DNA from: Ferrovibrio terrae
Lineage (GTDB): Bacteria > Pseudomonadota > Alphaproteobacteria > Ferrovibrionales > Ferrovibrionaceae
Length of the DNA: 64,000 nucleotides
Assembly (NCBI RefSeq): GCF_007197755.1
Contig: NZ_CP041636.1
Coordinates: forward strand, 1,400,001-1,464,000
Reading direction: 5' to 3'
The notes beneath the pieces were generated by a model, which was not told the origin of the DNA, searched no databases, and saw nothing but the letters and a program-made list of their open reading frames with translations. Positions within the stretch are counted from its first letter, which is position 1. Each line of letters opens with the position of its first letter. The translations under genes were made by a program, and so were the position numbers. Of the stretch, positions 1 to 64,000 are shown piece by piece.

Positions 1-154
1 GCGACGGGTCGGTGCCGCGCATATACAGCTTGTCGCCGCTGCGCTCGGCGCGCACCAGGCCGAAAGTGGTCAGATATTCCTCGGCCTTGTCGAGGTCGGG
101 CGAGCGCAGCCTGATCCAGGCGATGTCCTTGATGCGGATGATGGGCGTAACCAT
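1..154 (-). CDS. VOC/glyoxalase-fold protein, N-terminal part (runs off the window)
   Basis: Only the first 51 codons are present; the start codon is at 154 and the rest lies to the left of the window. The translation starts MVTPIIRIKDIAWIRLRSPD and continues with a helix (LDKAEEYLTTFGL). This is the usual first beta-alpha-beta unit of vicinal-oxygen-chelate enzymes such as extradiol dioxygenases and glyoxalases. The metal ligands cannot be judged from this piece. It follows the MDR gene by 15 nt on the same strand, so it is probably the third gene of the minus-strand catabolic operon. The substrate is unknown. Confidence 0.7.
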   Translation of the reverse strand, partial: MVTPIIRIKDIAWIRLRSPDLDKAEEYLTTFGLVRAERSGDKLYMRGTDPS

Positions 155-169
155 GCTTGCCTCTACGCT

Positions 170-1162
170 TTACGGAACCAGAAGAATCTTGCCGAGTGAA
201 TCGCCGCGCTCGATCCTGCGATGCGCTTTGGCCGCATCATTCAGCGGCAGCTTCACGGAGACCACCGGGCGAATGGCCCTCTTGCCCAGCATGTCGATCA
301 CCTCGCTCATGATCTGGCGGCGCAAGGCCGGATCGGCGTCCAGCGTGTGCATCGAGAAGCAGCGCAAGGTCAGGCTTTTGGTCAGCAGGTTGCGCATCTC
401 GGCGAAAATGTCACCCGGCGGATTGCCCGCCACGGCATTGAACGACACCAGCGTGCCCCAGGGCGCCAGCATTTTCAGCCCGTCGAACAACCCCGCGCCG
501 CCGACATGATCGAGCACGAGGTCGACACCGCGGCCATCGGTTAATTCCAGCACACGGCCGAGCACGTTTTCGCGTCTGTAATCGATCACATGATCGGCGC
601 CCTGTTCACGGGCAAAGCGCTCTTTATCAGGCGAGCTGACGCTGCCGATCACCGTGAGGTCGAGATGCCGGGCGATCTGCACGGCGGCAGAGCCGACACC
701 GCCGGCGGCACCGGCGATGAAAATGCTTTTCAGCTTGCGTGCCTGCAGCACGTCGCGCAGCATCGCCCAGGCCACCTGGTAATTCGGCAGGCAGGCGGCT
801 TCGTCGAGGTCGACGCTGTCGGGCAGCGCAAACGGCGCGGCCTCGGGCACGACCATGCACTCGGTGTAGCAGCCGCCGCGCTGCGCCAGTTCGCGCGCGG
901 TGACGAGCACCTTCTGCCCGACCTGCAGTTTGCTCACGCCATCGCCGAGGGCGGCGACGCGCCCGCTCAGGTCGCTGCCCGGGCTGGTGGGCAGTGGCGG
1001 CATCCATTTGTATTTGCCGGTGCGGATCAGGACATCGGGCCAGCCGACGCCAATCGCCTCGGCCCTGACCAGAACTTCTCCCCTGCCCGGCGCGGGAGTG
1101 GCAACATCGGCGGGCTCGAGAACCTCGGGCCCGCCGGTCTTATGAATGACAACGGTCTTCAC
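170..1162 (-). CDS. NADPH:quinone reductase-like MDR oxidoreductase
   Basis: A 330-residue medium-chain dehydrogenase/reductase. The N-terminal GroES-like half (about residues 1-120) contains GVGWPDVLIRTGKY. The Rossmann half begins at about residue 149 with the cofactor motif AGAAGGVGSAAVQIA. The structural and catalytic zinc cysteines of alcohol dehydrogenases are missing, which places it in the zinc-free quinone-reductase/enoyl-reductase branch and implies NADPH-dependent reduction of an activated double bond or quinone. It lies 24 nt downstream of the Bug-type receptor gene and 15 nt upstream of the VOC gene, so the three are probably co-transcribed. Its true substrate cannot be read from sequence. 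Confidence 0.88.
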   Translation of the reverse strand: MKTVVIHKTGGPEVLEPADVATPAPGRGEVLVRAEAIGVGWPDVLIRTGKYKWMPPLPTSPGSDLSGRVAALGDGVSKLQVGQKVLVTARELAQRGGCYTECMVVPEAAPFALPDSVDLDEAACLPNYQVAWAMLRDVLQARKLKSIFIAGAAGGVGSAAVQIARHLDLTVIGSVSSPDKERFAREQGADHVIDYRRENVLGRVLELTDGRGVDLVLDHVGGAGLFDGLKMLAPWGTLVSFNAVAGNPPGDIFAEMRNLLTKSLTLRCFSMHTLDADPALRRQIMSEVIDMLGKRAIRPVVSVKLPLNDAAKAHRRIERGDSLGKILLVP

Positions 1163-1186
1163 GTTGTTACGCTGCCTGTTTCCGGC

Positions 1187-2167
1187 TCATTCCTGCTGCG
1201 GAATATTCGCCTTCTTGATCACGTCGGTCCAGCGTGCGGCCTCCGAGGCCACCATGGTCTTCATCGCCTCCGGCGTGCTGCCCTGCACATCGCCGCCGAC
1301 CACCTCTTCCAGACGCGCCTTCACCTCAGGCCGCGCCAGCGACTGCTGGATGGCGGCGTTGAGCCTGGCGACAATCGGCGCCGGCGTGCCCTTTGGCGCG
1401 AAGATGCCGGCCCAGGTGCGGACATCGAAGCCCGGCAGCGCGCTTTCGGCCACCGTCGGCACGGTCGGCATATCGCGGAAGCGCGTCGGCGAACTCACCG
1501 CCAGCGCCTTGAGCTTGCCGGCCTTGAGCTGCGGTGCCACCGTCACCGTGGTGGCAATGATGATAGGCAGATCGCCGCTGAGAAGCCCGGTGAAGGCGGC
1601 CGCCTCGCCACGATAGGGCACATGGTTCCACTGGATGCCGGCCACCGAGCCGAGCAGTTCGCCGGTCAGATGATGCGTCGAGCCGACGCCGGCGGAGCCG
1701 TAATCCAGCTTGCCCGGATTGGCCTTGGCGTAGGCGATCAGCCCCTTCATGTCATTGGCGGGGAAATCCGGCTTTGCCGCGATGGAAAACGCGTAATAGA
1801 CGACGGTCGAAACCATCTCGAAACTGTCGACCGGATGGAACGGCAGACTCTTGTATAGGCCGGCCGAGACGGCGTGACCGCCAGTCGGCAGCCCGATCGT
1901 GTAGCCGTCGGGTGCCGCAGTAGCGACCGCGCGCGAGGCATTGTTGCCGCCGGCGCCCGGGCGCTGCTCGACCACGATCGGCTGCTTCAGGATTTCGCCC
2001 ATCGGCTGGGCCAGGATGCGCGAGATCGCATCGGCGGTGCCGCCGGCGGCAAAGCCATGGATCAGCGTGATCGGACGGGACGGGAAGTCCTGGGCGACAG
2101 CGAGCGGTGCCGCGGCGGCAATGGAAAGGCCGAGGCCAAGCCCGGCGACAGCAAAGAGTCCACGCAT
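1187..2167 (-). CDS. Bug/TctC-family tripartite tricarboxylate transporter receptor
   Basis: A 326-residue exported solute-binding protein. Residues 1-25 form a signal peptide ending AVAQ before DFPSRPITLIHGFAAGG, the typical start of mature Bug proteins. Further family patterns follow, including VEQRPGAGGNN and AAAPDGYTIGL. Bug proteins are periplasmic receptors for carboxylates or aromatic acids that feed TctAB-type permeases. No tctA or tctB is seen here, so it either uses a permease encoded elsewhere or is an orphan receptor, as is common in this family. It is divergent from the GntR gene, with 105 bp between the starts, and it leads the MDR-VOC operon. Confidence 0.9.
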   Translation of the reverse strand: MRGLFAVAGLGLGLSIAAAAPLAVAQDFPSRPITLIHGFAAGGTADAISRILAQPMGEILKQPIVVEQRPGAGGNNASRAVATAAPDGYTIGLPTGGHAVSAGLYKSLPFHPVDSFEMVSTVVYYAFSIAAKPDFPANDMKGLIAYAKANPGKLDYGSAGVGSTHHLTGELLGSVAGIQWNHVPYRGEAAAFTGLLSGDLPIIIATTVTVAPQLKAGKLKALAVSSPTRFRDMPTVPTVAESALPGFDVRTWAGIFAPKGTPAPIVARLNAAIQQSLARPEVKARLEEVVGGDVQGSTPEAMKTMVASEAARWTDVIKKANIPQQE

Positions 2168-2247
2168 TTGTTTCTTCTCCCTAGACTTTTTCTGCGGTTT
2201 TCCGTCCCGGCCTGCTATTTAGTCGGCCGAGATGAACCATACGTATT

Positions 2248-2290
2248 TGCATTAAGAGGAGTTTTATGCATAATGTCCAGAAGAATGCAT
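2248..2290 (+). promoter_or_regulatory. Three TGCAT boxes at 19-bp spacing, candidate GntR operator
   Basis: TGCAT occurs at 2248-2252, 2267-2271 and 2286-2290, exactly 19 bp apart each time. The middle copy sits in a perfect 10-bp palindrome, TTATGCATAA (2264-2273). The boxes span the ribosome-binding site (AGAGGAG, 2255-2261) and the first codons of the GntR gene. They are also upstream of the divergent receptor gene. FadR/FCD-type GntR proteins bind short palindromes and often repress themselves, so an autoregulatory role is inferred. Confidence 0.45.
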
Positions 2291-3037
2291 AAAGAATCTT
2301 CGAGCATGGACCAGCACACTGCCGCGACCGCTCTTGGCGCAGACCGCCCCGAAGCCGAAACCACCCTGGTGGAAAAGGCCTATGGCGTGCTGCGCAAGGC
2401 GATCGTGCGGGGCGAACTGCTGCCCGGCGACAAGCTGAAGATCGACGTGCTGCAGAAACAGCATGCGATTTCCAGCAGCCCGCTGCGCGAGGCGCTCAAT
2501 CGACTGACCGCCGAAGGGCTGGTGACATCCGAAGGCAACCGTGGCTTCCGCGTCGCGCCGATCTCACTCGAGGACCTGGCCGATATCGTACACCTGCGCA
2601 TCGTGCTGGAGCGCCAGGCGGTCGAGGCCTCCATTGCCGAAGGCGGCGACAACTGGGAAGCCAGCGTGGTCGCGGCCTTCTACCGGCTGGAGCGCGAGGA
2701 AAAGCGCATCTTCGAGGAACAGGCGGCGCTGAACGAAGAATGGAGCCAGCGCCATCGCGATTTCCACATGGCGATGATGTCGGGCGGCCGCTCGAAGCGC
2801 CTGATCAACATGGTGGCCAACCTGTTCGATCAGGCCGAGCGCTATCGCCGCCTGTCGGCCGTCTATCGCAAGGGGCCGAAGAACAAGAGCAATGAGCACA
2901 AGCGGCTGATGGATGCCGTGCTGTCGCGCGATCCGGTGCTGGCCGCCGAGCGGTTGCGCGAGCATGTCGAGAAGACCGCGCAGAATGTTGTCAACGCCAT
3001 GAAGGCGAAACAGGCCGAAGCCGAACCGGCCGAGTGA
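2273..3037 (+). CDS. GntR-family (FCD-type) transcriptional regulator
   Basis: A 254-residue regulator. Residues 24-95 form a winged helix with the GntR pattern VLRKAIVRGELLPGDKLKI followed by SPLREALNRLTAEGLV. The rest is an all-helical FCD-like effector domain (VHLRIVLERQAVEASI, later HRDFHMAMMSG). The ATG at 2273 was chosen because AGAGGAG lies 11 nt upstream; ATGs at 2285 and 2309 are alternatives. It is followed by an FAH hydrolase and an AA_synth gene in the same orientation and is divergent from the Bug receptor. It probably controls both transcripts in response to the imported acid or a breakdown product. Confidence 0.88.
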   Translation: MSRRMHKESSSMDQHTAATALGADRPEAETTLVEKAYGVLRKAIVRGELLPGDKLKIDVLQKQHAISSSPLREALNRLTAEGLVTSEGNRGFRVAPISLEDLADIVHLRIVLERQAVEASIAEGGDNWEASVVAAFYRLEREEKRIFEEQAALNEEWSQRHRDFHMAMMSGGRSKRLINMVANLFDQAERYRRLSAVYRKGPKNKSNEHKRLMDAVLSRDPVLAAERLREHVEKTAQNVVNAMKAKQAEAEPAE

Positions 3038-3076
3038 ACTCATCCAGTCCAGGCGTATCCAGGGAGACGTGATTTT

Positions 3077-3943
3077 ATGAAGCTGGCATCCTTTACCGTC
3101 AAAGGTCGCGAGAGTTATGGCGCCGTGCAGGGCGACAAGATGGTGGACCTCGGCCAGCATTTCTCCGGCAAGCATGCCACGCTGGCCGATTTCATTGGCA
3201 GCAGTGATTTCGCCAGCCGCGACAAGATCATCGCCGGACTGAAGGCCGATCTGGCGCTGAACGACGTCAAGCTGCTGCCGGTCATTCCGCGGCCGGAAAA
3301 GATCGTCTGCCTCGTGCGCAACTACATGGACCATCATCAGGAGGTGCTGGCTGCCGGCATGCACCGCGAGCTGTCGGAGTTTCCGCCGATCTTCCTGCGC
3401 GTCTGGCGTTCGCAGGTGGCGCATGGCGAGCCGATCATCCGCCCGAAAGTCTCCGAGCAGCTCGACTGGGAAGGCGAGATGGCGGTGATCATCGGCAAGG
3501 GCGGGCGTCATATCGCCAAGGAAGATGCCTTCAACCACATCGCCGGCTATGCCTGCTACAACGACGCCAGCATCCGTGAATGGCAGTTCCATGCCAAGCA
3601 GATCGCGGCGGGCAAGAATTTCCAGGGCACCGGTGCCTTCGGTCCGTGGATGGTGACGGCCGATGAGGTTCCGGAACCCGAGAATCTTAAACTGGAGCTG
3701 CGCATCAATGGCAAGACCGAACAGTCGTCGAATACCAGCAACCTGATCTTCAAGATCCCGACCATCGTCAACTACTGCTCCACCATCTTCGACCTGGTGC
3801 CGGGCGACGTGCTGGTGACCGGCACGCCGGCTGGCGTGGGCTGGAGCCGCAAGCCGCCGCAGTTCATGAAGCATGGCGATACGGTGGAAGTCGAGATCGA
3901 GAAGCTCGGCATCCTGCGCAACCCCGTCGTCAACGAAGCCTGA
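3077..3943 (+). CDS. Fumarylacetoacetate hydrolase (FAH) family protein
   Basis: A 288-residue protein of the FAH fold, which covers C-C bond hydrolases, hydratases and decarboxylases that act on 2,4-dioxo or 2-oxo acids with a divalent metal. The core contains PEKIVCLVRNYMDHHQE, then the metal-ligand segment LDWEGEMAVIIGKGGR with its two glutamates. It ends with the substrate loop GDVLVTGTPAGVGWSRKPP. AGGGAGA lies upstream of the start. It is 39 nt behind the GntR gene and 4 nt ahead of the AA_synth gene, so the three form an operon. The exact substrate is unknown; the setting suggests ring-cleavage or dicarboxylate breakdown. Confidence 0.9.
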   Translation: MKLASFTVKGRESYGAVQGDKMVDLGQHFSGKHATLADFIGSSDFASRDKIIAGLKADLALNDVKLLPVIPRPEKIVCLVRNYMDHHQEVLAAGMHRELSEFPPIFLRVWRSQVAHGEPIIRPKVSEQLDWEGEMAVIIGKGGRHIAKEDAFNHIAGYACYNDASIREWQFHAKQIAAGKNFQGTGAFGPWMVTADEVPEPENLKLELRINGKTEQSSNTSNLIFKIPTIVNYCSTIFDLVPGDVLVTGTPAGVGWSRKPPQFMKHGDTVEVEIEKLGILRNPVVNEA

Positions 3944-3947
3944 CGCC

Positions 3948-4526
3948 ATGTGGAAAGTCCGTAAGTTCGTCACCAATGTTGAAGACGTTCTGCACGACCG
4001 TGGACCGGACCTTGCAAAACCGCTCCGCATCGGCACGGCCGCTGTCGTGGTGCAGAACCCTTACGCCGGGAAATATGTCGAAGATCTCATGCCCGGCATG
4101 GAAGCGCTGAACGCGCTCGGCCGCGACGTCGCCCAGCGTCTGCTCAAGGCGCTGGAGGCCAAACCGGCCGAGATCGAGGCCTACGGCAAGGGCGCCATCG
4201 TCGGCGCCGACGGCGAGCTGGAACACGGCGCCATGTGGCATCCGTCGGGCGGCTGGGGCATGCGCGCCATCCTCGGTGATACCAAGGCCATCGTGCCGGC
4301 CGGCAAGATGGTCGGCCCGGTCGGCGTGCGCCTGATGATGCCGCTCGGGCATGTCAATGCGGCCTATGTGCGCTCGCATTTCCATACTGTCGGTGTCAGC
4401 ATCGACGACGCACCGCGCGCCGATGAAATCGTCTATGCGCTCGGCATGGCCACGGGTGGCCGGCCGCATGCGCGTCTCGGCGGCCTGGCCGCCAAGGACA
4501 TCAAGGGCGAAGACGGCCTGCGCTGA
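3948..4526 (+). CDS. Amino acid synthesis (AA_synth, DUF1185) family protein
   Basis: A 192-residue protein with the family pattern KPLRIGTAAVVVQNPYAGKY near the N-terminus, followed by DLMPGMEALNALGRDVAQ. A conserved middle part has HGAMWHPSGGWGMRAILG and a C-terminal part has AYVRSHFHTVGVSIDDAPRA. The family name comes from a weak link to amino acid biosynthesis; the reaction is not established. The start at 3948 is 4 nt after the FAH stop, so translation is probably coupled. Family members often sit beside FAH hydrolases and carboxylate transporters, as here. Confidence 0.85.
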   Translation: MWKVRKFVTNVEDVLHDRGPDLAKPLRIGTAAVVVQNPYAGKYVEDLMPGMEALNALGRDVAQRLLKALEAKPAEIEAYGKGAIVGADGELEHGAMWHPSGGWGMRAILGDTKAIVPAGKMVGPVGVRLMMPLGHVNAAYVRSHFHTVGVSIDDAPRADEIVYALGMATGGRPHARLGGLAAKDIKGEDGLR

Positions 4527-4554
4527 GCGGCTGTCATACGATCCAGATTTTGTA

Positions 4555-4576
4555 GGCCGCCCGGAAACGGGCGGCC
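4555..4576 (+). terminator. Perfect GC-rich hairpin after the GntR-FAH-AA_synth operon
   Basis: GGCCGCCCG (4555-4563) and CGGGCGGCC (4568-4576) form a perfect 9-bp stem closed by a GAAA tetraloop, 28 nt after the AA_synth stop. No T-run follows, so it may act as a Rho-aided terminator or an mRNA 3'-end stabiliser. Confidence 0.5.
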
Positions 4577-4661
4577 ATATCTGCTGTTCCGCTTCGCTCG
4601 GTGAACTGCGCTACGCATACCAGCGTTTGTTGCACAGGATTTCTGTGTAACGGAGCGGAGC

Positions 4662-7337
4662 TTGGCCGGCGGCATTCAGACCTACAACAAGAAACGCGAT
4701 TTCCGGAAAACGGCGGAGCCGCGCGGCGAGGTGGGCAAGCCCTCGAAGGGCCTGCCGAAATTCGTCATCCAGAAACACGATGCCTCGCATCTGCATTACG
4801 ACTTCCGCCTCGAAATCGGCGGCGTGCTGACCAGCTGGGCTATCCCGAAGGGCCCGAGCCTCGATCCCGGTGAAAAGCGCCTCGCGGTGCGCACCGAAGA
4901 CCATCCGATGAAATACGGGTCGTTCGAGGGCACCATCCCCGAAGACGAATATGGCGGCGGCACGGTGATGCTGTGGGATCAGGGCACCTACAAGCCGGCC
5001 GGCAATCCGCGCGAGGGCCTGAAAAAGGGCGACCTGAAATTCGAACTGCGCGGCAAACGGCTGCGTGGCAGTTTCGTGCTGGCCCGCATGCGCCCGCGCG
5101 GCAACGAAAAGCGCGAGAACTGGCTGCTGATCAAGCATCGCGACGCCACGGCACGGCCGGGCAGCAAGGATGCCGTGGTCAAGGAGCATACCGAGTCCGT
5201 CGAGACCGCCCGCGCGATGACAGAGATCGCCGAGGGCGAGGCCGTCTGGCATTCCAGCCGGACAGGTGCGAAGAAGACCGGCAAGACGACATCCCGCAAG
5301 CTGAAAGAGGAAAAGGCCGTCGCACCTCCGAAGCGGCGTATCGCCAGTGTCGATGTGGCGAAACTGAAAGGTGCAAAGAAGGGCCCCCTGCCGGCGAAGA
5401 TTTCGCCACAGCTCGCGACCCTGGTGGAGGAGCCGCCACCGGGCAAGGGCTGGATCAGCGAGATCAAGTTCGATGGCTACCGCATGGTGGCGCGCATCAA
5501 CAACGGCAAGGTGAAAATCTACAGCCGCAACGGCAATGTCTGGACCACCAGGCTGCCGACCATCGCCAAATCGTTGGCCAGGCTGAAGGTGAAGCAGGCC
5601 TGGCTCGATGGTGAAATCGTCGTGCTGGACGATGAGGGCAAGAGCAATTTCAGCAAGCTGAAAGATGCCCTGGGAGGCGAAGACCAGCGCAGCATCTTCT
5701 TCTTCGCCTTCGATATCCTGTATCTCGATGGCTACAACACCGCGGGCTGCAGCCAGATCGACCGCAAGCGGCTGCTGGACTCCGTGCTGGGCGATACGCC
5801 GCCAGCTTTCATTCGCTACAGCGATCATATGGCCGAGGCACCGGAGGCGATCCAGCACCGCGCCTGCCAGATGCATCTGGAAGGCATCATCGTCAAGCAG
5901 GCGGATGCGCCTTACCGGCAGGCGCGCACGCGCAACTGGCTGAAGCTGAAATGCGTGCAGCGCGAAGAATTCGTCGTGATCGGCTACACCGATCCGCAGG
6001 GTACGCGTACCGGCTTCGGTGCGTTGCATCTGGGCTATTACGACAAGGGTGGCGAACTGCATTACGCCGGCGGCGTCGGCACCGGCTTCAACACGAAGAA
6101 GCTGGTGGCGATGGAAAAGACGTTGTCGAAAATGACGCGGCGCATTCCGCCGGCGATCTGGATTCATGGCGAGAAACCACCCGCCAAAATGCACTGGGTA
6201 CGGCCCGAGATGGTGGTGGAGACCCAGTTCATCGACTGGACCGGGGCCGGGTCGGTGCGCCATGCGGTCTTTATGGGCATCCGCGACGACAAGCAGGCCA
6301 CGGATGTGGTGCGCGATCCGCCGACGGAAGCGAAAAGCCGGTTCAGCGGCACCGGCACCATTGTGCGCGCCGCCAAAGCCAAGCCGAAGACGAAGAAAGC
6401 CAAGACGCCGCCGAAGGCGCGCAAGGACGTGCCGGAGATCATCGACAACCGGGGCGCCGACGATGGCGCGGTGCGGCTGACCCATCCCGACAGGATTCTC
6501 TGGCCCAGACAGAAGCTGACCAAGCAGGACCTGGCCGACTACTGGGAGCGGGCGGCGGTTTTCGCCTTGCCCTTCATCGCCAACCGCCCGCTGGCGCTGG
6601 TGCGTACCCCGGACGGCATCGACGGCGAGCAGTTTTTCCAGAAGAAAATCAGCCGCGGCTTTCCGAAGCAGATTCTCGATCTGGAACTGGAGGGCGAGCA
6701 GCTCATCGCCATCGACGGGCTGGACGGATTTCAGGCGCTGGCGCAGATGTCGGCCATCGAACTGCATCCCTGGGGCAGCAGCATCGAGGACATCTCCGCA
6801 CCGGATGTCATCGTCATGGACCTCGATCCCGATGCCGGCCTCGACTTCGAGGATGTCATCCAGGCCGCGCGCGACCTGCGCGATGCGCTCAAGTCGGTCG
6901 GGCTGACCGCCTTCTGCAAGACCACCGGCGGCAAGGGGCTGCATGTCGTCGTGCCCTTCCAGCCCGAACTCGGCTGGGATGAGGTGAAGGCCTTCGCCCG
7001 CTCGATCGCGACCGCCTTTGCCACCTCCGATCCGAAGCGCTTCACCGATACGCTGGCGAAAAAGGCGCGCAAGGGACGCATCTTCATCGACTATCTGCGC
7101 AACGGCCGCGGTGCGACGGCGGTGGCTCCGTTCAGTCCGCGCGCGCGGCCCGGCGCCACGATTGCCATGCCGCTGACATGGACGCAGGTCAAACCCGGCC
7201 TCGATCCGGCCGACTACACCATCCAGCTTTCCGAAAAGCAGCTGCGCGCCGGCGCGGCGGCCTGGAAAGAGTATTTCGACGTGCAGAAAAAACAGCGCAT
7301 CACCGCCAAGATGCAGCGCGCGTTCAAGTCCATCTAG
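4662..7337 (+). CDS. ligD: Multifunctional DNA ligase D (non-homologous end joining)
   Basis: An 891-residue three-domain LigD. The N-terminal phosphoesterase domain (about 1-180) carries HDASHLHYDFRLE. The ATP-dependent ligase domain (about 240-560) has the nucleotidyl motif EIKFDGYR, with Lys269 as the expected adenylated lysine. The C-terminal primase-polymerase domain (about 595-885) starts LTHPDRILWPRQKLTKQDL and holds the catalytic acidic motif VMDLDPD. This domain order is one of the arrangements known in proteobacteria. The start is a TTG at 4662 behind GGAGCGGAG; no nearer ATG fits the conserved N-terminus. With ku 11 nt downstream it forms the two-component bacterial NHEJ system. 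Confidence 0.96.
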   Translation: MAGGIQTYNKKRDFRKTAEPRGEVGKPSKGLPKFVIQKHDASHLHYDFRLEIGGVLTSWAIPKGPSLDPGEKRLAVRTEDHPMKYGSFEGTIPEDEYGGGTVMLWDQGTYKPAGNPREGLKKGDLKFELRGKRLRGSFVLARMRPRGNEKRENWLLIKHRDATARPGSKDAVVKEHTESVETARAMTEIAEGEAVWHSSRTGAKKTGKTTSRKLKEEKAVAPPKRRIASVDVAKLKGAKKGPLPAKISPQLATLVEEPPPGKGWISEIKFDGYRMVARINNGKVKIYSRNGNVWTTRLPTIAKSLARLKVKQAWLDGEIVVLDDEGKSNFSKLKDALGGEDQRSIFFFAFDILYLDGYNTAGCSQIDRKRLLDSVLGDTPPAFIRYSDHMAEAPEAIQHRACQMHLEGIIVKQADAPYRQARTRNWLKLKCVQREEFVVIGYTDPQGTRTGFGALHLGYYDKGGELHYAGGVGTGFNTKKLVAMEKTLSKMTRRIPPAIWIHGEKPPAKMHWVRPEMVVETQFIDWTGAGSVRHAVFMGIRDDKQATDVVRDPPTEAKSRFSGTGTIVRAAKAKPKTKKAKTPPKARKDVPEIIDNRGADDGAVRLTHPDRILWPRQKLTKQDLADYWERAAVFALPFIANRPLALVRTPDGIDGEQFFQKKISRGFPKQILDLELEGEQLIAIDGLDGFQALAQMSAIELHPWGSSIEDISAPDVIVMDLDPDAGLDFEDVIQAARDLRDALKSVGLTAFCKTTGGKGLHVVVPFQPELGWDEVKAFARSIATAFATSDPKRFTDTLAKKARKGRIFIDYLRNGRGATAVAPFSPRARPGATIAMPLTWTQVKPGLDPADYTIQLSEKQLRAGAAAWKEYFDVQKKQRITAKMQRAFKSI

Positions 7338-7348
7338 GAGACATCACC

Positions 7349-8299
7349 ATGGCCAGACGCAAAGCCCGTAAGAAAAAGACGCTGCCGGCCCGTCCGCTGT
7401 GGCGCGGACATCTGAAGCTGTCGCTGGTCAGCTGTCCGGTCGCGCTGTTCAACGCCATCTCGGAGAGCGAGGATATCCACCTGCATTTCCTCAACCCCGA
7501 TACCGGCAACCGCATCCGCTACCAGTCGATCGACGCCGAAACCGAAGACGTGGTGGAACGTGCCGATCTGGTGAAGGGCTACGAATTCCAGAAGGATCGC
7601 TATGTCACCCTGACGAACGACGAGCTGGACGACCTGAAGATCGAATCCAGTTCGGTGATGACCATCGAGCAATGCGTCGAGGATGGCGAGATCGATCCAC
7701 GCTATTTCGAGCGGGCCTATTATCTCATCCCGGACGGCGATGCTGGTGAAGATGCCTTTGCGGTGATCCGCGATGCGCTGCAGAAATCCGGTTTTTACGC
7801 CATCACCCGCGCCGTCATCGCCCGCAAGGAGCGCGTGATTGCCCTGAAACCCTGCCAGAAGGGCTTCATGGGCTGGGCGCTCCGCGAGGCCAGCGATATC
7901 CGCGATACCGATACCTTCTTCGACGACATCGAAGCTGGCCGTGCCAGCCGCGACGAGGTGTCGATCGCGCTCAAGCTGGTGAACCAGAAGAAGGGCAGGT
8001 TCGATCCTGACAAATTCGATGACCGCTACGAGAAGCGTCTGCGCCAGCTGATCGACGCCAAACTTGAAGGCGTCGAGCTTGAGCCGGAAGAGATCGAGGA
8101 GGAGCCCAAGGTCATCAACCTGATGGACGCATTGAAGAAGTCTCTGAGTCAGGGCAAGGGCGGTCGTCGCGGTCCCTCCAATGACAACGAGGGCGCACGC
8201 AAAAGCGCCAGTGTCCACAAGCTGACGCCCAGGAAGAAAACCGCGAAGAAGAAAACCGCCGGAAAGAAAAAAACCGCCAAAGCCAGAAAGCGGGCCTAG
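7349..8299 (+). CDS. ku: Ku DNA-end-binding protein
   Basis: A 316-residue Ku homodimer subunit that rings DNA ends and recruits LigD. The Ku core (about residues 14-265) begins with ARPLWRGHLKLSLVSCPVAL and includes IPDGDAGEDAFAVIRDAL and ARKERVIAL. The C-terminal 40 or so residues are a lysine/alanine tail resembling histone H1 or AlgP repeats, which in other Ku proteins adds extra DNA contacts. The ATG at 7349 follows TAGGAGACATCACC and is 11 nt after the ligD stop. Length and layout are normal for proteobacterial Ku. Confidence 0.96.
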   Translation: MARRKARKKKTLPARPLWRGHLKLSLVSCPVALFNAISESEDIHLHFLNPDTGNRIRYQSIDAETEDVVERADLVKGYEFQKDRYVTLTNDELDDLKIESSSVMTIEQCVEDGEIDPRYFERAYYLIPDGDAGEDAFAVIRDALQKSGFYAITRAVIARKERVIALKPCQKGFMGWALREASDIRDTDTFFDDIEAGRASRDEVSIALKLVNQKKGRFDPDKFDDRYEKRLRQLIDAKLEGVELEPEEIEEEPKVINLMDALKKSLSQGKGGRRGPSNDNEGARKSASVHKLTPRKKTAKKKTAGKKKTAKARKRA

Positions 8300-8382
8300 A
8301 GGCCATGGACGTTGCCGACATTCCGGTGTGATATGCCGCCCTGATATTTCGGGCAGCATTCAGAGCATCGGGAAGATTCGAC

Positions 8383-9159
8383 ATGAGACTTGCTGGAAAA
8401 GTTGCCGTTGTCACCGGCGCGGCGCAGGGCATCGGCCGGGCTTGCGCCGAGCGCTTCCTGAAGGATGGCGCCAAGGTTGTGATCGGCGACGTCAACGAGG
8501 CCCAGCTGGCCAGCGCGGCCGCTGATCTGGGCAATCCAGGCGGGCTGGCAACCTTGCGCACCGATGTATCAAAACGCGCCGATGTCGATGCGCTGGTGAA
8601 ACTGGCCGCCGACAAGTTCGGCCGGCTCGATATCATCGTCAACAATGCCGGTATCGCCCGCAGCCAGCAGTTCCTCGACATCACCGAGGAAGACTTCGAA
8701 ACCGTTCTGGGCATCAACCTGAAGGGCGCCTTCTTCGGCACGCAGGCGGCGGCGCGGCAGATGATCAGCCAGGGCAGTGGTGGCGTGGTTATCAACATGT
8801 CGTCGGTCAATGCGCTGCTGGCGATCCCGACGCTCAGCACCTATGCAATGTCGAAGGGCGCCATGAACCAGCTGACCACCACGGCGGCGGTCGCGCTGGC
8901 GCCGCACAATATCCGTGTCGTCGGCATCGGTCCGGGCACGATCCTGACCGAGCTGGTGGCGCAGCAGATCATGACCTCGGATGCGGCGCGCAAGTCGGTG
9001 CTGTCGCGCACGCCGATCGGCCGCTGCGGCGAGCCCAGCGAAGTCGCTTCCGTGGCAGCTTTCCTCGCCAGCGAGGATGCGTCCTACGTCACCGGCCAGA
9101 CCGTGTATGTCGATGGCGGCCGGATGGTGCTGAACTACACGGTGCCGGTGAAGGACTAG
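8383..9159 (+). CDS. Short-chain dehydrogenase/reductase (SDR)
   Basis: A 258-residue classical SDR. The cofactor motif is TGAAQGIGRACAERFL near residue 12, followed by NNAGIA and the catalytic Ser-Tyr-Lys set (NMSSVNALLA, then YAMSK). The C-terminal part ends with ASYVTGQTVYVDGGRMVLNY, as in the FabG/glucose-dehydrogenase-like group. NAD(P)-dependent oxidoreduction of an alcohol or ketone is expected; the substrate is not predictable. GGGAAGATTCGAC precedes the ATG. It stands alone between the NHEJ operon and a tRNA gene. Confidence 0.9.
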   Translation: MRLAGKVAVVTGAAQGIGRACAERFLKDGAKVVIGDVNEAQLASAAADLGNPGGLATLRTDVSKRADVDALVKLAADKFGRLDIIVNNAGIARSQQFLDITEEDFETVLGINLKGAFFGTQAAARQMISQGSGGVVINMSSVNALLAIPTLSTYAMSKGAMNQLTTTAAVALAPHNIRVVGIGPGTILTELVAQQIMTSDAARKSVLSRTPIGRCGEPSEVASVAAFLASEDASYVTGQTVYVDGGRMVLNYTVPVKD

Positions 9160-9195
9160 GGCGGTAAAGTCGCTGATTTTCCGATATGGGAAAAT

Positions 9196-9272
9196 TGGCG
9201 TCCCCGGAGAGATTCGAACTCCCGACCCGCTGCTTAGGACGCAGCCGCTCTATCCAGCTGAGCTACGGAGAC
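9196..9272 (-). tRNA. tRNA-Arg (anticodon CCU)
   Basis: The minus strand folds into a full cloverleaf of 77 nt including an encoded 3' CCA. The acceptor stem is GTCTCCG with CGGGGAC. The D-arm is closed by GCTC and GAGC. The anticodon stem GCTGC/GCAGC closes the loop GTCCTAA, giving anticodon CCT after the invariant T33. The T-arm contains GTTCGAATC. It would read AGG arginine codons, which should be rare in this GC-rich genome. Confidence 0.97.
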
Positions 9273-9484
9273 GCACGCGGCGGACCCTAGCGCCTGTCCC
9301 CGTCTGCCGCAACCACCGCCGTCGCAAAGCCCGGGATTGGCGAGTTTTTCCGGCGGTTTGCGGCATATCCGAAAAGTAACTGCGTATCGGTGCCGGGGCG
9401 ATGGCAGAGTGCGCCTCGCCGGTCGACGTCCTCCTGCGCGGGGCCGTCTCTTCCCCAGGATCGCCGGCACAGCGAGGAGCGTCC

Positions 9485-9982
9485 ATGATGTCGCAGTCCT
9501 ATATCGATCTCGCCCGCCAGCATCTGCATGACGGCGCCAGCTTCATCGGCGTCGCCTCGATCACTCCGGCCATGACCGCCGGCATCGCCCCGCTGGAAGA
9601 CTGGATTGCCGCGATCGAGAATGCCTATCACGGCCTGCTCTGCCTCGTGGCCGCCCAGGCCAACCTGCATGCCATCGCGCCGATCACGGCCGCCGACCTG
9701 CAGGCGATCAGCGAAGAGCGCGGCATCGGCCAGCATGTGCGCGACCTGCTCGGCCCCTATTCCATCGGTCATCATGCCCCGCTGGCGAAAATGCCGGTGG
9801 CGGAACGCCTGCAGTTCCTCGGCCTGATCGTGCTCGAACTTCAGGTCGTGCAGGGAGATCTGGTCGCCCAGCAGCGCGACTGGGTGCTCGATGCCGTCGC
9901 CATGAGCGATATCGATGCCGCCATGCAGCGCCTGCTCACGGCTTTGCGCCTGGCCGAAACCGGCACGCAGCTGCGCCTTTAA
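9485..9982 (+). CDS. Hypothetical protein, helical, 165 residues
   Basis: Not recognised. The start at 9485 is supported by GCGAGGAGC just upstream. The product begins MMSQSYIDLARQHLHDGASF and is acidic and mostly helical, with no signal peptide or membrane segment. Long helices such as LPVAERLQFLGLIVLELQ-type stretches alternate with Ala- and Asp-rich segments. It is flanked by the tRNA gene and, after about 300 bp without a gene, by the convergent helicase gene. An antisense reading frame of similar span exists, but it lacks a ribosome-binding site and overlaps the tRNA neighbourhood, so the plus-strand gene is preferred. Confidence 0.55.
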   Translation: MMSQSYIDLARQHLHDGASFIGVASITPAMTAGIAPLEDWIAAIENAYHGLLCLVAAQANLHAIAPITAADLQAISEERGIGQHVRDLLGPYSIGHHAPLAKMPVAERLQFLGLIVLELQVVQGDLVAQQRDWVLDAVAMSDIDAAMQRLLTALRLAETGTQLRL

Positions 9983-10281
9983 GCCGGGCTGACCAGAAGG
10001 GTCATCCAGAGATGGCGCGGCGTCACCATCCTCCGGCAATAATTGCTGGCCGGTATAGCCGCTCCGGCTCGTCTGGCCGCAGCCGCTCGGTCCGGTCGCG
10101 GCGGCTGGCCGCGCATCCCGCAGCGAAACCGTCCCCCGCTTTCCAGGGCCGGCCCCAGCCACGCCGTCGTCATTCCGCGCGGGCTGTACCGCATATTCCG
10201 GCTGTGGGCGGTCCGCTCCAGCCGCCGACAGACGCGCGGCACTGACCGCGCTTTAAACCACGGATCGCCTGAAAGCGGAAA
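9983..10281. other. Gap without a recognisable gene
   Basis: These 299 bp lie between two convergent genes. Short reading frames exist on both strands, but none has a ribosome-binding site or a recognisable domain. There is no clear T-tailed hairpin. I see nothing here that can be named. Confidence 0.4.
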
Positions 10282-13200
10282 TCAGCGCTTCTTGCCGCCG
10301 CCTTTGTGCTGTGGCTTCTGCGGCTGCTTTTGCGCCTGCTGTTTCAGCGCCAGCAGCGCCGCGAAAGGCGAGTCGGCCATCTTGGCCTCGTCGGCCTTGC
10401 GTTTTTCCTGTTCGCGTTCGCGCTTGGCGACGATCGCCTTGTGCGAGCGTAAGTAAAGCGTGACGTCTTCCTTGGTCTCGGGGTCGCGCGCGGTGATGGT
10501 CTTGTAGCCCAGCGCCCAGAACAGGCGCTGCAGTTCCTCGGCCCCGCAACCGGCCAGGTTCATCCAGGCGGTGTCGGCGATGAAGCTGCCCGGTGGACCG
10601 AGGCGCTTCTTCGGCTTCGGCGCTGCTTCGGTTGGCGGCGCTGCCGGCGGCGCGGCATCGGCTTTCACGTGGGCGGCGAGCGCGGCCAGTGCGGCGGCCT
10701 CATCGACCGGTTCAATCGCAGCCGGCTCTTCTGCCACGGCCCCTTCTGCCAAGGCTTCTTCAATCTGCGTCTCTTCAGCAACCGCCTCCGGCTTTGCCGC
10801 CTCAGGCTTGCCGCCATGCCCAGATCTGTCTTTCTGGGGCTTGTCGTAGCCGGCCTTGCGCGAGGCCATCTCGGCCTGGCGCGCGCCTTCGGCGATGCGC
10901 TGCACGATGTCCAGGCGATAGGCCTGGCGTCCGGCCCGCAGGAAGCCTGCTGCCAGCCACCAGGCATCGTCGCGCCATTCCAGCAGCGGCACCGAGGTGA
11001 GCCCCGGCGTCGGCGGCGCGTCCGGCTCCTTGCCGTTGGCAATCGCCCAGAGCAGGGTCTTCAGCTGCGTCGGCTTGGGCTTCAGCAGTTTGGTGGCCAG
11101 GATATGCGTCTCGCCGAAGCTGACGCCCATCTTGCGCAAGGGATGCCGCTCTGCCTGGCCCATGTTGCGCACCAGATCGGACACATCGTCGCGTTTCAGC
11201 GCGCCCAGATTCTCGGCCAGCTGGAAAGCCAGGCCGCGTGCCGCGCCTTTCAGCTCGGCATCGCGCAGGCGATACAGATCGCCCAGATGCTGGCGCAGAT
11301 GGCGCTTCAGCCAGCCGGTCAGCTTCTCTTCCACCGCCTTGCGCGTCTCACTGGGCAGCTGGTCGTCGGCCAGCAGGCTGACCTTGGGCTCCAGCATCTC
11401 GTTGCCCTTGACCAGCACAGCCAGCGTCACCGCGTCCTTCTCGGGCGTGATGCGCAGGATGCCGCCCTCGGGCGACAGCGCAAAGGCGTCGTCGGACAAC
11501 TCGATCAGCGCAGCGGCGCGTTCGGCCAAAGCCGGGCCCAGCACGCGCAGGGCAGCCGAGCGCAGGATGCGGCGCTGTTCCACGGTGTCATGGCCGATCG
11601 GGCGGAAACGCAGGCCATGCAGGTGGCCGATGATCTCGCCTTCCACGGTCAGCGCGTCATCGTCGCCCAGCTTCACATCCAGCGTGGCCGGATCTTCCTC
11701 CAGCCCGCGACTCAGCACGCTGGTGCGGCGGTCGACAAAGCGCTCGGTCAGCTTTTCATGCAGTGCATCCGACAGGCGGTCCTCGATGGAGCGCGTCTTG
11801 CTCTGCCAGCTCAGCGGATCGTCCATCCAGCCGCCGCGATGCGTCACGGTCGTCCAGGTGCGGATATGCGCCAGCCGTTGCGACAGCGTGTCGATATCGC
11901 CATCGGTGCGGTCGATGTTGCGCAGCTGCCCCGCCACCCAGTCGCTGGGCAGCCGGCCATCGCGATCGCACAGATGCACATAGATCTGCGACAGCAGACG
12001 CGCATGGCTGTCATGCAGGTCCTTGGCGAAATCCGGAATCGCGCAGACCTGCCACAGCAGTTCGACGCGGTCCTTGGTTGTGGCACGCTCCTGCACGGCG
12101 GCATCTTCGCGCAGCGCCTGCAGTGACAGAAGGTCGTCGGCGTCGCGACCGCGCGTCAGGCTCTCGCGCGGCGGCGGCAGTTCCAGTGTTTTGATCAGGG
12201 CTTCCACGCTGCGGAAATCCAGATCGTTGTTGCGCCAGCGCGCCGCGGTCACCGGCTCGAAGCGATGATTCTCGATCCGCTCGATCAGGTCGGGGTCCAT
12301 CGCCGGGCAGTCGGCTGTCGTGCCAAACGTGCCGTTGCGCATGTGCCGGCCGGCGCGGCCGGCAATCTGCGCCACCTCGGCCGGCATCAGCGACCGCATG
12401 CCGACGCCATCGAACTTGGTCATCTCGGCAAAGGCCATGTGTTCGATATCGAGATTGAGGCCCATGCCGATGGCATCGGTCGCCACCATCACATCGACAT
12501 CACGATTCTGGAACAGCGCCACCTGGGCATTGCGCGCCCGCGGACTCAGCGCGCCCAGCACCACGGCCGCACCTCCCCGTTGGCGCCTTACCTGTTCGGC
12601 GATGGCATAGACGTCGCTGGCCGAGAAGGCCACGATGGCGGAACGCTTGGGCAGCCGCGACAGTTTCTTGGCGCCGGCATAGGTCAGCTGGGACAGGCGC
12701 GGCCGGGCGATGAATTCGGCATTCGGCACCAGCCGCTTGATCAGGCCGCGCATGGTGTCGGCGCCGAGGAACATGGTCTCTTCCATGCCCCGCGCATGCA
12801 GCAGGCGATCCGTGAAGACATGGCCGCGTTCGGCATCGGCGGCGAGCTGCACTTCGTCGATGGCGAGGAAGTCGTAAGCACGGTCGAGCGGCATCGCCTC
12901 GACCGTGCAGACGAACCACTGCGCACCCTTCGGGATGATCTTTTCTTCGCCGGTCACCAGCGCCACGGCGCGGTCGCCCTTGATCTGGACGGCCCGATCA
13001 TAAATTTCCCGCGCCAGCAGCCGCAGCGGCAAGCCGATGATGCCGCTGCGATGGCTCAGCATGCGCTCGACGGCCAGATGGGTCTTGCCGGTATTGGTCG
13101 GGCCCAGCACGCAGAGGATGCGGCCCTTCACGGTGGTTTTCAGCTCGGTCACGGCGGAAGCTTTCTGAAACGACCGCTCATCACTCCGGCGGCGCGGCAT
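10282..13200 (-). CDS. SUV3-like ATP-dependent RNA helicase
   Basis: A 972-residue superfamily-2 helicase. The Walker A motif VLGPTNTGKTH is near residues 31-41 and the DExx-box variant AIDEVQLAAD is near residue 115. Motif VI, EVAQIAGRAGRH, is near residue 280. This set matches mitochondrial SUV3, which unwinds RNA in the degradosome; alphaproteobacteria carry the bacterial homologues. After about residue 800 the chain becomes Ala/Glu/Lys-rich and disordered, then a short folded block (about 870-925) and a Lys/Gln-rich basic tail follow. The role is probably RNA turnover or RNP remodelling. The gene stands alone, convergent with the unknown gene at 9485. Confidence 0.88.
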   Translation of the reverse strand: MPRRRSDERSFQKASAVTELKTTVKGRILCVLGPTNTGKTHLAVERMLSHRSGIIGLPLRLLAREIYDRAVQIKGDRAVALVTGEEKIIPKGAQWFVCTVEAMPLDRAYDFLAIDEVQLAADAERGHVFTDRLLHARGMEETMFLGADTMRGLIKRLVPNAEFIARPRLSQLTYAGAKKLSRLPKRSAIVAFSASDVYAIAEQVRRQRGGAAVVLGALSPRARNAQVALFQNRDVDVMVATDAIGMGLNLDIEHMAFAEMTKFDGVGMRSLMPAEVAQIAGRAGRHMRNGTFGTTADCPAMDPDLIERIENHRFEPVTAARWRNNDLDFRSVEALIKTLELPPPRESLTRGRDADDLLSLQALREDAAVQERATTKDRVELLWQVCAIPDFAKDLHDSHARLLSQIYVHLCDRDGRLPSDWVAGQLRNIDRTDGDIDTLSQRLAHIRTWTTVTHRGGWMDDPLSWQSKTRSIEDRLSDALHEKLTERFVDRRTSVLSRGLEEDPATLDVKLGDDDALTVEGEIIGHLHGLRFRPIGHDTVEQRRILRSAALRVLGPALAERAAALIELSDDAFALSPEGGILRITPEKDAVTLAVLVKGNEMLEPKVSLLADDQLPSETRKAVEEKLTGWLKRHLRQHLGDLYRLRDAELKGAARGLAFQLAENLGALKRDDVSDLVRNMGQAERHPLRKMGVSFGETHILATKLLKPKPTQLKTLLWAIANGKEPDAPPTPGLTSVPLLEWRDDAWWLAAGFLRAGRQAYRLDIVQRIAEGARQAEMASRKAGYDKPQKDRSGHGGKPEAAKPEAVAEETQIEEALAEGAVAEEPAAIEPVDEAAALAALAAHVKADAAPPAAPPTEAAPKPKKRLGPPGSFIADTAWMNLAGCGAEELQRLFWALGYKTITARDPETKEDVTLYLRSHKAIVAKREREQEKRKADEAKMADSPFAALLALKQQAQKQPQKPQHKGGGKKR

Positions 13201-13236
13201 TATAGGGCGCTGCTTGCGCCTGCCTCAACTGCCGGG

Positions 13237-14337
13237 CTAAGGGCGATTGCGCCCCAGGCTGCCGCCATCCAGCGCCACGGTCTTCACCATGGCATAGACG
13301 GGTTTGCCGGGCCGGAGGCCGAGCCGGTCGGCTGACAGGCGCGTGATGCGGGCCAGCATGGTGTCGCCGTGGCAGTCCAGCCGCACTTCCACCTGCGGGC
13401 CGTCCCCGCTCGGTTTCAACTCGGCCACCGTGCCCTGCAGGATATTGAGCGCGCTGGTGTCCGGCGGCGGGCTCAGCGCCAGCGTCACATCGCGGGCGCG
13501 GATACGGATGCGTAAAGATGTGCCGATCGCGCGGCCCTCCAGCCTGGGCACCAGGAATTCGCCGGCGCGCGTCTGCAGCACGCTCAGGCCCCAGGCCTCG
13601 TCATGGCGAAGCAGCGTCGCGGCCAGCACCGCGCCGGCCTCGTAGCGCCCGGTCAGCGGAAACAGGTCGAGCCGCGCGGTCAGATCCTCGACGCTGCCGA
13701 CCGCCTGCACGCGGCCGTCCGACAGCAGCACCACCGTGTCGGCCAGCCGCGTCACTTCCGGGATGGCATGGCTGACATAGACGATGGGCAGCCGCAGCTC
13801 GTCGCGCAGACGCTCCAGATAGGGCAGGATCTCCTCCTTGCGCGCGCCATCCAGCGCGGCCAGCGGCTCGTCCATCAGCAGGAGCTCCGGGCGCGCCAGC
13901 AGCGCGCGGCCGATGGCGACGCGCTGCTTCTCGCCGCCCGACAGCGTGGCCGGCCGACGCTGCAGCAGCGGCGCGATGCCGAGCAGCGCGACGATATGGT
14001 CGAACTCGATATTGTCCTGCCGACGCGCAAAGAAGCGTCCGAACAGCAGGTTGTTGCGCACGGTCAGATGCGGGAACAGCCGCGCTTCTTGGAACACATA
14101 GCCGATGCGGCGCCGGTGCGGCGGCACATTGATGCCGGCCTGCGTGTCGTTCAGCACGCGACCGTTGATGCTGATGCGCGCGCGTCTGGGCGTCAGCAAC
14201 CCGGCGATGGCGTTGACCAGCGTGGTCTTTCCCGCGCCCGAACGGCCGAACAAGGCGGTCAGCCCCGGCGCGCAGGCAAACCGCGCCTGCAGCGCGAAGC
14301 CGCCATAGTCATGCGTGATGTCGACTTCGAGCGTCAT
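13237..14337 (-). CDS. modC: Molybdate ABC transporter ATP-binding protein ModC
   Basis: A 366-residue ATPase. The Walker A motif GRSGAGKTT is at about residues 31-39, the signature LSGGEKQRVAIGRALL is near 130 and Walker B is LLLMDEPLAALD. A C-terminal TOBE/Mop-like domain (about 295-360) contains LNILQGTVAELKPSG and MLARITRLSADRLGL, typical of ModC and able to bind oxyanion. The start overlaps the modB stop by 4 nt (ATGA), so translation is coupled. It energises molybdate uptake for molybdenum-cofactor enzymes. Confidence 0.95.
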   Translation of the reverse strand: MTLEVDITHDYGGFALQARFACAPGLTALFGRSGAGKTTLVNAIAGLLTPRRARISINGRVLNDTQAGINVPPHRRRIGYVFQEARLFPHLTVRNNLLFGRFFARRQDNIEFDHIVALLGIAPLLQRRPATLSGGEKQRVAIGRALLARPELLLMDEPLAALDGARKEEILPYLERLRDELRLPIVYVSHAIPEVTRLADTVVLLSDGRVQAVGSVEDLTARLDLFPLTGRYEAGAVLAATLLRHDEAWGLSVLQTRAGEFLVPRLEGRAIGTSLRIRIRARDVTLALSPPPDTSALNILQGTVAELKPSGDGPQVEVRLDCHGDTMLARITRLSADRLGLRPGKPVYAMVKTVALDGGSLGRNRP

Positions 14338-15023
14338 CCGAGGATTCTTCTCGCGCTGCGCCGCGCCAGCAGCTCGCTGAGCACCAGCGCGACGGCGGCG
14401 ATCACGATCGAGACCAGGGTCAGGCGCAGCGCCTGCGCGTCGCCGCCGGGCACCTGGGTAAAGCTGTAGATCGCGGTCGGCAGGGTCTGCGTCTCGCCGG
14501 GGATGTTGGAGACAAACGTCACCGTCGCGCCGAATTCACCGAAGGCGCGCGCGAAGCTCAGCACCACGCCGGCCAGTATTCCCGGTAAACTGAGCGGCAG
14601 TGTCACGGTCAGGAAGACCAGTGCGGGATGCGCGCCCAGCGTTCGCCCGGCGGCTTCGAGTTTCGGGTCGACGGCTTCCATCGACAGGCGGATGGCGCGC
14701 ACCAGCAGCGGAAAGCCCATCACCGCGCAGGCCAGGGCCGCGCCGGTCCAGCGGAAGGCGAAGACAATCCCGATCTCGGCGAGCCAGCCGCCAACCAGGC
14801 CGCGCCTGCCGAACAGCAGCAGCAGCAGATAGCCGGTGACGACCGGCGGGATGATCAGCGGCAGATGCACCAGCGCATCCAGCAGCGCCTTGCCGGGGAA
14901 GGTTTTGCGCGCCAATAGCCATGCAATCAGAACGCCAAACGGCAGACTGCCGATGGTGGCAACGCTCGCCACCTTGAGGCTCAGCAGGATCGCGGTGGTT
15001 TCTTCGGGGGTGAGGGTCATCAT
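14334..15023 (-). CDS. modB: Molybdate ABC transporter permease ModB
   Basis: A 229-residue inner-membrane permease with about five hydrophobic segments. The start MMTLTPEETTAILLSLKVAS is typical for ModB. The EAA loop that contacts ModC is present as LEAAGRTLGAHPALVFLTVTLPLSL. It overlaps modC by 4 nt. An intergenic palindromic repeat (15033-15105) sits between it and modA, which may lower or stabilise the downstream part of the transcript. Confidence 0.95.
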   Translation of the reverse strand: MMTLTPEETTAILLSLKVASVATIGSLPFGVLIAWLLARKTFPGKALLDALVHLPLIIPPVVTGYLLLLLFGRRGLVGGWLAEIGIVFAFRWTGAALACAVMGFPLLVRAIRLSMEAVDPKLEAAGRTLGAHPALVFLTVTLPLSLPGILAGVVLSFARAFGEFGATVTFVSNIPGETQTLPTAIYSFTQVPGGDAQALRLTLVSIVIAAVALVLSELLARRSARRILG

Positions 15024-15032
15024 CTCAAAACC

Positions 15033-15105
15033 GTCATGCCCGGGCTTGACCCGGGCATCTCAGGCAGGACTGCGAAAGATCCTCGGGTCAAGCCCGAGGA
15101 TGACG
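15033..15105. repeat. Paired palindromic intergenic element (modA-modB gap)
   Basis: Two GC-rich hairpins, GCCCGGGCTTGACCCGGGC and CCTCGGGTCAAGCCCGAGG, face each other across about 25 bp, with GTCAT and ATGAC at the outer ends. This makes a large inverted-repeat element inside the mod operon. Related halves occur at 15970-15996 and, more loosely, near 31188, 49824 and 59562, always between genes. Such GGGCTTGACCCGGG palindromes are common between genes in alphaproteobacteria. Confidence 0.75.
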
Positions 15106-15117
15106 ACTCTATAGTTA

Positions 15118-15891
15118 TCAATTCACCGCCGCCTGTGCCGGAATCACCGTGAAACCGTTCTTCTCGAACACGGCTTTCGCAGCATGGCTGCGCAGGGCGC
15201 CGAGCCAGGCGGCGGCCTGCGGATGCCGGCTCTCCACCAGCTGCGCGGCGGGATAGAGGATCGGCGGATGCGTGCTGGCCGGGAAAGCATCCAGCACGCG
15301 GACAGTCTTCTCTGCCGCCGCGTCGGTCGCGTAGACGATCCCGGCCGGCGCCTCGCCGCGCGCCACCAGCAGCAGCGTGGCGCGCACGTTCTCGGCCTGC
15401 GCGGTGCGGCCCGACACGCTGGGCCAGACCCGCAGCGCTTCGAGCGCCGCCTTGCCGTATTTGCCGGCCGGCACGGCATTGACGTCAGCCATCGCCAGTC
15501 GCCCGTCCCGGCCGAGCAGGCCGGCGAGGTCGAAGCCTGGCGCGATCTTCACACTGGCTTTGGAGTCGGATGGCGCGATCAGCACGATGCGGTTGCCCAG
15601 GAGCGTGCCGCGCGTGCCCGGCCGCAGCAGCTTTTTCTGGTCGAGATAATCCATCCAGTCGAGATCGGCCGAGAGGAACAGGTCGGCCGGCGCGCCGGAC
15701 TCGATCTGCCTGGCCAGCGCCGACGAGGCCGCATAGGAAATCTTCACATTGGCTGGCGGGATCACGCCCTGCGCCGCAGTGATCTCGTCCAGCGCCGTCT
15801 TCAGGGAGGCGGCGGCGAAGACCAGCAGGTTCTGTGCCTGGGCGGCAACGGGCATGAAAACGATCAGGACGGCCAGCAGCAGGCGGCGCAT
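15118..15891 (-). CDS. modA: Molybdate-binding periplasmic protein ModA
   Basis: A 257-residue exported binding protein with a signal peptide of about 20 residues ending AAQAQ. The mature chain begins NLLVFAAASLKTALDEI, the ModA hallmark with oxyanion-binding serines. Further family patterns are YAASSALARQIESGAPADLF and later DVNAVPAGKYGKAAL. It captures molybdate (or tungstate) and delivers it to ModBC. It is first in the modABC operon, and an inverted repeat 27 bp upstream of the start is a candidate regulatory site. Confidence 0.94.
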   Translation of the reverse strand: MRRLLLAVLIVFMPVAAQAQNLLVFAAASLKTALDEITAAQGVIPPANVKISYAASSALARQIESGAPADLFLSADLDWMDYLDQKKLLRPGTRGTLLGNRIVLIAPSDSKASVKIAPGFDLAGLLGRDGRLAMADVNAVPAGKYGKAALEALRVWPSVSGRTAQAENVRATLLLVARGEAPAGIVYATDAAAEKTVRVLDAFPASTHPPILYPAAQLVESRHPQAAAWLGALRSHAAKAVFEKNGFTVIPAQAAVN

Positions 15892-15917
15892 GATGACTCT
15901 CCGTTATGTCCCCAGGA

Positions 15918-15935
15918 CTATAACGGGCGTTATAG
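15918..15935. promoter_or_regulatory. Inverted repeat upstream of modA, candidate Mo-responsive operator
   Basis: CTATAACG and CGTTATAG form a perfect 8-bp inverted repeat separated by two bases, 27 bp upstream of the modA start. The half-site TATAACG resembles the half-sites of known ModE boxes, and a ModE-like gene is the next gene on this strand. Binding is inferred. Confidence 0.5.
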
Positions 15936-15969
15936 CCGTACGGCAATAGCGAAGCTTTATCTGGATCGT

Positions 15970-15996
15970 TACCCCGGGCTTGGCCCGGGATGACGA
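15970..15996. repeat. Single palindromic intergenic repeat copy
   Basis: A single hairpin CCCCGGGCTTGGCCCGGG followed by ATGACGAC, related to half of the element at 15033-15105. It lies directly downstream of the ModE-like gene and may double as its transcript end. Confidence 0.6.
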
Positions 15997-16005
15997 CTAC
16001 GTTGT

Positions 16006-16380
16006 CTATTTCCGCCGCAGCCTGTGCAGCGCCGCGACCTGCTTTGCGCAGGCTTTCTCGGTGGCCGCCGTCATCGCCTGATACTGCGCCAGCACCTGCC
16101 GGCCCAGCGTGGTCAGCTGCGCGCCGCCGCCGGCCTTGCCGCCGGTGGCCGCCTGCACCAGCGGCGCTTTGAAATAGCCGTTCAGCGTTTCCACCAGCTG
16201 CCAGGCGCGTTTGTAGCTCATGCCCATGGCGCGACCGGCCGCCGAGATCGAGCCTGTGGCGGCGATGCGCTCCAGCAGCTCGCCCTTGCCGGGGCCGAGA
16301 AACACGCCGGGTGCCAGCACCACGCGCAGCCGCGTGGCTGATATGGGCTTGAGAGTCTTTTTCGCTGCAACCTTTGCCAT
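16006..16380 (-). CDS. ModE-like winged-helix regulator lacking the Mop domain
   Basis: A 124-residue DNA-binding protein. It has the ModE N-terminal pattern FLGPGKGELLERIAATGSIS, followed by AAGRAMGMSYKRAWQLVETL, and then the wing with GGKAGGGAQLTTLGRQVL. Full ModE is about 260 residues with two Mop/TOBE domains that bind molybdate; these are absent, so this is the DNA-binding half only. Such short forms exist in several proteobacteria, and how they sense molybdate is unclear. It was started at the ATG at 16380, where similarity to the family begins. It is upstream of modABC on the same strand and probably controls it. Confidence 0.85.
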   Translation of the reverse strand: MAKVAAKKTLKPISATRLRVVLAPGVFLGPGKGELLERIAATGSISAAGRAMGMSYKRAWQLVETLNGYFKAPLVQAATGGKAGGGAQLTTLGRQVLAQYQAMTAATEKACAKQVAALHRLRRK

Positions 16381-16626
16381 GGCGCGACTACAGCACAGCC
16401 GCGATAGCAGGCGCCAGTCGCCGCCGCGCTTCGAGGCAAAAATCGGGCAGGTCACCGCCTGTTCCCAAGGCATTCGCCCCGATGTGACCGCTATGGGGCA
16501 TTTGCAGCCAAGTTCGGCACCCCTTGTGCGCCAACGGGTTTTTATCTGTGGCAGCGGTTCGCCGCCGCGGGACTGAACCTGCGCGGCAGCTTTTGCTGAC
16601 GATCCCCTCAGACAGGAGAAATGCAG

Positions 16627-17544
16627 ATGAAACACCTTGTGAAACAGGTGCCGCAGGTCGCACTGGCGGCCGCCCTCATGGTCTCGGTCTCTACATTTGC
16701 TTTGGCTGCCGGTGGCGGTAGCGGCGGCGCGGGTGCCGGCGCTGGCGCGGCCGGAGCCGCAGGTGCCGCAGCAGGTGCTGCCGGTGCGGCGGCGGGTGCC
16801 GCGGCTGGTGCGGCGGCCGGCGCGGCCGCTGCGGCGGGCGTCGGCGGTGACTCGGGCAGCGCTTCGGCGGGCGGCTCGGGCGGTGCATCCGGTGGCGCTT
16901 CCGGTGGCGCTTCCGGCGGCGGTGCCTCGGGCGGCGCGAGCGGCAATGCCTCGGCTGGCGGCAGCGGAAGCACCAATTCCGGTGATCCGAGCGCCCAGAA
17001 CGGCAGTGTCGGCATTGGCGGCAATACCGGCATCGGCGTGAGCGCCGGGTCGTCGGGTATCGGCGTCAGCACCGGCACCAATGCTGGCGGCAATGCCGCC
17101 AGCAGCAACGGCAATGGTGCGGCCGTGGGCGTGAGTAACGGCAACGCGGTCGGCGTCGGACCTTCGGGCATCGGCGTGACCAGCGGCACCGGCGCAGGCG
17201 TCGGCGCGACCGGTAACGGCAATGCTGCCGCGGTCGGCGCCAGTAACGGCACCGGCGTGGGCGTCGGCCCGTCGGGCATCGGTGTCAGCAGCGGCACCGG
17301 CGCCAATGCCGGCGTGGCCGGCAGCAACGGCGGCACGGCGGGCCTCGGCGCCGCCAGCGGCCTGGGCGCCAATGTCTCGGGCAGCAATGCCGGCGACCCG
17401 AGCGGCCATGGCGGCGTCACCGCCGGCGTCGGCACCAATGCCGGCGTGGCCGGGAATGCCACCGCGTCGAACGGCAGCAGCGGCAGCGCCGCGGCCGGTG
17501 CGAACGGCTCGGCGGGCGGTACAGTAACGGGTGGTACGCGGTAA
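16627..17544 (+). CDS. Secreted Gly/Ala-rich low-complexity repeat protein
   Basis: About 305 residues. The first 29 or so form a signal peptide (MKHLVKQVPQVALAAALMVS onward, ending ALAA). The mature part is almost entirely Gly, Ala, Ser, Asn, Val and Thr. First comes an Ala/Gly tract in GAA-like triplets, then Gly-Ser-Ala motifs, then longer repeats with the core VGVGPSGIGV seen twice and SSGIGVSTGT-like variants. AGGAG at 16613 is best spaced for the ATG at 16627; an ATG at 16621 is also possible. The composition suggests an extended, possibly surface-exposed or matrix protein. No family is recognised. Confidence 0.7.
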   Translation: MKHLVKQVPQVALAAALMVSVSTFALAAGGGSGGAGAGAGAAGAAGAAAGAAGAAAGAAAGAAAGAAAAAGVGGDSGSASAGGSGGASGGASGGASGGGASGGASGNASAGGSGSTNSGDPSAQNGSVGIGGNTGIGVSAGSSGIGVSTGTNAGGNAASSNGNGAAVGVSNGNAVGVGPSGIGVTSGTGAGVGATGNGNAAAVGASNGTGVGVGPSGIGVSSGTGANAGVAGSNGGTAGLGAASGLGANVSGSNAGDPSGHGGVTAGVGTNAGVAGNATASNGSSGSAAAGANGSAGGTVTGGTR

Positions 17545-17587
17545 AGGCGTCGATCGCCCAAGTCTAGGTGAGGCAGAGTGAGGAGAA

Positions 17588-17619
17588 GGCGGGCAGCCGC
17601 AGAAAGCTGCCCGCCTTTT
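17588..17619 (+). terminator. Intrinsic terminator after the Gly/Ala-rich gene
   Basis: GGCGGGCAGC (17588-17597) pairs perfectly with GCTGCCCGCC (17606-17615) and is followed by TTTTC. The left side is A-rich (GAGAA), so it may also stop the convergent LysR transcript. Confidence 0.85.
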
Positions 17620-17624
17620 CTTGT

Positions 17625-18530
17625 CTATCTCGACCGCCGCTTCAGCCCGCGCAGCGCGGCGATGGTTTCGCGCAGGCCACGGCTCAACGGTTTGTCCCGC
17701 CGCAGCACCAGCGCCAGCTGGCGTGTCAGTCGCGGCTTCAGCGCGCGCACCTCCAGGCCGCGGCGTGACTCTGGCGTGGTCAGCGCCATGCCCGGCAGCA
17801 CCGAACAGCCCAGTCCCGCGCCGACCAGCTGCTTGATCGCCTCCACGCTGTCGAGCTCCATGCCGGCTTTCGGCGTGAAGCCGGCGGCGGCAAACCAGCC
17901 ATCGATCAGGCTGCGCGTATTGCCGCCTGGCTCGGGGATCACCAGCGGCAGCGCCATCAGCATGGCGGGCGTGACAGGATCGGGCAGCTTCATGGCCTTC
18001 GGCGCAATGGCGACGAAATCGTCATCGATCAGCGGCGTCACATCCAGCGCGCGACCCAGTGATTTATTGTTCGGCGGCAGGGTGACGAGGCCGAGATCCA
18101 GGCTGTTGTCCTCGATGGCGCGCAGGATCTCCGGCGCATTGCCGGTATTCACCATCAGGTCGAGTTCGGGAAAGCGCCGGCGCAGGTCGCTTAAAATCGG
18201 CGGCAGGATATGAATGCAGGCGGTGGCGCCGATGCCGATGCGCACGCGGCCGATCACGCTGCGGCCATGCTGCGCCACATCTTCCAGGGCGGCATTCACC
18301 GCCGCATCGATGCCACCGGCATGCTGCAGCAGGGCGCGGCCGGCCGCCGTCGGCGTCGCCTTGCGGCCCACGCGTTCGATCAGCTTCAGGCCGAGTTTGA
18401 GTTCGAGCTGGCGCACCTGCAGGCTGACGGCGGGTTGCGTCAGATTGAGCCGCGCGGCGGCAGCCGAAAAGCTGCCGAGCCGCACGACATCGGCGAAGGT
18501 CTGCAGGTGGTCGAGATTGAAGCCGCGCAT
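17625..18530 (-). CDS. LysR-family transcriptional regulator
   Basis: A 301-residue LysR-type regulator. The N-terminal helix-turn-helix (about residues 3-62) reads LDHLQTFADVVRLGSFSAAA, then LNLTQPAVSLQVRQLE. A periplasmic-binding-protein-like effector domain (about 90-295) follows. It is divergent from the DUF1127-like/GNAT pair, with 74 bp between the starts. That gap holds an inverted repeat typical of LysR control of a divergent target. Confidence 0.92.
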   Translation of the reverse strand: MRGFNLDHLQTFADVVRLGSFSAAAARLNLTQPAVSLQVRQLELKLGLKLIERVGRKATPTAAGRALLQHAGGIDAAVNAALEDVAQHGRSVIGRVRIGIGATACIHILPPILSDLRRRFPELDLMVNTGNAPEILRAIEDNSLDLGLVTLPPNNKSLGRALDVTPLIDDDFVAIAPKAMKLPDPVTPAMLMALPLVIPEPGGNTRSLIDGWFAAAGFTPKAGMELDSVEAIKQLVGAGLGCSVLPGMALTTPESRRGLEVRALKPRLTRQLALVLRRDKPLSRGLRETIAALRGLKRRSR

Positions 18531-18552
18531 CCCTTAATTTTACTGATGCTTT

Positions 18553-18580
18553 GCATAAAAAGGCAAAATTTTATTTATGC
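18553..18580. promoter_or_regulatory. Candidate LysR operator in the divergent promoter
   Basis: GCATAAA (18553-18559) and TTTATGC (18574-18580) form a perfect 7-bp inverted repeat in an AT-rich stretch between the LysR gene and the divergent pair. Its position and AT-richness fit a LysR-type recognition or activation site; binding is inferred. Confidence 0.5.
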
Positions 18581-18604
18581 GAGAAAAAGCCGCATCCTGC
18601 CGCC

Positions 18605-18793
18605 ATGACGCCTGTTGTCCTTCCGCGGCTGATCGCCGCGCCCTCGCTCAGCCTCTGGCCGCTGCTGCGCCGGCTCGCCGGCAGCAGCGGCACGGAGATG
18701 CCGCCCGACATGGAAGACTGGCAACTGCGCGACCTCGCTCTCACCCGGCCTTATGCAGGTCCATGTCGCTCACTCTCTGTCTGGCTGCCATGA
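18605..18793 (+). CDS. Small DUF1127-like protein
   Basis: A 62-residue product from the ATG at 18605. It has an N-terminal hydrophobic stretch (PVVLPRLIAAPSLSLWPLL) and a C-terminal MEDWQLRDLALTR, which resembles the LRDIGLTR-type core of DUF1127/YjiS proteins. Its stop codon overlaps the start of the GNAT gene in an ATGA, which supports both being translated. DUF1127 genes are often divergent from a LysR regulator, as here. The lack of a clear ribosome-binding site keeps confidence moderate. Confidence 0.5.
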   Translation: MTPVVLPRLIAAPSLSLWPLLRRLAGSSGTEMPPDMEDWQLRDLALTRPYAGPCRSLSVWLP

Positions 18794-19341
18794 ACGCTCT
18801 CGCCCCTTCGCCGATGATTCTTTCCGACGCCACCGAAGCCGACATGGCGCAGGTGCAGCGCATCTATGCGCAGCATGTGCTGCACGGCCTGGCCAGTTTT
18901 GAGGAGGAGCCGCCGCCGGAGGAGGAGATGCTGGCGCGTAGAGAGAAGGTGCTGGAGCACGGCCTGCCGTATCTCGTGGCCAAAGACGAGAGCGGCCGCG
19001 TGCTGGGCTACGCCTATGCCACGCAGTATCGCCCGCGCCGGGCCTATCGTTTCACGGTGGAGGATTCGGTCTATATGGCCGAGGGCGCACAGCGCCGCGG
19101 CATCGGGCGCTTGTTACTGCAGGCGGTGGTCGACCGCTGCACAGCAGCGGGCTTCCGCCAGATGATCGCCATCATCGGCGACGGCGAACACAATGCCGGT
19201 TCGGTGGCGGTGCATCGTGCCTGTGGTTTCAGGCTGGTCGGCAGCTTCACCGATGTCGGTTTCAAGCACGATGGCTGGCGCGACACCGCGCTGATGCAGC
19301 GCGTGCTGGGAGATGGGGCGGCGGAGCCGCCAGTGGAATAA
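18790..19341 (+). CDS. GNAT-family N-acetyltransferase (phosphinothricin acetyltransferase-like)
   Basis: A 183-residue acetyltransferase. Family patterns are MILSDATEADMAQVQRIYAQ, GLASFEEEPPP, and the acetyl-CoA-binding loop VYMAEGAQRRGIGRLLLQAV. It ends with GFRLVGSFTDVGFKHDGWRD, the usual end of the PAT/YncA branch, which acetylates small amines such as phosphinothricin or methionine sulfoximine. The ATG at 18790 overlaps the preceding small gene (ATGA), so translation is probably coupled and the pair is under the divergent LysR regulator. Confidence 0.87.
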   Translation: MNALAPSPMILSDATEADMAQVQRIYAQHVLHGLASFEEEPPPEEEMLARREKVLEHGLPYLVAKDESGRVLGYAYATQYRPRRAYRFTVEDSVYMAEGAQRRGIGRLLLQAVVDRCTAAGFRQMIAIIGDGEHNAGSVAVHRACGFRLVGSFTDVGFKHDGWRDTALMQRVLGDGAAEPPVE

Positions 19342-19353
19342 GCATGCGGCGGC

Positions 19354-19761
19354 TCACCTCGCCCCCGGAAACATCTCGACATGGCTTTCGCCGCTGCGGC
19401 CGAAATAGACTGCGCGGCGGCCGCTGATCGACACGATGTAATCCACGCAGCCGGCCGCCATCACGCGGCGGCAGAAGTCGCGATAGGCGATCTTGCCCGC
19501 CTGGATGTCGCGCACGGCCGAGTCCACGCCGGCTGCCGAGAAGTCCATCGCCGGTGTGCCGTCGATCACCGCATTGCTCACCACCTGCGAACGGCCATCG
19601 GGCATATAATAGGTCTTCTCATGACGCAGCAGGTCGGCGCGATAGCGTTCCACGCCGGCCGCCATCAGCTTGCCCACCACCTGCGGAAAGGTCATGCGTT
19701 CCTCGTCGGAGCCGCGCGTGCAGTCCTGCAGCACGGTTTCAAGATCAGTGTCGTTCAGCAT
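19354..19761 (-). CDS. DUF1398 family protein
   Basis: A 135-residue soluble protein matching the DUF1398 layout: TFPQVVGKLMAAGVERYRAD, then the tyrosine-rich KTYYMPDG, then a C-terminal half with CVDYIVSISGRRAVYFGRSG. Its function is unknown. It is 12 nt downstream of the MarR gene on the same strand, so the two make an operon; the MarR operator upstream would control both. It is convergent with the GNAT gene. Confidence 0.83.
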   Translation of the reverse strand: MLNDTDLETVLQDCTRGSDEERMTFPQVVGKLMAAGVERYRADLLRHEKTYYMPDGRSQVVSNAVIDGTPAMDFSAAGVDSAVRDIQAGKIAYRDFCRRVMAAGCVDYIVSISGRRAVYFGRSGESHVEMFPGAR

Positions 19762-19773
19762 CGCTGGGTCCTC

Positions 19774-20217
19774 TTAATCTATGGGCACGGCGCGCAAACC
19801 GTGATGGCGCACCAGGTCTTTCAGCGCGGTTTCCAGCGCGGCGCGTTCGGCCGGCGGCAGATGGCCGAAAAAGGCGGCGTCATTCGCATCGGCCGCTGCG
19901 GCCAGCGCCGGCACCAGGTCGCGGCCGGCTGCGGTGAGCGAGAGAACCTGCGCGCGTTTGTCGGTCTCGCTGGCGCGGCGCGCGACCAGCTGCTTGGCGA
20001 TTAGCCGGTCGGCCAGCCGGGTGACGGCGCCGCGCGTCAGGCCGATCTGCCCGGCCAGCCGGCTCGGCGCGGCATCGTTGTCGAGCAACTGCCGCAGCAG
20101 CACCCATTCGGCCACGGTGACGCCGCGCGCCTCCAGCCGGCGGGCGAAAGCCTGCGAGACATGGTTGGAGACGTAGCGCAGCCAGTAACCGAGATGGGTG
20201 TCGAGAGCGGAGGTCAT
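19774..20217 (-). CDS. MarR-family transcriptional regulator
   Basis: A 147-residue winged-helix repressor. The DNA-binding part contains EWVLLRQLLDNDAAPSRLAG, then QIGLTRGAVTRLADRLIAK and the wing VARRASETDKRAQVLSLT. The dimerising helices are at both ends. A perfect 11-bp inverted repeat lies 20-61 bp upstream of its start, as expected for a self-repressing MarR protein. The inducer is unknown. Confidence 0.92.
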   Translation of the reverse strand: MTSALDTHLGYWLRYVSNHVSQAFARRLEARGVTVAEWVLLRQLLDNDAAPSRLAGQIGLTRGAVTRLADRLIAKQLVARRASETDKRAQVLSLTAAGRDLVPALAAAADANDAAFFGHLPPAERAALETALKDLVRHHGLRAVPID

Positions 20218-20236
20218 GCGGTGCGGCCCGGGGGAT

Positions 20237-20278
20237 GGTTGACTAGGAAAGTACCGCGATATGATTGCCTAGTCAACC
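20237..20278. promoter_or_regulatory. Perfect 11-bp inverted repeat, candidate MarR operator
   Basis: GGTTGACTAGG (20237-20247) and CCTAGTCAACC (20268-20278) are exact reverse complements separated by 20 bp, with 31 bp (three helical turns) from one arm start to the other. The arms bracket the expected promoter of the MarR gene. Each arm could bind one dimer, or the whole could be one bipartite operator. Confidence 0.65.
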
Positions 20279-20388
20279 AGATCGCGGTTCGATGATTATG
20301 TTTCCGTATTGTTCCTGTTTGTGGTAGGCTGCGGAAGCCCTCGCCTGGGCAGGATGGCGCGTGCCTGATCAATCACTTGCAGGGCAAA

Positions 20389-20494
20389 CGAAGGCGCGCG
20401 AACACGCACGAACGCTGGCGAACACTGGCGAAGCGCCACGAACACGCACGAACGCTGGCGAACACCAGCGAAGCACCACGAACACGGGCGAACC
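20389..20494. repeat. Array of eleven CGAA decamers with exact 10-bp period
   Basis: CGAA occurs at 20389 and every 10 bp up to 20489 without a slip. Within it, 20401-20440 and 20441-20480 form a 40-bp tandem repeat of four decamers (AACACGCACG, AACGCTGGCG, AACACTGGCG/AACACCAGCG, then AAGCGCCACG/AAGCACCACG). The array is in the gap before the methylmalonyl-CoA mutase gene. A second array of the same kind, inverted, is at 58374-58460. Function unknown. Confidence 0.9.
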
Positions 20495-20679
20495 CGAATG
20501 AGCATCGAATGGACTGACTGGGCCCCGGAACCGATAACGCCGGCTATCGCTCAGTTGCGGCGGCAGACGGAGTAAATTTGACACCCGGCCAAAGCCCGGC
20601 ATACTGCCTGTTGCACCGCAGCATCGCTTACAATGGCTGGCGGGATAAAAGTTAAGATGAGCGGGTGGACGTAGAGAAG

Positions 20680-22842
20680 ATGAGCAGCAGCGACGAGACC
20701 GAAGTCCCCTTCCCGGAAGCCTGGGCCAAACTCGCGCAGAAGGAACTGGGCGAGAAGCCGCTGTCGGATCTGGTCTGGCTCACGCCCGAAGGCATCAAGG
20801 TCAAGCCGCTTTACACCGCCGCCGATCTCGAAGGCCTCGAAGGCCTGGATACGCTGCCCGGCGTCGATCCGTTCACGCGCGGCGTGCGCGGCACCATGTA
20901 TGCCAACCGGCCCTGGACCATCCGGCAATATGCCGGCTTCTCGACGGCCGAAGAATCCAATGCCTTCTATCGCAAGAATCTCGCCGCCGGCCAGCAGGGC
21001 GTGTCGGTGGCCTTCGATCTCGCCACCCATCGCGGCTATGACAGCGATCATCCGCGTGTGGTCGGCGATGTCGGCAAGGCCGGCGTGGCGATTGATTCCA
21101 TCGAGGATATGAAAATCCTGTTCGATGGCATCCCGCTCGACAAGATGAGCGTGTCGATGACCATGAACGGCGCGGTGCTGCCGGTGCTGGCCTGCTATAT
21201 CGTCGCCGGCGAGGAACAGGGCGTGTCGCCTGCCCAGCTTTCAGGAACGATCCAGAACGACATCCTGAAAGAATTCATGGTGCGCAACACCTATATCTAT
21301 CCGCCCGCGCCCAGCATGCGGATTATTTCGGATATCATCGGCTATACCGCGCAGCATATGCCGAAGTTCAATTCGATCTCGATTTCCGGCTATCACATGC
21401 AGGAAGCCGGCGCGACCGCCGTGCAGGAGCTGGCCTTCACGCTGGCCGACGGCAAGGAATATGTCCGCACGGCGATTCAATCCGGCCTCGATGTCGATGC
21501 CTTCGCGGGCCGCCTGAGTTTCTTCTTCGCCATTGGCATGAACTTCTTCATGGAGATCGCCAAGCTGCGCGCAGCTAGACTGCTGTGGACGCGCATCATG
21601 AAGGAGTTCAAGCCGAAGAAGGCCGGCAGCCTGATGCTGCGCACGCATTGTCAAACGTCTGGCGTCTCGCTCACCGAGCAGGACCCGTATAACAACGTGG
21701 TGCGCACCGCCGTCGAGGCGCTCGCCGCCGTGCTCGGCGGCACGCAGTCGCTGCACACCAACGCGCTGGACGAAGCCATCGCGCTGCCGACCGAATTCTC
21801 GGCGCGGATCGCCCGCAACACCCAGCTGATCATCCAGGACGAAACGTATGTGACCAAGGTGGTCGATCCGCTGGCCGGCTCGTATTACGTCGAGGCGCTG
21901 ACCCATGCGCTGGCGAGCCATGCCTGGGCGCTGATCGAGGAAGTCGAAAGCATGGGCGGCATGACCAAGGCGGTCGAGTCCGGCATGCCCAAGCTCAAGA
22001 TCGAGGAGGCCGCCGCGCGGCGTCAGGCCCGCGTCGATCGCGGCGAGGATGTCATCGTCGGCGTCAACAAATATCGCGCCGGCAGCCAGGATGTGCCGGA
22101 AACGCTGGAAGTCGACAACACCAAGGTGCGCGACAACCAGGTGGCGCGGCTGCGCACCATCCGCAACACGCGTGACAAGCTCGCCGCGGAGCGCGCCATC
22201 AAAGAACTGGAGACTGGCGCCGCCGGCACTGCCAACCTGCTCGAACTCTGCGTCAATGCGGCGCGGGCGCGTGTCACGGTCGGCGAGATGTCGGATGCGA
22301 TGGAGCGCGTGTTCACGCGGCACCAGGCCACCGTGCGCTCGATCGCCGGCGTCTATGGCGCGGCCTATGCGAATGACGAGGGTTTCATGAAAATCCAGAA
22401 GGACATCGAAGCCTTCGCCGCCGAGGAAGGCCGTCGCCCGCGCATGCTGGTGGTCAAGCTCGGCCAGGACGGCCATGACCGCGGCGCCAAGGTGATCGCC
22501 ACGGCTTTCGCGGATCTGGGCTTCGACGTCGATGTCGGGCCGCTGTTCCAGACGCCCGAGGAAGCCGCGAAAGACGCCATCGAAAACGACGTGCATGTCG
22601 TCGGCATTTCCAGCCAGGCGGCCGGCCACAAGACGCTGGTGCCGCAATTGATCGAAGCCCTGCGCAAGCAGGGCGCGGGCGACATTCTGGTCATCACCGG
22701 CGGCGTGATCCCGCCGCAGGATTACGATTTCCTGCGCAAGGCCGGCGTCGCCGGCATCTACGGCCCCGGCACCAATATTCCGGCGGCGGCGGCCGAGATC
22801 GTCAAGCTGATCCGCCAGCAGCATTCAAAAGCGGCCGAGTAG
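20680..22842 (+). CDS. scpA: Methylmalonyl-CoA mutase (adenosylcobalamin-dependent)
   Basis: A 720-residue single-chain mutase that interconverts methylmalonyl-CoA and succinyl-CoA in propionate and branched-chain breakdown. The catalytic barrel (about 20-560) includes [20 protein letters not shown] and [15 protein letters not shown]. The C-terminal cobalamin domain (about 585-715) has DGHDRG, with His599 as the lower cobalt ligand, and the later GGVIPPQDY. The ATG at 20680 was chosen over a GTG five codons earlier. No small subunit gene is adjacent, as expected for the homodimeric form. The start region is about 185 bp downstream of the CGAA array. Confidence 0.95.
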
Positions 22843-23065
22843 TTGAAAGCCGCGGCACCGCGGCCCATATTGATCGCATCATGACCCCGTCGCGCGCCCG
22901 CACTCTCGCTCTGCATTTCCGCGCCAGCCGCCTGCACGCAGGCCGCTAGGCCCCGGCCGCGCGCGCAGTTTTCGCTGCGCCTCGCCCGCCGGGGCAGACG
23001 TCCAGAAAAACCACTCTTCCTTTCCACGCGCGCGATGAATCGCAGCGCGAACACGGAGTCCTGTC

Positions 23066-23488
23066 ATGAGCTTTCTCGATCCGCGTCCCGCCATCATTCT
23101 CACCAGCTCCGATGCCGACCGGCTGTCGGCTCTGGCCGAGGCCGCCCGCAGCAGCCAGCCCGCCGTCGCCGATATGCTGGAGGCCGAGGTCGCACGGGCA
23201 GATATTGTCGCGCCCGGCGATGTGCCGCCCGATACGGTGACGATGAACAGCCACGTCACCTTCGGCTACGACCATGCCAGGCGCAGTCACTGGCTCACGC
23301 TGGTCTATCCGGGTGAGGCCGATCTCGATCTGGCGAAAATCTCGGTGACAACGCCGGTGGGTGCCGCGCTGATCGGCCTGCGCGAGGGCCAGTCGATTGG
23401 CTGGAGCACTGCCTCGGGCGCGGTGCGACGCATCACGCTGCACAAGGTGGCCTACCAGCCCGAACGCGCCGGGCGTTACGACCGGTAG
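23066..23488 (+). CDS. rnk: Nucleoside diphosphate kinase regulator Rnk / GreA-like
   Basis: A 140-residue protein with a short N-terminal coiled part and a C-terminal GreA/GreB-type FKBP-like domain. The pattern VAPGDVPPDTVTMNSHVTFG, followed by LVYPGEADLDLAKISVTTPV and GAALIGLREGQSIGW, is typical for Rnk. Rnk binds RNA polymerase through the secondary channel and affects nucleoside diphosphate kinase and polysaccharide output in gammaproteobacteria. CACGGAGTCCTGTC precedes the start. It stands alone. Confidence 0.88.
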   Translation: MSFLDPRPAIILTSSDADRLSALAEAARSSQPAVADMLEAEVARADIVAPGDVPPDTVTMNSHVTFGYDHARRSHWLTLVYPGEADLDLAKISVTTPVGAALIGLREGQSIGWSTASGAVRRITLHKVAYQPERAGRYDR

Positions 23489-23557
23489 GAACTTCGCGAC
23501 GCTGGGCAGGTTGTGTCTCGACCGTTAAGCTTGCACGGTTCAGAACCGGAGGATTCG

Positions 23558-23977
23558 ATGTTGCCGCCTTTTGCCGTCACGCCGCTCTATGCTGCGCTCT
23601 GTGGCCTGCTGTTGCTGGTGCTCGGCCTCGTCGTGGTGCGGCTGCGGCGCAAACATGCCGTGCTGACCGGCGATGGCGGCAATGCCGATCTGGCGCGGGC
23701 CATGCGCGTGCAGGCCAACTTCGTCGAATATGTGCCGCTCACGCTGCTGCTGCTGTTCATGCTGGAGATGTCGCGCCAGCCGGTCTGGGCACTGCATCTG
23801 CTCGGCGCCGCGCTGTTCATCGGCCGGCTGCTGCATGCCTGGGGCTATCTGCTGACGCCGCGGCTGTCGTTCGGCCGCGCGCTCGGCATCGGCCTGACCT
23901 GGATTGTGCTGGGTGTGACGTCGATCTGGCTGCTGCTCGTGGTGCTGCAGCGCTATGCGGCGATGCCGCCCGCCTAA
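23558..23977 (+). CDS. MAPEG-family membrane protein
   Basis: A 139-residue inner-membrane protein with four hydrophobic segments. The family signature RAMRVQANFVEYVPLTLLLL is near residues 46-65, with a conserved RLLHAWGY later. MAPEG proteins include glutathione S-transferase-like enzymes; bacterial members are mostly uncharacterised. CCGGAGG lies just before the ATG at 23558. Its last 4 nt overlap the end of the convergent receiver gene. Confidence 0.88.
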   Translation: MLPPFAVTPLYAALCGLLLLVLGLVVVRLRRKHAVLTGDGGNADLARAMRVQANFVEYVPLTLLLLFMLEMSRQPVWALHLLGAALFIGRLLHAWGYLLTPRLSFGRALGIGLTWIVLGVTSIWLLLVVLQRYAAMPPA

Positions 23978-24360
23978 GCCTGCTTCTTCAGGTTGGCCTG
24001 CAGGGCTTCGTCCACGGCCTTGATCAGCGCGTCGCGCCGCACCGGCTTCTGCAAGACCTGATCGGCGCCGAGACGTTCGGCCATGCCGAGCAATTCGGTC
24101 GCCTTGATCCATCCGCCGCCGGAAATCGCGATCACCGGCAGGCCGGGCCAGCGCCGCTTGGTTTCGCGCAGCACCTCAACGCCGTCGCGCCGCGGCATCA
24201 GGATATCGGTCAGCACCATGTCGAGGTCGCCGCGCTCCAGCGCCGCCAGGCCCTCCTCGCCGTTACTGGCCAGCACGGTGTGATGCCCGGTCGCCTCCAG
24301 ATGGGCCCGGAGGATTTCACGGAATTCCGGGTTGTCGTCGATGACGAGGATACGGGCCAT
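23974..24360 (-). CDS. Single-domain response regulator (CheY-like receiver)
   Basis: A 128-residue lone receiver domain. The acidic pair is ILVIDDNPEF (Asp8, Asp9), the phospho-acceptor is Asp52 in VLTDILMPRRDG, and the switch Lys is in VLQKPVRRDAL. There is no output domain, so it acts through protein contacts or as a phosphate relay or sink. It is divergent from the hybrid kinase at 24513, which makes it a probable partner. Its 3' end overlaps the MAPEG gene by 4 nt. Confidence 0.92.
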   Translation of the reverse strand: MARILVIDDNPEFREILRAHLEATGHHTVLASNGEEGLAALERGDLDMVLTDILMPRRDGVEVLRETKRRWPGLPVIAISGGGWIKATELLGMAERLGADQVLQKPVRRDALIKAVDEALQANLKKQA

Positions 24361-24406
24361 GTAAATCTTTCCGCGGCGAAACTGACAGCGAGGCGAAACT
24401 TAATAT

Positions 24407-24456
24407 TGCATACGCGCCCCGGCAGCCCCATTCTAGCCGGGAATATCCGGTATGCA
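24407..24456. promoter_or_regulatory. Inverted repeat in the kinase/receiver divergent promoter
   Basis: TGCATAC (24407-24413) and GTATGCA (24450-24456) form a perfect 7-bp inverted repeat with 36 bp between the arms, midway between the divergent starts. It could be a shared operator. No FNR or FixK box was seen in this 152-bp gap. Confidence 0.3.
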
Positions 24457-24512
24457 GCATATATTTGAAATAGCAATTCTAATCAGTTTACGGCGCGTTC
24501 AGGTAACAGAAC

Positions 24513-26774
24513 ATGAACGACGATCTTCTGCAGGCGGTTGTAGATACCGCGATCGACGGCCTGATCCTGATCGAGGCGGACGGGCGGATCGCCCTCTATA
24601 ACACCGCCTGCGAGCGGTTGTTCGGCTACAGCCGCGAGGAAGTTCTGGGCTGCAATGTCTCGATGCTGATGCCCGAACCCGACCGTTCGGCGCATGACGG
24701 CTATATCGGGCGATATCGCTCAACCGGCGAGAAACGCATCATCGGCATCGGCCGCGAGGTGATGGGCCGGCGCAAGGACGGCACGGTCTTTCCCTTCGAG
24801 CTGGCGGTCGGTGAATACAGTCGCGACGGCCGCGTGATGTTCGTGGGTGTGATCCATGATCTCAGCAAATACCGCCGCAGCGAAGGGCGGCTGGGCAAGA
24901 TGGTGGAAACCGCCATCGACGGCATGATCCTGATCGATGCCCGCGGGATCGTGAAACTGTTCAATCCCGCCTGCGAGAAACTGTTCGGCTACGGGCCCGA
25001 CGAAGTGCTCGGCCGCAATGTCTCGATGCTGATGCCCGAACCCGACCGCTCGGCGCATGACGGCTATCTGCATCATCACCTCAGCACCGGCGAGAAACGC
25101 ATCATTGGCATCGGCCGCGAGGTGATGGGCCGCCGCAAGGATGGCACAGTATTTCCGTTCTCGCTGGCGGTGGGCAGCTTCGAGGAAGATGGGGCGCCGA
25201 TCTTCGTCGGCGTCATCCACGACCTGACGCAATACCGGCTGAGCCAGCAGCGCCGGCAGGAAAGCGAGGCGCGCTTCCGTCTGCTGGTGGATTCCATCAC
25301 CGATTACGCCATCTTCCTGATGGATCCCGACGGCATCGTGCTGACCTGGAATACCGGGGCGCAGAACCTGACCGGCTACATGCCTGACGAAGCGATCGGC
25401 AAGCGGCGCGACCAGTTTTATGTTGCTGCAGCGCGCGAGGGCCATCAGCCCGGTGATGCGCTGCGCATCGCCGCCGAGAAGGGCCGCTACGTCAACGAGG
25501 AATTGCGTTTGCGCAAGGATGGCTCGCAATTCTGGGCCAGCGTGGTGATCAGCGCACTGCGCGATAGCGATGGCGATCTGCACGGCTTTGTCAATATCAC
25601 GCGCGACATGACCGAGCGGCGGCAGGCCGACGAATTGCGCGACCAACTGCGCCAAGCGCAGAAAATGGAGGCGCTCGGCCAGCTGACCGGCGGCATCGCG
25701 CATGACTTCAACAACCTGCTGGCGGTGATCGTCGGCAATCTCGAACTGCTGGGCGACCGCGTCATTGATGACGACGGCAAAAGGATGATTGATCAGGCGC
25801 TGCGCAATGCCGAACGCGGCGCCGAGCTGACGCGCCGTCTGCTGGCCTTTGGGCGCCAGCAGCAGCTGCAACCCACCCGGTTCGACATCAATGACCTGAT
25901 CAACAGCATGCTCGATATGCTGCGGCGGACGCTGGGTTCTGGCGTGTCGATCCAGCCGGCGCTGGAACTCGATGTCTATATGGTCGAGGCCGATCCGAAC
26001 CAGCTCGAGAATGCCATCCTCAACATCGCGCTGAATGCCCGCGATGCCATGAACGGCAACGGCACGCTGGCGATCCGCACCACGGTGGCGCATCTGTCTG
26101 AGCCGCGCGCGATGTCCAACCGGATCTTGCCTGTCGGCACTTATGTGATGGTCAGCATCCGCGATACCGGCTGCGGCATGCCATCCGACGTCGTCGCCCG
26201 CGTCTTCGAACCCTTCTTCACCACCAAGGAAGTCGGCAAGGGCAGCGGGCTGGGCCTGAGCATGGTCTACGGCTTTATCACCCAGTCGAACGGTTTCATC
26301 GAAATCGACACCATGCCCGGTGCCGGCACCGAATTCCGGCTGTATCTGCCGGCGCTGGAAGGCGACCGGCTGGCCGCCCGCAAGCCCGAGCACGATCCAA
26401 ACCGGCGACTGGTGCTCTGTGTCGACGACAATCAGGATGTACGCGCCACCATGACGGCGCTGCTGGGCAGCCTGGGCTTTGCCGTGCTGCCGGCAGCCAC
26501 GCCCGCCGATGCGTTGCAGGAACTGCGCCGCGGCCTGCCGATCGATCTGCTGCTGACCGACATCCAGATGCCGGGCGGCATGAATGGCATCGAATTGGCG
26601 GACGAGGTGCTGGCGAAGAAGCCCGGTCTGCCGGTGCTGTTCATGTCAGGCTCCGCCGGCAATGACGATTTGCGGCATACGCGTTACTTTGGCGTGTCGG
26701 AGGTTCTGGCCAAGCCGGTGCGCAAGGCCGATCTGGCCGAAGCGGTCAAGCGCATGCTGGGAGAGACGTCGTAA
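24513..26774 (+). CDS. Hybrid sensor histidine kinase with tandem FixL-type haem-PAS domains
   Basis: A 753-residue hybrid kinase without membrane segments. Domains in order: PAS1 (about 5-115), PAS2 (126-236), PAS3 (255-375), HisKA with phospho-His397 in GGIAHDFNNLL, HATPase (about 480-620), receiver with Asp683 in LLTDIQMPGG. PAS1 and PAS2 copy the FixL haem pocket. PAS1 has His61, Arg67 and Arg81, spaced as His200, Arg206 and Arg220 of Bradyrhizobium FixL. PAS2 has His182 and Arg202, but His188 at the Arg206 position. The two domains repeat with a 121-residue period. Oxygen or another haem ligand is the likely signal; the divergent receiver is the likely partner. No FixJ-type output gene is nearby. 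Confidence 0.93.
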   Translation: MNDDLLQAVVDTAIDGLILIEADGRIALYNTACERLFGYSREEVLGCNVSMLMPEPDRSAHDGYIGRYRSTGEKRIIGIGREVMGRRKDGTVFPFELAVGEYSRDGRVMFVGVIHDLSKYRRSEGRLGKMVETAIDGMILIDARGIVKLFNPACEKLFGYGPDEVLGRNVSMLMPEPDRSAHDGYLHHHLSTGEKRIIGIGREVMGRRKDGTVFPFSLAVGSFEEDGAPIFVGVIHDLTQYRLSQQRRQESEARFRLLVDSITDYAIFLMDPDGIVLTWNTGAQNLTGYMPDEAIGKRRDQFYVAAAREGHQPGDALRIAAEKGRYVNEELRLRKDGSQFWASVVISALRDSDGDLHGFVNITRDMTERRQADELRDQLRQAQKMEALGQLTGGIAHDFNNLLAVIVGNLELLGDRVIDDDGKRMIDQALRNAERGAELTRRLLAFGRQQQLQPTRFDINDLINSMLDMLRRTLGSGVSIQPALELDVYMVEADPNQLENAILNIALNARDAMNGNGTLAIRTTVAHLSEPRAMSNRILPVGTYVMVSIRDTGCGMPSDVVARVFEPFFTTKEVGKGSGLGLSMVYGFITQSNGFIEIDTMPGAGTEFRLYLPALEGDRLAARKPEHDPNRRLVLCVDDNQDVRATMTALLGSLGFAVLPAATPADALQELRRGLPIDLLLTDIQMPGGMNGIELADEVLAKKPGLPVLFMSGSAGNDDLRHTRYFGVSEVLAKPVRKADLAEAVKRMLGETS

Positions 26775-26778
26775 AGTC

Positions 26779-28506
26779 TCAGTCCGCCGCGTCACGCAGC
26801 TGGGTGTCGCGCGGATGCGAGTCACGCGCTGGCGGCGCGCCGTCTTTCCAGGTCACGTTGTAGAGATCGAAGCGGCGATCTTTCAGGTTCTGCACTGTTC
26901 CGTGCTGGCGTGCGGCGGCCAGGCTGTCAAGCTGCACATCTGCAATAGCGACCATTTCCACATTCGGTGTGGTGTCGGCGGCGATGCCGTCGCGCGCGAA
27001 GGCGAAATCGCAGGGCGTCAGCACACAGCTCTGGGCATACTGGATGTCCATATTGTCCACGCTGGGCAGGTTACCGACATTGCCGGCCATCACCACATAG
27101 CACTGGTTTTCTATGGCACGGGCCTGGGCGCAGTAGCGCACGCGCTGATAGCTCTGGCGCTCGTCAGTGCAGAAGGGCACGAACAGGATCTGCGCGCCCT
27201 GGTCGACGAGATGTCGCGCCAGTTCGGGGAATTCGGCGTCGTAGCAGATCATCACGCCGATCGGGCCGAAATCGGTCTCGATCACATTCGAGCTGTTGCC
27301 GCCGGTGATGTTCCACCAGTAGCGTTCGTTCGGCGTCGGGTGGATCTTGCGCTGTTCATGCACCGCGCCGTTGCGCAGGCAGACATAGCAGATGTTGTAG
27401 ACATGGCCGTCGACCGGATCGCGCGTCGGATGCGAGCCGCCGATGATATTGATGTTGTAGCTGACTGCCAGTTCGCTCAGCAGTGTCTTGATCCGGTCGG
27501 TGTAGCGCGTCAGTGCCGCGATGGCTTCCGCTGCCGGCACATTGCGATTCTCGATCGACAGCAGCTGCAGGGTGAAGAGTTCGGGGAACAGCGCGAAGTC
27601 GGCCTTGTAGTCGGCGACCACGTCGACGAAATACTCGACCTGCTTGGCGAATTCCTCAAACGACCGCACGGGCCGCTGCTGGTATTGCACGGCGGCGACG
27701 CGGGCGGTGCGTGCGCGCGGCAGCGGTGCGGAGATATGCACATCGCCCTCGGCACCATAGGCGGGATTGCGCCACACCATATGCGTGGCATGGCCGCGCG
27801 ATTCATGGTCGGTGTCGAGATAGCCGCGCAGCACGCCGATCGGCTCGAAGGCATTGCGGAGCTGGAAGTTGATCACCGGATCGCGCAGGTTGCCGGCGCG
27901 CACGCGGTCCAGATACTTCTCCGCCGAACGCAGCTGCGACCAGCGTCGGCTCAGGCCCGGCATGCGGCCGCCGAAGACAATGCCTTTCAGATGCAGCCGT
28001 TCGCAGAGCTGCTTGCGCGCGTTGTACAGCCGCTGGCCCAGGCGCAGGCCGCGATAATCGGGATCGACGCAGACTTCCATGCCGTAGAGCCAGTCGCCCT
28101 GGCTGTCATGCCGTGCCGCGTAGCCGCGTCCGGTGATGCCTTCCCAGTCATGCGGCTTCAGCGCCAGCTTCTCGGTGATGCGGAAGGTCGCGCAGTAGCC
28201 GACGATGGTGTTGTCGTAGATGGCAACAAACTGCCCCTGCGGGAAATGATGCTGGTGGCCGCGCAACTGCGCCACTGTATAGGCACCGTCCGTGCTGTGC
28301 CCGGCATAGACTTTCGTGGTCAGGGCATGGATGCCGGGGATGTCCTGCGGCGTGGCATTGCGCAGCAGCAGCCTGGGTTTGGCTGCGCCGGTAGGTACGG
28401 TTTCGACGGTCCCGGATTTGGCACGGCGCGGGGCACGCTGCTGCAGGGCGCGGCTGGCGCCCACGGCGGAGCCCGGCTTGGCGGGGGTTTTTTTCGGCGT
28501 GGTCAT
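26779..28506 (-). CDS. GNAT acetyltransferase fused to a nitrilase-family hydrolase
   Basis: A 575-residue two-domain protein. After a basic N-terminal tail, residues about 45-235 form a GNAT domain (LLLRNATPQDIPGIHALTTK, with the acetyl-CoA loop YRGLRLGQRLYNAR). Residues about 285-560 form a carbon-nitrogen hydrolase with the expected triad: Glu in ALFPELFTLQ, Lys in EQRKIHPTPNERYW and Cys in IGVMICYDAEFPEL. This fusion is known in many bacteria and is unassigned; a linked amide hydrolysis and acetyl transfer is plausible. It is divergent from the CHAD gene and convergent with the hybrid kinase. Confidence 0.92.
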   Translation of the reverse strand: MTTPKKTPAKPGSAVGASRALQQRAPRRAKSGTVETVPTGAAKPRLLLRNATPQDIPGIHALTTKVYAGHSTDGAYTVAQLRGHQHHFPQGQFVAIYDNTIVGYCATFRITEKLALKPHDWEGITGRGYAARHDSQGDWLYGMEVCVDPDYRGLRLGQRLYNARKQLCERLHLKGIVFGGRMPGLSRRWSQLRSAEKYLDRVRAGNLRDPVINFQLRNAFEPIGVLRGYLDTDHESRGHATHMVWRNPAYGAEGDVHISAPLPRARTARVAAVQYQQRPVRSFEEFAKQVEYFVDVVADYKADFALFPELFTLQLLSIENRNVPAAEAIAALTRYTDRIKTLLSELAVSYNINIIGGSHPTRDPVDGHVYNICYVCLRNGAVHEQRKIHPTPNERYWWNITGGNSSNVIETDFGPIGVMICYDAEFPELARHLVDQGAQILFVPFCTDERQSYQRVRYCAQARAIENQCYVVMAGNVGNLPSVDNMDIQYAQSCVLTPCDFAFARDGIAADTTPNVEMVAIADVQLDSLAAARQHGTVQNLKDRRFDLYNVTWKDGAPPARDSHPRDTQLRDAAD

Positions 28507-28640
28507 GATGAAATCTCGCTGCGGGGACTGATCGGAAAATCTCCCCTAACAACGGCGCAACGCGGCTTAAGGTGCCGAAATGAACGCGCAGAATGACCGC
28601 AAAAACCGGCGGCTGTGTGATGGAATGCTGCTGTGAGGAG

Positions 28641-28699
28641 AAAAGAAAAAGGGCCGCCCGGACGATGCCGGGGGGATGGCAGGGGGTGCCGGACGGCCC
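28641..28699 (-). terminator. Leftward T-tailed hairpin in a gap with no leftward gene before it
   Basis: GGGCCGCCCGG (28651-28661) and CCGGACGGCCC (28689-28699) form an 11-bp stem with one mismatch. On the minus strand it is followed by TTTTTCTTTT. It points left, yet the sequence to its right (28700-28882) has no recognised minus-strand gene. The gap 28507-28882 otherwise holds only promoters for the two divergent genes. Confidence 0.6.
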
Positions 28700-28882
28700 T
28701 GTTCAGACTGCCTTGGCAGCCTGCAATGAAGCGATTTGAGCCGATGAAAGCGGCAGAAATGGGGCGGCCGGCGGGTTTGTCGGCGCCCAGGTAACGCTCC
28801 CGGCCGTTTCGCAGAACTGTAACAATCGTAAACGGCTGTATTGTTTGACTATTTTCCAATGGCTCCGATAGAGTCCGCCGCC

Positions 28883-30343
28883 ATGAACGAACCGCCCGCG
28901 CTGCTGCGTTTCGGCCTTGCCCCGGGCGGGCTGTCGGCTTTGCGTCGGCATGACCTGCTCAGCGCGAAGCGCGGTCGCATCCTGAAATCCACTCTGGCCC
29001 TGCTCGATACGACGGATCGCCGCTTTGCGGCCGCCGGCTGGCTCTGCCTCGCGCTCGATGACACCGAAGGCAAGCGCATTGTCACGCTTCCGGTCAGCGG
29101 CCTGCCGCTCGCGCCGGCACCGGCGCTGGACGAGGTCGGCGATCTGGAAAAGCTGGCCGAAGGCACGCAGAGCGGTCACATCTACAGCCTGCGCCAGGAT
29201 GGCCATGCGATCATGCTGCAGGGCTACAAGGTGCAGCTCAAAAGCGGCAAACGCAGTGCGGTTTATGAGGCGCTGACCCTGCAGGCGCCTGCCGAAGCCG
29301 GTGCCGCTGTCGATGCGATGGCAGGCGATCTGGTGCGCGAGTTGCCGCTGCGCTGGACCGGTGCCGCGCCGCTGATCCAGGCTGCAGCCGCGCTTGATCT
29401 GGTCGAGCCGCAGTCGCTGCGCGCCGCCGGCCTCGATTTCGATCCGCCCGATGATGCCAGTGCCGCCGTTGTGCTGGCGGCTATCGGTCGACACTGTCTG
29501 GCGCAGTTCGATGCCAACCTGCTGCCGGTGCTGCGCGACCGCAATGCGGAAGGCGTGCATCAGATGCGCGTCGCACTGCGCCGCCTGCGCTCGGCCATCG
29601 GCGTATTTTCGGCGATGCTGGATGACAGCGCCCTCAATCCGCTGCTGGACGATCTGCGCTGGCTCGGCGCGCCGCTGGGGCGCAAGCGCGATCTCGATGT
29701 CTTCCTCACCGAAACGCTGACGCCGCTGCGCAGCCTGCCCGACGCGCCGAAACGCCTGCAGCATCTCGCCACCATCCTGGAAGACCGCCGCGTCTCGGCG
29801 CAGGAGGCGCTCGACGCCGCCCTGAATGCGCCGCGGCTCGCGGCGATGCGGCTCGGCCTCAACCGCTTCCTGTCCGCGGTCGAGGCCGGCGATGCGGCCG
29901 TGCTGTCCGACACCGCGCTGGCCTCTGCGCCGGCGGCGGATTTCGCCAGCGATATCCTGCACCGGCGGCGCCGGAAGGTGAAGGCGCTCGGCAGCCGCCA
30001 TGCCGAACTCGATGTGCCGGAACTGCACGACCTGCGCATCCGCGCCAAGAAGCTGCGCTATGCCGCTGAATTCTTCCGGCCACTGTTCAAACATCGCAAA
30101 GGCTCGCGGCGCTTTATCGCTGCACTGGCGCATCTGCAGGATTGTCTCGGCATGCTCAACGATGCCGATGTGGGTACGCGCCTGGTGCGCGACCTGCTGC
30201 CATCGCCGGACCAGGACCCGGCCGCTGCCGCAATCGCGGCCTGGTTCTCCGGCCGGCAACAGGTACAGCTCGCGCAGCTTGGCGAGGCCTGGGACAGTTT
30301 CGCGGCGCTGCGGCCGTTCTGGAAAGACCGCCGGTCCAGCTAG
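28883..30343 (+). CDS. CHAD domain-containing protein (CYTH-CHAD type)
   Basis: A 486-residue protein. The N-terminal half (about 1-190) is a diverged CYTH/triphosphate-tunnel-like region (LLRFGLAPGGLSALRRHDLL, later KVQLKSGKRSAVYEALTL). The C-terminal half is a CHAD domain, an all-helical fold with conserved basic residues: EGVHQMRVALRRLRSAIGVF, LGRKRDLDVFL, and LHDLRIRAKKLRYAAEFF. CHAD domains bind inorganic polyphosphate and localise to polyP granules. The start could also be 28859. Its last 4 nt overlap the convergent phosphodiesterase gene. Confidence 0.88.
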   Translation: MNEPPALLRFGLAPGGLSALRRHDLLSAKRGRILKSTLALLDTTDRRFAAAGWLCLALDDTEGKRIVTLPVSGLPLAPAPALDEVGDLEKLAEGTQSGHIYSLRQDGHAIMLQGYKVQLKSGKRSAVYEALTLQAPAEAGAAVDAMAGDLVRELPLRWTGAAPLIQAAAALDLVEPQSLRAAGLDFDPPDDASAAVVLAAIGRHCLAQFDANLLPVLRDRNAEGVHQMRVALRRLRSAIGVFSAMLDDSALNPLLDDLRWLGAPLGRKRDLDVFLTETLTPLRSLPDAPKRLQHLATILEDRRVSAQEALDAALNAPRLAAMRLGLNRFLSAVEAGDAAVLSDTALASAPAADFASDILHRRRRKVKALGSRHAELDVPELHDLRIRAKKLRYAAEFFRPLFKHRKGSRRFIAALAHLQDCLGMLNDADVGTRLVRDLLPSPDQDPAAAAIAAWFSGRQQVQLAQLGEAWDSFAALRPFWKDRRSS

Positions 30344-31164
30344 TCGATCAGCTTGCCATCCGGCCCGTGGAAGGGATGCGGCCCGTCGTGGTCGCCGATC
30401 GCCACCGTATGCGTGATCAGCCTGCCATCGTTCCACCAGTGCAGCATGTAGCCCGGCGGTTCCATGGTGAAGCGGCTCGGCGCATCCGGATCGATATCCA
30501 GCGCCACCTGATGCGCCGGGCTCGGGCAGGTCAGCGCAGTGCGGCCGCCGACATCGGCGCGGATCACGCGATGCAGATGTCCGCACAGGATCAGCCTGAT
30601 CTGCGGGTGCTGCGCGACAATACGCTCGAACTCGGTCGCGCCCTTCAGGCCGATCTTGTCCATATGGCCGATGCCGGTGATGAAGGGCGGATGATGCATC
30701 ATCACCAGCGTCGGCTGGTCGGGCCGCTGCCTCAGTGCGTCCTCCAGCCAGCTTAAACGCTCGGCGCAGAGTTCGCCGCCGCCCTGGCCAGGAATCAGCG
30801 TGTCGAGGCCAATGAGGCGCAGCGGATAGTCATCATTCACCGCGAATTGCAGGAAGCTGCCGCGTTCCTTCGGCAGATAGCCGCCGGTGGCGAAGGCATC
30901 GCGCATCGCGTCGCGTTCATCATGGTTGCCGGGGATGGCTATGATGCGCTGCTTGAGCGGCGCCAGAATCGATTTGAGGTGATCGTATTCTTCCGGCCGG
31001 CCGAGATCGACCAGGTCACCGGTCAGCAGGATCAGGTCGGGCTGCTGCTTCAGCGTCTGCAGGTGCTGCACGCAGACTTCCAGCATCGCGGCGGTATCGA
31101 CCTTGCGGTAGGCCAGCTTCCCCGGCAGCTTGATATGGGTGTCGGTGATCTGGGCGATCAGCAT
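30340..31164 (-). CDS. GpdQ-like metallophosphodiesterase
   Basis: A 274-residue calcineurin-type phosphoesterase with all metal motifs: ITDTH (residues 6-10), GDLVD, GNHDE, MMHHPP and CGHLH. Its length and the segments MLIAQITDTHIK and GRPEEYDHL match glycerophosphodiesterase GpdQ more closely than CpdA. It is last in a run with an ABC importer and a DeoR regulator, 59 nt behind the ATPase gene. Hydrolysis of an imported phosphodiester is inferred; a cyclic-nucleotide phosphodiesterase is the alternative. Confidence 0.87.
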   Translation of the reverse strand: MLIAQITDTHIKLPGKLAYRKVDTAAMLEVCVQHLQTLKQQPDLILLTGDLVDLGRPEEYDHLKSILAPLKQRIIAIPGNHDERDAMRDAFATGGYLPKERGSFLQFAVNDDYPLRLIGLDTLIPGQGGGELCAERLSWLEDALRQRPDQPTLVMMHHPPFITGIGHMDKIGLKGATEFERIVAQHPQIRLILCGHLHRVIRADVGGRTALTCPSPAHQVALDIDPDAPSRFTMEPPGYMLHWWNDGRLITHTVAIGDHDGPHPFHGPDGKLID

Positions 31165-31223
31165 GGGGGCTTCCTCGTTCCTTCATCCGTCATTCCCGCT
31201 TTCGCGGGGACGACGACTATATC

Positions 31224-32267
31224 CTACAGAATCACTATACCGCGCGGGTCGATGGCCAGTCCTATCTGTTCGCCGCGGGAAAAGTCGCGGCGCGCCGTGC
31301 TTTCCACCACCAGCGGCAGCTTCTCGCCGACTTCGACGAACAGTCGCGTGCGGTCGCCGAGGAAGAAGGCCGAGGCAATCGTGCCCTGCAGGCGACTGGC
31401 TTCGCCGGTGTCCGTCACGCGGATGTCTTCCGGGCGGAACAGGATTTCGCTGGCATCGGCCGGAGCATCGGGCCAGGGCAGATCGCCGGCGCGGCAGGTG
31501 AACACGCCGTTGCGCACGGCGCCGTTCAGGCGGTTCATGGTGCCGATGAAGTCGGCGACAAACCGCGTGGCGGGTTTTTGATAGATGTCGCGCGGCGCGC
31601 CGATCTGGGCGACGCGGCCATGCTCCATGACGACAATGCGGTCGCCCAGCGCCATGGCTTCGGCCTGGTCATGGGTGACGTAAATCGCGGTGATCTGCAG
31701 CGACCGCAGCAGCGTGTCGATTTCCAGCCGCAAGGTATCGCGCAGCTTGGCGTCCAGCGCAGTGAGAGGTTCATCCAGCAGCAGCGCGCGCGGACGCACG
31801 GCGATGGCGCGCGCCAGCGCCACACGCTGGCGCTGGCCGCCCGACAGTTGGTCGATACGGCGGTTGGCCAGCTTCTCGATCTGCATCATGCCCAGCATCT
31901 CACCGACGCGGGTGCGTACCTGGGCGCTGGGCATTTTGCGAATCTTCAGGCCGTAGCCGATATTCTCGGCCACGGTCATGTTGGGGAACAGCGCGTAGGA
32001 CTGGAACACCATGCCGACGTTCCGTTGCTCGATCGGAATCTGCGTCACGTCCTGGCCGTCGAACAGCACGCTTCCGCCGGCATCGGGTTCTTCCAGACCG
32101 GCGATGATGCGGAGCGTGGTGGTCTTGCCGCAGCCCGACGGGCCGAGGAAGACCACGGTCTCGCCGGCATTGATCGACAGATCGAGCGGCTCCAGCGCCT
32201 TGGTGCCGTCGGCAAAGGTCTTCGCGCAGTTCTTTAGCGCGATCGACATGGGATTGATGTCACTCAT
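31224..32267 (-). CDS. ABC transporter ATP-binding protein (PotA/FbpC type)
   Basis: A 347-residue ATPase. Walker A is FLGPSGCGKTTTLR, the Q-loop is VGMVFQSYALFPNMTVAENI, the signature is LSGGQRQRVALARAI and Walker B is LLLDEPLTALDAKLR. A C-terminal TOBE domain follows (ILFRPEDIRV). The start at 32267 overlaps the upstream permease stop in an ATGA. It belongs to the family that energises import of iron, polyamines, phosphonates or glycerophosphodiesters; the neighbouring GpdQ-like enzyme favours a phosphorus compound. Confidence 0.92.
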   Translation of the reverse strand: MSDINPMSIALKNCAKTFADGTKALEPLDLSINAGETVVFLGPSGCGKTTTLRIIAGLEEPDAGGSVLFDGQDVTQIPIEQRNVGMVFQSYALFPNMTVAENIGYGLKIRKMPSAQVRTRVGEMLGMMQIEKLANRRIDQLSGGQRQRVALARAIAVRPRALLLDEPLTALDAKLRDTLRLEIDTLLRSLQITAIYVTHDQAEAMALGDRIVVMEHGRVAQIGAPRDIYQKPATRFVADFIGTMNRLNGAVRNGVFTCRAGDLPWPDAPADASEILFRPEDIRVTDTGEASRLQGTIASAFFLGDRTRLFVEVGEKLPLVVESTARRDFSRGEQIGLAIDPRGIVIL

Positions 32268-33073
32268 TGGGCATTGTCCTCGGCAACAAACTTTTTGAGA
32301 CGCGGCTGGGCAAAAGCCTGCAGGGCCAGCAGCAGCGGCATGATCATCAGGAAGAAGACCAGCGTATAGGCGCTGCCGATTTCCAGGCGGAGCGACGCGT
32401 AAGCGTCGGCCAGGCCCACGGGCAGCGTCTTGGTGAAGGGCGTGTGCAGCAGCCAGGTCATGTTGAATTCGCCCATTGACAGCGTCACCACCATCAGTGA
32501 GCCGGCAAGAATGCCCGCGCGGCAATTGGGCAGCACGATGTCGCGGAAGCGCCGCCACCAGCTCGCACCCAGCGAGGCCGCGCCCTCTTCCAAAGTATTG
32601 AGGTCGATGGCCATCAGCACGGCCAGCACGCTGCGCACCATGAAGGGCAGGGTGAACAGCACATGGCCGACCAGGATGAAGCCCCAGCTGGTGCGGAAGC
32701 CCGACAGGCTGCCATAGGTGACGATCAGCGCCAGCGCAGTCGCCAATCCAGGCACAGCCACCGGCATTACCAGCAGTTCCTCAATGGCACGGCTGAGCGC
32801 GCTCTGGCGTCGCGCCAGCACATAGGCTGTCGGAATGCCGATCAGGAGCGTGACGACCAGGCAGGCCAGCGAGATGCCGATAGAGAGGAAGATGGTGTTG
32901 CGGTAGCCGTTCCAGACTTCCATCACCCAGCGCAAGGTCAGCCCGCTTTCGATGCCGACCAGATAGTTCACGGTCAGGCCGGCCATGATCGACAGGATCA
33001 CCGGCACGATCAGGAAGGCGCAAACCAAGAGCGTGAACGCGAGCTGCAGGTTGAAAAGCCATTTGGTGCGCAT
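32264..33073 (-). CDS. ABC transporter permease (second subunit)
   Basis: A 269-residue inner-membrane permease with six predicted segments. The EAA loop is LEEGAASLGASWWRRFRDIV. The ATG at 33073 lies 4 nt after the stop of the other permease; a start 7 codons earlier would overlap that gene. It ends with a 4-nt overlap with the ATPase gene, so the two permeases and the ATPase are translated as a block. Confidence 0.9.
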   Translation of the reverse strand: MRTKWLFNLQLAFTLLVCAFLIVPVILSIMAGLTVNYLVGIESGLTLRWVMEVWNGYRNTIFLSIGISLACLVVTLLIGIPTAYVLARRQSALSRAIEELLVMPVAVPGLATALALIVTYGSLSGFRTSWGFILVGHVLFTLPFMVRSVLAVLMAIDLNTLEEGAASLGASWWRRFRDIVLPNCRAGILAGSLMVVTLSMGEFNMTWLLHTPFTKTLPVGLADAYASLRLEIGSAYTLVFFLMIMPLLLALQAFAQPRLKKFVAEDNAQ

Positions 33074-33077
33074 GGCG

Positions 33078-33899
33078 CTAACCCGCCGCCGCAACGGTGC
33101 CGCCGGCGGCCGTGCGCGCCAGCGCCAGCACGATCCAGGTGACTGCGCCGAGCACGAAACTGAGCGCGGCGGCCATGGCGATATTCGCCGACAGCGTGAA
33201 TTCGGTATAGATCACCATCGGCAGCACATTGATCCTGGCGGCCAGCGTGAAGGCCGTGCCGAAAGCGCCGACGGCGGTGGCGAAGCAGATCGCGCCGGCC
33301 GAGATGAAGGCGGGCTTGAGCCCGGGAATGATGACATCGAGCACGACGCGCAACGGCGAAGCGCCGAGCGAACGCGCGGCCTCTTCCAGCTTGGGGTCGA
33401 GCTTTTCGGCGGCGGCCATCACGGTGAGTATGGTGCGCGGGATCGAGAAATAGACATAGCCCATGAACAGGCCGGCGAGCGAATACGCGAATACGATCCT
33501 GTCGCCGGTCAGCGCTTCGCTGACGGTGCCGATCAGTCCCTGGCGGCCGGCCAGCATGATCACCATGAAGCCGATGACGACGCCGGGAAAGGCCAGCGGA
33601 AAGGTCAGCATGGCGACCAGCGCGGCATTGCCGGGAAATTTGTGGCGCTGCAGGAACACGCCGCTGATGCCGCTGATCGCCAGCGTCACGATGGTGGTCA
33701 GCACGGCGACGGCCAGCGTGGCGAGCAGGCTGTTGAAGTAATTCGCATTGGTGATGATGGCGGCATAAGCCGCCCAGCCGTGCTCTTTTCCGCTGCCGCC
33801 GATCAGGAAGAGTTCGGCCATCGGAATAAGGAAAAAGGCCGAGAAGAAAATTCCGGCCGGCAGCAGCAGCAGTATCAGGCGTCGCGTTTCGCGTTGCAT
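33078..33899 (-). CDS. ABC transporter permease (first subunit)
   Basis: A 273-residue inner-membrane permease. The N-terminus MQRETRRLILLLLPAGIFFS leads into a first membrane segment; the EAA loop is LEEAARSLGASPLRVVLDVI. It pairs with the permease at 32264-33073. A strong hairpin separates it from the binding-protein gene upstream, which probably makes the binding protein more abundant than the membrane parts. Confidence 0.9.
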   Translation of the reverse strand: MQRETRRLILLLLPAGIFFSAFFLIPMAELFLIGGSGKEHGWAAYAAIITNANYFNSLLATLAVAVLTTIVTLAISGISGVFLQRHKFPGNAALVAMLTFPLAFPGVVIGFMVIMLAGRQGLIGTVSEALTGDRIVFAYSLAGLFMGYVYFSIPRTILTVMAAAEKLDPKLEEAARSLGASPLRVVLDVIIPGLKPAFISAGAICFATAVGAFGTAFTLAARINVLPMVIYTEFTLSANIAMAAALSFVLGAVTWIVLALARTAAGGTVAAAG

Positions 33900-33931
33900 T
33901 TTTTTACGTTGTTTCCTCCGCGAAGAAAGAA

Positions 33932-33957
33932 GCGGGGCAGCCGAGAGGCTGCCCCGC
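33932..33957 (-). terminator. Perfect hairpin between binding-protein and permease genes
   Basis: GCGGGGCAGCC and GGCTGCCCCGC pair over 11 bp with a 4-nt loop. On the minus strand it is followed by TTCTTTCTT. Placed between the binding-protein gene and the permease gene, it is likely a partial terminator or a 3'-end stabiliser that sets subunit ratios. Confidence 0.75.
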
Positions 33958-33962
33958 GGGAC

Positions 33963-34973
33963 TCAGTTCACTTCCTTGTTGTAGCGATCGACAATCACCT
34001 TCTGCGCGGTCGCCAGCTTCTTCAGGTCGATTGGCTTGGCGCGGGCATAGTCGGCATCGGGCAGGAACTTCGCCTTGGCGTCGGCCGACAGATGCTGCGC
34101 GAAGACCGGGCGCAGATAGGCATTGCCCCACATGGCCTGGCTTTCATCCGACAGCACGAAGTCGAGCACCTTCTTGCCGTTCTCGGCATTCGGTCCCTTG
34201 TTGGTCAGGCCCATCACATAGGGGAAGACCACGCTGCCTTCCTTCGGGATGACGAACTCCACCGGCGACTTGTCGGTATACTTTCCGCGATAGGCGTTGA
34301 AATCGTAGTCGAGCAGGATCGGGATTTCACCCGAGATCACGCGGGCGTAAGACGTCTGCTTCGGCACGATCGGCTGGTTCTTCTGCAGATCCTTGAAATA
34401 CTTGATGCCGGCATCAAGGTTCTCGTAGGTACCGCCGAGCGCTAGGTTCACCGCCATCACGCCGAGCTGGCCGACAGCCGCGGAGGTCGGATCGAGGTAG
34501 CCGACCAGGCCCTTGTATTCGGGCTTGAGCAGGTCGGCCCAGCTCTGCGGCACCGGCTTGTTGCCCAGCGCCTGCTTGTTGACGAACAGGCCGAGCGTGC
34601 CGGAGTGGATGGTGAACCAGTTGCCGTCCGGGTCCTTCAGGTCGGCCGGGATCTTGTCCCAGTTCTTCGGCTTGTAGGGCGACAGCACGCCGGCATCCTT
34701 GGCCGGATCGGCAGCGATGCCACCCAGATACGTGACGTCGGCGACCGGGTTGGCCTTTTCGGCGATCAGGGCGGCAATGGCCTGGCCGGAATTCTTGTTG
34801 TCCGGCGGCACGGTGATGCCGAGCTTGGACTGGATCATCTTGAGCTGCGAGCCCCAGTCGGCCCATTCCGGCGGGCAGTTGTAGCAGATGGCGCGCTGCT
34901 GCGCGTTGGCGTCATGGATGCCGCCGAGCGCGGCGATGCCGAGCGCGGTGGCGAGAAGGATGCGTTTGAACAT
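33963..34973 (-). CDS. Extracellular solute-binding protein of the DeoR-linked importer
   Basis: A 336-residue periplasmic receptor with a signal peptide ending DANAQ (about residue 24). The mature chain contains CYNCPPEWADWGSQLKMIQS, TSYARVISGEIPILLDYDFN and a C-terminal IDLKKLATAQKVIVDRYNKE. It is of the AfuA/PotD-like group whose members bind iron, polyamines or phosphonates, so the ligand is not certain. The gene starts 2 nt after the DeoR stop; the order DeoR, receptor, permease, permease, ATPase, phosphodiesterase is unbroken on one strand. Confidence 0.9.
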   Translation of the reverse strand: MFKRILLATALGIAALGGIHDANAQQRAICYNCPPEWADWGSQLKMIQSKLGITVPPDNKNSGQAIAALIAEKANPVADVTYLGGIAADPAKDAGVLSPYKPKNWDKIPADLKDPDGNWFTIHSGTLGLFVNKQALGNKPVPQSWADLLKPEYKGLVGYLDPTSAAVGQLGVMAVNLALGGTYENLDAGIKYFKDLQKNQPIVPKQTSYARVISGEIPILLDYDFNAYRGKYTDKSPVEFVIPKEGSVVFPYVMGLTNKGPNAENGKKVLDFVLSDESQAMWGNAYLRPVFAQHLSADAKAKFLPDADYARAKPIDLKKLATAQKVIVDRYNKEVN

Positions 34974-34975
34974 AA

Positions 34976-35803
34976 TCAGCCTCTCCCGTTGTTGTGCTGC
35001 TGTGTGGTGGATACTGTGGCAGATGCGTCGTCGGACCAGACGACGAGACGGACACCGGCTTCTTTGAGTTGGCCGGCGATGGCGGGTGGCACCGGCCTGT
35101 CGGTGAAGACAGCGGTCGCCTCGGTGATGTGGCCGCCGCGCATGGTGGCGTCGCGGCCGAATTTGGAATGGTCGAGCACCAGGAAGCGCTGGCGGCAATG
35201 CTGCGCCAGATTGCGGCGCACCTCGATTTCGTCGGGTCCGAAATCCAGCAGCGTGCCGTCCTCGGCCACGGCGCCGACGCCATAGATGCCGATATCGACC
35301 GAGAAGCGCGAGAAGAAGCCGTGCGCTTCGGCCGCCACCACGTCCCGGTCCAGGTTGCGGACCCGGCCGCCAGCGATGGTGATCTCGCAGGAGGGATTGC
35401 GCGACAGCGCCATGGCGACGTTGAGGTTGTTGGTCATCACGCGCAGGCCCGGATGATCGGTCAGCGCCAGTGCGCATTGCTCGGGCGTGGTGCCGATGCC
35501 GAAGAACAGCGTGGCATTGTCGGGCACATCGCGCGCCACCAGTTCGGCGATGCGGCGCTTGGCCTGGAAGTTCAGCACCTGGCGGGCCGGATAGGCGAGA
35601 TTTTCGCCCTCGGGCGGCAGTTCGACGCCGCCATGTTTCCGGCGCAGCATGCCGCGATCGCAGAGGTGGTTGACGTCGCGACGGATGGTCTGCGTGGTCT
35701 TGCCGAACTGCGCGGCCAGCGCCTCGATGGTCTGGTAGCCCTCAGCCCGCACGAGGTCGATGATCGCCCGCGCGCGGTCGTCGGCCGGTAATCCGGCTGC
35801 CAT
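34976..35803 (-). CDS. DeoR-family transcriptional repressor
   Basis: A 275-residue repressor. The N-terminal helix-turn-helix is ARAIIDLVRAEGYQTIEALA, then FGKTTQTIRRDVNHLCDRGM and LRRKHGGVELP. The C-terminal sugar-phosphate sensor domain has NATLFFGIGTTPEQ and LTVMTNNLNVA-like patterns. The start at 35803 follows AGGAAA and places the HTH at the usual distance; a start 30 nt earlier is possible. An array of ATGAACATT boxes upstream, including ATGTTC-N4-GAACAT, resembles GlpR operators. The inducer is probably a phosphorylated metabolite of the imported substrate. Confidence 0.92.
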   Translation of the reverse strand: MAAGLPADDRARAIIDLVRAEGYQTIEALAAQFGKTTQTIRRDVNHLCDRGMLRRKHGGVELPPEGENLAYPARQVLNFQAKRRIAELVARDVPDNATLFFGIGTTPEQCALALTDHPGLRVMTNNLNVAMALSRNPSCEITIAGGRVRNLDRDVVAAEAHGFFSRFSVDIGIYGVGAVAEDGTLLDFGPDEIEVRRNLAQHCRQRFLVLDHSKFGRDATMRGGHITEATAVFTDRPVPPAIAGQLKEAGVRLVVWSDDASATVSTTQQHNNGRG

Positions 35804-35831
35804 GGTCGTTTCCTGTCCCGTGCGGCTCGTC

Positions 35832-35911
35832 ATGTTCAAATGAACATTGCCAGCCGCTTATTTCGTTGAAATGACCATCACATGAACATTATGTGACGTC
35901 AAATGAACATT
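35832..35911. promoter_or_regulatory. Helically phased ATGAACATT operator array before the DeoR operon
   Basis: ATGAACATT occurs at 35840, 35882 and 35903, with a near copy, ATGACCATC, at 35871. The steps are 31, 11 and 21 bp, close to 3, 1 and 2 helical turns, so all boxes face one side of the DNA. The first is half of a perfect inverted repeat, ATGTTCAAATGAACAT (35832-35847). GlpR-type DeoR repressors bind TGTTCG/CGAACA half-sites, so this is the likely operator. The rest of the gap to 36122 contains a CGGCC pentamer run (35951-35973) and nothing else recognised. Confidence 0.7.
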
Positions 35912-36122
35912 ATCCACGGCATTCCATCTGAATAATATCAATGGGTTATGCGGCCCGGCCCGGCCCGGCCCGGCTATCTCTCGCCTGTCTTGTTGCACGG
36001 ATCGGGTCCCACGGGACCGGCAGCGGTTCGGGGCTGACAGGATATCTTGGGCGTGTGGGGCACTAAACCGCCTGCAGACGGGTTGCTGTCAGGACAAGAT
36101 CCCTGCCACCAAAGGACATCAG

Positions 36123-36584
36123 ATGAAGACGACAAAAACCGCCCGACGCAGTGCGACCGCGCTTCAGCGGGCGGCAGCCAGGACGGCGGCCCTGGGCGCG
36201 GTCTCCGGGCAGGTGATCGCGCAGCGGATGGTGCGTGCTGCCGTTGGTGATCATGGCGAGACCAGTCGCATGGTGCCGGAGAAACTCGGTGCGGCAACGC
36301 TGTCGGGTTTTGTGGTGATGCAGCACGCGATGCGGATGTCGATGCGGATGATGGGCTTCGCGACAACGGAAGCCTTCGGGATGGCCCGCGCCGCGCAGGC
36401 GATGGCCGTCGCGCCGACCCCGGCAGCGATCTACGGCGCGCAGGTCGACTTCATGCAGGCCTGGCTGCCGCGCTGGCAGGCCCGGTCGATGCAGTTGGGT
36501 ACCGCGATGATCCAGTCGGGCAGTGCGGCCCTGGCGCCGCTGCAGCGTGTCGCGGCAGGCAACGCCCGGCGGCTGGGCGGCTAG
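36123..36584 (+). CDS. Phasin-like protein
   Basis: A 153-residue, mostly helical, Ala/Met-rich protein with a basic N-terminus. The C-terminal part TPAAIYGAQVDFMQAWLPRW followed by a long amphipathic helix and PLQRVAAGNARRL matches the layout of phasins, which coat polyhydroxyalkanoate granules. AAAGGACATCAG precedes the ATG. No PHA synthase is nearby, so the role is inferred from pattern only. Confidence 0.6.
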   Translation: MKTTKTARRSATALQRAAARTAALGAVSGQVIAQRMVRAAVGDHGETSRMVPEKLGAATLSGFVVMQHAMRMSMRMMGFATTEAFGMARAAQAMAVAPTPAAIYGAQVDFMQAWLPRWQARSMQLGTAMIQSGSAALAPLQRVAAGNARRLGG

Positions 36585-36591
36585 ACTCTGC

Positions 36592-36804
36592 TCAGGACGT
36601 TCGGGGCCGGCTCAGCGCCAGTCCGAGGCAGACCGCCCAGCCGATCACGGTCCAGCCGGTCAGCAGATTGGCCAGCAGGATTTTGTCGCGCCAGCGATGC
36701 TGGCGCCGCCAGGCCAGCAGGCTGGGCAGAAAATAGACCGCCGCAATCAGCAGGCCCATGACAACAGTGGGGAATCCGGCACCCATGGCGGCAGCATAAG
36801 CCAC
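36592..36804 (-). CDS. Superinfection-immunity-like small membrane protein
   Basis: About 64-70 residues with two membrane segments. The pattern YFLPSLLAWRRQHRWRDKIL followed by ANLLTGWTVIGWAVCLGLAL is that of the Imm_superinfect family, named after the T4 Imm protein but widespread as a small housekeeping membrane protein. The listed start is a GTG at 36804; an ATG at 36786 is equally possible and neither has a clear ribosome-binding site. It is convergent with the phasin-like gene (7 nt apart). Confidence 0.72.
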   Translation of the reverse strand: MAYAAAMGAGFPTVVMGLLIAAVYFLPSLLAWRRQHRWRDKILLANLLTGWTVIGWAVCLGLALSRPRTS

Positions 36805-36901
36805 CCCTGCGACCAGGCAAACGAACCGGGCAAACTATTGGCCGGGCCGGCAAAATGGCTATAGTCCGGCCAGATCATTCGTTTTTGCAGGGGTGTCCCC
36901 A

Positions 36902-37876
36902 ATGACCCAGCCGTCGCTGCGCAACCAGCTCGTCACCGTTTTCGGCGGCTCCGGCTTCATCGGCCGCTATGTCGTGCAGAAGCTGGCCCGCGAAGGCGCC
37001 CGGGTGCGCGTCGCCATCCGCCGCCCTGACGAGGGCCTGTTCCTCAAGCCGATGGGCTCGGTGGGCCAGATCGACATCGTGCAGGCCAATATCCGCGTGC
37101 CGATGTCGGTGCAGCAGGCCGTGCGGGGCTCGGATGTGGTGATCAACTGCGTCGGCATCCTGTTCGAGCGCGGCGCGCAGAAATTCTCCGCCGTGCAGGC
37201 GCGCGGCGCCGAAGTGATCGCGCTCTGCGCCAAGGAAGCCGGCGTGAAGACGCTGGTGCATGTTTCGGCCATCGGCGCCACTGCCGACAGCAGCTCGGAC
37301 TATGCGAAGACCAAGGCCGCGGGCGAAGCCGGCGTGCGCCGCCATATGCCGCAGGCGACGATCATCCGTCCCAGCGTGGTGTTCGGCCAGGAAGACGATT
37401 TCTTCAACCGTTTTGCCTCGATGGCGGCGATGTCGCCGGTGCTGCCGCTGATCGATGGCGGTCACACGAAGCTGCAGCCGGTCCATGTCGTCGATGTCGC
37501 CAGCGCGATCCTGCGCGCCGTGCAGGACGAGGCAGCCGCCGGCCAGACCTACGAGCTCGGCGGGCCGAAGGTCTACAGCATGAAGGAAATCATGCAGCTC
37601 ACGCTGGCTGCGATCCACAAGAAGCGGCTGCTCGTGCCGGTGCCGGGCTTCGCGCTCAAGCCGCTGGCCTTTGCGCTCGAACTGCAGCCGATTTTCGCGC
37701 CGCCGATCACGCGCGACCAGATCGAACTGCTGAAGCGCGACAACGTGGTTGCTGAAGGCGCCAAAGGCCTGAAGGATCTCGGCGTCGACCAGCCGACCCC
37801 GGTGGAAGGCACCATCGAAAGCTATCTGTATCGCTACCGTCGCGGCGGCGGCAAATTCGAGCCGCGTTTCTCTTAA
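36902..37876 (+). CDS. NDUFA9-like NAD(P)-binding protein (complex I-associated type)
   Basis: A 324-residue atypical extended SDR. The dinucleotide motif VTVFGGSGFIGRYVVQKLA is at about residues 11-29; VINCVGILFERGAQKF and IRPSVVFGQEDDFFNRF follow. The catalytic Tyr-Lys of active SDRs is replaced by a weak YAKTKAAGE match. Homologues in alphaproteobacteria are the counterparts of the mitochondrial complex I subunit NDUFA9; quinone or NADPH-related structural roles are inferred. The ATG at 36902 was chosen over a GTG three codons earlier. Confidence 0.87.
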   Translation: MTQPSLRNQLVTVFGGSGFIGRYVVQKLAREGARVRVAIRRPDEGLFLKPMGSVGQIDIVQANIRVPMSVQQAVRGSDVVINCVGILFERGAQKFSAVQARGAEVIALCAKEAGVKTLVHVSAIGATADSSSDYAKTKAAGEAGVRRHMPQATIIRPSVVFGQEDDFFNRFASMAAMSPVLPLIDGGHTKLQPVHVVDVASAILRAVQDEAAAGQTYELGGPKVYSMKEIMQLTLAAIHKKRLLVPVPGFALKPLAFALELQPIFAPPITRDQIELLKRDNVVAEGAKGLKDLGVDQPTPVEGTIESYLYRYRRGGGKFEPRFS

Positions 37877-37893
37877 GCCTTCACTTCAGCGCC

Positions 37894-38835
37894 CTAAAGC
37901 GCCAAAGACTGGCGCCAGCGCCGGCCGCCGCCGATCTGACGGCCGTCACTCAGCGTCACGGTGAAATCGCCGCTGTCATTGCCGGCCATGCTGCGCACAT
38001 GGCGGCGGTTGACCAGTCGCGAGCGATGGATGCGCACGAACTCCTGATCCGACAATTCCTGTTCGAGCGAGGACAGAGTCTGTCGTTGTAACAGGCTGCG
38101 GCCAGCGAGATGCAGTTCGACATAATTGCCGGCCGCTTCGGCCCACAGAATCTCGGCCGGATCGACGAAGATACGCTGTGCCCCGTCGCGGATTTCCAGC
38201 CGGCGCGGGCCAGCCGACGCCATGCGCTGCACCACCACCTGCTGAACAACAACCTGCGCGCGCCGCCGCGCCATTGCCACCAGCCAGATCAACGCCACCA
38301 TGCCGAGATAGATCGCGGCATCCTTGCGGACTTCGTAGACCAGCTGCAGGCCCAGATTGCCCGGCACGCCGAAACTGTAGTCGCGGCCGAACAGCGGAAA
38401 GATCGCATACCGCAGCGCGGCCATGCCAGCGATATGCGCGGCGCTGCCCAGCGCGAAGCCGGCCAGATGGTTTGCCACGACGCGCGGCCAGCCGATGCGT
38501 TTCGGATCCAGCCGGGCGGTCAGCCAGAGTAAAGCCGGCGTCAGGGCGAACAGCATGATCACGCTGGTGCCTTCGGTGACGGCATAGCACCAGGCCGGAT
38601 TGGCCATGCCGTTACGGGTATCCTCGATCCAGAAGGAGCTGGCGCCCATGGCGGCGGCCAGCACCAGCGATGCCGCATAGCCGAGCCAGAGCAGTTTCGA
38701 AAAACCGATATATTCCGCAATATTGCTGCTCATCACAGCAGGCCCGCCGCTCGTCCCAGCCGGCTTTATGCCGACGTCAGACGCTGGCAGAGACGACGCA
38801 GTGCTTTGCTGAACAGAGGATTCCATGTCGGACAT
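37894..38835 (-). CDS. LytTR-family membrane-bound transcriptional regulator
   Basis: A 313-residue protein. Residues about 45-195 contain four predicted membrane segments (LLWLGYAASLVLAAAMGASS and others). The C-terminal LytTR DNA-binding domain (about 215-310) has ILWAEAAGNYVELHLAGRSL and FVRIHRSRLVNRRHV. This membrane-LytTR layout implies direct sensing at the membrane. Its start overlaps that of the divergent acyltransferase gene by 11 bp; a start at 38826 would nearly remove the overlap. Confidence 0.88.
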   Translation of the reverse strand: MSDMESSVQQSTASSLPASDVGIKPAGTSGGPAVMSSNIAEYIGFSKLLWLGYAASLVLAAAMGASSFWIEDTRNGMANPAWCYAVTEGTSVIMLFALTPALLWLTARLDPKRIGWPRVVANHLAGFALGSAAHIAGMAALRYAIFPLFGRDYSFGVPGNLGLQLVYEVRKDAAIYLGMVALIWLVAMARRRAQVVVQQVVVQRMASAGPRRLEIRDGAQRIFVDPAEILWAEAAGNYVELHLAGRSLLQRQTLSSLEQELSDQEFVRIHRSRLVNRRHVRSMAGNDSGDFTVTLSDGRQIGGGRRWRQSLAL

Positions 38836-39997
38836 GAGTGAGCGTCGCTACGATCTGGACTGGCTGCGCATCGGCGCCTTCGCGCTGCTGATTTTATACC
38901 ATATCGGGATGTTTTACGTCTCCTGGCCCTGGCATGTGAAAAGCAGCCAGACCGGACCGGAGGTCTACGAGATCGTCCAGCCGCTGATGCTGCTGACCAA
39001 TCCCTGGCGGCTGGCGCTGCTGTTCCTGATCGCCGGCTGTGCGACACGGTTCATGGCCGACAAGCTGCCGCGTGGGAAGATGGCGAAAGCGCGGAGCTGG
39101 CGGCTGCTGCTGCCGATTGTCTTCGGCATGCTGGTGATCGTGCCGCCGCAGACCTATTACGAGGTCGTGACACATATGGGGTTCGATGAGGGCTGGGTTG
39201 CCTTCTACATGAAATACATCGGCTTCCATGACGGCTGGCGCAGCAACGGCGCGCCGCTGATCGTGCCGACCTGGAACCATCTGTGGTTCGTGGTCTATCT
39301 CTGGGTCTATACGATGCTGGTGCTCGCGTTACGTCCGCTGCTGCATCGCCTGCCGCTGCAGCGCATCGCCGCGCTGTTTCGTCAGCCGCTGGCGCTGCTG
39401 GTGCTGCCGCCGGTTTTCGTCGGGCTGCTGCGCCTGTTGCTCAAGCCCATCTTCGGCGAGACCCATGCGCTGCTGGACGACTGGTATCTGCATGCGCTGT
39501 ATCTGTCGCTGTTCCTGTTCGGCTATGGCATCGCCAGATACGAAGGTATCTGGCGCAGCATCGAACGCCTGCGCTGGATCGCGCTGGTGCTGGCGGTGCT
39601 GGTCTATGTCGTGATGATCTGGGCGGTGGTGACGAATAGCGGTGGCGGCGCGCGGCCATTCATCTGGGCGCTGGATCAATGGGCCTGGATCATGATGCTG
39701 CTGGGCTTCGCGCGGCGGCTGATGAATTTCGACAGCCCCGCCCGGCGCTATCTCACCGACGCAGTGTTTCCCTTCTACATCATCCACCAGACCGCCATCG
39801 TCGTGCTGGGCTATCACCTCACCAGGCTCGGCCTGCCGGTCGGTGCTGAGGCGGCGATCCTGGTGGCGGGCACGGCAACGGCCTGTGTCGTGGGGTATGA
39901 GATCGTGAAGCGCGTTGGTGTGCTAAGGCCGGTGTTTGGGTTGAAGGGCAAGCCGGAGACGTCCGACCGTACCCGAGCGACGGTAACAATACCCTGA
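38825..39997 (+). CDS. Acyltransferase-3 family membrane protein
   Basis: A 390-residue integral membrane protein with about ten segments. The N-terminus RRYDLDWLRIGAFALLILYH carries the conserved His of the acyltransferase-3 family; PTWNHLWFVVYLWVYT and FPFYIIHQTAIVV follow. These proteins transfer acyl groups to sugars or glucans in the envelope. AGAGGA precedes the ATG at 38825; an in-frame ATG at 38834 is an alternative. It is divergent from, and overlaps at its start with, the LytTR gene, which is its likely regulator. Confidence 0.88.
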   Translation: MSDMSERRYDLDWLRIGAFALLILYHIGMFYVSWPWHVKSSQTGPEVYEIVQPLMLLTNPWRLALLFLIAGCATRFMADKLPRGKMAKARSWRLLLPIVFGMLVIVPPQTYYEVVTHMGFDEGWVAFYMKYIGFHDGWRSNGAPLIVPTWNHLWFVVYLWVYTMLVLALRPLLHRLPLQRIAALFRQPLALLVLPPVFVGLLRLLLKPIFGETHALLDDWYLHALYLSLFLFGYGIARYEGIWRSIERLRWIALVLAVLVYVVMIWAVVTNSGGGARPFIWALDQWAWIMMLLGFARRLMNFDSPARRYLTDAVFPFYIIHQTAIVVLGYHLTRLGLPVGAEAAILVAGTATACVVGYEIVKRVGVLRPVFGLKGKPETSDRTRATVTIP

Positions 39998-40001
39998 TAC
40001 T

Positions 40002-40724
40002 TCACGACTCTTGCACTGGCGGTCGCTGCGCCGGCAGTGCAACCATTTCTTCTTCCGTGCATGGTCGCATGGCCCAACTGGTGCTTCCCGCATAATTTAG
40101 GCTGCGCCGCGAATCCTCACGCACCCAGCGGATCGCATCGTGGCCAAACCAGTACCACGATCCTTTTGCCTCCGTACGGATCAGTTCGAATGACGGCAGC
40201 CGGTAATAGGCCTGGTTCCGGTTGGTGCAGAATTTATCAAGCAGGCGAAAGTACCGGCGCATCTCAGCAGCAGCGGGCTTGTTGTCGGCCAGGCAGAAAT
40301 AGTGAATGTGACTTTCCCTGAATGTTGTGATTGTGGCCAGTTCATTGGTATCCGGACCCACACGATCCTGGAATTTCACAAATGGCAAAGGGGTGCGGGG
40401 CGTCTGGGCGATGCCCCAGCGCATTGTATCGGGCGGCTCGTTGTAGAGGGGGATATATCTCGTAGATGTAGGCTGCCAGTCCGGGTCGAAGATCATCGGG
40501 ATATCTCCGGCCCAGGATGACGCCCCTTTTCTGGAAAAAGGAATATCGGCGATCCTGTTTTCCCACACTATCTCCGGGCGATCCTGACCAACGTCATATG
40601 CGGGCCGGAAATCGTAGCGCGCCTGCGGATATGCTTCGGCGAGGGCATCGGAGAAAGCCTGCCAGTCAGCTAGTGTGAACCATACGTAGCGTGTTTTAAC
40701 GGTAAACTTTCGTTGTTCCGTCAT
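40002..40724 (-). CDS. Hypothetical protein coupled to the decayed gene upstream
   Basis: A 240-residue soluble protein, not recognised. It is rich in aromatic residues (VWFTLADWQAFSDALAEAYP, then RYIPLYNEPPDTMRWG and GSWYWFGHDAIRW) and has no signal peptide. Its ATG overlaps the upstream stop codon in an ATGA, so it was translationally coupled to that gene. Codons here look more AT-rich than in the surrounding genes. Being the last, coupled gene behind a large modular protein, it could be a cognate immunity or partner protein; this is a guess. Confidence 0.6.
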   Translation of the reverse strand: MTEQRKFTVKTRYVWFTLADWQAFSDALAEAYPQARYDFRPAYDVGQDRPEIVWENRIADIPFSRKGASSWAGDIPMIFDPDWQPTSTRYIPLYNEPPDTMRWGIAQTPRTPLPFVKFQDRVGPDTNELATITTFRESHIHYFCLADNKPAAAEMRRYFRLLDKFCTNRNQAYYRLPSFELIRTEAKGSWYWFGHDAIRWVREDSRRSLNYAGSTSWAMRPCTEEEMVALPAQRPPVQES

Positions 40725-41122
40725 GACTTGGGCTGCGTTCCCATAGCGTCAATCTCTTCGGCCAATCGTTCTGCGAAATCACGGATGCGGGCCTGGTAAC
40801 TTTCCCAATCATAGGGAATTTTTCTACCGGCGACACGCGCTACAACTGGCTTCTCGACAATCTCTACGCGGGACTCAGGGTGATTCTTCTCCAGTCTGGC
40901 CTTCTTTTCACGCTCGTCGCTGACGGCCGTTTTGCCATCTTTCAAGAGTCTGGCACTGCTGAGATGCAGGTATTCAATGCCCAGTTCCTTCACCAGTTCA
41001 GGTTTAGCTTTGAAAGTGATATCAGCCCAGCTGCCACCTTCCTGTTTATTCGTTTCGATATTCGAATAGTGGCGTTCCCTCAAGTACGTTCCTTCGGCGG
41101 TATCGCCCGGTGATCCATCCAT
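40721..41122 (-). pseudogene. C-terminal fragment of the decayed peptidoglycan-binding-like gene
   Basis: A 133-codon frame whose apparent ATG at 41122 lies inside a 4-bp tandem duplication (CCATCCAT, 41115-41122). Without the extra 4 bp, the upstream frame would read on smoothly as FAKSHGSPGDTAEGTYLRER and into this frame. The fragment continues SNIETNKQEGGSWADITFKA and ends with an acidic and basic helical tail. It is therefore best read as the C-terminus of the gene at 41046-42232. Independent translation from the created ATG is possible but lacks a ribosome-binding site. Confidence 0.6.
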
Positions 41123-42232
41123 GGGATTTGGCGAATGCGAACCGCCAGCAATGCTTCATGCCATCTGCCAGCGCCGGATATTTCTTCAGCGCGTCCATCA
41201 TCTCTTTCACGATGATTGCATTGCCCTTGATGGTCTCCGGTCCGCCGCGCCGGTTGTAGATCAGCATCAATTCGCGGGCGAGCTGCTGATCGAACGGCTC
41301 CAGTCCTTCGATCCACGGCTTCATCTCCGGCGGAATCAGATCTTCCAGTGACGGTGCGCGTTCTTCGGCCTTGCTGCCTTCTGGCGGCGGATCCTCCGGC
41401 GCGCTCGGTTTCAACGGCGGCGTTCTGCTTGCGGCTTCATCCGACGGATCAAGCGCAGGGGAGGTCGTATTGGCGAGATGCTGATACATCTGCGCCGGCA
41501 GGCTCAGCAGGTTGACCCTCTCGTCAAACCACTTCTCCAGTTGCTGGCTGGTCTTCTCGATGTTCGGGGTCACGCCGGGTGGCAGTTTCTGTGACGCGCC
41601 AGCAGCGCCCGTAGCCGGTGCAGTCATTGTCGGATGAATCGGCAACGCGAGCTGCGCGACCTGTGTGCCCATCACAAATTCTGATGGCGCATCGGCAACA
41701 TCGCTCACGGTTGCAGAGAGCAGCTGCGGCTCTGGATTTCGTTGATCGGTGTTTTCTGCCAGCGTCCGCACATAAGCGGGTAGTCCGCCTCCCGGCATGG
41801 CGAGCGCCGTACGCGGCATTTCACGGACTTCATTCTCGCCGGCGCGATAGCGCGCCAGCTTGTCATGATGATCGTCCACTTCGGCTGTGGTTGGCGCCTT
41901 GTAGCGCGCCAGGCGGTCGTAAAGATCGCTCTGCAGCGCCTTGATCGTCTCGCCATCGGGCAGCATCAGGCCGTCGACGGTGAGTCCCCGGCGGCGCTGG
42001 TAGCGTTTCAGGCTGCGGGTCAGTTCGCCACCGGGCCAGCCGGTCGGGCCGCCAAGGTTGTCGAGGTCGAGATCGCCGGACTGGCCGAGCAGGATCTGGG
42101 CGCGGATGACGTCGTCGCGCGCGTTGGCGGCTTCGGGTCCGATCGCGCCTGTGATGCGGAAAGGGTCGCCGAAGTCAGGGAGGGCAGAGGATCGAACCGG
42201 TTCTGGTCGGGATCAATGGGAAGCAGGCGCAT
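41046..42232 (-). pseudogene. Peptidoglycan-binding-domain protein, frameshifted
   Basis: The start region (ATG at 42232, MRLLPIDPDQNRFDPLP) is in one frame, but the conserved continuation DFGDPFRITGAIGPEAANAR is in another, so a shift lies near 42177-42178. The continuation includes DVIRAQILLGQSGDLDLDNL and LKRYQRRRGLTVDGLMLPDG with ETIKALQ, the pattern of a peptidoglycan-binding repeat. A Pro-rich linker (about 41330-41640) and a helical domain follow. A second shift at 41115-41122 cuts off the C-terminus. The open part is 41046-41966 (306 codons). Confidence 0.6.
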
Positions 42233-42339
42233 CAGGGCGATCCTGAATATGAGAGAGGCGTATCGTTTAAATGTACATAAAATGTTCTCGTTATGCAGCC
42301 TGATTTAAGCTGTATGCGGGGTGATGCAACCACAGGCAT

Positions 42340-42367
42340 AAAAAAGCGCCCGGCATTCGCCGGGCGC
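42340..42367 (-). terminator. Intrinsic terminator of the His/Tyr/Pro-rich gene
   Basis: GCGCCCGGC and GCCGGGCGC (42346-42367) form a 9-bp stem around ATTC. On the minus strand it is followed by TTTTTT, about 28 nt after the stop of the gene at 42395. Confidence 0.88.
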
Positions 42368-42394
42368 TCGTCGTCATCATCCTGATGCGTCAGG

Positions 42395-42700
42395 TCAATC
42401 CAGCGGGATGGTCACGCTGATCGAGGGGCCGTGCGGCACATACCTGGGCGGCGGCGGGTGGTAATAGACCGGCGCCGGCGCGACGTAATAGCCGGGCGGA
42501 TAGGCATAGTAGCCGGGAGGACCATAATAACGGCGGTCGACCCGGTAGTCGTAAAACACCGGCTTGCCGCCGTGATAATGATGGCCGTGCTTGTGGCCGT
42601 GACCGTGGCGGTGCCTGTCGCCAGCCTCGGCCGGCGAAGTGAAGGCGGGCAGCGAGATCAACATGGCGCTCGCGATCGCCAGACCATGTAGAAGGCGCAT
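42395..42700 (-). CDS. Small exported His/Tyr/Pro-rich protein
   Basis: A 101-residue product. Residues 1-26 form a signal peptide (MRLLHGLAIASAMLISLPAF, then a cleavage region at AEA). Next comes a His-rich block (DRHRHGHGHKHGHHYHGG) and then Tyr/Pro repeats (YYGPPGYYAYPPGYY, APVYYHPPPPRY). The start at 42700 follows GGGAGG. Such small periplasmic proteins are common and uncharacterised; the His block could bind metal. It has its own terminator and is divergent from gltD, which begins after a 442-bp gap. Confidence 0.75.
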   Translation of the reverse strand: MRLLHGLAIASAMLISLPAFTSPAEAGDRHRHGHGHKHGHHYHGGKPVFYDYRVDRRYYGPPGYYAYPPGYYVAPAPVYYHPPPPRYVPHGPSISVTIPLD

Positions 42701-43142
42701 GGATAGACCTCCCGAATGAACGAACCGGCTGTTCCGGCCCGCTATCATCAGGCGGCTCAATTCTGGCTGAACTCGGGCGGGGCGGCGGCATTTTGCGGCA
42801 CAGGCTGGCTGTGGAAAACTACAGGTGACACTTCAATGGCTTAACAGTCAAATAGTACCATTCCGGTCCTAATAAGATGGATTTGTGACAGTCGCCCCTG
42901 CAGTCAAGCCCCGAAACCCCCGCGCAAGAATCGAAAAGGTCAACAAACATGACCTATCGGATATTATTTGCTTGATCGGCCGGGCATTCGGCAATAAAAG
43001 TTGCGCTCCGCCCCAGTCGAAGCGTCCTTTACGTCTTAGCCGGCGTCATGGACCCGCCGCCCGGGGTGTCTTTGTCCCCAAGACGGACCTGAGGCCGCCA
43101 CCAGCAACTGCCGGCCATCATCAGGTTCCCCCGGAGCGTGCC
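42701..43142. other. Long upstream region of the glt operon
   Basis: 442 bp without a recognised gene between the exported His-rich protein and gltD. The stretch 42820-43000 is AT-richer and probably holds the glt promoter. An open frame runs into gltD from 42885, but it lacks similarity to GltD and a ribosome-binding site. No clear sigma-54 (GG-N10-GC) pair or riboswitch could be assigned. Confidence 0.4.
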
Positions 43143-44588
43143 ATGGCCGAGAAGATGCTGAAGTTCGTGCAGACCGCCCAGGCGATGCCGGAAAAGCGCA
43201 GCGCGTCGGAGCGCGCGAAGGACTTCGACGAAATCTACCGCGAATTCGCCGCAACCAAGGCTGACGAACAGGCCTCGCGCTGCTCGCAATGCGGCGTGCC
43301 TTTCTGTCAGGTGCATTGCCCGCTGCACAACAATATCCCCGACTGGCTGCGCATGACCGCGGAAGGCCGTCTGGAAGAAGCCTATGAACTGAGCCAGGCG
43401 ACCAACACGTTTCCCGAAATCTGCGGCCGCATCTGCCCGCAGGATCGCCTGTGCGAAGGCAACTGCGTGATCGAGCAGTCGGGCCATGGCACCGTCACCA
43501 TCGGTTCGATCGAGAAATACATCACCGAAAAGGCCTGGGAGTCGGGCTGGGTGCAGACGCCGAAGCCGGTGCATGGCGAACGCCCGCAGAGCATCGGCAT
43601 CATCGGTGCCGGGCCTGCCGGTCTGGCCGCGGCCGACAAGCTGCGCCGCAAGGGCTACCAGGTGCATGTCTATGATCGCTACGACCGTCCCGGCGGCCTG
43701 CTGATCTACGGCATCCCGAACTTCAAGCTGGAAAAGAACGTGGTCGAGCGCCGCACGGCCTTGCTCGAAGCCGCCGGCGTCAAGTTCCACATGAATTTCG
43801 AAGTCGGCCGCGATGCCTCGCTGGACGATCTGCGCAAGAAGCATGATGCGGTGCTGATCGCCACCGGCGTCTACAAGGCGCGCGAGCTGCAGGCGCCGGG
43901 CTCGGGGCTCGAGAATATCGTGCCGGCGATGACGTATCTGACGGCCTCGAACAAGAATGGCCTCGGCGACAAGGTGGCCGAGTATGACAGCGGCACGCTG
44001 AATGCCGCCGGCAAGAAGATCGTCGTGATCGGCGGTGGCGACACCGCGATGGACTGCGTGCGCACCGCGATCCGCCAGGGCGCGACGGCGGTGCATTGCC
44101 TGTATCGCCGCGACAAGGCCAACATGCCGGGCTCGATGCGCGAAGTGAAGAATGCCGAGGAAGAAGGCGTCGAATTCGTCTGGCTCAGTCTGCCGAAAAG
44201 CTTCCGCGGCGAGGGCAAGGTGACTGCCGTGCATGCCGGCCGCATGAAGCTCGGCCCCGCCGATGCCTCGGGCCGCCAGGTGCCGGTGGAAATCGAGAAT
44301 GCCGATTTCGACCAGCCGGCCGATATCGTGATCAAGGCGCTCGGCTTCGATCCGGAAGACCTGCCGCAGGCTTTCAAGGCGCCGCATCTGGAAGTCACCC
44401 GCTGGGGCACCGTGAAAATTTCGGCGCGCAGCAAGATGACCAACATCCCGGGCGTGTTCGCCGCCGGCGATATCGTGCGCGGCGCCAGTCTGGTGGTCTG
44501 GGCGATCCGCGACGGCCGCGACTGCGCCGATGCGATCCATCAGTTCATCCAGGCCAAGGCGCAGCCGGCGGCTGCGGCTGCCGAATGA
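43143..44588 (+). CDS. gltD: Glutamate synthase (NADPH) small subunit
   Basis: A 481-residue subunit. The N-terminal iron-sulphur region has CSQCGVPFCQVHCPLHNN and a second set ICGRICPQDRLCEGNC. The FAD motif IGIIGAGPAGLAAADKL is at about residues 150-166, and the NADPH motif VVIGGGDTAMDCVRTA is near 298. It ends with VFAAGDIVRGASLVVWAI, the second FAD contact. It takes electrons from NADPH and passes them to GltB for glutamate formation from glutamine and 2-oxoglutarate. It starts the operon gltD, lipoprotein, gltB; the next gene overlaps it by 4 nt. Confidence 0.96.
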   Translation: MAEKMLKFVQTAQAMPEKRSASERAKDFDEIYREFAATKADEQASRCSQCGVPFCQVHCPLHNNIPDWLRMTAEGRLEEAYELSQATNTFPEICGRICPQDRLCEGNCVIEQSGHGTVTIGSIEKYITEKAWESGWVQTPKPVHGERPQSIGIIGAGPAGLAAADKLRRKGYQVHVYDRYDRPGGLLIYGIPNFKLEKNVVERRTALLEAAGVKFHMNFEVGRDASLDDLRKKHDAVLIATGVYKARELQAPGSGLENIVPAMTYLTASNKNGLGDKVAEYDSGTLNAAGKKIVVIGGGDTAMDCVRTAIRQGATAVHCLYRRDKANMPGSMREVKNAEEEGVEFVWLSLPKSFRGEGKVTAVHAGRMKLGPADASGRQVPVEIENADFDQPADIVIKALGFDPEDLPQAFKAPHLEVTRWGTVKISARSKMTNIPGVFAAGDIVRGASLVVWAIRDGRDCADAIHQFIQAKAQPAAAAAE

Positions 44589-45175
44589 GCGCGCTGCGCA
44601 ACATCACTGTCGCAGCCCTGCTGTCGGTGGCGCTGACGGCCTGCGTCACCGCGGCACCCAAGACCGATGCCTCGCTGCGCCAGCAGGAGGCGCAGGTCGT
44701 GGCGCGCGCCTTCCCCGTGGAGCAGATGCTGGCCGAGCAGATCGCGCTCAGCCGTCGCCAGCTCTATGTCTCGCTCAGCCGCGAATTCCCCGGCAAGGAT
44801 GCCAGCATCGAGACCTACGTTGAGGAATTCCAGGCCGCCAATATGCGCGCCGTGCTGGAGGACCTCGTCGGCGTTGTGGCCGATGAATTCGCCGCCAATT
44901 TCACGGCGGCCGAGCTGCAGGTCTTCAGGCGCGTGCTGCTGTCGCCGGCCGGCCAGGAAGCGATGCAGCCCGGCGTGCCGACCGACAAGCTGTCGCCGGC
45001 TGCCATCAACGCGCTGCTGGAGATCGAGCGCAATGTCGACCATGGCCGCATGGCGGCCTTCGGCCAGGCGCTCGGCCAGCGCCACAAGGAACTCGCCCTG
45101 CTCGCACGCCTGCGTGCCGAGCGGGCGCAGGAATTGAACAAAGCCCGGCTCGCCGAGCTGGGTCTGCAGAAGTAA
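44585..45175 (+). CDS. DUF2059-like lipoprotein between gltD and gltB
   Basis: A 196-residue protein. The N-terminus MSALRNITVAALLSVALTAC ends in a lipobox (LTAC, Cys20), so it is a probable outer- or inner-membrane lipoprotein. The mature part is helical with AVLEDLVGVVADEFAANFTA and ELQVFRRVLLSPAGQEAM, the DUF2059 pattern. Its function is unknown. The ATG overlaps the gltD stop (ATGA) and gltB starts 13 nt after its stop, so it is embedded in the glt operon. Confidence 0.8.
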   Translation: MSALRNITVAALLSVALTACVTAAPKTDASLRQQEAQVVARAFPVEQMLAEQIALSRRQLYVSLSREFPGKDASIETYVEEFQAANMRAVLEDLVGVVADEFAANFTAAELQVFRRVLLSPAGQEAMQPGVPTDKLSPAAINALLEIERNVDHGRMAAFGQALGQRHKELALLARLRAERAQELNKARLAELGLQK

Positions 45176-45188
45176 AGGAGTCCGATCC

Positions 45189-48100
45189 ATGACCGACATC
45201 CGCAAGAGCTACGTCGAGCAGTGGCAGGACGAAACCACGCACCTGTCGGAAACCGGCATGTACAGCCGCGCGGATGAGCGCGATGCCTGCGGCGTCGGGC
45301 TGATTGCTTCGCTGGACGGCCAGCCGCGCCGCAGCGTGGTGGCTGCCGGCATCACGGCGCTGAAGGCGCTGTGGCATCGCGGCGCGGTGGATGCCGATGG
45401 CAAGACCGGCGACGGCGCCGGCATCCATGTGCAGATCCCGCAGGATTTCTTCCGCGAGCATGTGCGCCGTTCGGGCTTCGAGCCGGGCGAGGGCAAGCTG
45501 GGTCTGGGCATGGTCTTCCTGCCCAAGACCGATCTGGCCGCACAGGAAACCTGCCGCACCATCGTCGAGACCGCGATCCTGGATTTCGGCTACGGCATCT
45601 ATGGCTGGCGCCAGGTGCCGGTGGACGCCACGATCATCGGTGAAAAGGCCAATGCGACGCGGCCTGAAATCGAGCAGGTGCTGATCGAGAACCGGTGGGC
45701 CAAGGATGACGGCGCCTTCGAGCGCGACCTGTTCCTGATCCGCCGCCGCATCGAGAAGCAGGTTCTGGCAGCCCACATCAGCGACTTCTACATCTGCTCG
45801 CTGAGCTGCCGGAGCGTGATCTACAAGGGCATGTTCCTCGCCGAACAGATCGACTATTTCTATCCTGATCTGCAGGACGAGCGTTTCGTCAGCACCTTTG
45901 CCATTTATCATCAGCGCTATTCGACCAACACTTTCCCGACCTGGCGTCTGGCGCAGCCCTTCCGCATGCTGGCCCATAACGGCGAAATCAACACGCTGCG
46001 CGGCAACGTCAACTGGATGAAGAGCCACGAGATCAAGATGGCGTCCGACGCCTTCGGCGATTTCTCGGACGACATCAAGCCGATCGTGCAGTCGGGTTCA
46101 TCGGACTCGGCCGCGCTCGACAGCGTGTTCGAAGTGCTGGTGCGTGCCGGCCGTACGGCTCCGATGGTGAAGACCATCCTGATTCCGGAATCGGCGTCGA
46201 ACAAGCCGCTGATGCCGCAGTCGCATCGCGACCTCTATGCCTATTGCAACTCGATCATGGAGCCGTGGGACGGCCCGGCGGCGATCTGCGCCACCGATGG
46301 CCGCTGGGCGGTTGCCGGCCTCGACCGCAACGGGCTCCGCCCGATCCGTTACACCGTCACCACCGACAATCTTCTCATTGTCGGCTCTGAAACCGGCATG
46401 GTGCCGGTGCCGGAGCAGAATGTCGTGCGCAAGGGCCGCGTCGGTCCGGGCGACATGATCGCCATCGACCTGAAAAAGGGCAGGCTGTTCCTGGATCGCG
46501 AGATCAAGGACAAGCTGGCGTCTGATCATCCTTACGGCGAGTGGGTCAAGAACATCACCACGCTGGAAAAGATCAAGGATGCGACCGTCGCCGCCAAGGT
46601 TTTCAGCAAGGATGAGCTGCGCCGCTCGCAGCTCGCGTTTGGCCTGACGCTCGAAGACATGGAGCTGATCCTGCATCCGATGGCGGAAGACGCCAAGGAA
46701 GCCATCGGCTCGATGGGCGACGACACGCCGATTGCCGTGCTGTCGGAACATTATCGCGGCCTGCATCATTTCTTCCGCCAGCAGTTCAGCCAGGTCACCA
46801 ATCCGCCGATCGATTCCTTGCGCGAAAAGCGGGTGATGTCGCTCCGCACCCGCATGGGTAACCTGACCAACGTGCTGGCCGAAGACGCCAAGCAGGTCGC
46901 CATCCTGCTGCTCGAGTCGCCCTGCCTGTCGAATGCCGATTATGGCAAGGTGCTGAAATACGCCGAGAAGATGACGGCGAAGATCGACTGCACCTTCCCG
47001 GTCGATGGCGGCGAGAGCAGCCTGCGCGACGCGCTGAAGCGCATTCGCGGCGAGGCCGAGAATGCAGTGCGCGGCGGTGCCGCCCATATCGTGCTGACCG
47101 ACGAGGGCATGAACCCGACGCGGGCGGCGATCCCGATGATCCTCGCCACCGGCGCCGTGCACAGCCATCTGGTCGGCCAGGGCCTGCGTACTTTCACCTC
47201 GCTGACCGTGCGGTCGGGCGAGTGCCTGGATGTGCATTACTTCGCCGTGCTGATCGGCGTCGGCGCCACCTCGGTGAACGCCTATCTGGCGGAAGCCTGC
47301 CTGGTCGACCGCGTCAATCGTGGCCTGCTCGGCAAGCTGAGCGCTGAAGACGCCGTCTCCCGCTTCAAGGAAGCTGTCGATGGCGGTTTGCTGAAGATCA
47401 TGTCCAAGATGGGCATCTCGGTGATCAGCAGCTATCGCGGCGGCTACAATTTCGAGGCGCTCGGCCTGTCGCGTTCGCTGGTGGCCGACCTGTTCCCCGG
47501 CATGCCGTCGCGCATCTCCGGCATCGGCCTGATCGGTATCCAGAAGAAGGTGTTGGCCCTCCACGAAAAGGCCTTCCGCTCGGACGTGACCGCGCTGCCG
47601 GTCGGCGGCATCTATCGCTACCGTCGCGGTGGCGAGGCGCATGCCTGGGAAGCCAACCTGATCCACATGATGCAGACAGCGGTGGGCAGCGAGAATTACG
47701 CGCTGTTCAAGAAATACACGGCCGGTTTGCGCGAACTGCCGCCGATCTCGGTGCGCGACCTGCTGGAAATCAAGCCGGCGGCTGCGGCGATCCCGATCGA
47801 ACAGGTCGAGAGCGTTACCGAAATCCGCAAGCGCTTCATCACGCCCGGCATGTCGCTCGGCGCGCTCGGCCCCGAGGCGCATGAGACGCTGACCATTGCG
47901 ATGAACCGCATCGGCGCCAAGTCGGATTCCGGCGAAGGCGGCGAAGCGCCCGAGAATTTCAAGCCGCGTCCGAATGGCGACAACGCCAACTCGGCAATCA
48001 AGCAGGTGGCTTCCGGCCGCTTCGGCGTGACGGCGGAATATCTCAACAACTGCCGTGAGCTGGAAATCAAGGTCGCCCAGGGCGCCAAGCCGGCGAAGGC

Positions 48101-49735
48101 GGCCAGCTGCCTGGCTTCAAGGTGACCGAGCTGATCGCCAAGCGCCGTCTGGCGACGCCCGGCGTGATGCTGATCTCGCCACCGCCGCATCACGACATCT
48201 ATTCGATCGAGGATCTGGCGCAGCTGATCTACGACCTGAAGCAGATCAACCCGGAAGCGCAGGTGGCCGTCAAGCTGGTGTCGGAAGCCGGCATCGGCAC
48301 GATTGCCGCCGGCGTCGCCAAGGCCAAGGCGGACGTGATCCTGGTGTCGGGCCATGTCGGCGGCACCGGTGCCTCGCCGCAGACCTCGGTGAAGTATGCC
48401 GGCACGCCTTGGGAAATGGGCCTGTCGGAAGTCAACCAGGTGCTGACGCTGAACAAGCTGCGGCATCGCGTGAAACTGCGCACCGATGGCGGGCTCAAGT
48501 CCGGCCGCGACATCGTCATCGCCGCCATGCTGGGTGCCGAGGAATACGGCGTCGGCACGGCGGCCCTGGTGGCGATGGGCTGCATCATGGTGCGCCAGTG
48601 CCATTCCAACACCTGCCCGGTCGGCGTCTGCACGCAGAACGACGCGCTGCGGCAGAAATTCAATGGCAGCCCGGAGAAGGTCATCAACCTGTTCAGCTTC
48701 ATCGCTGAAGAAGTGCGTGAGATCCTGGCCGGATTGGGCGTGAAGTCGCTGGACGAGATCATCGGCCGCACCGATCTGCTGATGCAGGTCAGCCGCGGCG
48801 GCGCGCATCTCGACGATCTGGATCTCAATCCGATCCTGGCCCAGGCCGATGCCGGCGACCATGCGCGCTACTGCACGCTGGAAGGCCGCAACGAGGTGCC
48901 GGATACGCTGGATGCCCAGATGCTTGGCGATGCGGCGCCAGTGTTCAGCCACGGCGAGAAGATGCAGCTGGCCTACAACATCCGCAACACGCATCGCGCC
49001 ATCGGCACGCGGCTCAGCTCGCATCTGGTGCGCAAGTTCGGCATGAAGGGGCTCAAGCCCGGCCATATCACCGCGCGTCTCACCGGCTCTGCCGGTCAGT
49101 CGCTCGGCGCCTTTGCCGTGCAGGGCCTCAAGCTGGAAGTCTTCGGCGATGCCAACGACTATGTCGGCAAGGGCCTGTCGGGTGGCATGATCGTGGTGCG
49201 GCCGTCACCGGCCTCGCCGCTGATGCCGGTGACGAATGAAAACACCATCATCGGCAACACGGTGTTGTATGGCGCCACCGGCGGCAAGCTGTTCGCGGCC
49301 GGCCAGGCCGGCGAGCGTTTCGCCGTGCGCAACTCGGGCGCCACGGCGGTGATCGAAGGCTGCGGCTCGAACGGCTGCGAATACATGACCGGCGGTCGCA
49401 TCGCCATCCTCGGCAAGGTCGGCGACAATTTCGGCGCCGGCATGACCGGCGGCATGGCTTTTGTCTACGATGTGGACGACGTGCTGCCGATCGCGATCAA
49501 CGACGAAAGCGTGGTCTACCAGCGGCTCCAGTCCTCCTACTGGGAAGGCGTGCTGCGCGGCCTGATCGAGGAGCATATCCGCGAGACGCAGTCGCTCTAT
49601 GCCAACAACCTGTTCGCCGATTGGGACCAGGTGAAGGGCAAGTTCTGGCAGATCTGCCCGAAGGAAATGATCGCGCGGCTCGATCATCCGCTCAGCGACA
49701 AGGTGGCGGCTGAGGTTGGTGCCAAGCGCGCCTGA
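45189..49735 (+). pseudogene. gltB: Glutamate synthase large subunit, split by a one-base frameshift
   Basis: The two frames 45189-48125 and 48122-49735 together encode a full GltB of about 1,515 residues. The first has the N-terminal nucleophile Cys34 after a 33-residue propeptide (ADERDACGVGLIASL) and the start of the FMN barrel. The second carries the 3Fe-4S cysteines (MVRQCHSNTCPVGVC) and the C-terminal GXGXG helix domain. The conserved QGAKPGEGGQLPGFKV is broken: the DNA near 48090-48094 reads CCGGCGAA where CCGGGCGAA would restore the frame. Either a sequencing or assembly slip in a G run, or a real mutation that would abolish GOGAT activity. Confidence 0.9.
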
Positions 49736-49777
49736 TGGTTTCTGAGCCGGCATTCGCTGCTGGCCCAGGGAAGCGGA

Positions 49778-49810
49778 AACGCCGTCGAGGGCAACCTCGG
49801 CGGCGTTTTT
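49778..49810 (+). terminator. Intrinsic terminator of the glt operon
   Basis: AACGCCGTCGAGG and CCTCGGCGGCGTT form a 13-bp stem with one wobble pair around GCAA, followed by a T5 run, about 42 nt after the gltB stop. Confidence 0.88.
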
Positions 49811-49865
49811 GTATCCGTTTATGTCATGGCCGGAACAAGTCCGGGCATGACAATGGTAGGAGGCG

Positions 49866-50792
49866 TTATGCCTGCGAATACAGCGCGGTGCTCAGATATT
49901 TCATCCCGGTATCGCAGGCGATGGTGACGACGGTCTTTCCCGGCCCAAGCCTTTCCGCCACGCGCAATGCCGTCAGCACATTCGCGCCCGTCGAGGTGCC
50001 GGCGAAAATGCCTTCCTCGCGCGCCAGCTTTCGCGCCATTGCCATCGCCTCCATGCTGGAGACCTGCGCGATCTCGCTGGCCAGTTCCGGCCGCCATTGC
50101 GGCGGCACGAAACCCGGGCCGGTGCCTTCGATCTTGTGACTGCCGCTTGGGCCACCTGACAACACGGCGGATTCCGCCGGCTCGACAGCAACTGTCCGCA
50201 CCTGAGGATTCAGTTCGCGCAGCCTGGTGCTGAGGCCGCGAAACGAGCCGGATGTGCCCACACTCTGCACCATCGCATCGACCTTTCCGCCGGTCTGCTG
50301 CCAGATTTCATCCGCCATTTTGGCATAGCCGGGCAGCACATCGGTGTTGTTGAACTGGTCGGTCCAGACACTGCCGGGTTTGCTCGCCGCGATCCGGCGC
50401 GCGGTTTCGATCATCTCCAGCGTCAGCTCCCGCGTCGTGCCGCCGGTCGGGCTGTGCACCAGCGTCAGTTTCGCGCCGAGCGCCGCCATATGATCGCGCT
50501 TCTCCTTGCTGAAGGCCTCCGAGGTGACCAGTTCGAGTGAAATGCGTTTTGCCGCACAGACCAGGCTGAGCGACACCCCGGTGCTGCCGCCGGTATATTC
50601 CACCACCGCGCCGCCAGGCTGCAGCCGGCCGTCCTTCTCGGCGGCCTCCACCATGGCCAGCGCCATGCGGTCCTTCATGCTCCCCGTGGGGTTCTCGGTT
50701 TCCAGCTTGAGCAGAACCGTGGCGGAATTCCGCGGAGCGAGATGGCGCAGCGCCAACAGGCGGGTATCGCCGACGTGATCAAGAATGCCCAT
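49866..50792 (-). CDS. PLP-dependent cysteine synthase family protein
   Basis: A 308-residue fold-type II PLP enzyme. Lys40 in ENPTGSMKDRMA is the cofactor lysine; the substrate loop EYTGGSTGVSLS and the phosphate loop VGTSGSFRG match CysK/CysM. The C-terminal IFAGTSTGANVLTAL is also typical. Beta-replacement on O-acetylserine or a similar substrate is expected, but cystathionine beta-synthase-like activity is possible. It is convergent with the glt operon and stands alone. Confidence 0.88.
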   Translation of the reverse strand: MGILDHVGDTRLLALRHLAPRNSATVLLKLETENPTGSMKDRMALAMVEAAEKDGRLQPGGAVVEYTGGSTGVSLSLVCAAKRISLELVTSEAFSKEKRDHMAALGAKLTLVHSPTGGTTRELTLEMIETARRIAASKPGSVWTDQFNNTDVLPGYAKMADEIWQQTGGKVDAMVQSVGTSGSFRGLSTRLRELNPQVRTVAVEPAESAVLSGGPSGSHKIEGTGPGFVPPQWRPELASEIAQVSSMEAMAMARKLAREEGIFAGTSTGANVLTALRVAERLGPGKTVVTIACDTGMKYLSTALYSQA

Positions 50793-50834
50793 GCCTTAAC
50801 CTCCTTTTCAGGACTCCCGCACTAGACTGGTCGG

Positions 50835-51152
50835 ATGCTGAAAGCCGTCGCCGTTTTCGCCGTCGTTGTCGCCGCCACCACGTTTTACGCGGATCCGGCC
50901 AGTGCCTTCTGCGTGCAGAACAACGGCAGTGTGGCGGTGGCGGTGCATGCCGGTGGATCGCCGATGCCGATCTACGTGAAACCGGATCTGATGCCCGGCG
51001 AACGCGACTGCTATGTGCCGCGCAAGCCGGACGGCATCACCGTGGAAATCTTCGACCGCCAGAGTCGCCAGATGCGCTGCCGCCTGTCGGTGCCGGCGCG
51101 GGATGCGACCATCTTCGTCGATGGCAAGAGCTGCCGGGCGAAACTGGGTTAG
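50835..51152 (+). CDS. Small exported hypothetical protein with conserved-looking cysteines
   Basis: A 105-residue product. Residues 1-24 form a signal peptide ending ASAF. The mature part starts CVQNNGSVAVAVHAGGSPMP and has four cysteines that could form two disulphides. Beta-strand-rich, reminiscent of small periplasmic immunoglobulin-like or tectonin-like folds, but no family is recognised. It is divergent from the cysteine-synthase-like gene (42 bp apart). Confidence 0.65.
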   Translation: MLKAVAVFAVVVAATTFYADPASAFCVQNNGSVAVAVHAGGSPMPIYVKPDLMPGERDCYVPRKPDGITVEIFDRQSRQMRCRLSVPARDATIFVDGKSCRAKLG

Positions 51153-51175
51153 CTTCGCCCGGCGTCACATCACCC

Positions 51176-51565
51176 TCAGGTCACGATGCCGTACAGCACC
51201 ATGACCATGCCGGCCACGCCGCCGAGCCAGGCGAAGGTGCGCAGCCACGGCACGCCGGCGATATACACCACGGCATGCAGCACGCGGCTATAGAAGAACA
51301 CCTGGCTGCCCAGCGCGGTCCAGCCATCGGCCTTGCCCGCCACAGCGGCGGCCAGCACCAGCGCTGCAAACGGCACCATATTCTCAACCATGTTGAGATG
51401 CGCGCGATGCGCCCGGCCGATCCAGCCGGTCGCGGCCGGGAAATCCTCGCGGTTGCCGGCCATCACATAGAGGCCCCGCGTCAGCATATGGCCGGTGGAA
51501 TAGGGCAGTGTCAGCAGCACGGTCAGCACCGCGCTGGCGATCAGCATGGTCATGTCGGTGGTCAT
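51176..51565 (-). CDS. MAPEG-family membrane protein (second paralogue)
   Basis: A 129-residue membrane protein with four segments. The signature IGRAHRAHLNMVENMVPFAA is near residues 48-67, followed by SRVLHAVVYIAGVPWLRTF. It is more distant from the MAPEG gene at 23558. It is 27 nt downstream of the TetR gene on the same strand, so the pair forms an operon controlled by that repressor. Confidence 0.87.
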   Translation of the reverse strand: MTTDMTMLIASAVLTVLLTLPYSTGHMLTRGLYVMAGNREDFPAATGWIGRAHRAHLNMVENMVPFAALVLAAAVAGKADGWTALGSQVFFYSRVLHAVVYIAGVPWLRTFAWLGGVAGMVMVLYGIVT

Positions 51566-51592
51566 GGGGGTTCTCCTCTGGTGTTGTGATCT

Positions 51593-52201
51593 TCAGGCGG
51601 CGGGACGGAAATCTGGTGCAGGCATCAGCGGCGCGACCGCCGTGGTCAGGATGGAAGTCAGTGCGTCGCGGTCCGCGCCGCTTTTCGCCATCACCATCAG
51701 GCCATGCGCCATGCCGACGAGATATTTCGCCAGCGCGTCCGCGTTGCTGCTGGCCGCGATCTCGCCGCGCGTCCGTGCGTTGATCAGTGCGTGGCGGAAG
51801 GCGGCTGCCATGTTGTCCATATGCGCGCGCACCTTCACGGCAATCTCGGCATCATGCGGCGCAAGTTCCAGCGTGGTGTTGGCCATCAGGCAGGCGCGCC
51901 GCTTCGGGTATCGCACCAGGAAGTCGATGATCGCCAGGCCCGCCTCATGCAAAGCCTGCAGGCCCGCGTCGGGCGCGCGCAGCGGGCGCAGCATCGCGTC
52001 GTCCAGCATGGCGCAGTAGCTGTCCATCGCCGCAAGAAACAGGCGGTGTTTGTCGCCGAAGGTGTCGTACAGGCTCTGGCGGCTGATCCCCATGGCGACG
52101 ACCAGCTGCTCCATCGAGGTGGCGGCATAGCCCTGTTCCCAGAACAGCTCCATCGCCCGCACCAGGGCCGCATCGGTATCAAAGGCCTTCGGTCTCGCCA
52201 T
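51593..52201 (-). CDS. TetR-family transcriptional regulator
   Basis: A 202-residue repressor. The helix-turn-helix is DAALVRAMELFWEQGYAATS, then LVVAMGISRQSLYDTFGDKH. The C-terminal ligand domain is of the YxaF/TetR_C_16 type. The ATG at 52201 places MARPKAFD at the start, as in relatives. It leads a two-gene operon with MAPEG and is divergent from the ABC-F gene, 135 bp away. A probable inducer is a small electrophile or drug. Confidence 0.9.
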   Translation of the reverse strand: MARPKAFDTDAALVRAMELFWEQGYAATSMEQLVVAMGISRQSLYDTFGDKHRLFLAAMDSYCAMLDDAMLRPLRAPDAGLQALHEAGLAIIDFLVRYPKRRACLMANTTLELAPHDAEIAVKVRAHMDNMAAAFRHALINARTRGEIAASSNADALAKYLVGMAHGLMVMAKSGADRDALTSILTTAVAPLMPAPDFRPAA

Positions 52202-52336
52202 GGCGCAGGTATAACTTATTCTGGAATGATCAGTCAATAACTAGATAAATCTTGGAATTCCGGGCGGAAATTCCGCAAGTGTCGGCCTTCCCCTGTCGCC
52301 CGGCGGTTGCTACACCCTCCCACCCAGAGGATTTTC

Positions 52337-54139
52337 ATGGCGCCGCCGCTTCTCACACTGTCCGACATCCATCTCACCTTCGGCGGTACGCCGCTGCTCG
52401 AAGGCGCGTCGCTCAGCGTGATGCCCGGCGACCGGCTCTGCCTGGTGGGGCGCAACGGCTCGGGCAAGTCGACCTTGCTGAAGATCGCGGCCGGCGCGGT
52501 GCAGTCGGATCGCGGCGAACGCATCGTGCAGTCCGGCGTCACCATGCGTTATCTGCCGCAGGAACCGGATCTCTCCGGCTTCGACGACACGCTGTCCTAT
52601 GTGCTGGCCGGCCTGGCGCCCGGCGATGAACCGCATCGCGCGACCACATTGCTCAATGCACTCGGCCTCGATGGTACGGAAAATCCGGCGCGGCTGTCCG
52701 GCGGCGAGGCGAGGCGCGCGGCACTGGCGCGCGTGCTGGCGCCCGAGCCCGACATCCTGCTGCTCGACGAACCGACCAACCATCTCGACCTGCCGGCCAT
52801 CGAATGGCTCGAAAGCGAATTGCAGCGTCTGCGCTCGGCGCTGGTGCTGATCAGCCATGATCGCAGGTTCTTGAGCAATCTCACGCGCGCTACCATCTGG
52901 CTCGACCGCAGCGCCACGCGACGTCTGGAGCAGGGCTTCGCGGCCTTCGAGGACTGGCGCGACGCCTTCCTGGAACAGGAGGAAACCGAGCGCCACAAGC
53001 TGGATCGCAAGATCGTCGCCGAACTCGACTGGGTGCGGCACGGCGTGTCGGGCCGGCGCAAGCGCAACATGGGCCGCATGCGCGCGCTGCAGCAGCTCAA
53101 GACCGGCCGCAGCGAGCAGCGCAAGGTGGCGGGCAACGTCAATCTCGTTGTCTCCGAAGCCGAGACGTCATCCAAGCTGATCGCCGAGGCCAGGGCGATT
53201 TCAAAATCCTTCGGCGACAATACGGTGCTGCGCGAGGTCAGCGTGAAGGTGCTGCGCGGCGACCGTTTCGGCATCGTCGGCGCGAATGGCGCCGGCAAGA
53301 CCACTTTGCTCAACATCCTCACCGGCCAGATGCAGCCGGATTCAGGCAGCATCCGGCTGGGCGAGAATATCGCGCTGGTCACGCTGGACCAGCGGCGCGA
53401 AACGCTCGATCCGGAAATGACGTTGCAATACGCACTGTCGGGCGGCAGCGACAAGGTGACGCTGAACGGCCAGCCGCGCCATGTCATGAGCTACATGAAG
53501 GACTTCCTGTTTGCACCGGAACAGGCGCGCACACCCTTGCGTGTGCTGTCAGGCGGCGAACGCGGCCGGCTGATGCTGGCGCGCGCGCTGGCCAAGCCGT
53601 CCAATGTGCTGGTGCTCGACGAACCGACCAACGATCTCGATCTCGAAACGCTCGATCTGCTGCAGGAAATGCTGGCCGACTATCCCGGCACGGTTTTGTT
53701 GGTCAGCCATGATCGCGACTTCCTCGACCGCGTCTGCACGTCTGTGCTGGCCTCGGACGGTGACGGCCGCTGGAACGTCTATGCCGGCGGATATTCCGAT
53801 ATGGTGGCGCAGCGCGGCTCCGGCGTGCAGGCCCGCGCCGCCGCCAAGGCCGAGAAGGCTGCGGCCGAGAAGACAGAGGCTGCACCGCGTGCAGCGGCCA
53901 GGCGCAAACTCAGCTTCAAGGAAAAACACGCGCTGGAGACTCTGCCCAAGCGTATCAAGGAATTGCAGGACCAGATCGCGAAGCATCAGGCATCGCTGAA
54001 CGACCCGCAGCTTTTCTCGCGTGATCCGGCCAAATTCGAGGCCGCCAGCAAGGGGCTGGAAAAAGCCGGCGCGGATCTGGCCGCCGCCGAGGACCAGTGG
54101 CTCGAACTGGAAATGCTGCGCGAAGAGCTGGAAGGCTGA
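52337..54139 (+). CDS. ABC-F family ATP-binding protein (Uup-like)
   Basis: A 600-residue protein with two ABC domains and no membrane part. Walker A motifs are GRNGSGKSTLL and GANGAGKTTLL; signatures are LSGGEARRAALAR and LSGGERGRLMLAR; Walker B motifs are LLDEPTNHLDL and VLDEPTNDLDL. A linker between them and a C-terminal coiled coil (about 510-600, Lys/Glu-rich) fit the Uup subgroup. ABC-F proteins act on ribosomes or on branched DNA, not in transport. CCAGAGG precedes the start. Confidence 0.92.
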   Translation: MAPPLLTLSDIHLTFGGTPLLEGASLSVMPGDRLCLVGRNGSGKSTLLKIAAGAVQSDRGERIVQSGVTMRYLPQEPDLSGFDDTLSYVLAGLAPGDEPHRATTLLNALGLDGTENPARLSGGEARRAALARVLAPEPDILLLDEPTNHLDLPAIEWLESELQRLRSALVLISHDRRFLSNLTRATIWLDRSATRRLEQGFAAFEDWRDAFLEQEETERHKLDRKIVAELDWVRHGVSGRRKRNMGRMRALQQLKTGRSEQRKVAGNVNLVVSEAETSSKLIAEARAISKSFGDNTVLREVSVKVLRGDRFGIVGANGAGKTTLLNILTGQMQPDSGSIRLGENIALVTLDQRRETLDPEMTLQYALSGGSDKVTLNGQPRHVMSYMKDFLFAPEQARTPLRVLSGGERGRLMLARALAKPSNVLVLDEPTNDLDLETLDLLQEMLADYPGTVLLVSHDRDFLDRVCTSVLASDGDGRWNVYAGGYSDMVAQRGSGVQARAAAKAEKAAAEKTEAAPRAAARRKLSFKEKHALETLPKRIKELQDQIAKHQASLNDPQLFSRDPAKFEAASKGLEKAGADLAAAEDQWLELEMLREELEG

Positions 54140-54146
54140 GCCTTCT

Positions 54147-54740
54147 TCACTGCACCGGCCGCGCCTCTTGCCGTTCAGCCGGCACCAGCGGCGGCACGCC
54201 GTAGCCGATATCGATGAAGCGCATGCCGTCGCCTTCGACATATGAGTCCGGGTCGAGCGGCTGCTTGCGGCCCGCCGTGTCGGCGAGCCCGGTGGCGCAG
54301 CACAGGATCAGGCTGGATTGCGCGGCGCCGTCTTCATAGAGCGGCGCGCCGGTGAATTCGACCGGCAGCACGGCGCCGTCGGGGAAGCGCAGCCAGTAAT
54401 AGATCAGCACCCCGGCCGGCTGGGCGGCCTGCGCGATGGTCAGCGTGGCGCGCCAGCTGCGGTTCTCTTTCGAGGTCAGGTCGAGATAGTTCATCCCGGT
54501 CAGATCAAAACCGATCTTCTCGATGATGGTACGGCCGACATTCTCCATGCGGATGTCGTCGGCGGAGCGGATGTTGAGCAAGAGACAACTATCGGCCAGC
54601 GCGCCGAGGTCGCCCTTGGACAGGTCGCTGCGCTGCGGCAGGCGGCGCGCACCGCGCCAGCCCTGCCAGATCGCGAAGAACTGCCGCGCCTGCTGCGACA
54701 GCGGCGTTGGCAGTGTATGCAGAAAATCACCCGACCCCAT
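54147..54740 (-). CDS. PAS_5-domain protein (first of a pair)
   Basis: A 197-residue protein with a single PAS_5 domain: FFAIWQGWRGARRLPQRSDL, then ENVGRTIIEKIGFDLTGMNY and LPVEFTGAPLYEDG. It ends with FIDIGYGVPPLVP. The domain is typical of alphaproteobacterial soluble proteins of unknown role. It has the same length and order as the next gene at 54794-55387, so the two are tandem duplicates. There is no output domain; it probably acts through protein contact. Confidence 0.85.
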   Translation of the reverse strand: MGSGDFLHTLPTPLSQQARQFFAIWQGWRGARRLPQRSDLSKGDLGALADSCLLLNIRSADDIRMENVGRTIIEKIGFDLTGMNYLDLTSKENRSWRATLTIAQAAQPAGVLIYYWLRFPDGAVLPVEFTGAPLYEDGAAQSSLILCCATGLADTAGRKQPLDPDSYVEGDGMRFIDIGYGVPPLVPAERQEARPVQ

Positions 54741-54793
54741 GCGAGTTATCTAAGCACCATGGCGGTGTGAAATCCAGTCCGGCAATCCCGCGC

Positions 54794-55387
54794 TCAGAAT
54801 GCCGGCAGCATGTGGCGCGGCGTGGAGGGATCGGCGGGCGGGATGCCGAAGCCGAGATCTATGAAGCGCATGCCTTCGCCGACCAGCCAGGAATCCGGAT
54901 CGACGACATCGTTGGGTCGCGGCGGCACCAGCGGTGTGCAGCAGCCGGCCATCAGGCTGACCATGCCGCTGCCATCGTCGTCGCAGAACGGCGCGCCGGC
55001 GCATTCGATCGGCAGCACGCCGCCATCAGGGTAGCGCAGCGGATAGTAGAGGACGCTGCCGCAGGGCTGCAGCGCCTGTTCGATGAACAGCCGCGCGCGC
55101 AAGGCACGGTTCTCGGGATTGGTGATGTCGAGATAGTTATGGCCGGTAAGGTCGAAGCCGAGATACTGGCGTATGCCGTCGCCGATCGAGATGATGCGGA
55201 TGTCGTCGCGGTGCCGCAGCTCCATCACGATATGGTGGGTCCCGAGCCTGGCGACCTGCAGATCGCGGCGTTCAGGCAGGCGGCGACCACGCCGCCAGCT
55301 GTGCCAGGTGGCAAAGAACTGCCGGCTCGCCGGCGACACCGGCCCCGGCAGACGTGCCAGAAAATCCGCGCCGGAGACATCGTCCAT
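54794..55387 (-). CDS. PAS_5-domain protein (second of a pair)
   Basis: A 197-residue paralogue of the previous protein. The block FFATWHSWRRGRRLPERRDL, then IGDGIRQYLGFDLTGHNYLD, PIECAGAPFCDDDG and FIDLGFGIPPADP align along the full length. AGGACAGGGGGG before the ATG at 55387 sets the start. The two genes are about 50 bp apart on the same strand. Whether they form a heterodimer is unknown. Confidence 0.85.
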   Translation of the reverse strand: MDDVSGADFLARLPGPVSPASRQFFATWHSWRRGRRLPERRDLQVARLGTHHIVMELRHRDDIRIISIGDGIRQYLGFDLTGHNYLDITNPENRALRARLFIEQALQPCGSVLYYPLRYPDGGVLPIECAGAPFCDDDGSGMVSLMAGCCTPLVPPRPNDVVDPDSWLVGEGMRFIDLGFGIPPADPSTPRHMLPAF

Positions 55388-55481
55388 GCGCCCCCCTGTC
55401 CTGAACCTCAACAGGTCCCGGAAAATTATACCCGATACGTCCTAACTGCCCAGTTAAAAAATCACTGTCATAAATGGCCAA

Positions 55482-55513
55482 AGAAAACGGCCGGGCGATT
55501 GTGCGCCCGGCCG
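55482..55513 (-). terminator. Intrinsic terminator of the NMT1-type ABC operon
   Basis: CGGCCGGGCG and CGCCCGGCCG pair perfectly over 10 bp. On the minus strand this is followed by TTTTCTTT, 30 nt after the binding-protein stop at 55543. Confidence 0.9.
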
Positions 55514-55542
55514 CTCAGTACCGGCAAAAGTAGAATGGTCGA

Positions 55543-56550
55543 TTACTTCTTCACGGCCTTGATGAATTTGTCGTTGAAGGTCTTGTTCAGGTCGATATTC
55601 GCGCTGGCGATCTCGGCATCGAACTGCTTCAGCATGTCATGCGCGCTCTTCATGCCGTCGGCCGAGATGATGCCGGTGCGCGAATAGGTCTCCATCGAGG
55701 CTTTCACCGCCTGCATGTACAGCGGCTTGTCGCCCAGGAAGTAGGCTTCCGGCACGGCGCCGGCGATGTCTTCCGGCTTGGCCTTGGCGATGAAGTCGAG
55801 CGCCTTGTAGAGCGCGTTGACCAGCGCCTGCGTGGTCTTCGGGTTCTTCTCGGCGAATTCGGGCTTCAGATACAGCACGGCGGCTGGATTGGAACCGCCG
55901 AAGATCGCCTTGGTGCCAGCCTCCGTGCGGCTGTCGGCCAGTACGAAACCGAGCTTCTCGGATTCGATCTTCGAAATCACCGGATCGAGATTCGACATGC
56001 CGTCGATCTCGCCCTTCATCATCGCCGCCACGGCGCCAGCACCGCCGCCAACGCCGATATACGCGGTGTCCTTCGGATTGCCGCCGGCCTTGGCGATCAG
56101 GTAGTTGACGAAGAAGTTGGTCGAGCTGCCCGGCGCGGTGACGCCGATCTTCAGACCTTTCAGGTCGGCCGGGGTCTTCACCTTGTCCTTCAGGCTGTCC
56201 TTCACCATCAGCACGATACCGGGGAAGCGGCCGAGCTCGATCACGGCGACCAGCGGCTCCTTCTTGGCCTGCATGCGGATGGTGTGTTCATAGGCACCAG
56301 TGACGACATCAACGCTGCCGCCCATCAGCGACTGCAGCGACTTCGCGCCGCCACCGAAGTCGTTGATCGTGACATCGAGGCCTTCAGCCTTGAAGTAGCC
56401 CTTGGTCTCGGCAATCGTCAGCGGCAGATAATACAGCAGCGGCTTGCCGCCGACGCCGAGTTCCAGCTTCGGCTTCTCGACCTGCGCATTTGCTGCGCCT
56501 GCCATCAGTCCCAGCGCCGTCATGGCGGCGAGTGCGAGTTTGAGTTTCAT
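55543..56550 (-). CDS. ABC transporter substrate-binding protein (NMT1/SsuA-like)
   Basis: A 335-residue exported receptor with a signal peptide ending GAANAQ. The mature part reads LELGVGGKPLLYYLPLTIAE, then KGYFKAEGLDVTINDFGGGA and AKKEPLVAVIELGRFPGIVL, as in NMT1/THI5-like and sulfonate/nitrate receptors. The ligand may be a sulfonate, a pyrimidine precursor or another small organic compound. It is third in the operon ATPase, permease, receptor and is followed by a terminator. Confidence 0.9.
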   Translation of the reverse strand: MKLKLALAAMTALGLMAGAANAQVEKPKLELGVGGKPLLYYLPLTIAETKGYFKAEGLDVTINDFGGGAKSLQSLMGGSVDVVTGAYEHTIRMQAKKEPLVAVIELGRFPGIVLMVKDSLKDKVKTPADLKGLKIGVTAPGSSTNFFVNYLIAKAGGNPKDTAYIGVGGGAGAVAAMMKGEIDGMSNLDPVISKIESEKLGFVLADSRTEAGTKAIFGGSNPAAVLYLKPEFAEKNPKTTQALVNALYKALDFIAKAKPEDIAGAVPEAYFLGDKPLYMQAVKASMETYSRTGIISADGMKSAHDMLKQFDAEIASANIDLNKTFNDKFIKAVKK

Positions 56551-56576
56551 GGGTCGTTTCCTCCTGGTGTTTTATT

Positions 56577-57380
56577 TTACGTGGTTTTGGCTGTGGTGTC
56601 CGGCCGCCAGACCAGCAGCCGGTTTTCAATACGGGTGACAATGGCATCCAGTATGATCACGACGATGGTCAGGATCAGCATGCCCGAGAAGACGCCGGTG
56701 ACGTCAAACACGCTTTCGGCTTCGTGAATCTTGTAGCCCAGCCCCGCCGACGAGCCGAGATACTCGCCCACCACGGCGCCGATCAGCGCGAAGCCGACGC
56801 TCGTGTGCAGCGAGGAGAACATCCAGGTCAGCGCCGCCGGCCAGTAGACATGGCGCAGCAGCTGGCGCTCATTCATGCCCAGCATGCGGGCATTGGCCAG
56901 CACGGTGGGGCTGACTTCCTTGACGCCCTGGTAGACATTGAAGAAGACGATGAAGAAAACCAGCGTGAAGCCCAGCGCCACCTTCGACCAGATGCCAAGG
57001 CCGAACCACAAGGCGAAGATCGGCGCCAGCACCACGCGGGGCAGGGCATTGGCCGCTTTCACATAAGGGTCGAACACGGCAGCCAGCAGTTCGCGGCGGG
57101 CAAAGGCGAAGCCGACAACAATACCGGCGCCGGCGCCGATGCCAAAGGCGAGCACGGTTTCCAGCAGCGTGATGCCGAGATGGCGCCAGAGCGTGCCGCC
57201 GAGGATGTCTTTCCAGGTGCGCGCCAGCACATCCAGCGGCGTGGAGAAGAAGAAGGGCGCAAACAGCGGCTTGCCGTTGGCCATCGGCACGGTGGTGAGC
57301 AGATGCCAGGCCACCAGGAAGGCGACGCCGACCAGAACCTGCAATGCGACCAGAGTGGAGCGTTTCATGCCGTTCTTCAT
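56577..57380 (-). CDS. ABC transporter permease (SsuC/TauC-like)
   Basis: A 267-residue permease with about six membrane segments. The family EAA loop is NARMLGMNERQLLRHVYWPA, preceded by RVVLAPIFALWFGLGIWSKV. It pairs with the ATPase at 57377-58252 (4-nt overlap) and the receptor at 55543-56550 (26 nt downstream). Confidence 0.92.
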   Translation of the reverse strand: MKNGMKRSTLVALQVLVGVAFLVAWHLLTTVPMANGKPLFAPFFFSTPLDVLARTWKDILGGTLWRHLGITLLETVLAFGIGAGAGIVVGFAFARRELLAAVFDPYVKAANALPRVVLAPIFALWFGLGIWSKVALGFTLVFFIVFFNVYQGVKEVSPTVLANARMLGMNERQLLRHVYWPAALTWMFSSLHTSVGFALIGAVVGEYLGSSAGLGYKIHEAESVFDVTGVFSGMLILTIVVIILDAIVTRIENRLLVWRPDTTAKTT

Positions 57381-58252
57381 TGCGGCTGGGCCTCTTCACC
57401 CTGGGAATAGGCCTTCTGCACTTCGACGCGCAAGCTCGCCCAGATCGCCTTGTGGATGGCGTGGAACGCCGGCTCGGTGCGGATTTCGGCAATGTCGCGC
57501 GGCCGCGGCAGCTCGACGCGGAAATCGCCGACGATGCCCGCCGCAGGTCCGGCCGACATCACCACCACGCGATCCGACAGCGCAATGGCTTCTTCCAGGT
57601 CGTGCGTCACGAACATCACGGCCTTCTTATTGGCGGCCCACAGATCGAGCAGCAAATTGCCCATGATCTGCCGGGTCTGCGCATCCAGCGGGCCGAAAGG
57701 CTCATCCATGAGAAGGATCTGCGGATCGCGGATCAGCATCTGCGCCAGCGCGACGCGTTTGCGCTGTCCGCCCGACAGCATGTGCGGATAGCGCTGCGCG
57801 AAACCCTTCAGGCCAACGCGGGCGAGCCAGTCCTGCGCACGCTTCAGCGCTTCGGCACGCGGCACACCCTGCGGTTCGAGTGCGACAGCGACATTGTCGA
57901 TCGCGGTCTTCCACGGCATCAGCGCATCGGCCTGGAACAGATAGCCCGCTTTGGCATTCAGGCCCGACAGACCTGCGCCCTGGATATCGACACTGCCGGC
58001 CGACGGCTTCAGCAGGCCGGCGGCGGCATTCAGCAAGGTGGATTTGCCGCAGCCGGTCGGGCCGACGACCGAGACGAATTCACCTGGCGACACCGTCAGG
58101 TCGATGTTGCGGACCGCGCAATGCTGCTCGCCGGTCTTGAGCTCAAAGGTGATATCGAGGCCGCGCAGGCCGACATCGGGCGTGGCGGCTGAAGCGCCGG
58201 ACGCACCCTGGACGGCGAAGGCGGGGGCTGATGCAACAGAGCCCTGAGACAA
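57377..58252 (-). CDS. ABC transporter ATP-binding protein (SsuB/TauB-like)
   Basis: A 291-residue ATPase with a 30-residue Ala/Ser-rich N-terminal extension. Walker A is VVGPTGCGKSTLLNAA, the Q-loop is AGYLFQADALMPWKT, the signature is LSGGQRKRVALAQML (with Lys after GGQR) and Walker B is ILLMDEPFGPLDAQT. First gene of the NMT1-type importer; the next start overlaps its stop in an ATGA. Confidence 0.92.
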   Translation of the reverse strand: MSQGSVASAPAFAVQGASGASAATPDVGLRGLDITFELKTGEQHCAVRNIDLTVSPGEFVSVVGPTGCGKSTLLNAAAGLLKPSAGSVDIQGAGLSGLNAKAGYLFQADALMPWKTAIDNVAVALEPQGVPRAEALKRAQDWLARVGLKGFAQRYPHMLSGGQRKRVALAQMLIRDPQILLMDEPFGPLDAQTRQIMGNLLLDLWAANKKAVMFVTHDLEEAIALSDRVVVMSAGPAAGIVGDFRVELPRPRDIAEIRTEPAFHAIHKAIWASLRVEVQKAYSQGEEAQPQ

Positions 58253-58373
58253 AAGATTTCCTCCAAAAACGGTCCGCGTCTTGGCGCGCGGCGAAACCGC
58301 AACCCTAACGATTGCGGCGGTGCGAGGTAAAGCGCCGGGGGCGGATCAGTGCATCGCTTTCGACTCGTTTTGC

Positions 58374-58460
58374 TTCGTTTTGGTTCGTGGCTGTTCGTAC
58401 GTGTTCGCTGGCGTTCGTACGGGTTCGTGGCGCTTCGCGCGGGTTCGTAGCGGTTCGGAG
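58374..58460. repeat. Array of nine TTCG decamers with exact 10-bp period
   Basis: TTCG occurs at 58374 and every 10 bp to 58454, with a one-mismatch copy (CTCG) at 58364. The flanks of TTCG vary (TGG/TGG, CTG/TAC, GTG/CTG, GCG/TAC, GGG/TGG), so only the core and the spacing are kept. It is the reverse-complement counterpart of the CGAA array at 20389-20494 and lies between the ABC ATPase start and the ArsR gene. The rest of the 58253-58619 gap holds nothing else recognised. Confidence 0.88.
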
Positions 58461-58619
58461 GGCTGAATGCGGGAGTATGCACGCTCGTATTTTGAGAACA
58501 ATATACGAACATATAGGTCGAATGCGGCGGTTTCCGAGCCCTCGCTTGACGATGGACTGTTGCGGCTTATGCTTAACTCATAGGTTAATTAACCGGATGG
58601 AAAAGGGGAGAGTGCCGCC

Positions 58620-58970
58620 ATGCCTGCCGCCGTCACCAGGGCCGATCCGCTCAGCACCACCTTTGCCGCCCTGGCCGATCCGACCCGGCGCGCGATCCTG
58701 GCGCGCTTGAGCCAGGGCGATGCCTCGGTCGGCGAACTGGCCGCGCCGTTCGCGATGAGCCAGCCGGCGATCTCGAAACATCTGAAGGTGCTGGAACGCG
58801 CGGGCCTGATCACGCGGGGCCGCGAGGCGCAGTGGCGGCCGTGCAAGCTGGACGCCGCACCCTTGCGCGCGGCCAACAACTGGCTCGAACATTATGCGGC
58901 TTTCTGGTCCGGCAGTTTCGACCGGCTCAAGACGCTGGTGGAAACCTCGCCGGACGACGGCAAGGCGTAA
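58620..58970 (+). CDS. ArsR-family transcriptional regulator
   Basis: A 116-residue winged-helix protein: TFAALADPTRRAILARLSQG, then VGELAAPFAMSQPAISKHLK and VLERAGLITRGREAQWRPCK. It lacks the CxC metal site of ArsR/SmtB, so it belongs to the non-metal group that usually sits before an SRPBCC (AHSA1) gene. No such partner follows here; the next gene is convergent. The region before it contains the TTCG array. Confidence 0.9.
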   Translation: MPAAVTRADPLSTTFAALADPTRRAILARLSQGDASVGELAAPFAMSQPAISKHLKVLERAGLITRGREAQWRPCKLDAAPLRAANNWLEHYAAFWSGSFDRLKTLVETSPDDGKA

Positions 58971-59025
58971 GCACCGCACCCGGGCGGGAGCGACATCGAC
59001 TGGAGTGAATGGCAACGCCCGCGCC

Positions 59026-59289
59026 TTATACCGCGTGCAGCATCACCTGGCCTGCGCCGGCGGTCAGCCGGATGGCGCCTTCGGCCAGCCGCACGCGTTC
59101 CATCGCATTGTCGATCTGGCGGTCGTCGATCAGGGTTTCGCCGCGCGCGATCAGCGTGCGCGCGGCATCGCGGTTCGTGGCCAGGCCGGCCAGGACGAGC
59201 AGCTCCGCCAGCGAGACGCCTTCGGCGAGATGGGATTTCTGCAGCGATACCTGCGGCAGATCAGCGAGAATAGTGGTTTCGGTAGTCAT
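59026..59289 (-). CDS. Orphan S4-like RNA-binding protein resembling the TyrRS C-terminus
   Basis: An 87-residue protein. The part LAEGVSLAELLVLAGLATNR, then DAARTLIARGETLIDD and RQIDNAMERVRL matches the S4 fold as found at the end of tyrosyl-tRNA synthetases. The N-terminal MTTETTILADLPQVSLQKSH also resembles the linker before that domain. The catalytic synthetase part is absent and no remnant is seen. TGGAGACC, 7 nt before the ATG at 59289, is a good ribosome-binding site but is locked in a predicted hairpin. A leader peptide with YYYWF lies about 94 nt upstream. Confidence 0.7.
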   Translation of the reverse strand: MTTETTILADLPQVSLQKSHLAEGVSLAELLVLAGLATNRDAARTLIARGETLIDDRQIDNAMERVRLAEGAIRLTAGAGQVMLHAV

Positions 59290-59292
59290 GAT

Positions 59293-59383
59293 GGTCTCCA
59301 GTTTGATGGCTTTCCTGAAGCCGTCGGGTCGGAGACCCTGAGTCAAGAACCGCAAGCCGCCGACCTCGGCGGCTGCAATGGTT
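59293..59383 (-). promoter_or_regulatory. Candidate leader-peptide-controlled translational switch
   Basis: On the minus strand: a long hairpin at 59348-59383 directly after the leader stop (AACC...GCAGCCGCCGA / TCGGCGGCTTGC...GGTT); then GGGTC-TCC-GACCC (59338-59326), a small hairpin; and GGTCTCC (59337-59331) that can instead pair perfectly with GGAGACC (59299-59293), which contains the ribosome-binding site of the S4 gene. The last two are mutually exclusive because they share GGTCTCC. Confidence 0.55.
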
Positions 59384-59454
59384 CAGACAAAACCCTGCGC
59401 GCCGCCCGTATGGGAGGAGATAAACCAATAATAATAGTTGGCCGCGTGGATCAT
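59383..59454 (-). CDS. Putative aromatic leader peptide (YYYWF)
   Basis: A 23-codon frame from the ATG at 59454: MIHAANYYYWF followed by ISSHTGGAQGFV and a TGA at 59383. Three Tyr codons, one Trp and one Phe in a row are expected in a leader that senses charged aromatic tRNAs. The stop codon is at the foot of a strong hairpin, and the S4-domain gene follows 94 nt later behind a sequestered ribosome-binding site. The leader's own ribosome-binding site is weak; a longer frame open from 59577 exists but is unlikely. Confidence 0.5.
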   Translation of the reverse strand: MIHAANYYYWFISSHTGGAQGFV

Positions 59455-59650
59455 GGCGGCGATTAAAGCGAAGCGGATCGCCGCCGTCAATCGCCTTGTG
59501 AGCCGGCGAGCGATTGTGTGATGGCGGTAACGTTGGCTCTGTCCATTGCCCCTCTTTGTCATGCCCGGGCATGACACGGATGTTGGTCAAGGTTGGGGAT
59601 GACACGGGGGGCGGTTTCCTTTGTCACCCCTCAGTCTTAGTTTGTGACCC

Positions 59651-60298
59651 ATGACAGCGACCCCCGACACTCCCAGACCCGATCCGCGCCGCCATATGCC
59701 GGCCACCCTGCGCAACCGCGATGCCATCCTTGCGGTGCTGCAGGAGACCCTGCCGCGGCAGGGTGTTCTGCTCGAGATCGCCAGCGGCAGCGGCGAGCAT
59801 GCCGCCTTCATGGCGCCGCAGCTCACACCGCTGGTCTGGCAGCCGAGCGATTATGAGGCGGAGAACCTGCCGTCCATCGACGCCTATGCCGGTGACAGCA
59901 GGATCGCAAATGGGGGCTCCGGCAACATCCTGCCGGCGGTGCAGCTGGATGTGACGCAGCCGTCCTGGCCGGTGCAGGCCGGCATCGCGGCGCTGCTCTG
60001 CTGCAACATGATCCATATCGCGCCCTGGGCAGCCGCCGAGGGGTTGTTCCATGGTGCTGCGATCATCCTGACGAAGAACGCGCCGTTCATTCTCTATGGT
60101 CCGTTCCGTCGCAACGGCGCACATACAGCGCCGTCCAATGCTGCCTTCGACGACAGCCTGCAAAGCCGCAACGCAGACTGGGGCGTGCGCTGCCTCGACA
60201 CTGACGTTCTGCCGCTGGCGCAACGAACTGGTTTCGTGCTGGAACGTATCGTCGAGATGCCGGCCAACAATCTCACTGTTATATTCCGCAAGCTGTAA
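59651..60298 (+). CDS. DUF938 family SAM-dependent methyltransferase-like protein
   Basis: A 215-residue protein of the class I methyltransferase fold. The SAM motif is GVLLEIASGSGEHAAFMAPQ (about residues 38-57); later WQPSDYEAENLPSIDAY, CCNMIHIAPWAAAEGLF and LYGPFRRNGAHTAPSNAAFD are DUF938 hallmarks. The substrate is unknown. It starts about 20 nt before the YdjM-like gene, with which it probably forms an operon. Confidence 0.88.
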   Translation: MTATPDTPRPDPRRHMPATLRNRDAILAVLQETLPRQGVLLEIASGSGEHAAFMAPQLTPLVWQPSDYEAENLPSIDAYAGDSRIANGGSGNILPAVQLDVTQPSWPVQAGIAALLCCNMIHIAPWAAAEGLFHGAAIILTKNAPFILYGPFRRNGAHTAPSNAAFDDSLQSRNADWGVRCLDTDVLPLAQRTGFVLERIVEMPANNLTVIFRKL

Positions 60299-60317
60299 TT
60301 TTCCGAAAGACGTAAGA

Positions 60318-61412
60318 ATGGATAGCGTCACGCAGATTCTGTTCGGCGGTGTGATCGCCGCAGCCGGCTTCCGTGCGCAGCTCGGCCGCGGCGCGGTGAT
60401 TGCCGGCGGCGCGATCGCCACCTTGCCAGATCTCGATGTGCTCGCCGATCTCGTCACCGAACCCTCGGTGATCAATGTCTGGCTGCATCATCGCAGCATC
60501 ACGCATTCTTTCCCGGTGACACTGATCGCAGGCGCTGTCATCGGCGCCGGCATCTGGGCGGTCGAGCGCCGTGTGCGGCGGCGTCCGCGCATCCTGCCGA
60601 AAGACGCGCTCGACGATGCAGGTCGACGCAGCGCATGGATGTGGCTCGGCGCGCTCTCTGCCGTCACGCATCCGCTGCTCGATCTTTTCACCTCCTATGG
60701 CACGCAGCTGCTGGCGCCGTTCAGCATGGCGCGCTTTGCCGTCAACGCGATGCCGATTATCGATCCATTGTATTCGCTGCCACTGCTGGCGGTGTTTCTC
60801 TTTGCGCTGCTGACGCGCCGCCATGTTGATACGGCACAGAGCATGGCGCAGCTGGTGCTGCTGTATGTCGCGCTCTACACCACGATGGCCTGGGGCGTCG
60901 GCCGTCACATGGAGGATCGCGCGCGCGAGGAACTGCGCGCGAGTCATCCGGCCGCTGCGGCGGCGGCGCGTGTCGATGCCTATCCGGTGATCTTCCAGAT
61001 CTGGTGGCGACGCATCGTGGCCGATCTGCCCGATGAAATCCTGGTCGGTTTCGCCTCGCCGTTTCGCGATGCGCCGATCGAATGGACGCGCATTCCGCGC
61101 AGCGAGAACGGCCCCGGGCAGACGCCGGCGCTCGATGCGATCCAGTCGACCTACGAAGCCCGCGTGTTCCGCTGGTTCGCCGATGGCCGGCTGCACTGGC
61201 GCCAGCTGCCGCAGGACTCCGGCGGCTTCATCTTCGAGGCGCGTGACTATCGTTACGGCCTGCCGGGCGAAAGCGTGCTGGGCTTCTGGGGCCTGCGCTT
61301 CCGCACCGATGCGCAGGGTCGCATCACCGCACCGCTGACGCCGCTGGCGGAACGCCCGCCGTTCAGCCGCGCCGCGCTGGAAGAGTTGCGCGACGGCGTG
61401 CTGGGACGCTGA
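60318..61412 (+). CDS. YdjM-like membrane-bound metal-dependent hydrolase
   Basis: A 364-residue protein. The N-terminal half has MDSVTQILFGGVIAAAGFRA, IATLPDLDVLAD, LHHRSITHSF and THPLLDLFTSYGT, with the His/Asp residues expected to bind metal. About five membrane segments lie between residues 10 and 210. The C-terminal 150 residues form a soluble domain. Members act on unknown substrates; a link to the LexA-regulated YdjM in E. coli is family knowledge only. The ATG at 60318 follows a weak GTAAGA. Confidence 0.88.
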   Translation: MDSVTQILFGGVIAAAGFRAQLGRGAVIAGGAIATLPDLDVLADLVTEPSVINVWLHHRSITHSFPVTLIAGAVIGAGIWAVERRVRRRPRILPKDALDDAGRRSAWMWLGALSAVTHPLLDLFTSYGTQLLAPFSMARFAVNAMPIIDPLYSLPLLAVFLFALLTRRHVDTAQSMAQLVLLYVALYTTMAWGVGRHMEDRAREELRASHPAAAAAARVDAYPVIFQIWWRRIVADLPDEILVGFASPFRDAPIEWTRIPRSENGPGQTPALDAIQSTYEARVFRWFADGRLHWRQLPQDSGGFIFEARDYRYGLPGESVLGFWGLRFRTDAQGRITAPLTPLAERPPFSRAALEELRDGVLGR

Positions 61413-61646
61413 TCTGCGGTGTCGCTTCGTTGCAAAAATCCACGATTGGCGCGGGTCTGTAAATAATAAGTGTGCGTATTTCAAGTATTCGTAAATATAG
61501 TTACCAGCGATTACAGCGCATTACATAGTAAAACGGGCAATTACTTCTTGAATAAGGCATTGTTTTTATTTAATTTCTGGCTAAATCCCAAATAAAGCGT
61601 ATGGTCGCGCTGGGCATATTCCTGCCCATCAGAAAGCGTGATTTTC
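61413..61646. other. AT-rich promoter region ahead of the small-protein cluster
   Basis: 234 bp with a marked drop in GC content (for example GTAAATAATAAGTGTGCG and TTGTTTTTATTTAATTTCTG). No gene was recognised. It probably carries the promoter of the small-protein run that starts at 61647, or is a trace of foreign DNA. Confidence 0.5.
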
Positions 61647-61865
61647 ATGACGCAGACCCAGACCCAGACTCCCCAGAAGCAGAATTCTTTCGCCGCGCTC
61701 GACCAGAAGGTCGCTGACGGCATTGCCGCCGACAAGGCAGCGACCCAGCCGCAGCCCGCGCTGCAGCAGGGCCCCGACAAGCCGGCGGTCCAATCGCAGC
61801 AGCAGGCCCAGGCCGAGCCGCAGAAGCAGCCGGACGCTGCCGCCAAGCCCGTCGCCCAGTCCTAA
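61647..61865 (+). CDS. Small Gln/Ala/Pro-rich protein
   Basis: A 72-residue disordered-looking product: MTQTQTQTPQKQNSFAALDQ, then Ala/Asp/Gln/Pro repeats (QQQAQAEPQKQPDAAAKPV). No signal peptide, membrane segment or cysteine. AGAAAG upstream of the ATG is a weak ribosome-binding site. Not recognised; codon use fits the genome. It is 10 nt before the next small frame. Confidence 0.55.
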   Translation: MTQTQTQTPQKQNSFAALDQKVADGIAADKAATQPQPALQQGPDKPAVQSQQQAQAEPQKQPDAAAKPVAQS

Positions 61866-61875
61866 CAGGCGCAGG

Positions 61876-62106
61876 ATGCGAGATGCCGTTTCAGCAACGC
61901 ATGTCGTCTCCGTCCTGCCCTCGTCGGTCCGTCACTGGACCGACGGCGGCATGGTCGGCGATCTGCCGCTACATGTCCTTCTGGCCGATGAGGTCATGGA
62001 GGCTGTTCTGCGCAGCGCCGGCCATACCGCGGCGACGTTTCTCCAGCAATGGCGCGGCTTTGCGACAGTCTCGTCCGCCGGCATGGCGCCCGCGATGGCA
62101 GCCTAG
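61876..62106 (+). CDS. Small hypothetical protein
   Basis: A 76-residue product from the ATG at 61876, preceded by AGGCGCAGG. It reads MRDAVSATHVVSVLPSSVRH, then WTDGGMVGDLPLHVLLADEV and an Ala/Met-rich end. Nothing is recognised. A second open frame overlaps most of it, so this is a weak call that rests on the ribosome-binding site. Confidence 0.35.
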   Translation: MRDAVSATHVVSVLPSSVRHWTDGGMVGDLPLHVLLADEVMEAVLRSAGHTAATFLQQWRGFATVSSAGMAPAMAA

Positions 62107-62172
62107 CGTCGCGCTCACGACCCCGCCGGTGCCATTTTTATCCGCCGCGAACCTGCGGCAAAGGAGTCAGTC

Positions 62173-62529
62173 ATGACCACCATGCTCGACCGAAAAACCA
62201 GTTGGCAGGATCGCCTCGCCTACCAGTGGGGTGTGCTGAAGCCATTCGCGCTGGTTCTCGCGCTCGGCCTCGTCGCCGGTCCGCTGATCTCGAACTACAT
62301 GGGCTGGCAGGTCACTTCCGGCGCCGCCAATCGCGAGAACCACGCTGTTGCCGTCCGGCAGCAGGCGATGGTCTGCGACGCGATGGCGCGCAGCGACACG
62401 CCCAATGCATCGACGCTCGACTGGGGCGCGCGTCGCAGCCTGGCCGAGAAATTTGCCGTCATGCCTGGCCGCCAGGAGGCGGAGTCCGGCGTGGCGATGG
62501 CCTGCAGCGAGATGCTCGCCAGGCCCTGA
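62173..62529 (+). CDS. Small hypothetical protein with one membrane segment
   Basis: A 118-residue product behind a strong AAAGGAGTCAGTC. Residues about 22-42 form one membrane segment (LKPFALVLALGLVAGPLIS). The rest is a soluble helical tail with two cysteines (MVCDAMARSD, MACSEMLARP). Not recognised. It follows the two other small genes in the same orientation. Confidence 0.65.
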   Translation: MTTMLDRKTSWQDRLAYQWGVLKPFALVLALGLVAGPLISNYMGWQVTSGAANRENHAVAVRQQAMVCDAMARSDTPNASTLDWGARRSLAEKFAVMPGRQEAESGVAMACSEMLARP

Positions 62530-62668
62530 TTCTGCCGTCCGGACGCGCGATGCGGCGCTTTGCCGCCGCGCGCGAGGGCGAATTCCCACCAGATCGGGCC
62601 GAAATCTGCTATACTATGCGCATCACACCGCCCCGGCTCAGGCCACAGCGCAATAGGAGCCGCTTTTC

Positions 62669-62893
62669 ATGACAGCCCGCAGACAACAGGCGGAACTCGA
62701 CCGCCATCGCGCCGAACTGCGCCAGGAAACCATGCAGCAGCGTCACCAGGCGTCGGTGGATGCCGCGCGTGACGCCGAGGACGTGCGTGCCGCCGAAGCT
62801 GAACGCGTGACGGAACTGCGCAATCTGCGCCTTGCCCGCGATGCCCGCAAAGCCGGTGTTATGGCTGCCAAAACTGCGGCCGAGCAGGCCTGA
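62669..62893 (+). CDS. Small charged coiled-coil protein (first paralogue)
   Basis: A 74-residue product behind AATAGGAGCCGC. It starts MTARRQQAELDRHRAELRQE and is a continuous Arg/Glu/Ala helix with Gln. The segment VTELRNLRLARDARKAG aligns with MEHLRKLRMAREAGE of the gene at 63200, so the two are paralogues. Function unknown; the charge pattern suggests a short coiled coil. Confidence 0.65.
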   Translation: MTARRQQAELDRHRAELRQETMQQRHQASVDAARDAEDVRAAEAERVTELRNLRLARDARKAGVMAAKTAAEQA

Positions 62894-63199
62894 TGGCTGG
62901 TCGCACAAGTCTTGTAATCGTGCGGGTACACACCATATAATTATGTGACGTAAGTTGACTGCGCGGCCAGCGAAGCTGCGCTGTAAGAAGTGTTGAGCAC
63001 TTCTACGTCCAAACCTGTGTCTGACATTTCGGCATCCACTGGTTGCCGGTTTTGCACAGTCCTTCCCGGCGCGTTTCACCGCATTTCCATGTTCGATGCG
63101 GATTCAAGCCTTGTCTTCGCGCCGTTTTCTCCGATGAGCACCTCACTGCATGGTTCGCCATGCATGGATCAGGTGCAGTTTGACTGGAGGCCATACGCC
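62894..63199. other. Gap between the two small paralogous genes
   Basis: 306 bp. It has an AT-rich patch at about 62930-62950 that could be a promoter for the next gene. A frame is open across the right-hand half, but the first likely start behind TGGAGG is at 63200. No RNA gene or repeat was recognised. Confidence 0.4.
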
Positions 63200-63529
63200 A
63201 TGACGGCACGAACGATTACATCCGCTGATGCCCGCGCCCGGGCCGAACAGCGTTTTCAGAAAACCGCGCAGCGCGAGCGTGACGCCGAAGCCTCGGAGAA
63301 GGCTGAAGCCGAGCGCCGCAAGGCCACGGCGGCGAAGATGGAACATCTGCGCAAGCTGCGCATGGCCCGCGAAGCCGGTGAACCCGCGCCGGACCAGGCC
63401 GAGCTCGACGCCGAGAATGTCAAACGGCGCGCGGAACTGCTCGGTCTCGACAAGCCGGCGCCGGCCAAGCGCAAGCCGAGCATGCGGCCGAAGAAGACCG
63501 CGCCGGCCGCCTTCGATGCCAACGCATAA
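63200..63529 (+). CDS. Small charged coiled-coil protein (second paralogue)
   Basis: A 109-residue product from the ATG at 63200, 9 nt after TGGAGG. It starts MTARTITSADARARAEQRFQ and continues as an Ala/Glu/Arg/Lys helix, then a Pro/Lys-rich basic tail (PAPAKRKPSMRPKKTAPAA). It shares the LRxLRxAR core with the gene at 62669. The basic tail could bind nucleic acid; no family is recognised. Confidence 0.65.
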   Translation: MTARTITSADARARAEQRFQKTAQRERDAEASEKAEAERRKATAAKMEHLRKLRMAREAGEPAPDQAELDAENVKRRAELLGLDKPAPAKRKPSMRPKKTAPAAFDANA

Positions 63530-63564
63530 TCCCTGTGTGAATTCATAGGCATACAAGCATAAGC

Positions 63565-63594
63565 GGGGCCGGCCCTAGCCACGGGGCCGGCCCC
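63565..63594. terminator. Strong GC-rich hairpin after the second paralogue
   Basis: GGGGCCGGCCC and GGGCCGGCCCC pair over 11 bp around a short loop, 36 nt after the stop at 63529. There is no T-run on the plus side, so it is a transcript-end or stability hairpin rather than a textbook terminator. Confidence 0.5.
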
Positions 63595-63744
63595 TGCCTT
63601 ATAGTGCCGCCGCTATGCCAGACCGACCTAGCCTGGGCGCCACGCCCGCCAGCGGCACCCGCGACTCCGCGGATGCCGCTCCCGAAAATCCCCCGAGATT
63701 GCCGGCCTCTTTCGCCTCCGGTGTTCAATATGTGCGAGGACTGC

Positions 63745-64000
63745 ATGTCCCTCGCCATTGAACTGCTGCTGATCGTCGCCCTGATCCTGCTCAATGGCGT
63801 GCTCGCCATGTCGGAGCTGGCGGTCGTGTCGGCGCGCAAGGCGCGTCTCGAAGCCATGGTGCGCAAGAAGGGCCGCAGCTGGCGCGGCGCACGGCTGGCG
63901 CTCACGCTGGCCACGGAACCGGGCCGCTTCCTGTCGGCGGTGCAGATCGGCATTACGCTGGTCGGTATTTTCGCCGGCGCCTATTCGGGCGCCACGCTGG
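63745..64000 (+). CDS. CNNM/hemolysin-C-like transporter, N-terminal part (runs off the window)
   Basis: The first 85 codons of a DUF21 (CNNM) protein. MSLAIELLLIVALILLNGVL is the first membrane segment; AMSELAVVSARKARLEAMV is the conserved family motif; ATEPGRFLSAVQIGITLVGI starts the second membrane pair. The family includes CorC/HlyC-like and magnesium/cobalt efflux proteins. GAGGA before the ATG at 63745 fits; an in-frame ATG at 63730 is possible. The CBS and CorC_HlyC domains lie outside the window. Confidence 0.9.
   Translation, partial: MSLAIELLLIVALILLNGVLAMSELAVVSARKARLEAMVRKKGRSWRGARLALTLATEPGRFLSAVQIGITLVGIFAGAYSGATL

Follow-up and report, generated by a model that had tools for sequence, protein, structure and literature searches.

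A conserved aromatic leader RNA with proposed alternative hairpins precedes a gene for a stand-alone domain of predicted TyrRS-tail fold in Alphaproteobacteria

Why is a gene for a stand-alone S4-type RNA-binding domain preceded by a tiny reading frame crowded with aromatic codons, and what might the RNA arms between the two accomplish? The question is raised by the minus strand of the window, i.e. the whole stretch of 64,000 nucleotides analysed here, which is part of one 4.26-Mb contig of the source genome (labelled G000). Leader and S4 gene are flanked by an ArsR-type gene at 58620-58970 and a DUF938 gene at 59651-60298, both on the plus strand; leader, hairpins and S4 gene look like a single transcription unit. 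The original prediction had described a 23-codon frame with Tyr-Tyr-Tyr-Trp-Phe, a hairpin and the heptamers GGTCTCC and GGAGACC, all of which are present on the minus strand as listed below. The letters also bear out that GGTCTCC can pair either with the local GACCC or with GGAGACC, which lies 3 nt before the ATG. In the order of transcription the features are:

59485-59490, minus strand: -35-like hexamer TTGACG, identified by its coordinates; TTGAC is placed likewise in 27 of 31 leaders of the family
59462-59467, minus strand: putative -10-like hexamer TTTAAT, with a 17-nt spacer to TTGACG, from the alignment of clade A (see below)
59383-59454 including the stop codon, minus strand: leader peptide ORF MIHAANYYYWFISSHTGGAQGFV, 23 codons (59454-59386), followed by its stop (59385-59383)
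59422-59436, minus strand: control codons Tyr-Tyr-Tyr-Trp-Phe, leader codons 7-11
59397-59407, minus strand: arm 2, GGGCGGCGCGC, putative opener of the main hairpin; begins 15 nt past the last control codon and is complementary to arm 3
59352-59376, minus strand: main hairpin GCAGCCGCCGAGGTCGGCGGCTTGC, arms 3 and 4, from folding and covariation; terminator-like in most relatives, here without a U-tract
59355-59366, minus strand: loop plus 3' arm of the main hairpin, AGGTCGGCGGCT, proposed anti-sequestor for the anti-ribosome-binding-site arm, from a swap test
59331-59337, minus strand: arm 5, GGTCTCC, the sequestor, complementary to the ribosome-binding-site arm; from compensatory changes and a swap test
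59326-59330, minus strand: arm 6, GACCC, which can pair locally with GGGTC and belongs to the proposed anti-sequestor target
59293-59299, minus strand: arm 7, GGAGACC, separated by 3 nt from the start codon and containing the ribosome-binding site
59026-59289, minus strand: orphan S4-type gene, 87 aa, ATG at 59289; by predicted fold a stand-alone TyrRS-like C-terminal tRNA-binding domain

The only run of at least five F/W/Y among the 127,996 six-frame residues of the window is YYYWF; given an aromatic fraction measured at 0.052, chance would produce about 0.05 of them. The leader RNA (166 nt) folded better than 200 of 200 dinucleotide shuffles (z -3.37). A simple promoter scan of the window did not call the pair TTGACG/TTTAAT because its rule demands an A as second letter of the downstream hexamer. 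Judged from the sequence, transcription likely starts at the leader ATG, i.e. the peptide would be read from a leaderless RNA. A terminator scan called no terminator in the window.

Is the arrangement conserved? A search with the S4 protein combined with covariance models detected leader and orphan S4 gene in 10 of 10 genus genomes examined. These were divided into clade A, to which the window belongs (G000, G001, G002, G005, G008), and clade B (G003, G004, G006, G007, G009). In the five genomes of clade A the RNA is nearly identical from the aromatic codons through the main hairpin, and both GGTCTCC and GGAGACC are invariant in the alignment (5/5). The aromatic runs read NYYYWF, NFYYWF, NYYYWF, QYYWF and YRFWHYF. 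The residues SHTGGA that follow are kept in the clade A peptides, and the DNA that encodes them, where arm 2 forms, is identical in 5/5 genomes even at third codon positions. The stop codon of clade A is located 21 nt further downstream than in 16-codon leaders, and the spacing from the aromatic codons to arm 2 is still 15. Clade B has a diverged S4 protein and 16-codon leaders which end with WYFTLLT, WYFTLLP or WYFTLHT before the stop codon. Chance is ruled out because congeners keep the pair GGTCTCC/GGAGACC and the rest of the genus carries a divergent version. The observation itself is real, and the locus is a conserved, putatively regulatory element.

To describe the element across the class, covariance models were built and extended stepwise. 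The strong matches of model R1 were five close relatives only, and L036, L041 and L044 were chosen by eye among its weak matches. Model R2, built from eight leaders, was used to search 385 genomes of the class. It matched 11 genomes at E <= 0.001: three were already known, seven contained new leaders and one was a partial match (L070), at whose locus no leader was visible. A degenerate pattern run over named GTDB genomes gave 34 loci, all of which were scored with R2. Eight were confirmed, i.e. those in Reyranella sp. CPCC 100927, Vineibacter terrae, Desertibaculum subflavum, three alphaproteobacterial MAGs, Aestuariispira insulae and Thalassospira lucentensis, the sequences of the last two being the same as those of G226 and G282. 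Model R3 was built from 20 leaders and matched 28 of the 385 genomes. After inspection L105, L106, L107, L119 and L121 were accepted; the last two were taken, in spite of weak model scores (E 6.4e-4 and 9.4e-4), on account of their ORFs and downstream genes. Forty genomes of the order of G282 contributed L125, L133 and L138. Thirteen weak R3 matches without an aromatic leader were rejected (L108-L113, L126, L128, L130, L131, L134, L136, L137), and L075, L092 and L101 were removed as duplicates of L067, L044 and L068. The family-level and order-level searches covered the same 18 genomes. The final set consisted of 31 leaders, that of the window included, all from Alphaproteobacteria; within the sampled class the element is rare. 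Counts on this set are a description of the family, not an unbiased test.

Which genes follow the leaders? Pfam was run on representatives. An orphan S4 gene lies downstream of 12 leaders (10 in the genus, 2 in the genus Thalassospira) and a GNAT acetyltransferase gene downstream of 11 (L036, L044, L063-L066, L074, L076, L089, L098 and L104; Reyranella, Vineibacter, Desertibaculum, MAGs and others). The remainder are TyrRS (2), trpS (2), P-loop kinase (2), prephenate dehydrogenase (1) and class II DAHP synthase (1). Outside the genus of the window GNAT acetyltransferase is the commonest leader-borne gene of the set. In 27/31 the leader start is preceded by TTGAC, which begins 35-42 nt upstream. 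Tyr is present in 28/31 leader peptides, the exceptions being one trpS and two kinase leaders, and arm 2 follows the last aromatic codon (within codons 1-16) at a distance of 14-16 nt, again in 28/31; both the aromatic and the spacing counts are biased upwards because the models include the leader region and weak matches were chosen by eye. The original prediction had named Tyr, Trp and Phe as control codons. Aromatic codons are indeed conserved, and the assignment can be narrowed: the shared codon is Tyr, usually as Tyr-Phe. Outside clade A most peptides stop a few residues past the aromatic codons (mostly at 16 codons) and these residues vary.

A U-tract follows the main hairpin in 24/31 leaders and in 0/5 of clade A. 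Terminator scans of three loci agreed with these calls, L107 and L067 being examples with a U-tract and the window the third locus. Because 24/31 leaders carry the U-tract, transcription control is probably a trait of the family. S4 genes that lack leader or arms had been named as evidence that would speak against the proposal; an aromatic leader is present at 12/12 orphan S4 loci examined, and in one of them, G006, the arms are in doubt (see below), which partly fulfils this counter-evidence.

The leaders L106, L119 (trpS) and L121 (class II DAHP synthase) are built along similar lines, their codons being Trp or a mixture of aromatic ones. These three suggest one ancestral leader design that was retuned to different amino acids. 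In two other leaders of the set, L133 (plus strand, G424) and L138 (minus strand, G282), at about 1440-1680 of the leader's strand, a P-loop kinase gene stands behind a related leader, MENVV...DARIFTA...RMAG and stop. These kinase leaders lack Tyr codons; their hairpin is T-rich and resembles a terminator, and a stem again covers the ribosome-binding site. The kinase assignment is to Pfam AAA_33, run on the protein of L133.

Next, do the RNA arms pair as proposed? When eight leaders were aligned with MAFFT, 95.3% of the cells of the main hairpin and the ribosome-binding-site stem were standard pairs, and both sides had changed in 4/16 pairs. The covariation score was 0.176 compared to 0.087 in shuffles (0/500 as good), and slid controls reached at most 0.047. 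A 20-row alignment, which was fitted to the model and hence leans towards it, had 22 double-change cells (0/500 shuffles) and a score of 0.210 versus up to 0.066 in slid controls. GGTCTCC/GGAGACC is replaced by GGCTTCCG/CGGAAGCC in Desertibaculum and by CGGTT-CCTT/AAGG-AACCG in Thalassospira. The comparison of genomes that the original prediction had proposed thus came out in its favour, with conserved aromatic codons, both arms of the ribosome-binding-site stem retained and compensatory changes between them.

For swap tests 17 of the 31 leaders were used; near-duplicates and the leaders of DAHP synthase, trpS and kinase genes were left out. Own sequestor arms paired at -19.9 kcal/mol and foreign arms at -15.8 kcal/mol (0/5000 draws as good). 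Taken leader by leader, no foreign arm was as good in 6/17, and in G006 and G016 the own arm did not outperform the average foreign arm. A preference for own partners was also obtained when the main hairpin's loop plus 3' arm was swapped against arms 5/6 (-16.9 versus -14.4 kcal/mol, 3/5000), in a test on the same sequences in which this anti-sequestor was first noticed. Its clearest case is GCCAGGG with CCCUGGC in the leader of the Aestuariispira TyrRS. The swap of arm 2 against arm 3 was flat (own -15.1, foreign -15.3 kcal/mol; 3443/5000 as good), in keeping with the near-invariant letters of these arms.

In folding models, freeing the loop plus 3' arm raised the predicted exposure of the ribosome-binding site by more than 0.05 in 13/31 leaders, lowered it in 2 and changed it by 0.05 or less in 16, and own arms outdid foreign arms in this gain (15/5000). 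Alternative hairpins had been predicted with a local GGGTC-TCC-GACCC hairpin as one of the two states. The stem over the ribosome-binding site covaries, as that proposal would have it; the local hairpin is not universal, its best version having at most 3 bp in 3/31 leaders and lying elsewhere in the tail in several others. The competitor of the sequestor is likely the loop plus 3' arm of the main hairpin, not the local hairpin. A shuffle test of ribosome-binding-site pairing in single sequences was weak leader by leader because GC-rich RNA pairs anyway. Taken together, covariation supports the pairings 3:4 and 5:7, and that of the loop and arm 4 with arms 5/6 appears lineage-specific.

G006 deserves separate mention. 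By eye, a GATGGC/GCCATC pairing over the start site is possible. Its own sequestor pairing was no better than foreign ones (7/14 others as good), the site was predicted to be 0.75 unpaired and the U-tract after the main hairpin is retained. The stem over the ribosome-binding site of G006, as modelled, is doubtful.

What does the orphan gene encode? The original prediction had compared its product to the tail of TyrRS. With the window's copy, Pfam PF22421 (TyrRS C-terminal domain) scored 18.9 bits, below the cutoff of 27, and nothing in NCBIfam came near a cutoff. The best PDB match by sequence was the TyrRS 6bqy (E 0.0018), over residues 324-383, i.e. in the tail. Among relatives, PF22421 was matched in two, below cutoff, and PF01479 (S4) in the Thalassospira copy, above cutoff; the copy of G008 matched no Pfam family. 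An AlphaFold2 model with 12 orphans as input (pLDDT 82.1, pTM 0.67) was compared with the PDB by Foldseek. All 21 matches with E <=0.001 were TyrRS, e.g. 1h3f (E 4.4e-6; TM relative to query length 0.79, over 81 alignment columns); next came ribosomal protein S4 with a TM of about 0.5. The predicted fold is that of the TyrRS C-terminal domain, which upholds the comparison and extends it: according to the model the product resembles the entire tRNA-binding tail of TyrRS and not just an S4 motif. dN/dS was 0.04-0.52 in clade A (10 pairs), 0.00-0.42 in clade B (10 pairs) and 0.18 in the Thalassospira-genus pair. Judged by these ratios, the orphan S4 gene is under purifying selection.

A tail without a synthetase poses the question of its origin. 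We scanned ten genomes for TyrRS. The leader-TyrRS genomes G011 and G226 have two TyrRS genes each, the orphan-S4 genomes G000, G282 and G424 have one, as do four others, and G016 (73% complete) has none. Among 41 TyrRS loci (40 genes) the leader is found only at the second copies of G011 and G226. Second TyrRS matches were also obtained in G075, G126, G134, G143, G172, G189, G310 and G378, some of which may be split genes. At eight housekeeping tyrS loci of the genus no such leader was visible by eye (one locus was partly masked, one had little upstream DNA), and model R3 found none at the tyrS of G000 (L155). A profile of the orphan domain was run on 372 class genomes. The short open frames of G000, G282, G003 and G006 came out on top, all with the leader. 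Among the profile matches listed, to about E 1e-13, there was one further short frame (G322), the others were of TyrRS length, and no orphan S4 without a leader appeared. The 87-aa frame of G322 was rejected as an orphan as it runs into the contig end (match 5459-5698, end 5714).

Pairwise identities failed to separate leader-TyrRS from housekeeping TyrRS. In a tree of full-length TyrRS the two leader-TyrRS grouped together with support 89/58 and one very long branch, and an 86-column domain tree placed nine orphans on one side (53/11). Orphans and leader-TyrRS formed one clade in 0% of 200 bootstrap trees; the single clade was not rejected (p-AU 0.144). From the leader common to both and from the numbers of TyrRS genes we hypothesise that the orphan domain may have descended from a leader-TyrRS; the trees do not decide.

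How might the element work? We consider it probable that it is a ribosome-sensing leader RNA which reads charged tRNA-Tyr, often together with Phe or Trp, and controls the start of S4 translation; in most relatives the leader probably controls transcription too. The peptide ORF would be translated from the very 5' end of the RNA. With enough aminoacyl-tRNA the ribosome would reach the stop codon and cover arm 2. Arms 3 and 4 would then form the main hairpin, arm 5 (GGTCTCC) would pair with GGAGACC and the gene would be off. When charged tRNA is scarce, the ribosome would stall at the Tyr (Phe/Trp) control codons and leave arm 2 free. Free arm 2 could pair with arm 3 and break the main hairpin, and the released loop plus 3' arm would pair with arms 5/6, by which the ribosome-binding site in arm 7 is exposed and the gene is turned on. 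The footprint of a ribosome stalled on the control codons would leave arm 2 just free, that of a ribosome at the stop codon would cover it; the gap of 14-16 nt between aromatic codons and arm 2 fits these dimensions. In relatives with a U-tract the same stall would also remove the terminator. In the window the translational step alone seems to remain. Translation of the leader, stalling, the direction of the switch and the 2:3 pairing are what we infer from this layout. The simplest role of the S4 product would be to bind tRNA-Tyr, its presumed ligand, in trans when tyrosine is short, because by its predicted fold it is a lone TyrRS C-terminal tRNA-binding domain.

Could the locus be explained with less? 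A classical transcription attenuator would use the main hairpin as terminator and stalling to form an antiterminator, with the stem over the ribosome-binding site as a weak extra. The U-tract in 24/31 leaders, e.g. L107 and L067, fits such a device, so do typical target genes (tyrA, trpS, DAHP synthase) and G006, which has a U-tract and a doubtful ribosome-binding-site stem. However, the U-tract is missing in the window as well as in its four nearest relatives, no terminator was called in the window and the gene is still under purifying selection; moreover, the stem over the ribosome-binding site covaries in a lineage-specific manner. As an account of the locus an attenuator of this kind appears unlikely to us. 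Alternatively, the leader may sense slowed or drug-stalled ribosomes, like the leaders of antibiotic-resistance genes, and GNAT and S4 would be stress proteins. Although GNAT acetyltransferase is encoded downstream of 11/31 leaders and other uORFs are described to sense ribosome-targeting drugs in the available part of PMC12121999, codon identity is conserved (Tyr in 28/31) and the downstream set contains tyrA, TyrRS, trpS and DAHP synthase, which makes a general stress sensor quite improbable.

Two further explanations concern the gene products. Were the small ORF to encode a functional micropeptide, e.g. a membrane peptide, conservation of the RNA would be secondary. Clade A retains SHTGGA past the aromatic run, and a leader peptide of Sinorhizobium, peTrpL, acts in trans according to the accessible text of PMC7298713. 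Yet outside clade A the peptides end soon after the aromatic codons with varied residues, and the SHTGGA DNA, identical including third positions in 5/5, makes up arm 2; we give a micropeptide very little credence. The S4 gene, on the other hand, might be the dying relic of a leader-controlled second TyrRS, devoid of present function. The gene counts are in line with this, two TyrRS genes in the two leader-TyrRS genomes and one in three orphan-S4 genomes of the ten scanned. The dN/dS values of both clades and of the Thalassospira-genus pair, and the presence of the gene in 10/10 genus genomes examined, argue against decay, and we regard a functionless relic as highly improbable.

The ribosome-sensing switch can be carried one step further, albeit tentatively. 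The aromatic leader family would be a relay in which one stall removes a terminator and releases a ribosome-binding site. In two lineages its target would be a TyrRS tail without catalytic capacity, which is made on starvation, acts in trans on tRNA-Tyr and is left over from an inducible second TyrRS. This combined reading is possible, and we would not call it probable.

Is such an element known? At gathering score Rfam reported a tRNA at 9199-9272 as the sole match in the window; the leader matched no family, T-box included, and neither did the leaders of four relatives. A permissive Rfam search of 59200-59600 gave two matches with E 1.1 and 1.2 only. In the open-access literature, to which the search was mostly confined, no description of this leader/TyrRS-tail arrangement was found. 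In erm and cat translation-attenuation leaders a stalled ribosome opens a hidden ribosome-binding site; here the signal would be charged tRNA instead of a drug, and a multi-arm relay would take the place of a simple hairpin. Trbp111 and Arc1p are free-standing tRNA-binding proteins that work with synthetases. They resemble the S4 protein in that a tRNA-binding domain is detached from a synthetase; their fold is a different one, and we know of no report that they are induced by starvation. The predicted fold of the S4 protein matches the TyrRS C-terminal domain (PF22421; 1h3f, 1h3e) over nearly its whole length. Unlike that domain it is encoded alone, has no catalytic domain and stays below the Pfam cutoff.

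The closest regulatory relatives are trp-type attenuators, above all peTrpL/rnTrpL of Sinorhizobium. As far as the accessible text of PMC7298713 goes, they share the short ORF with control codons and have alternative hairpins such as are proposed here; rnTrpL starts with the ATG of trpL, similar to the apparent start at the leader ATG here, and the biosynthetic and synthetase genes downstream in our relatives are of the same kind. Different are the Tyr/Phe codons, the extra sequestor of the ribosome-binding site and the anti-sequestor apparently taken from the main hairpin, and in the window the missing U-tract and a TyrRS-like tail as downstream gene. For Caulobacter the available part of PMC4117421 reports 375 leaderless mRNAs and, ahead of trpS, a leader peptide, and the trpS leaders of our set may overlap with those known from there. 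Attenuators before trpS and leuS were predicted in some Streptomyces (PMC1262725, available part). The accessible portion of PMC2965389 contained no tyrosine attenuator. As far as searched, the working principle is of a known kind, and the amino acid, the proposed relay through the main hairpin and the target gene are new.

The presence of related elements before tyrosine, tryptophan and other genes in Alphaproteobacteria suggests a starvation switch. If true, there would be an alphaproteobacterial leader-RNA regulon which links tyrosine supply to synthesis (tyrA, DAHP synthase) and charging (TyrRS, trpS) and which includes GNAT and the orphan S4 protein as uncharacterised effectors. It would also provide a way to ask what the tRNA-binding tail of a synthetase does alone, as regulation predicts when it is needed and the fold predicts its ligand.

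Two minor observations were made elsewhere in the window. An imperfect tandem repeat at 58365-58457, with units of about 10/20 bp such as GTTCGTGGCT and GTTCGTACGG, is located upstream of a minus-strand ORF (57377-58252) that by eye is ABC transporter ATPase-like. Further, the minus-strand ORFs 54147-54740 and 54794-55411, about 200 aa each, look by eye like tandem paralogues and have MRFIDIGYG/MRFIDLGFG in common.
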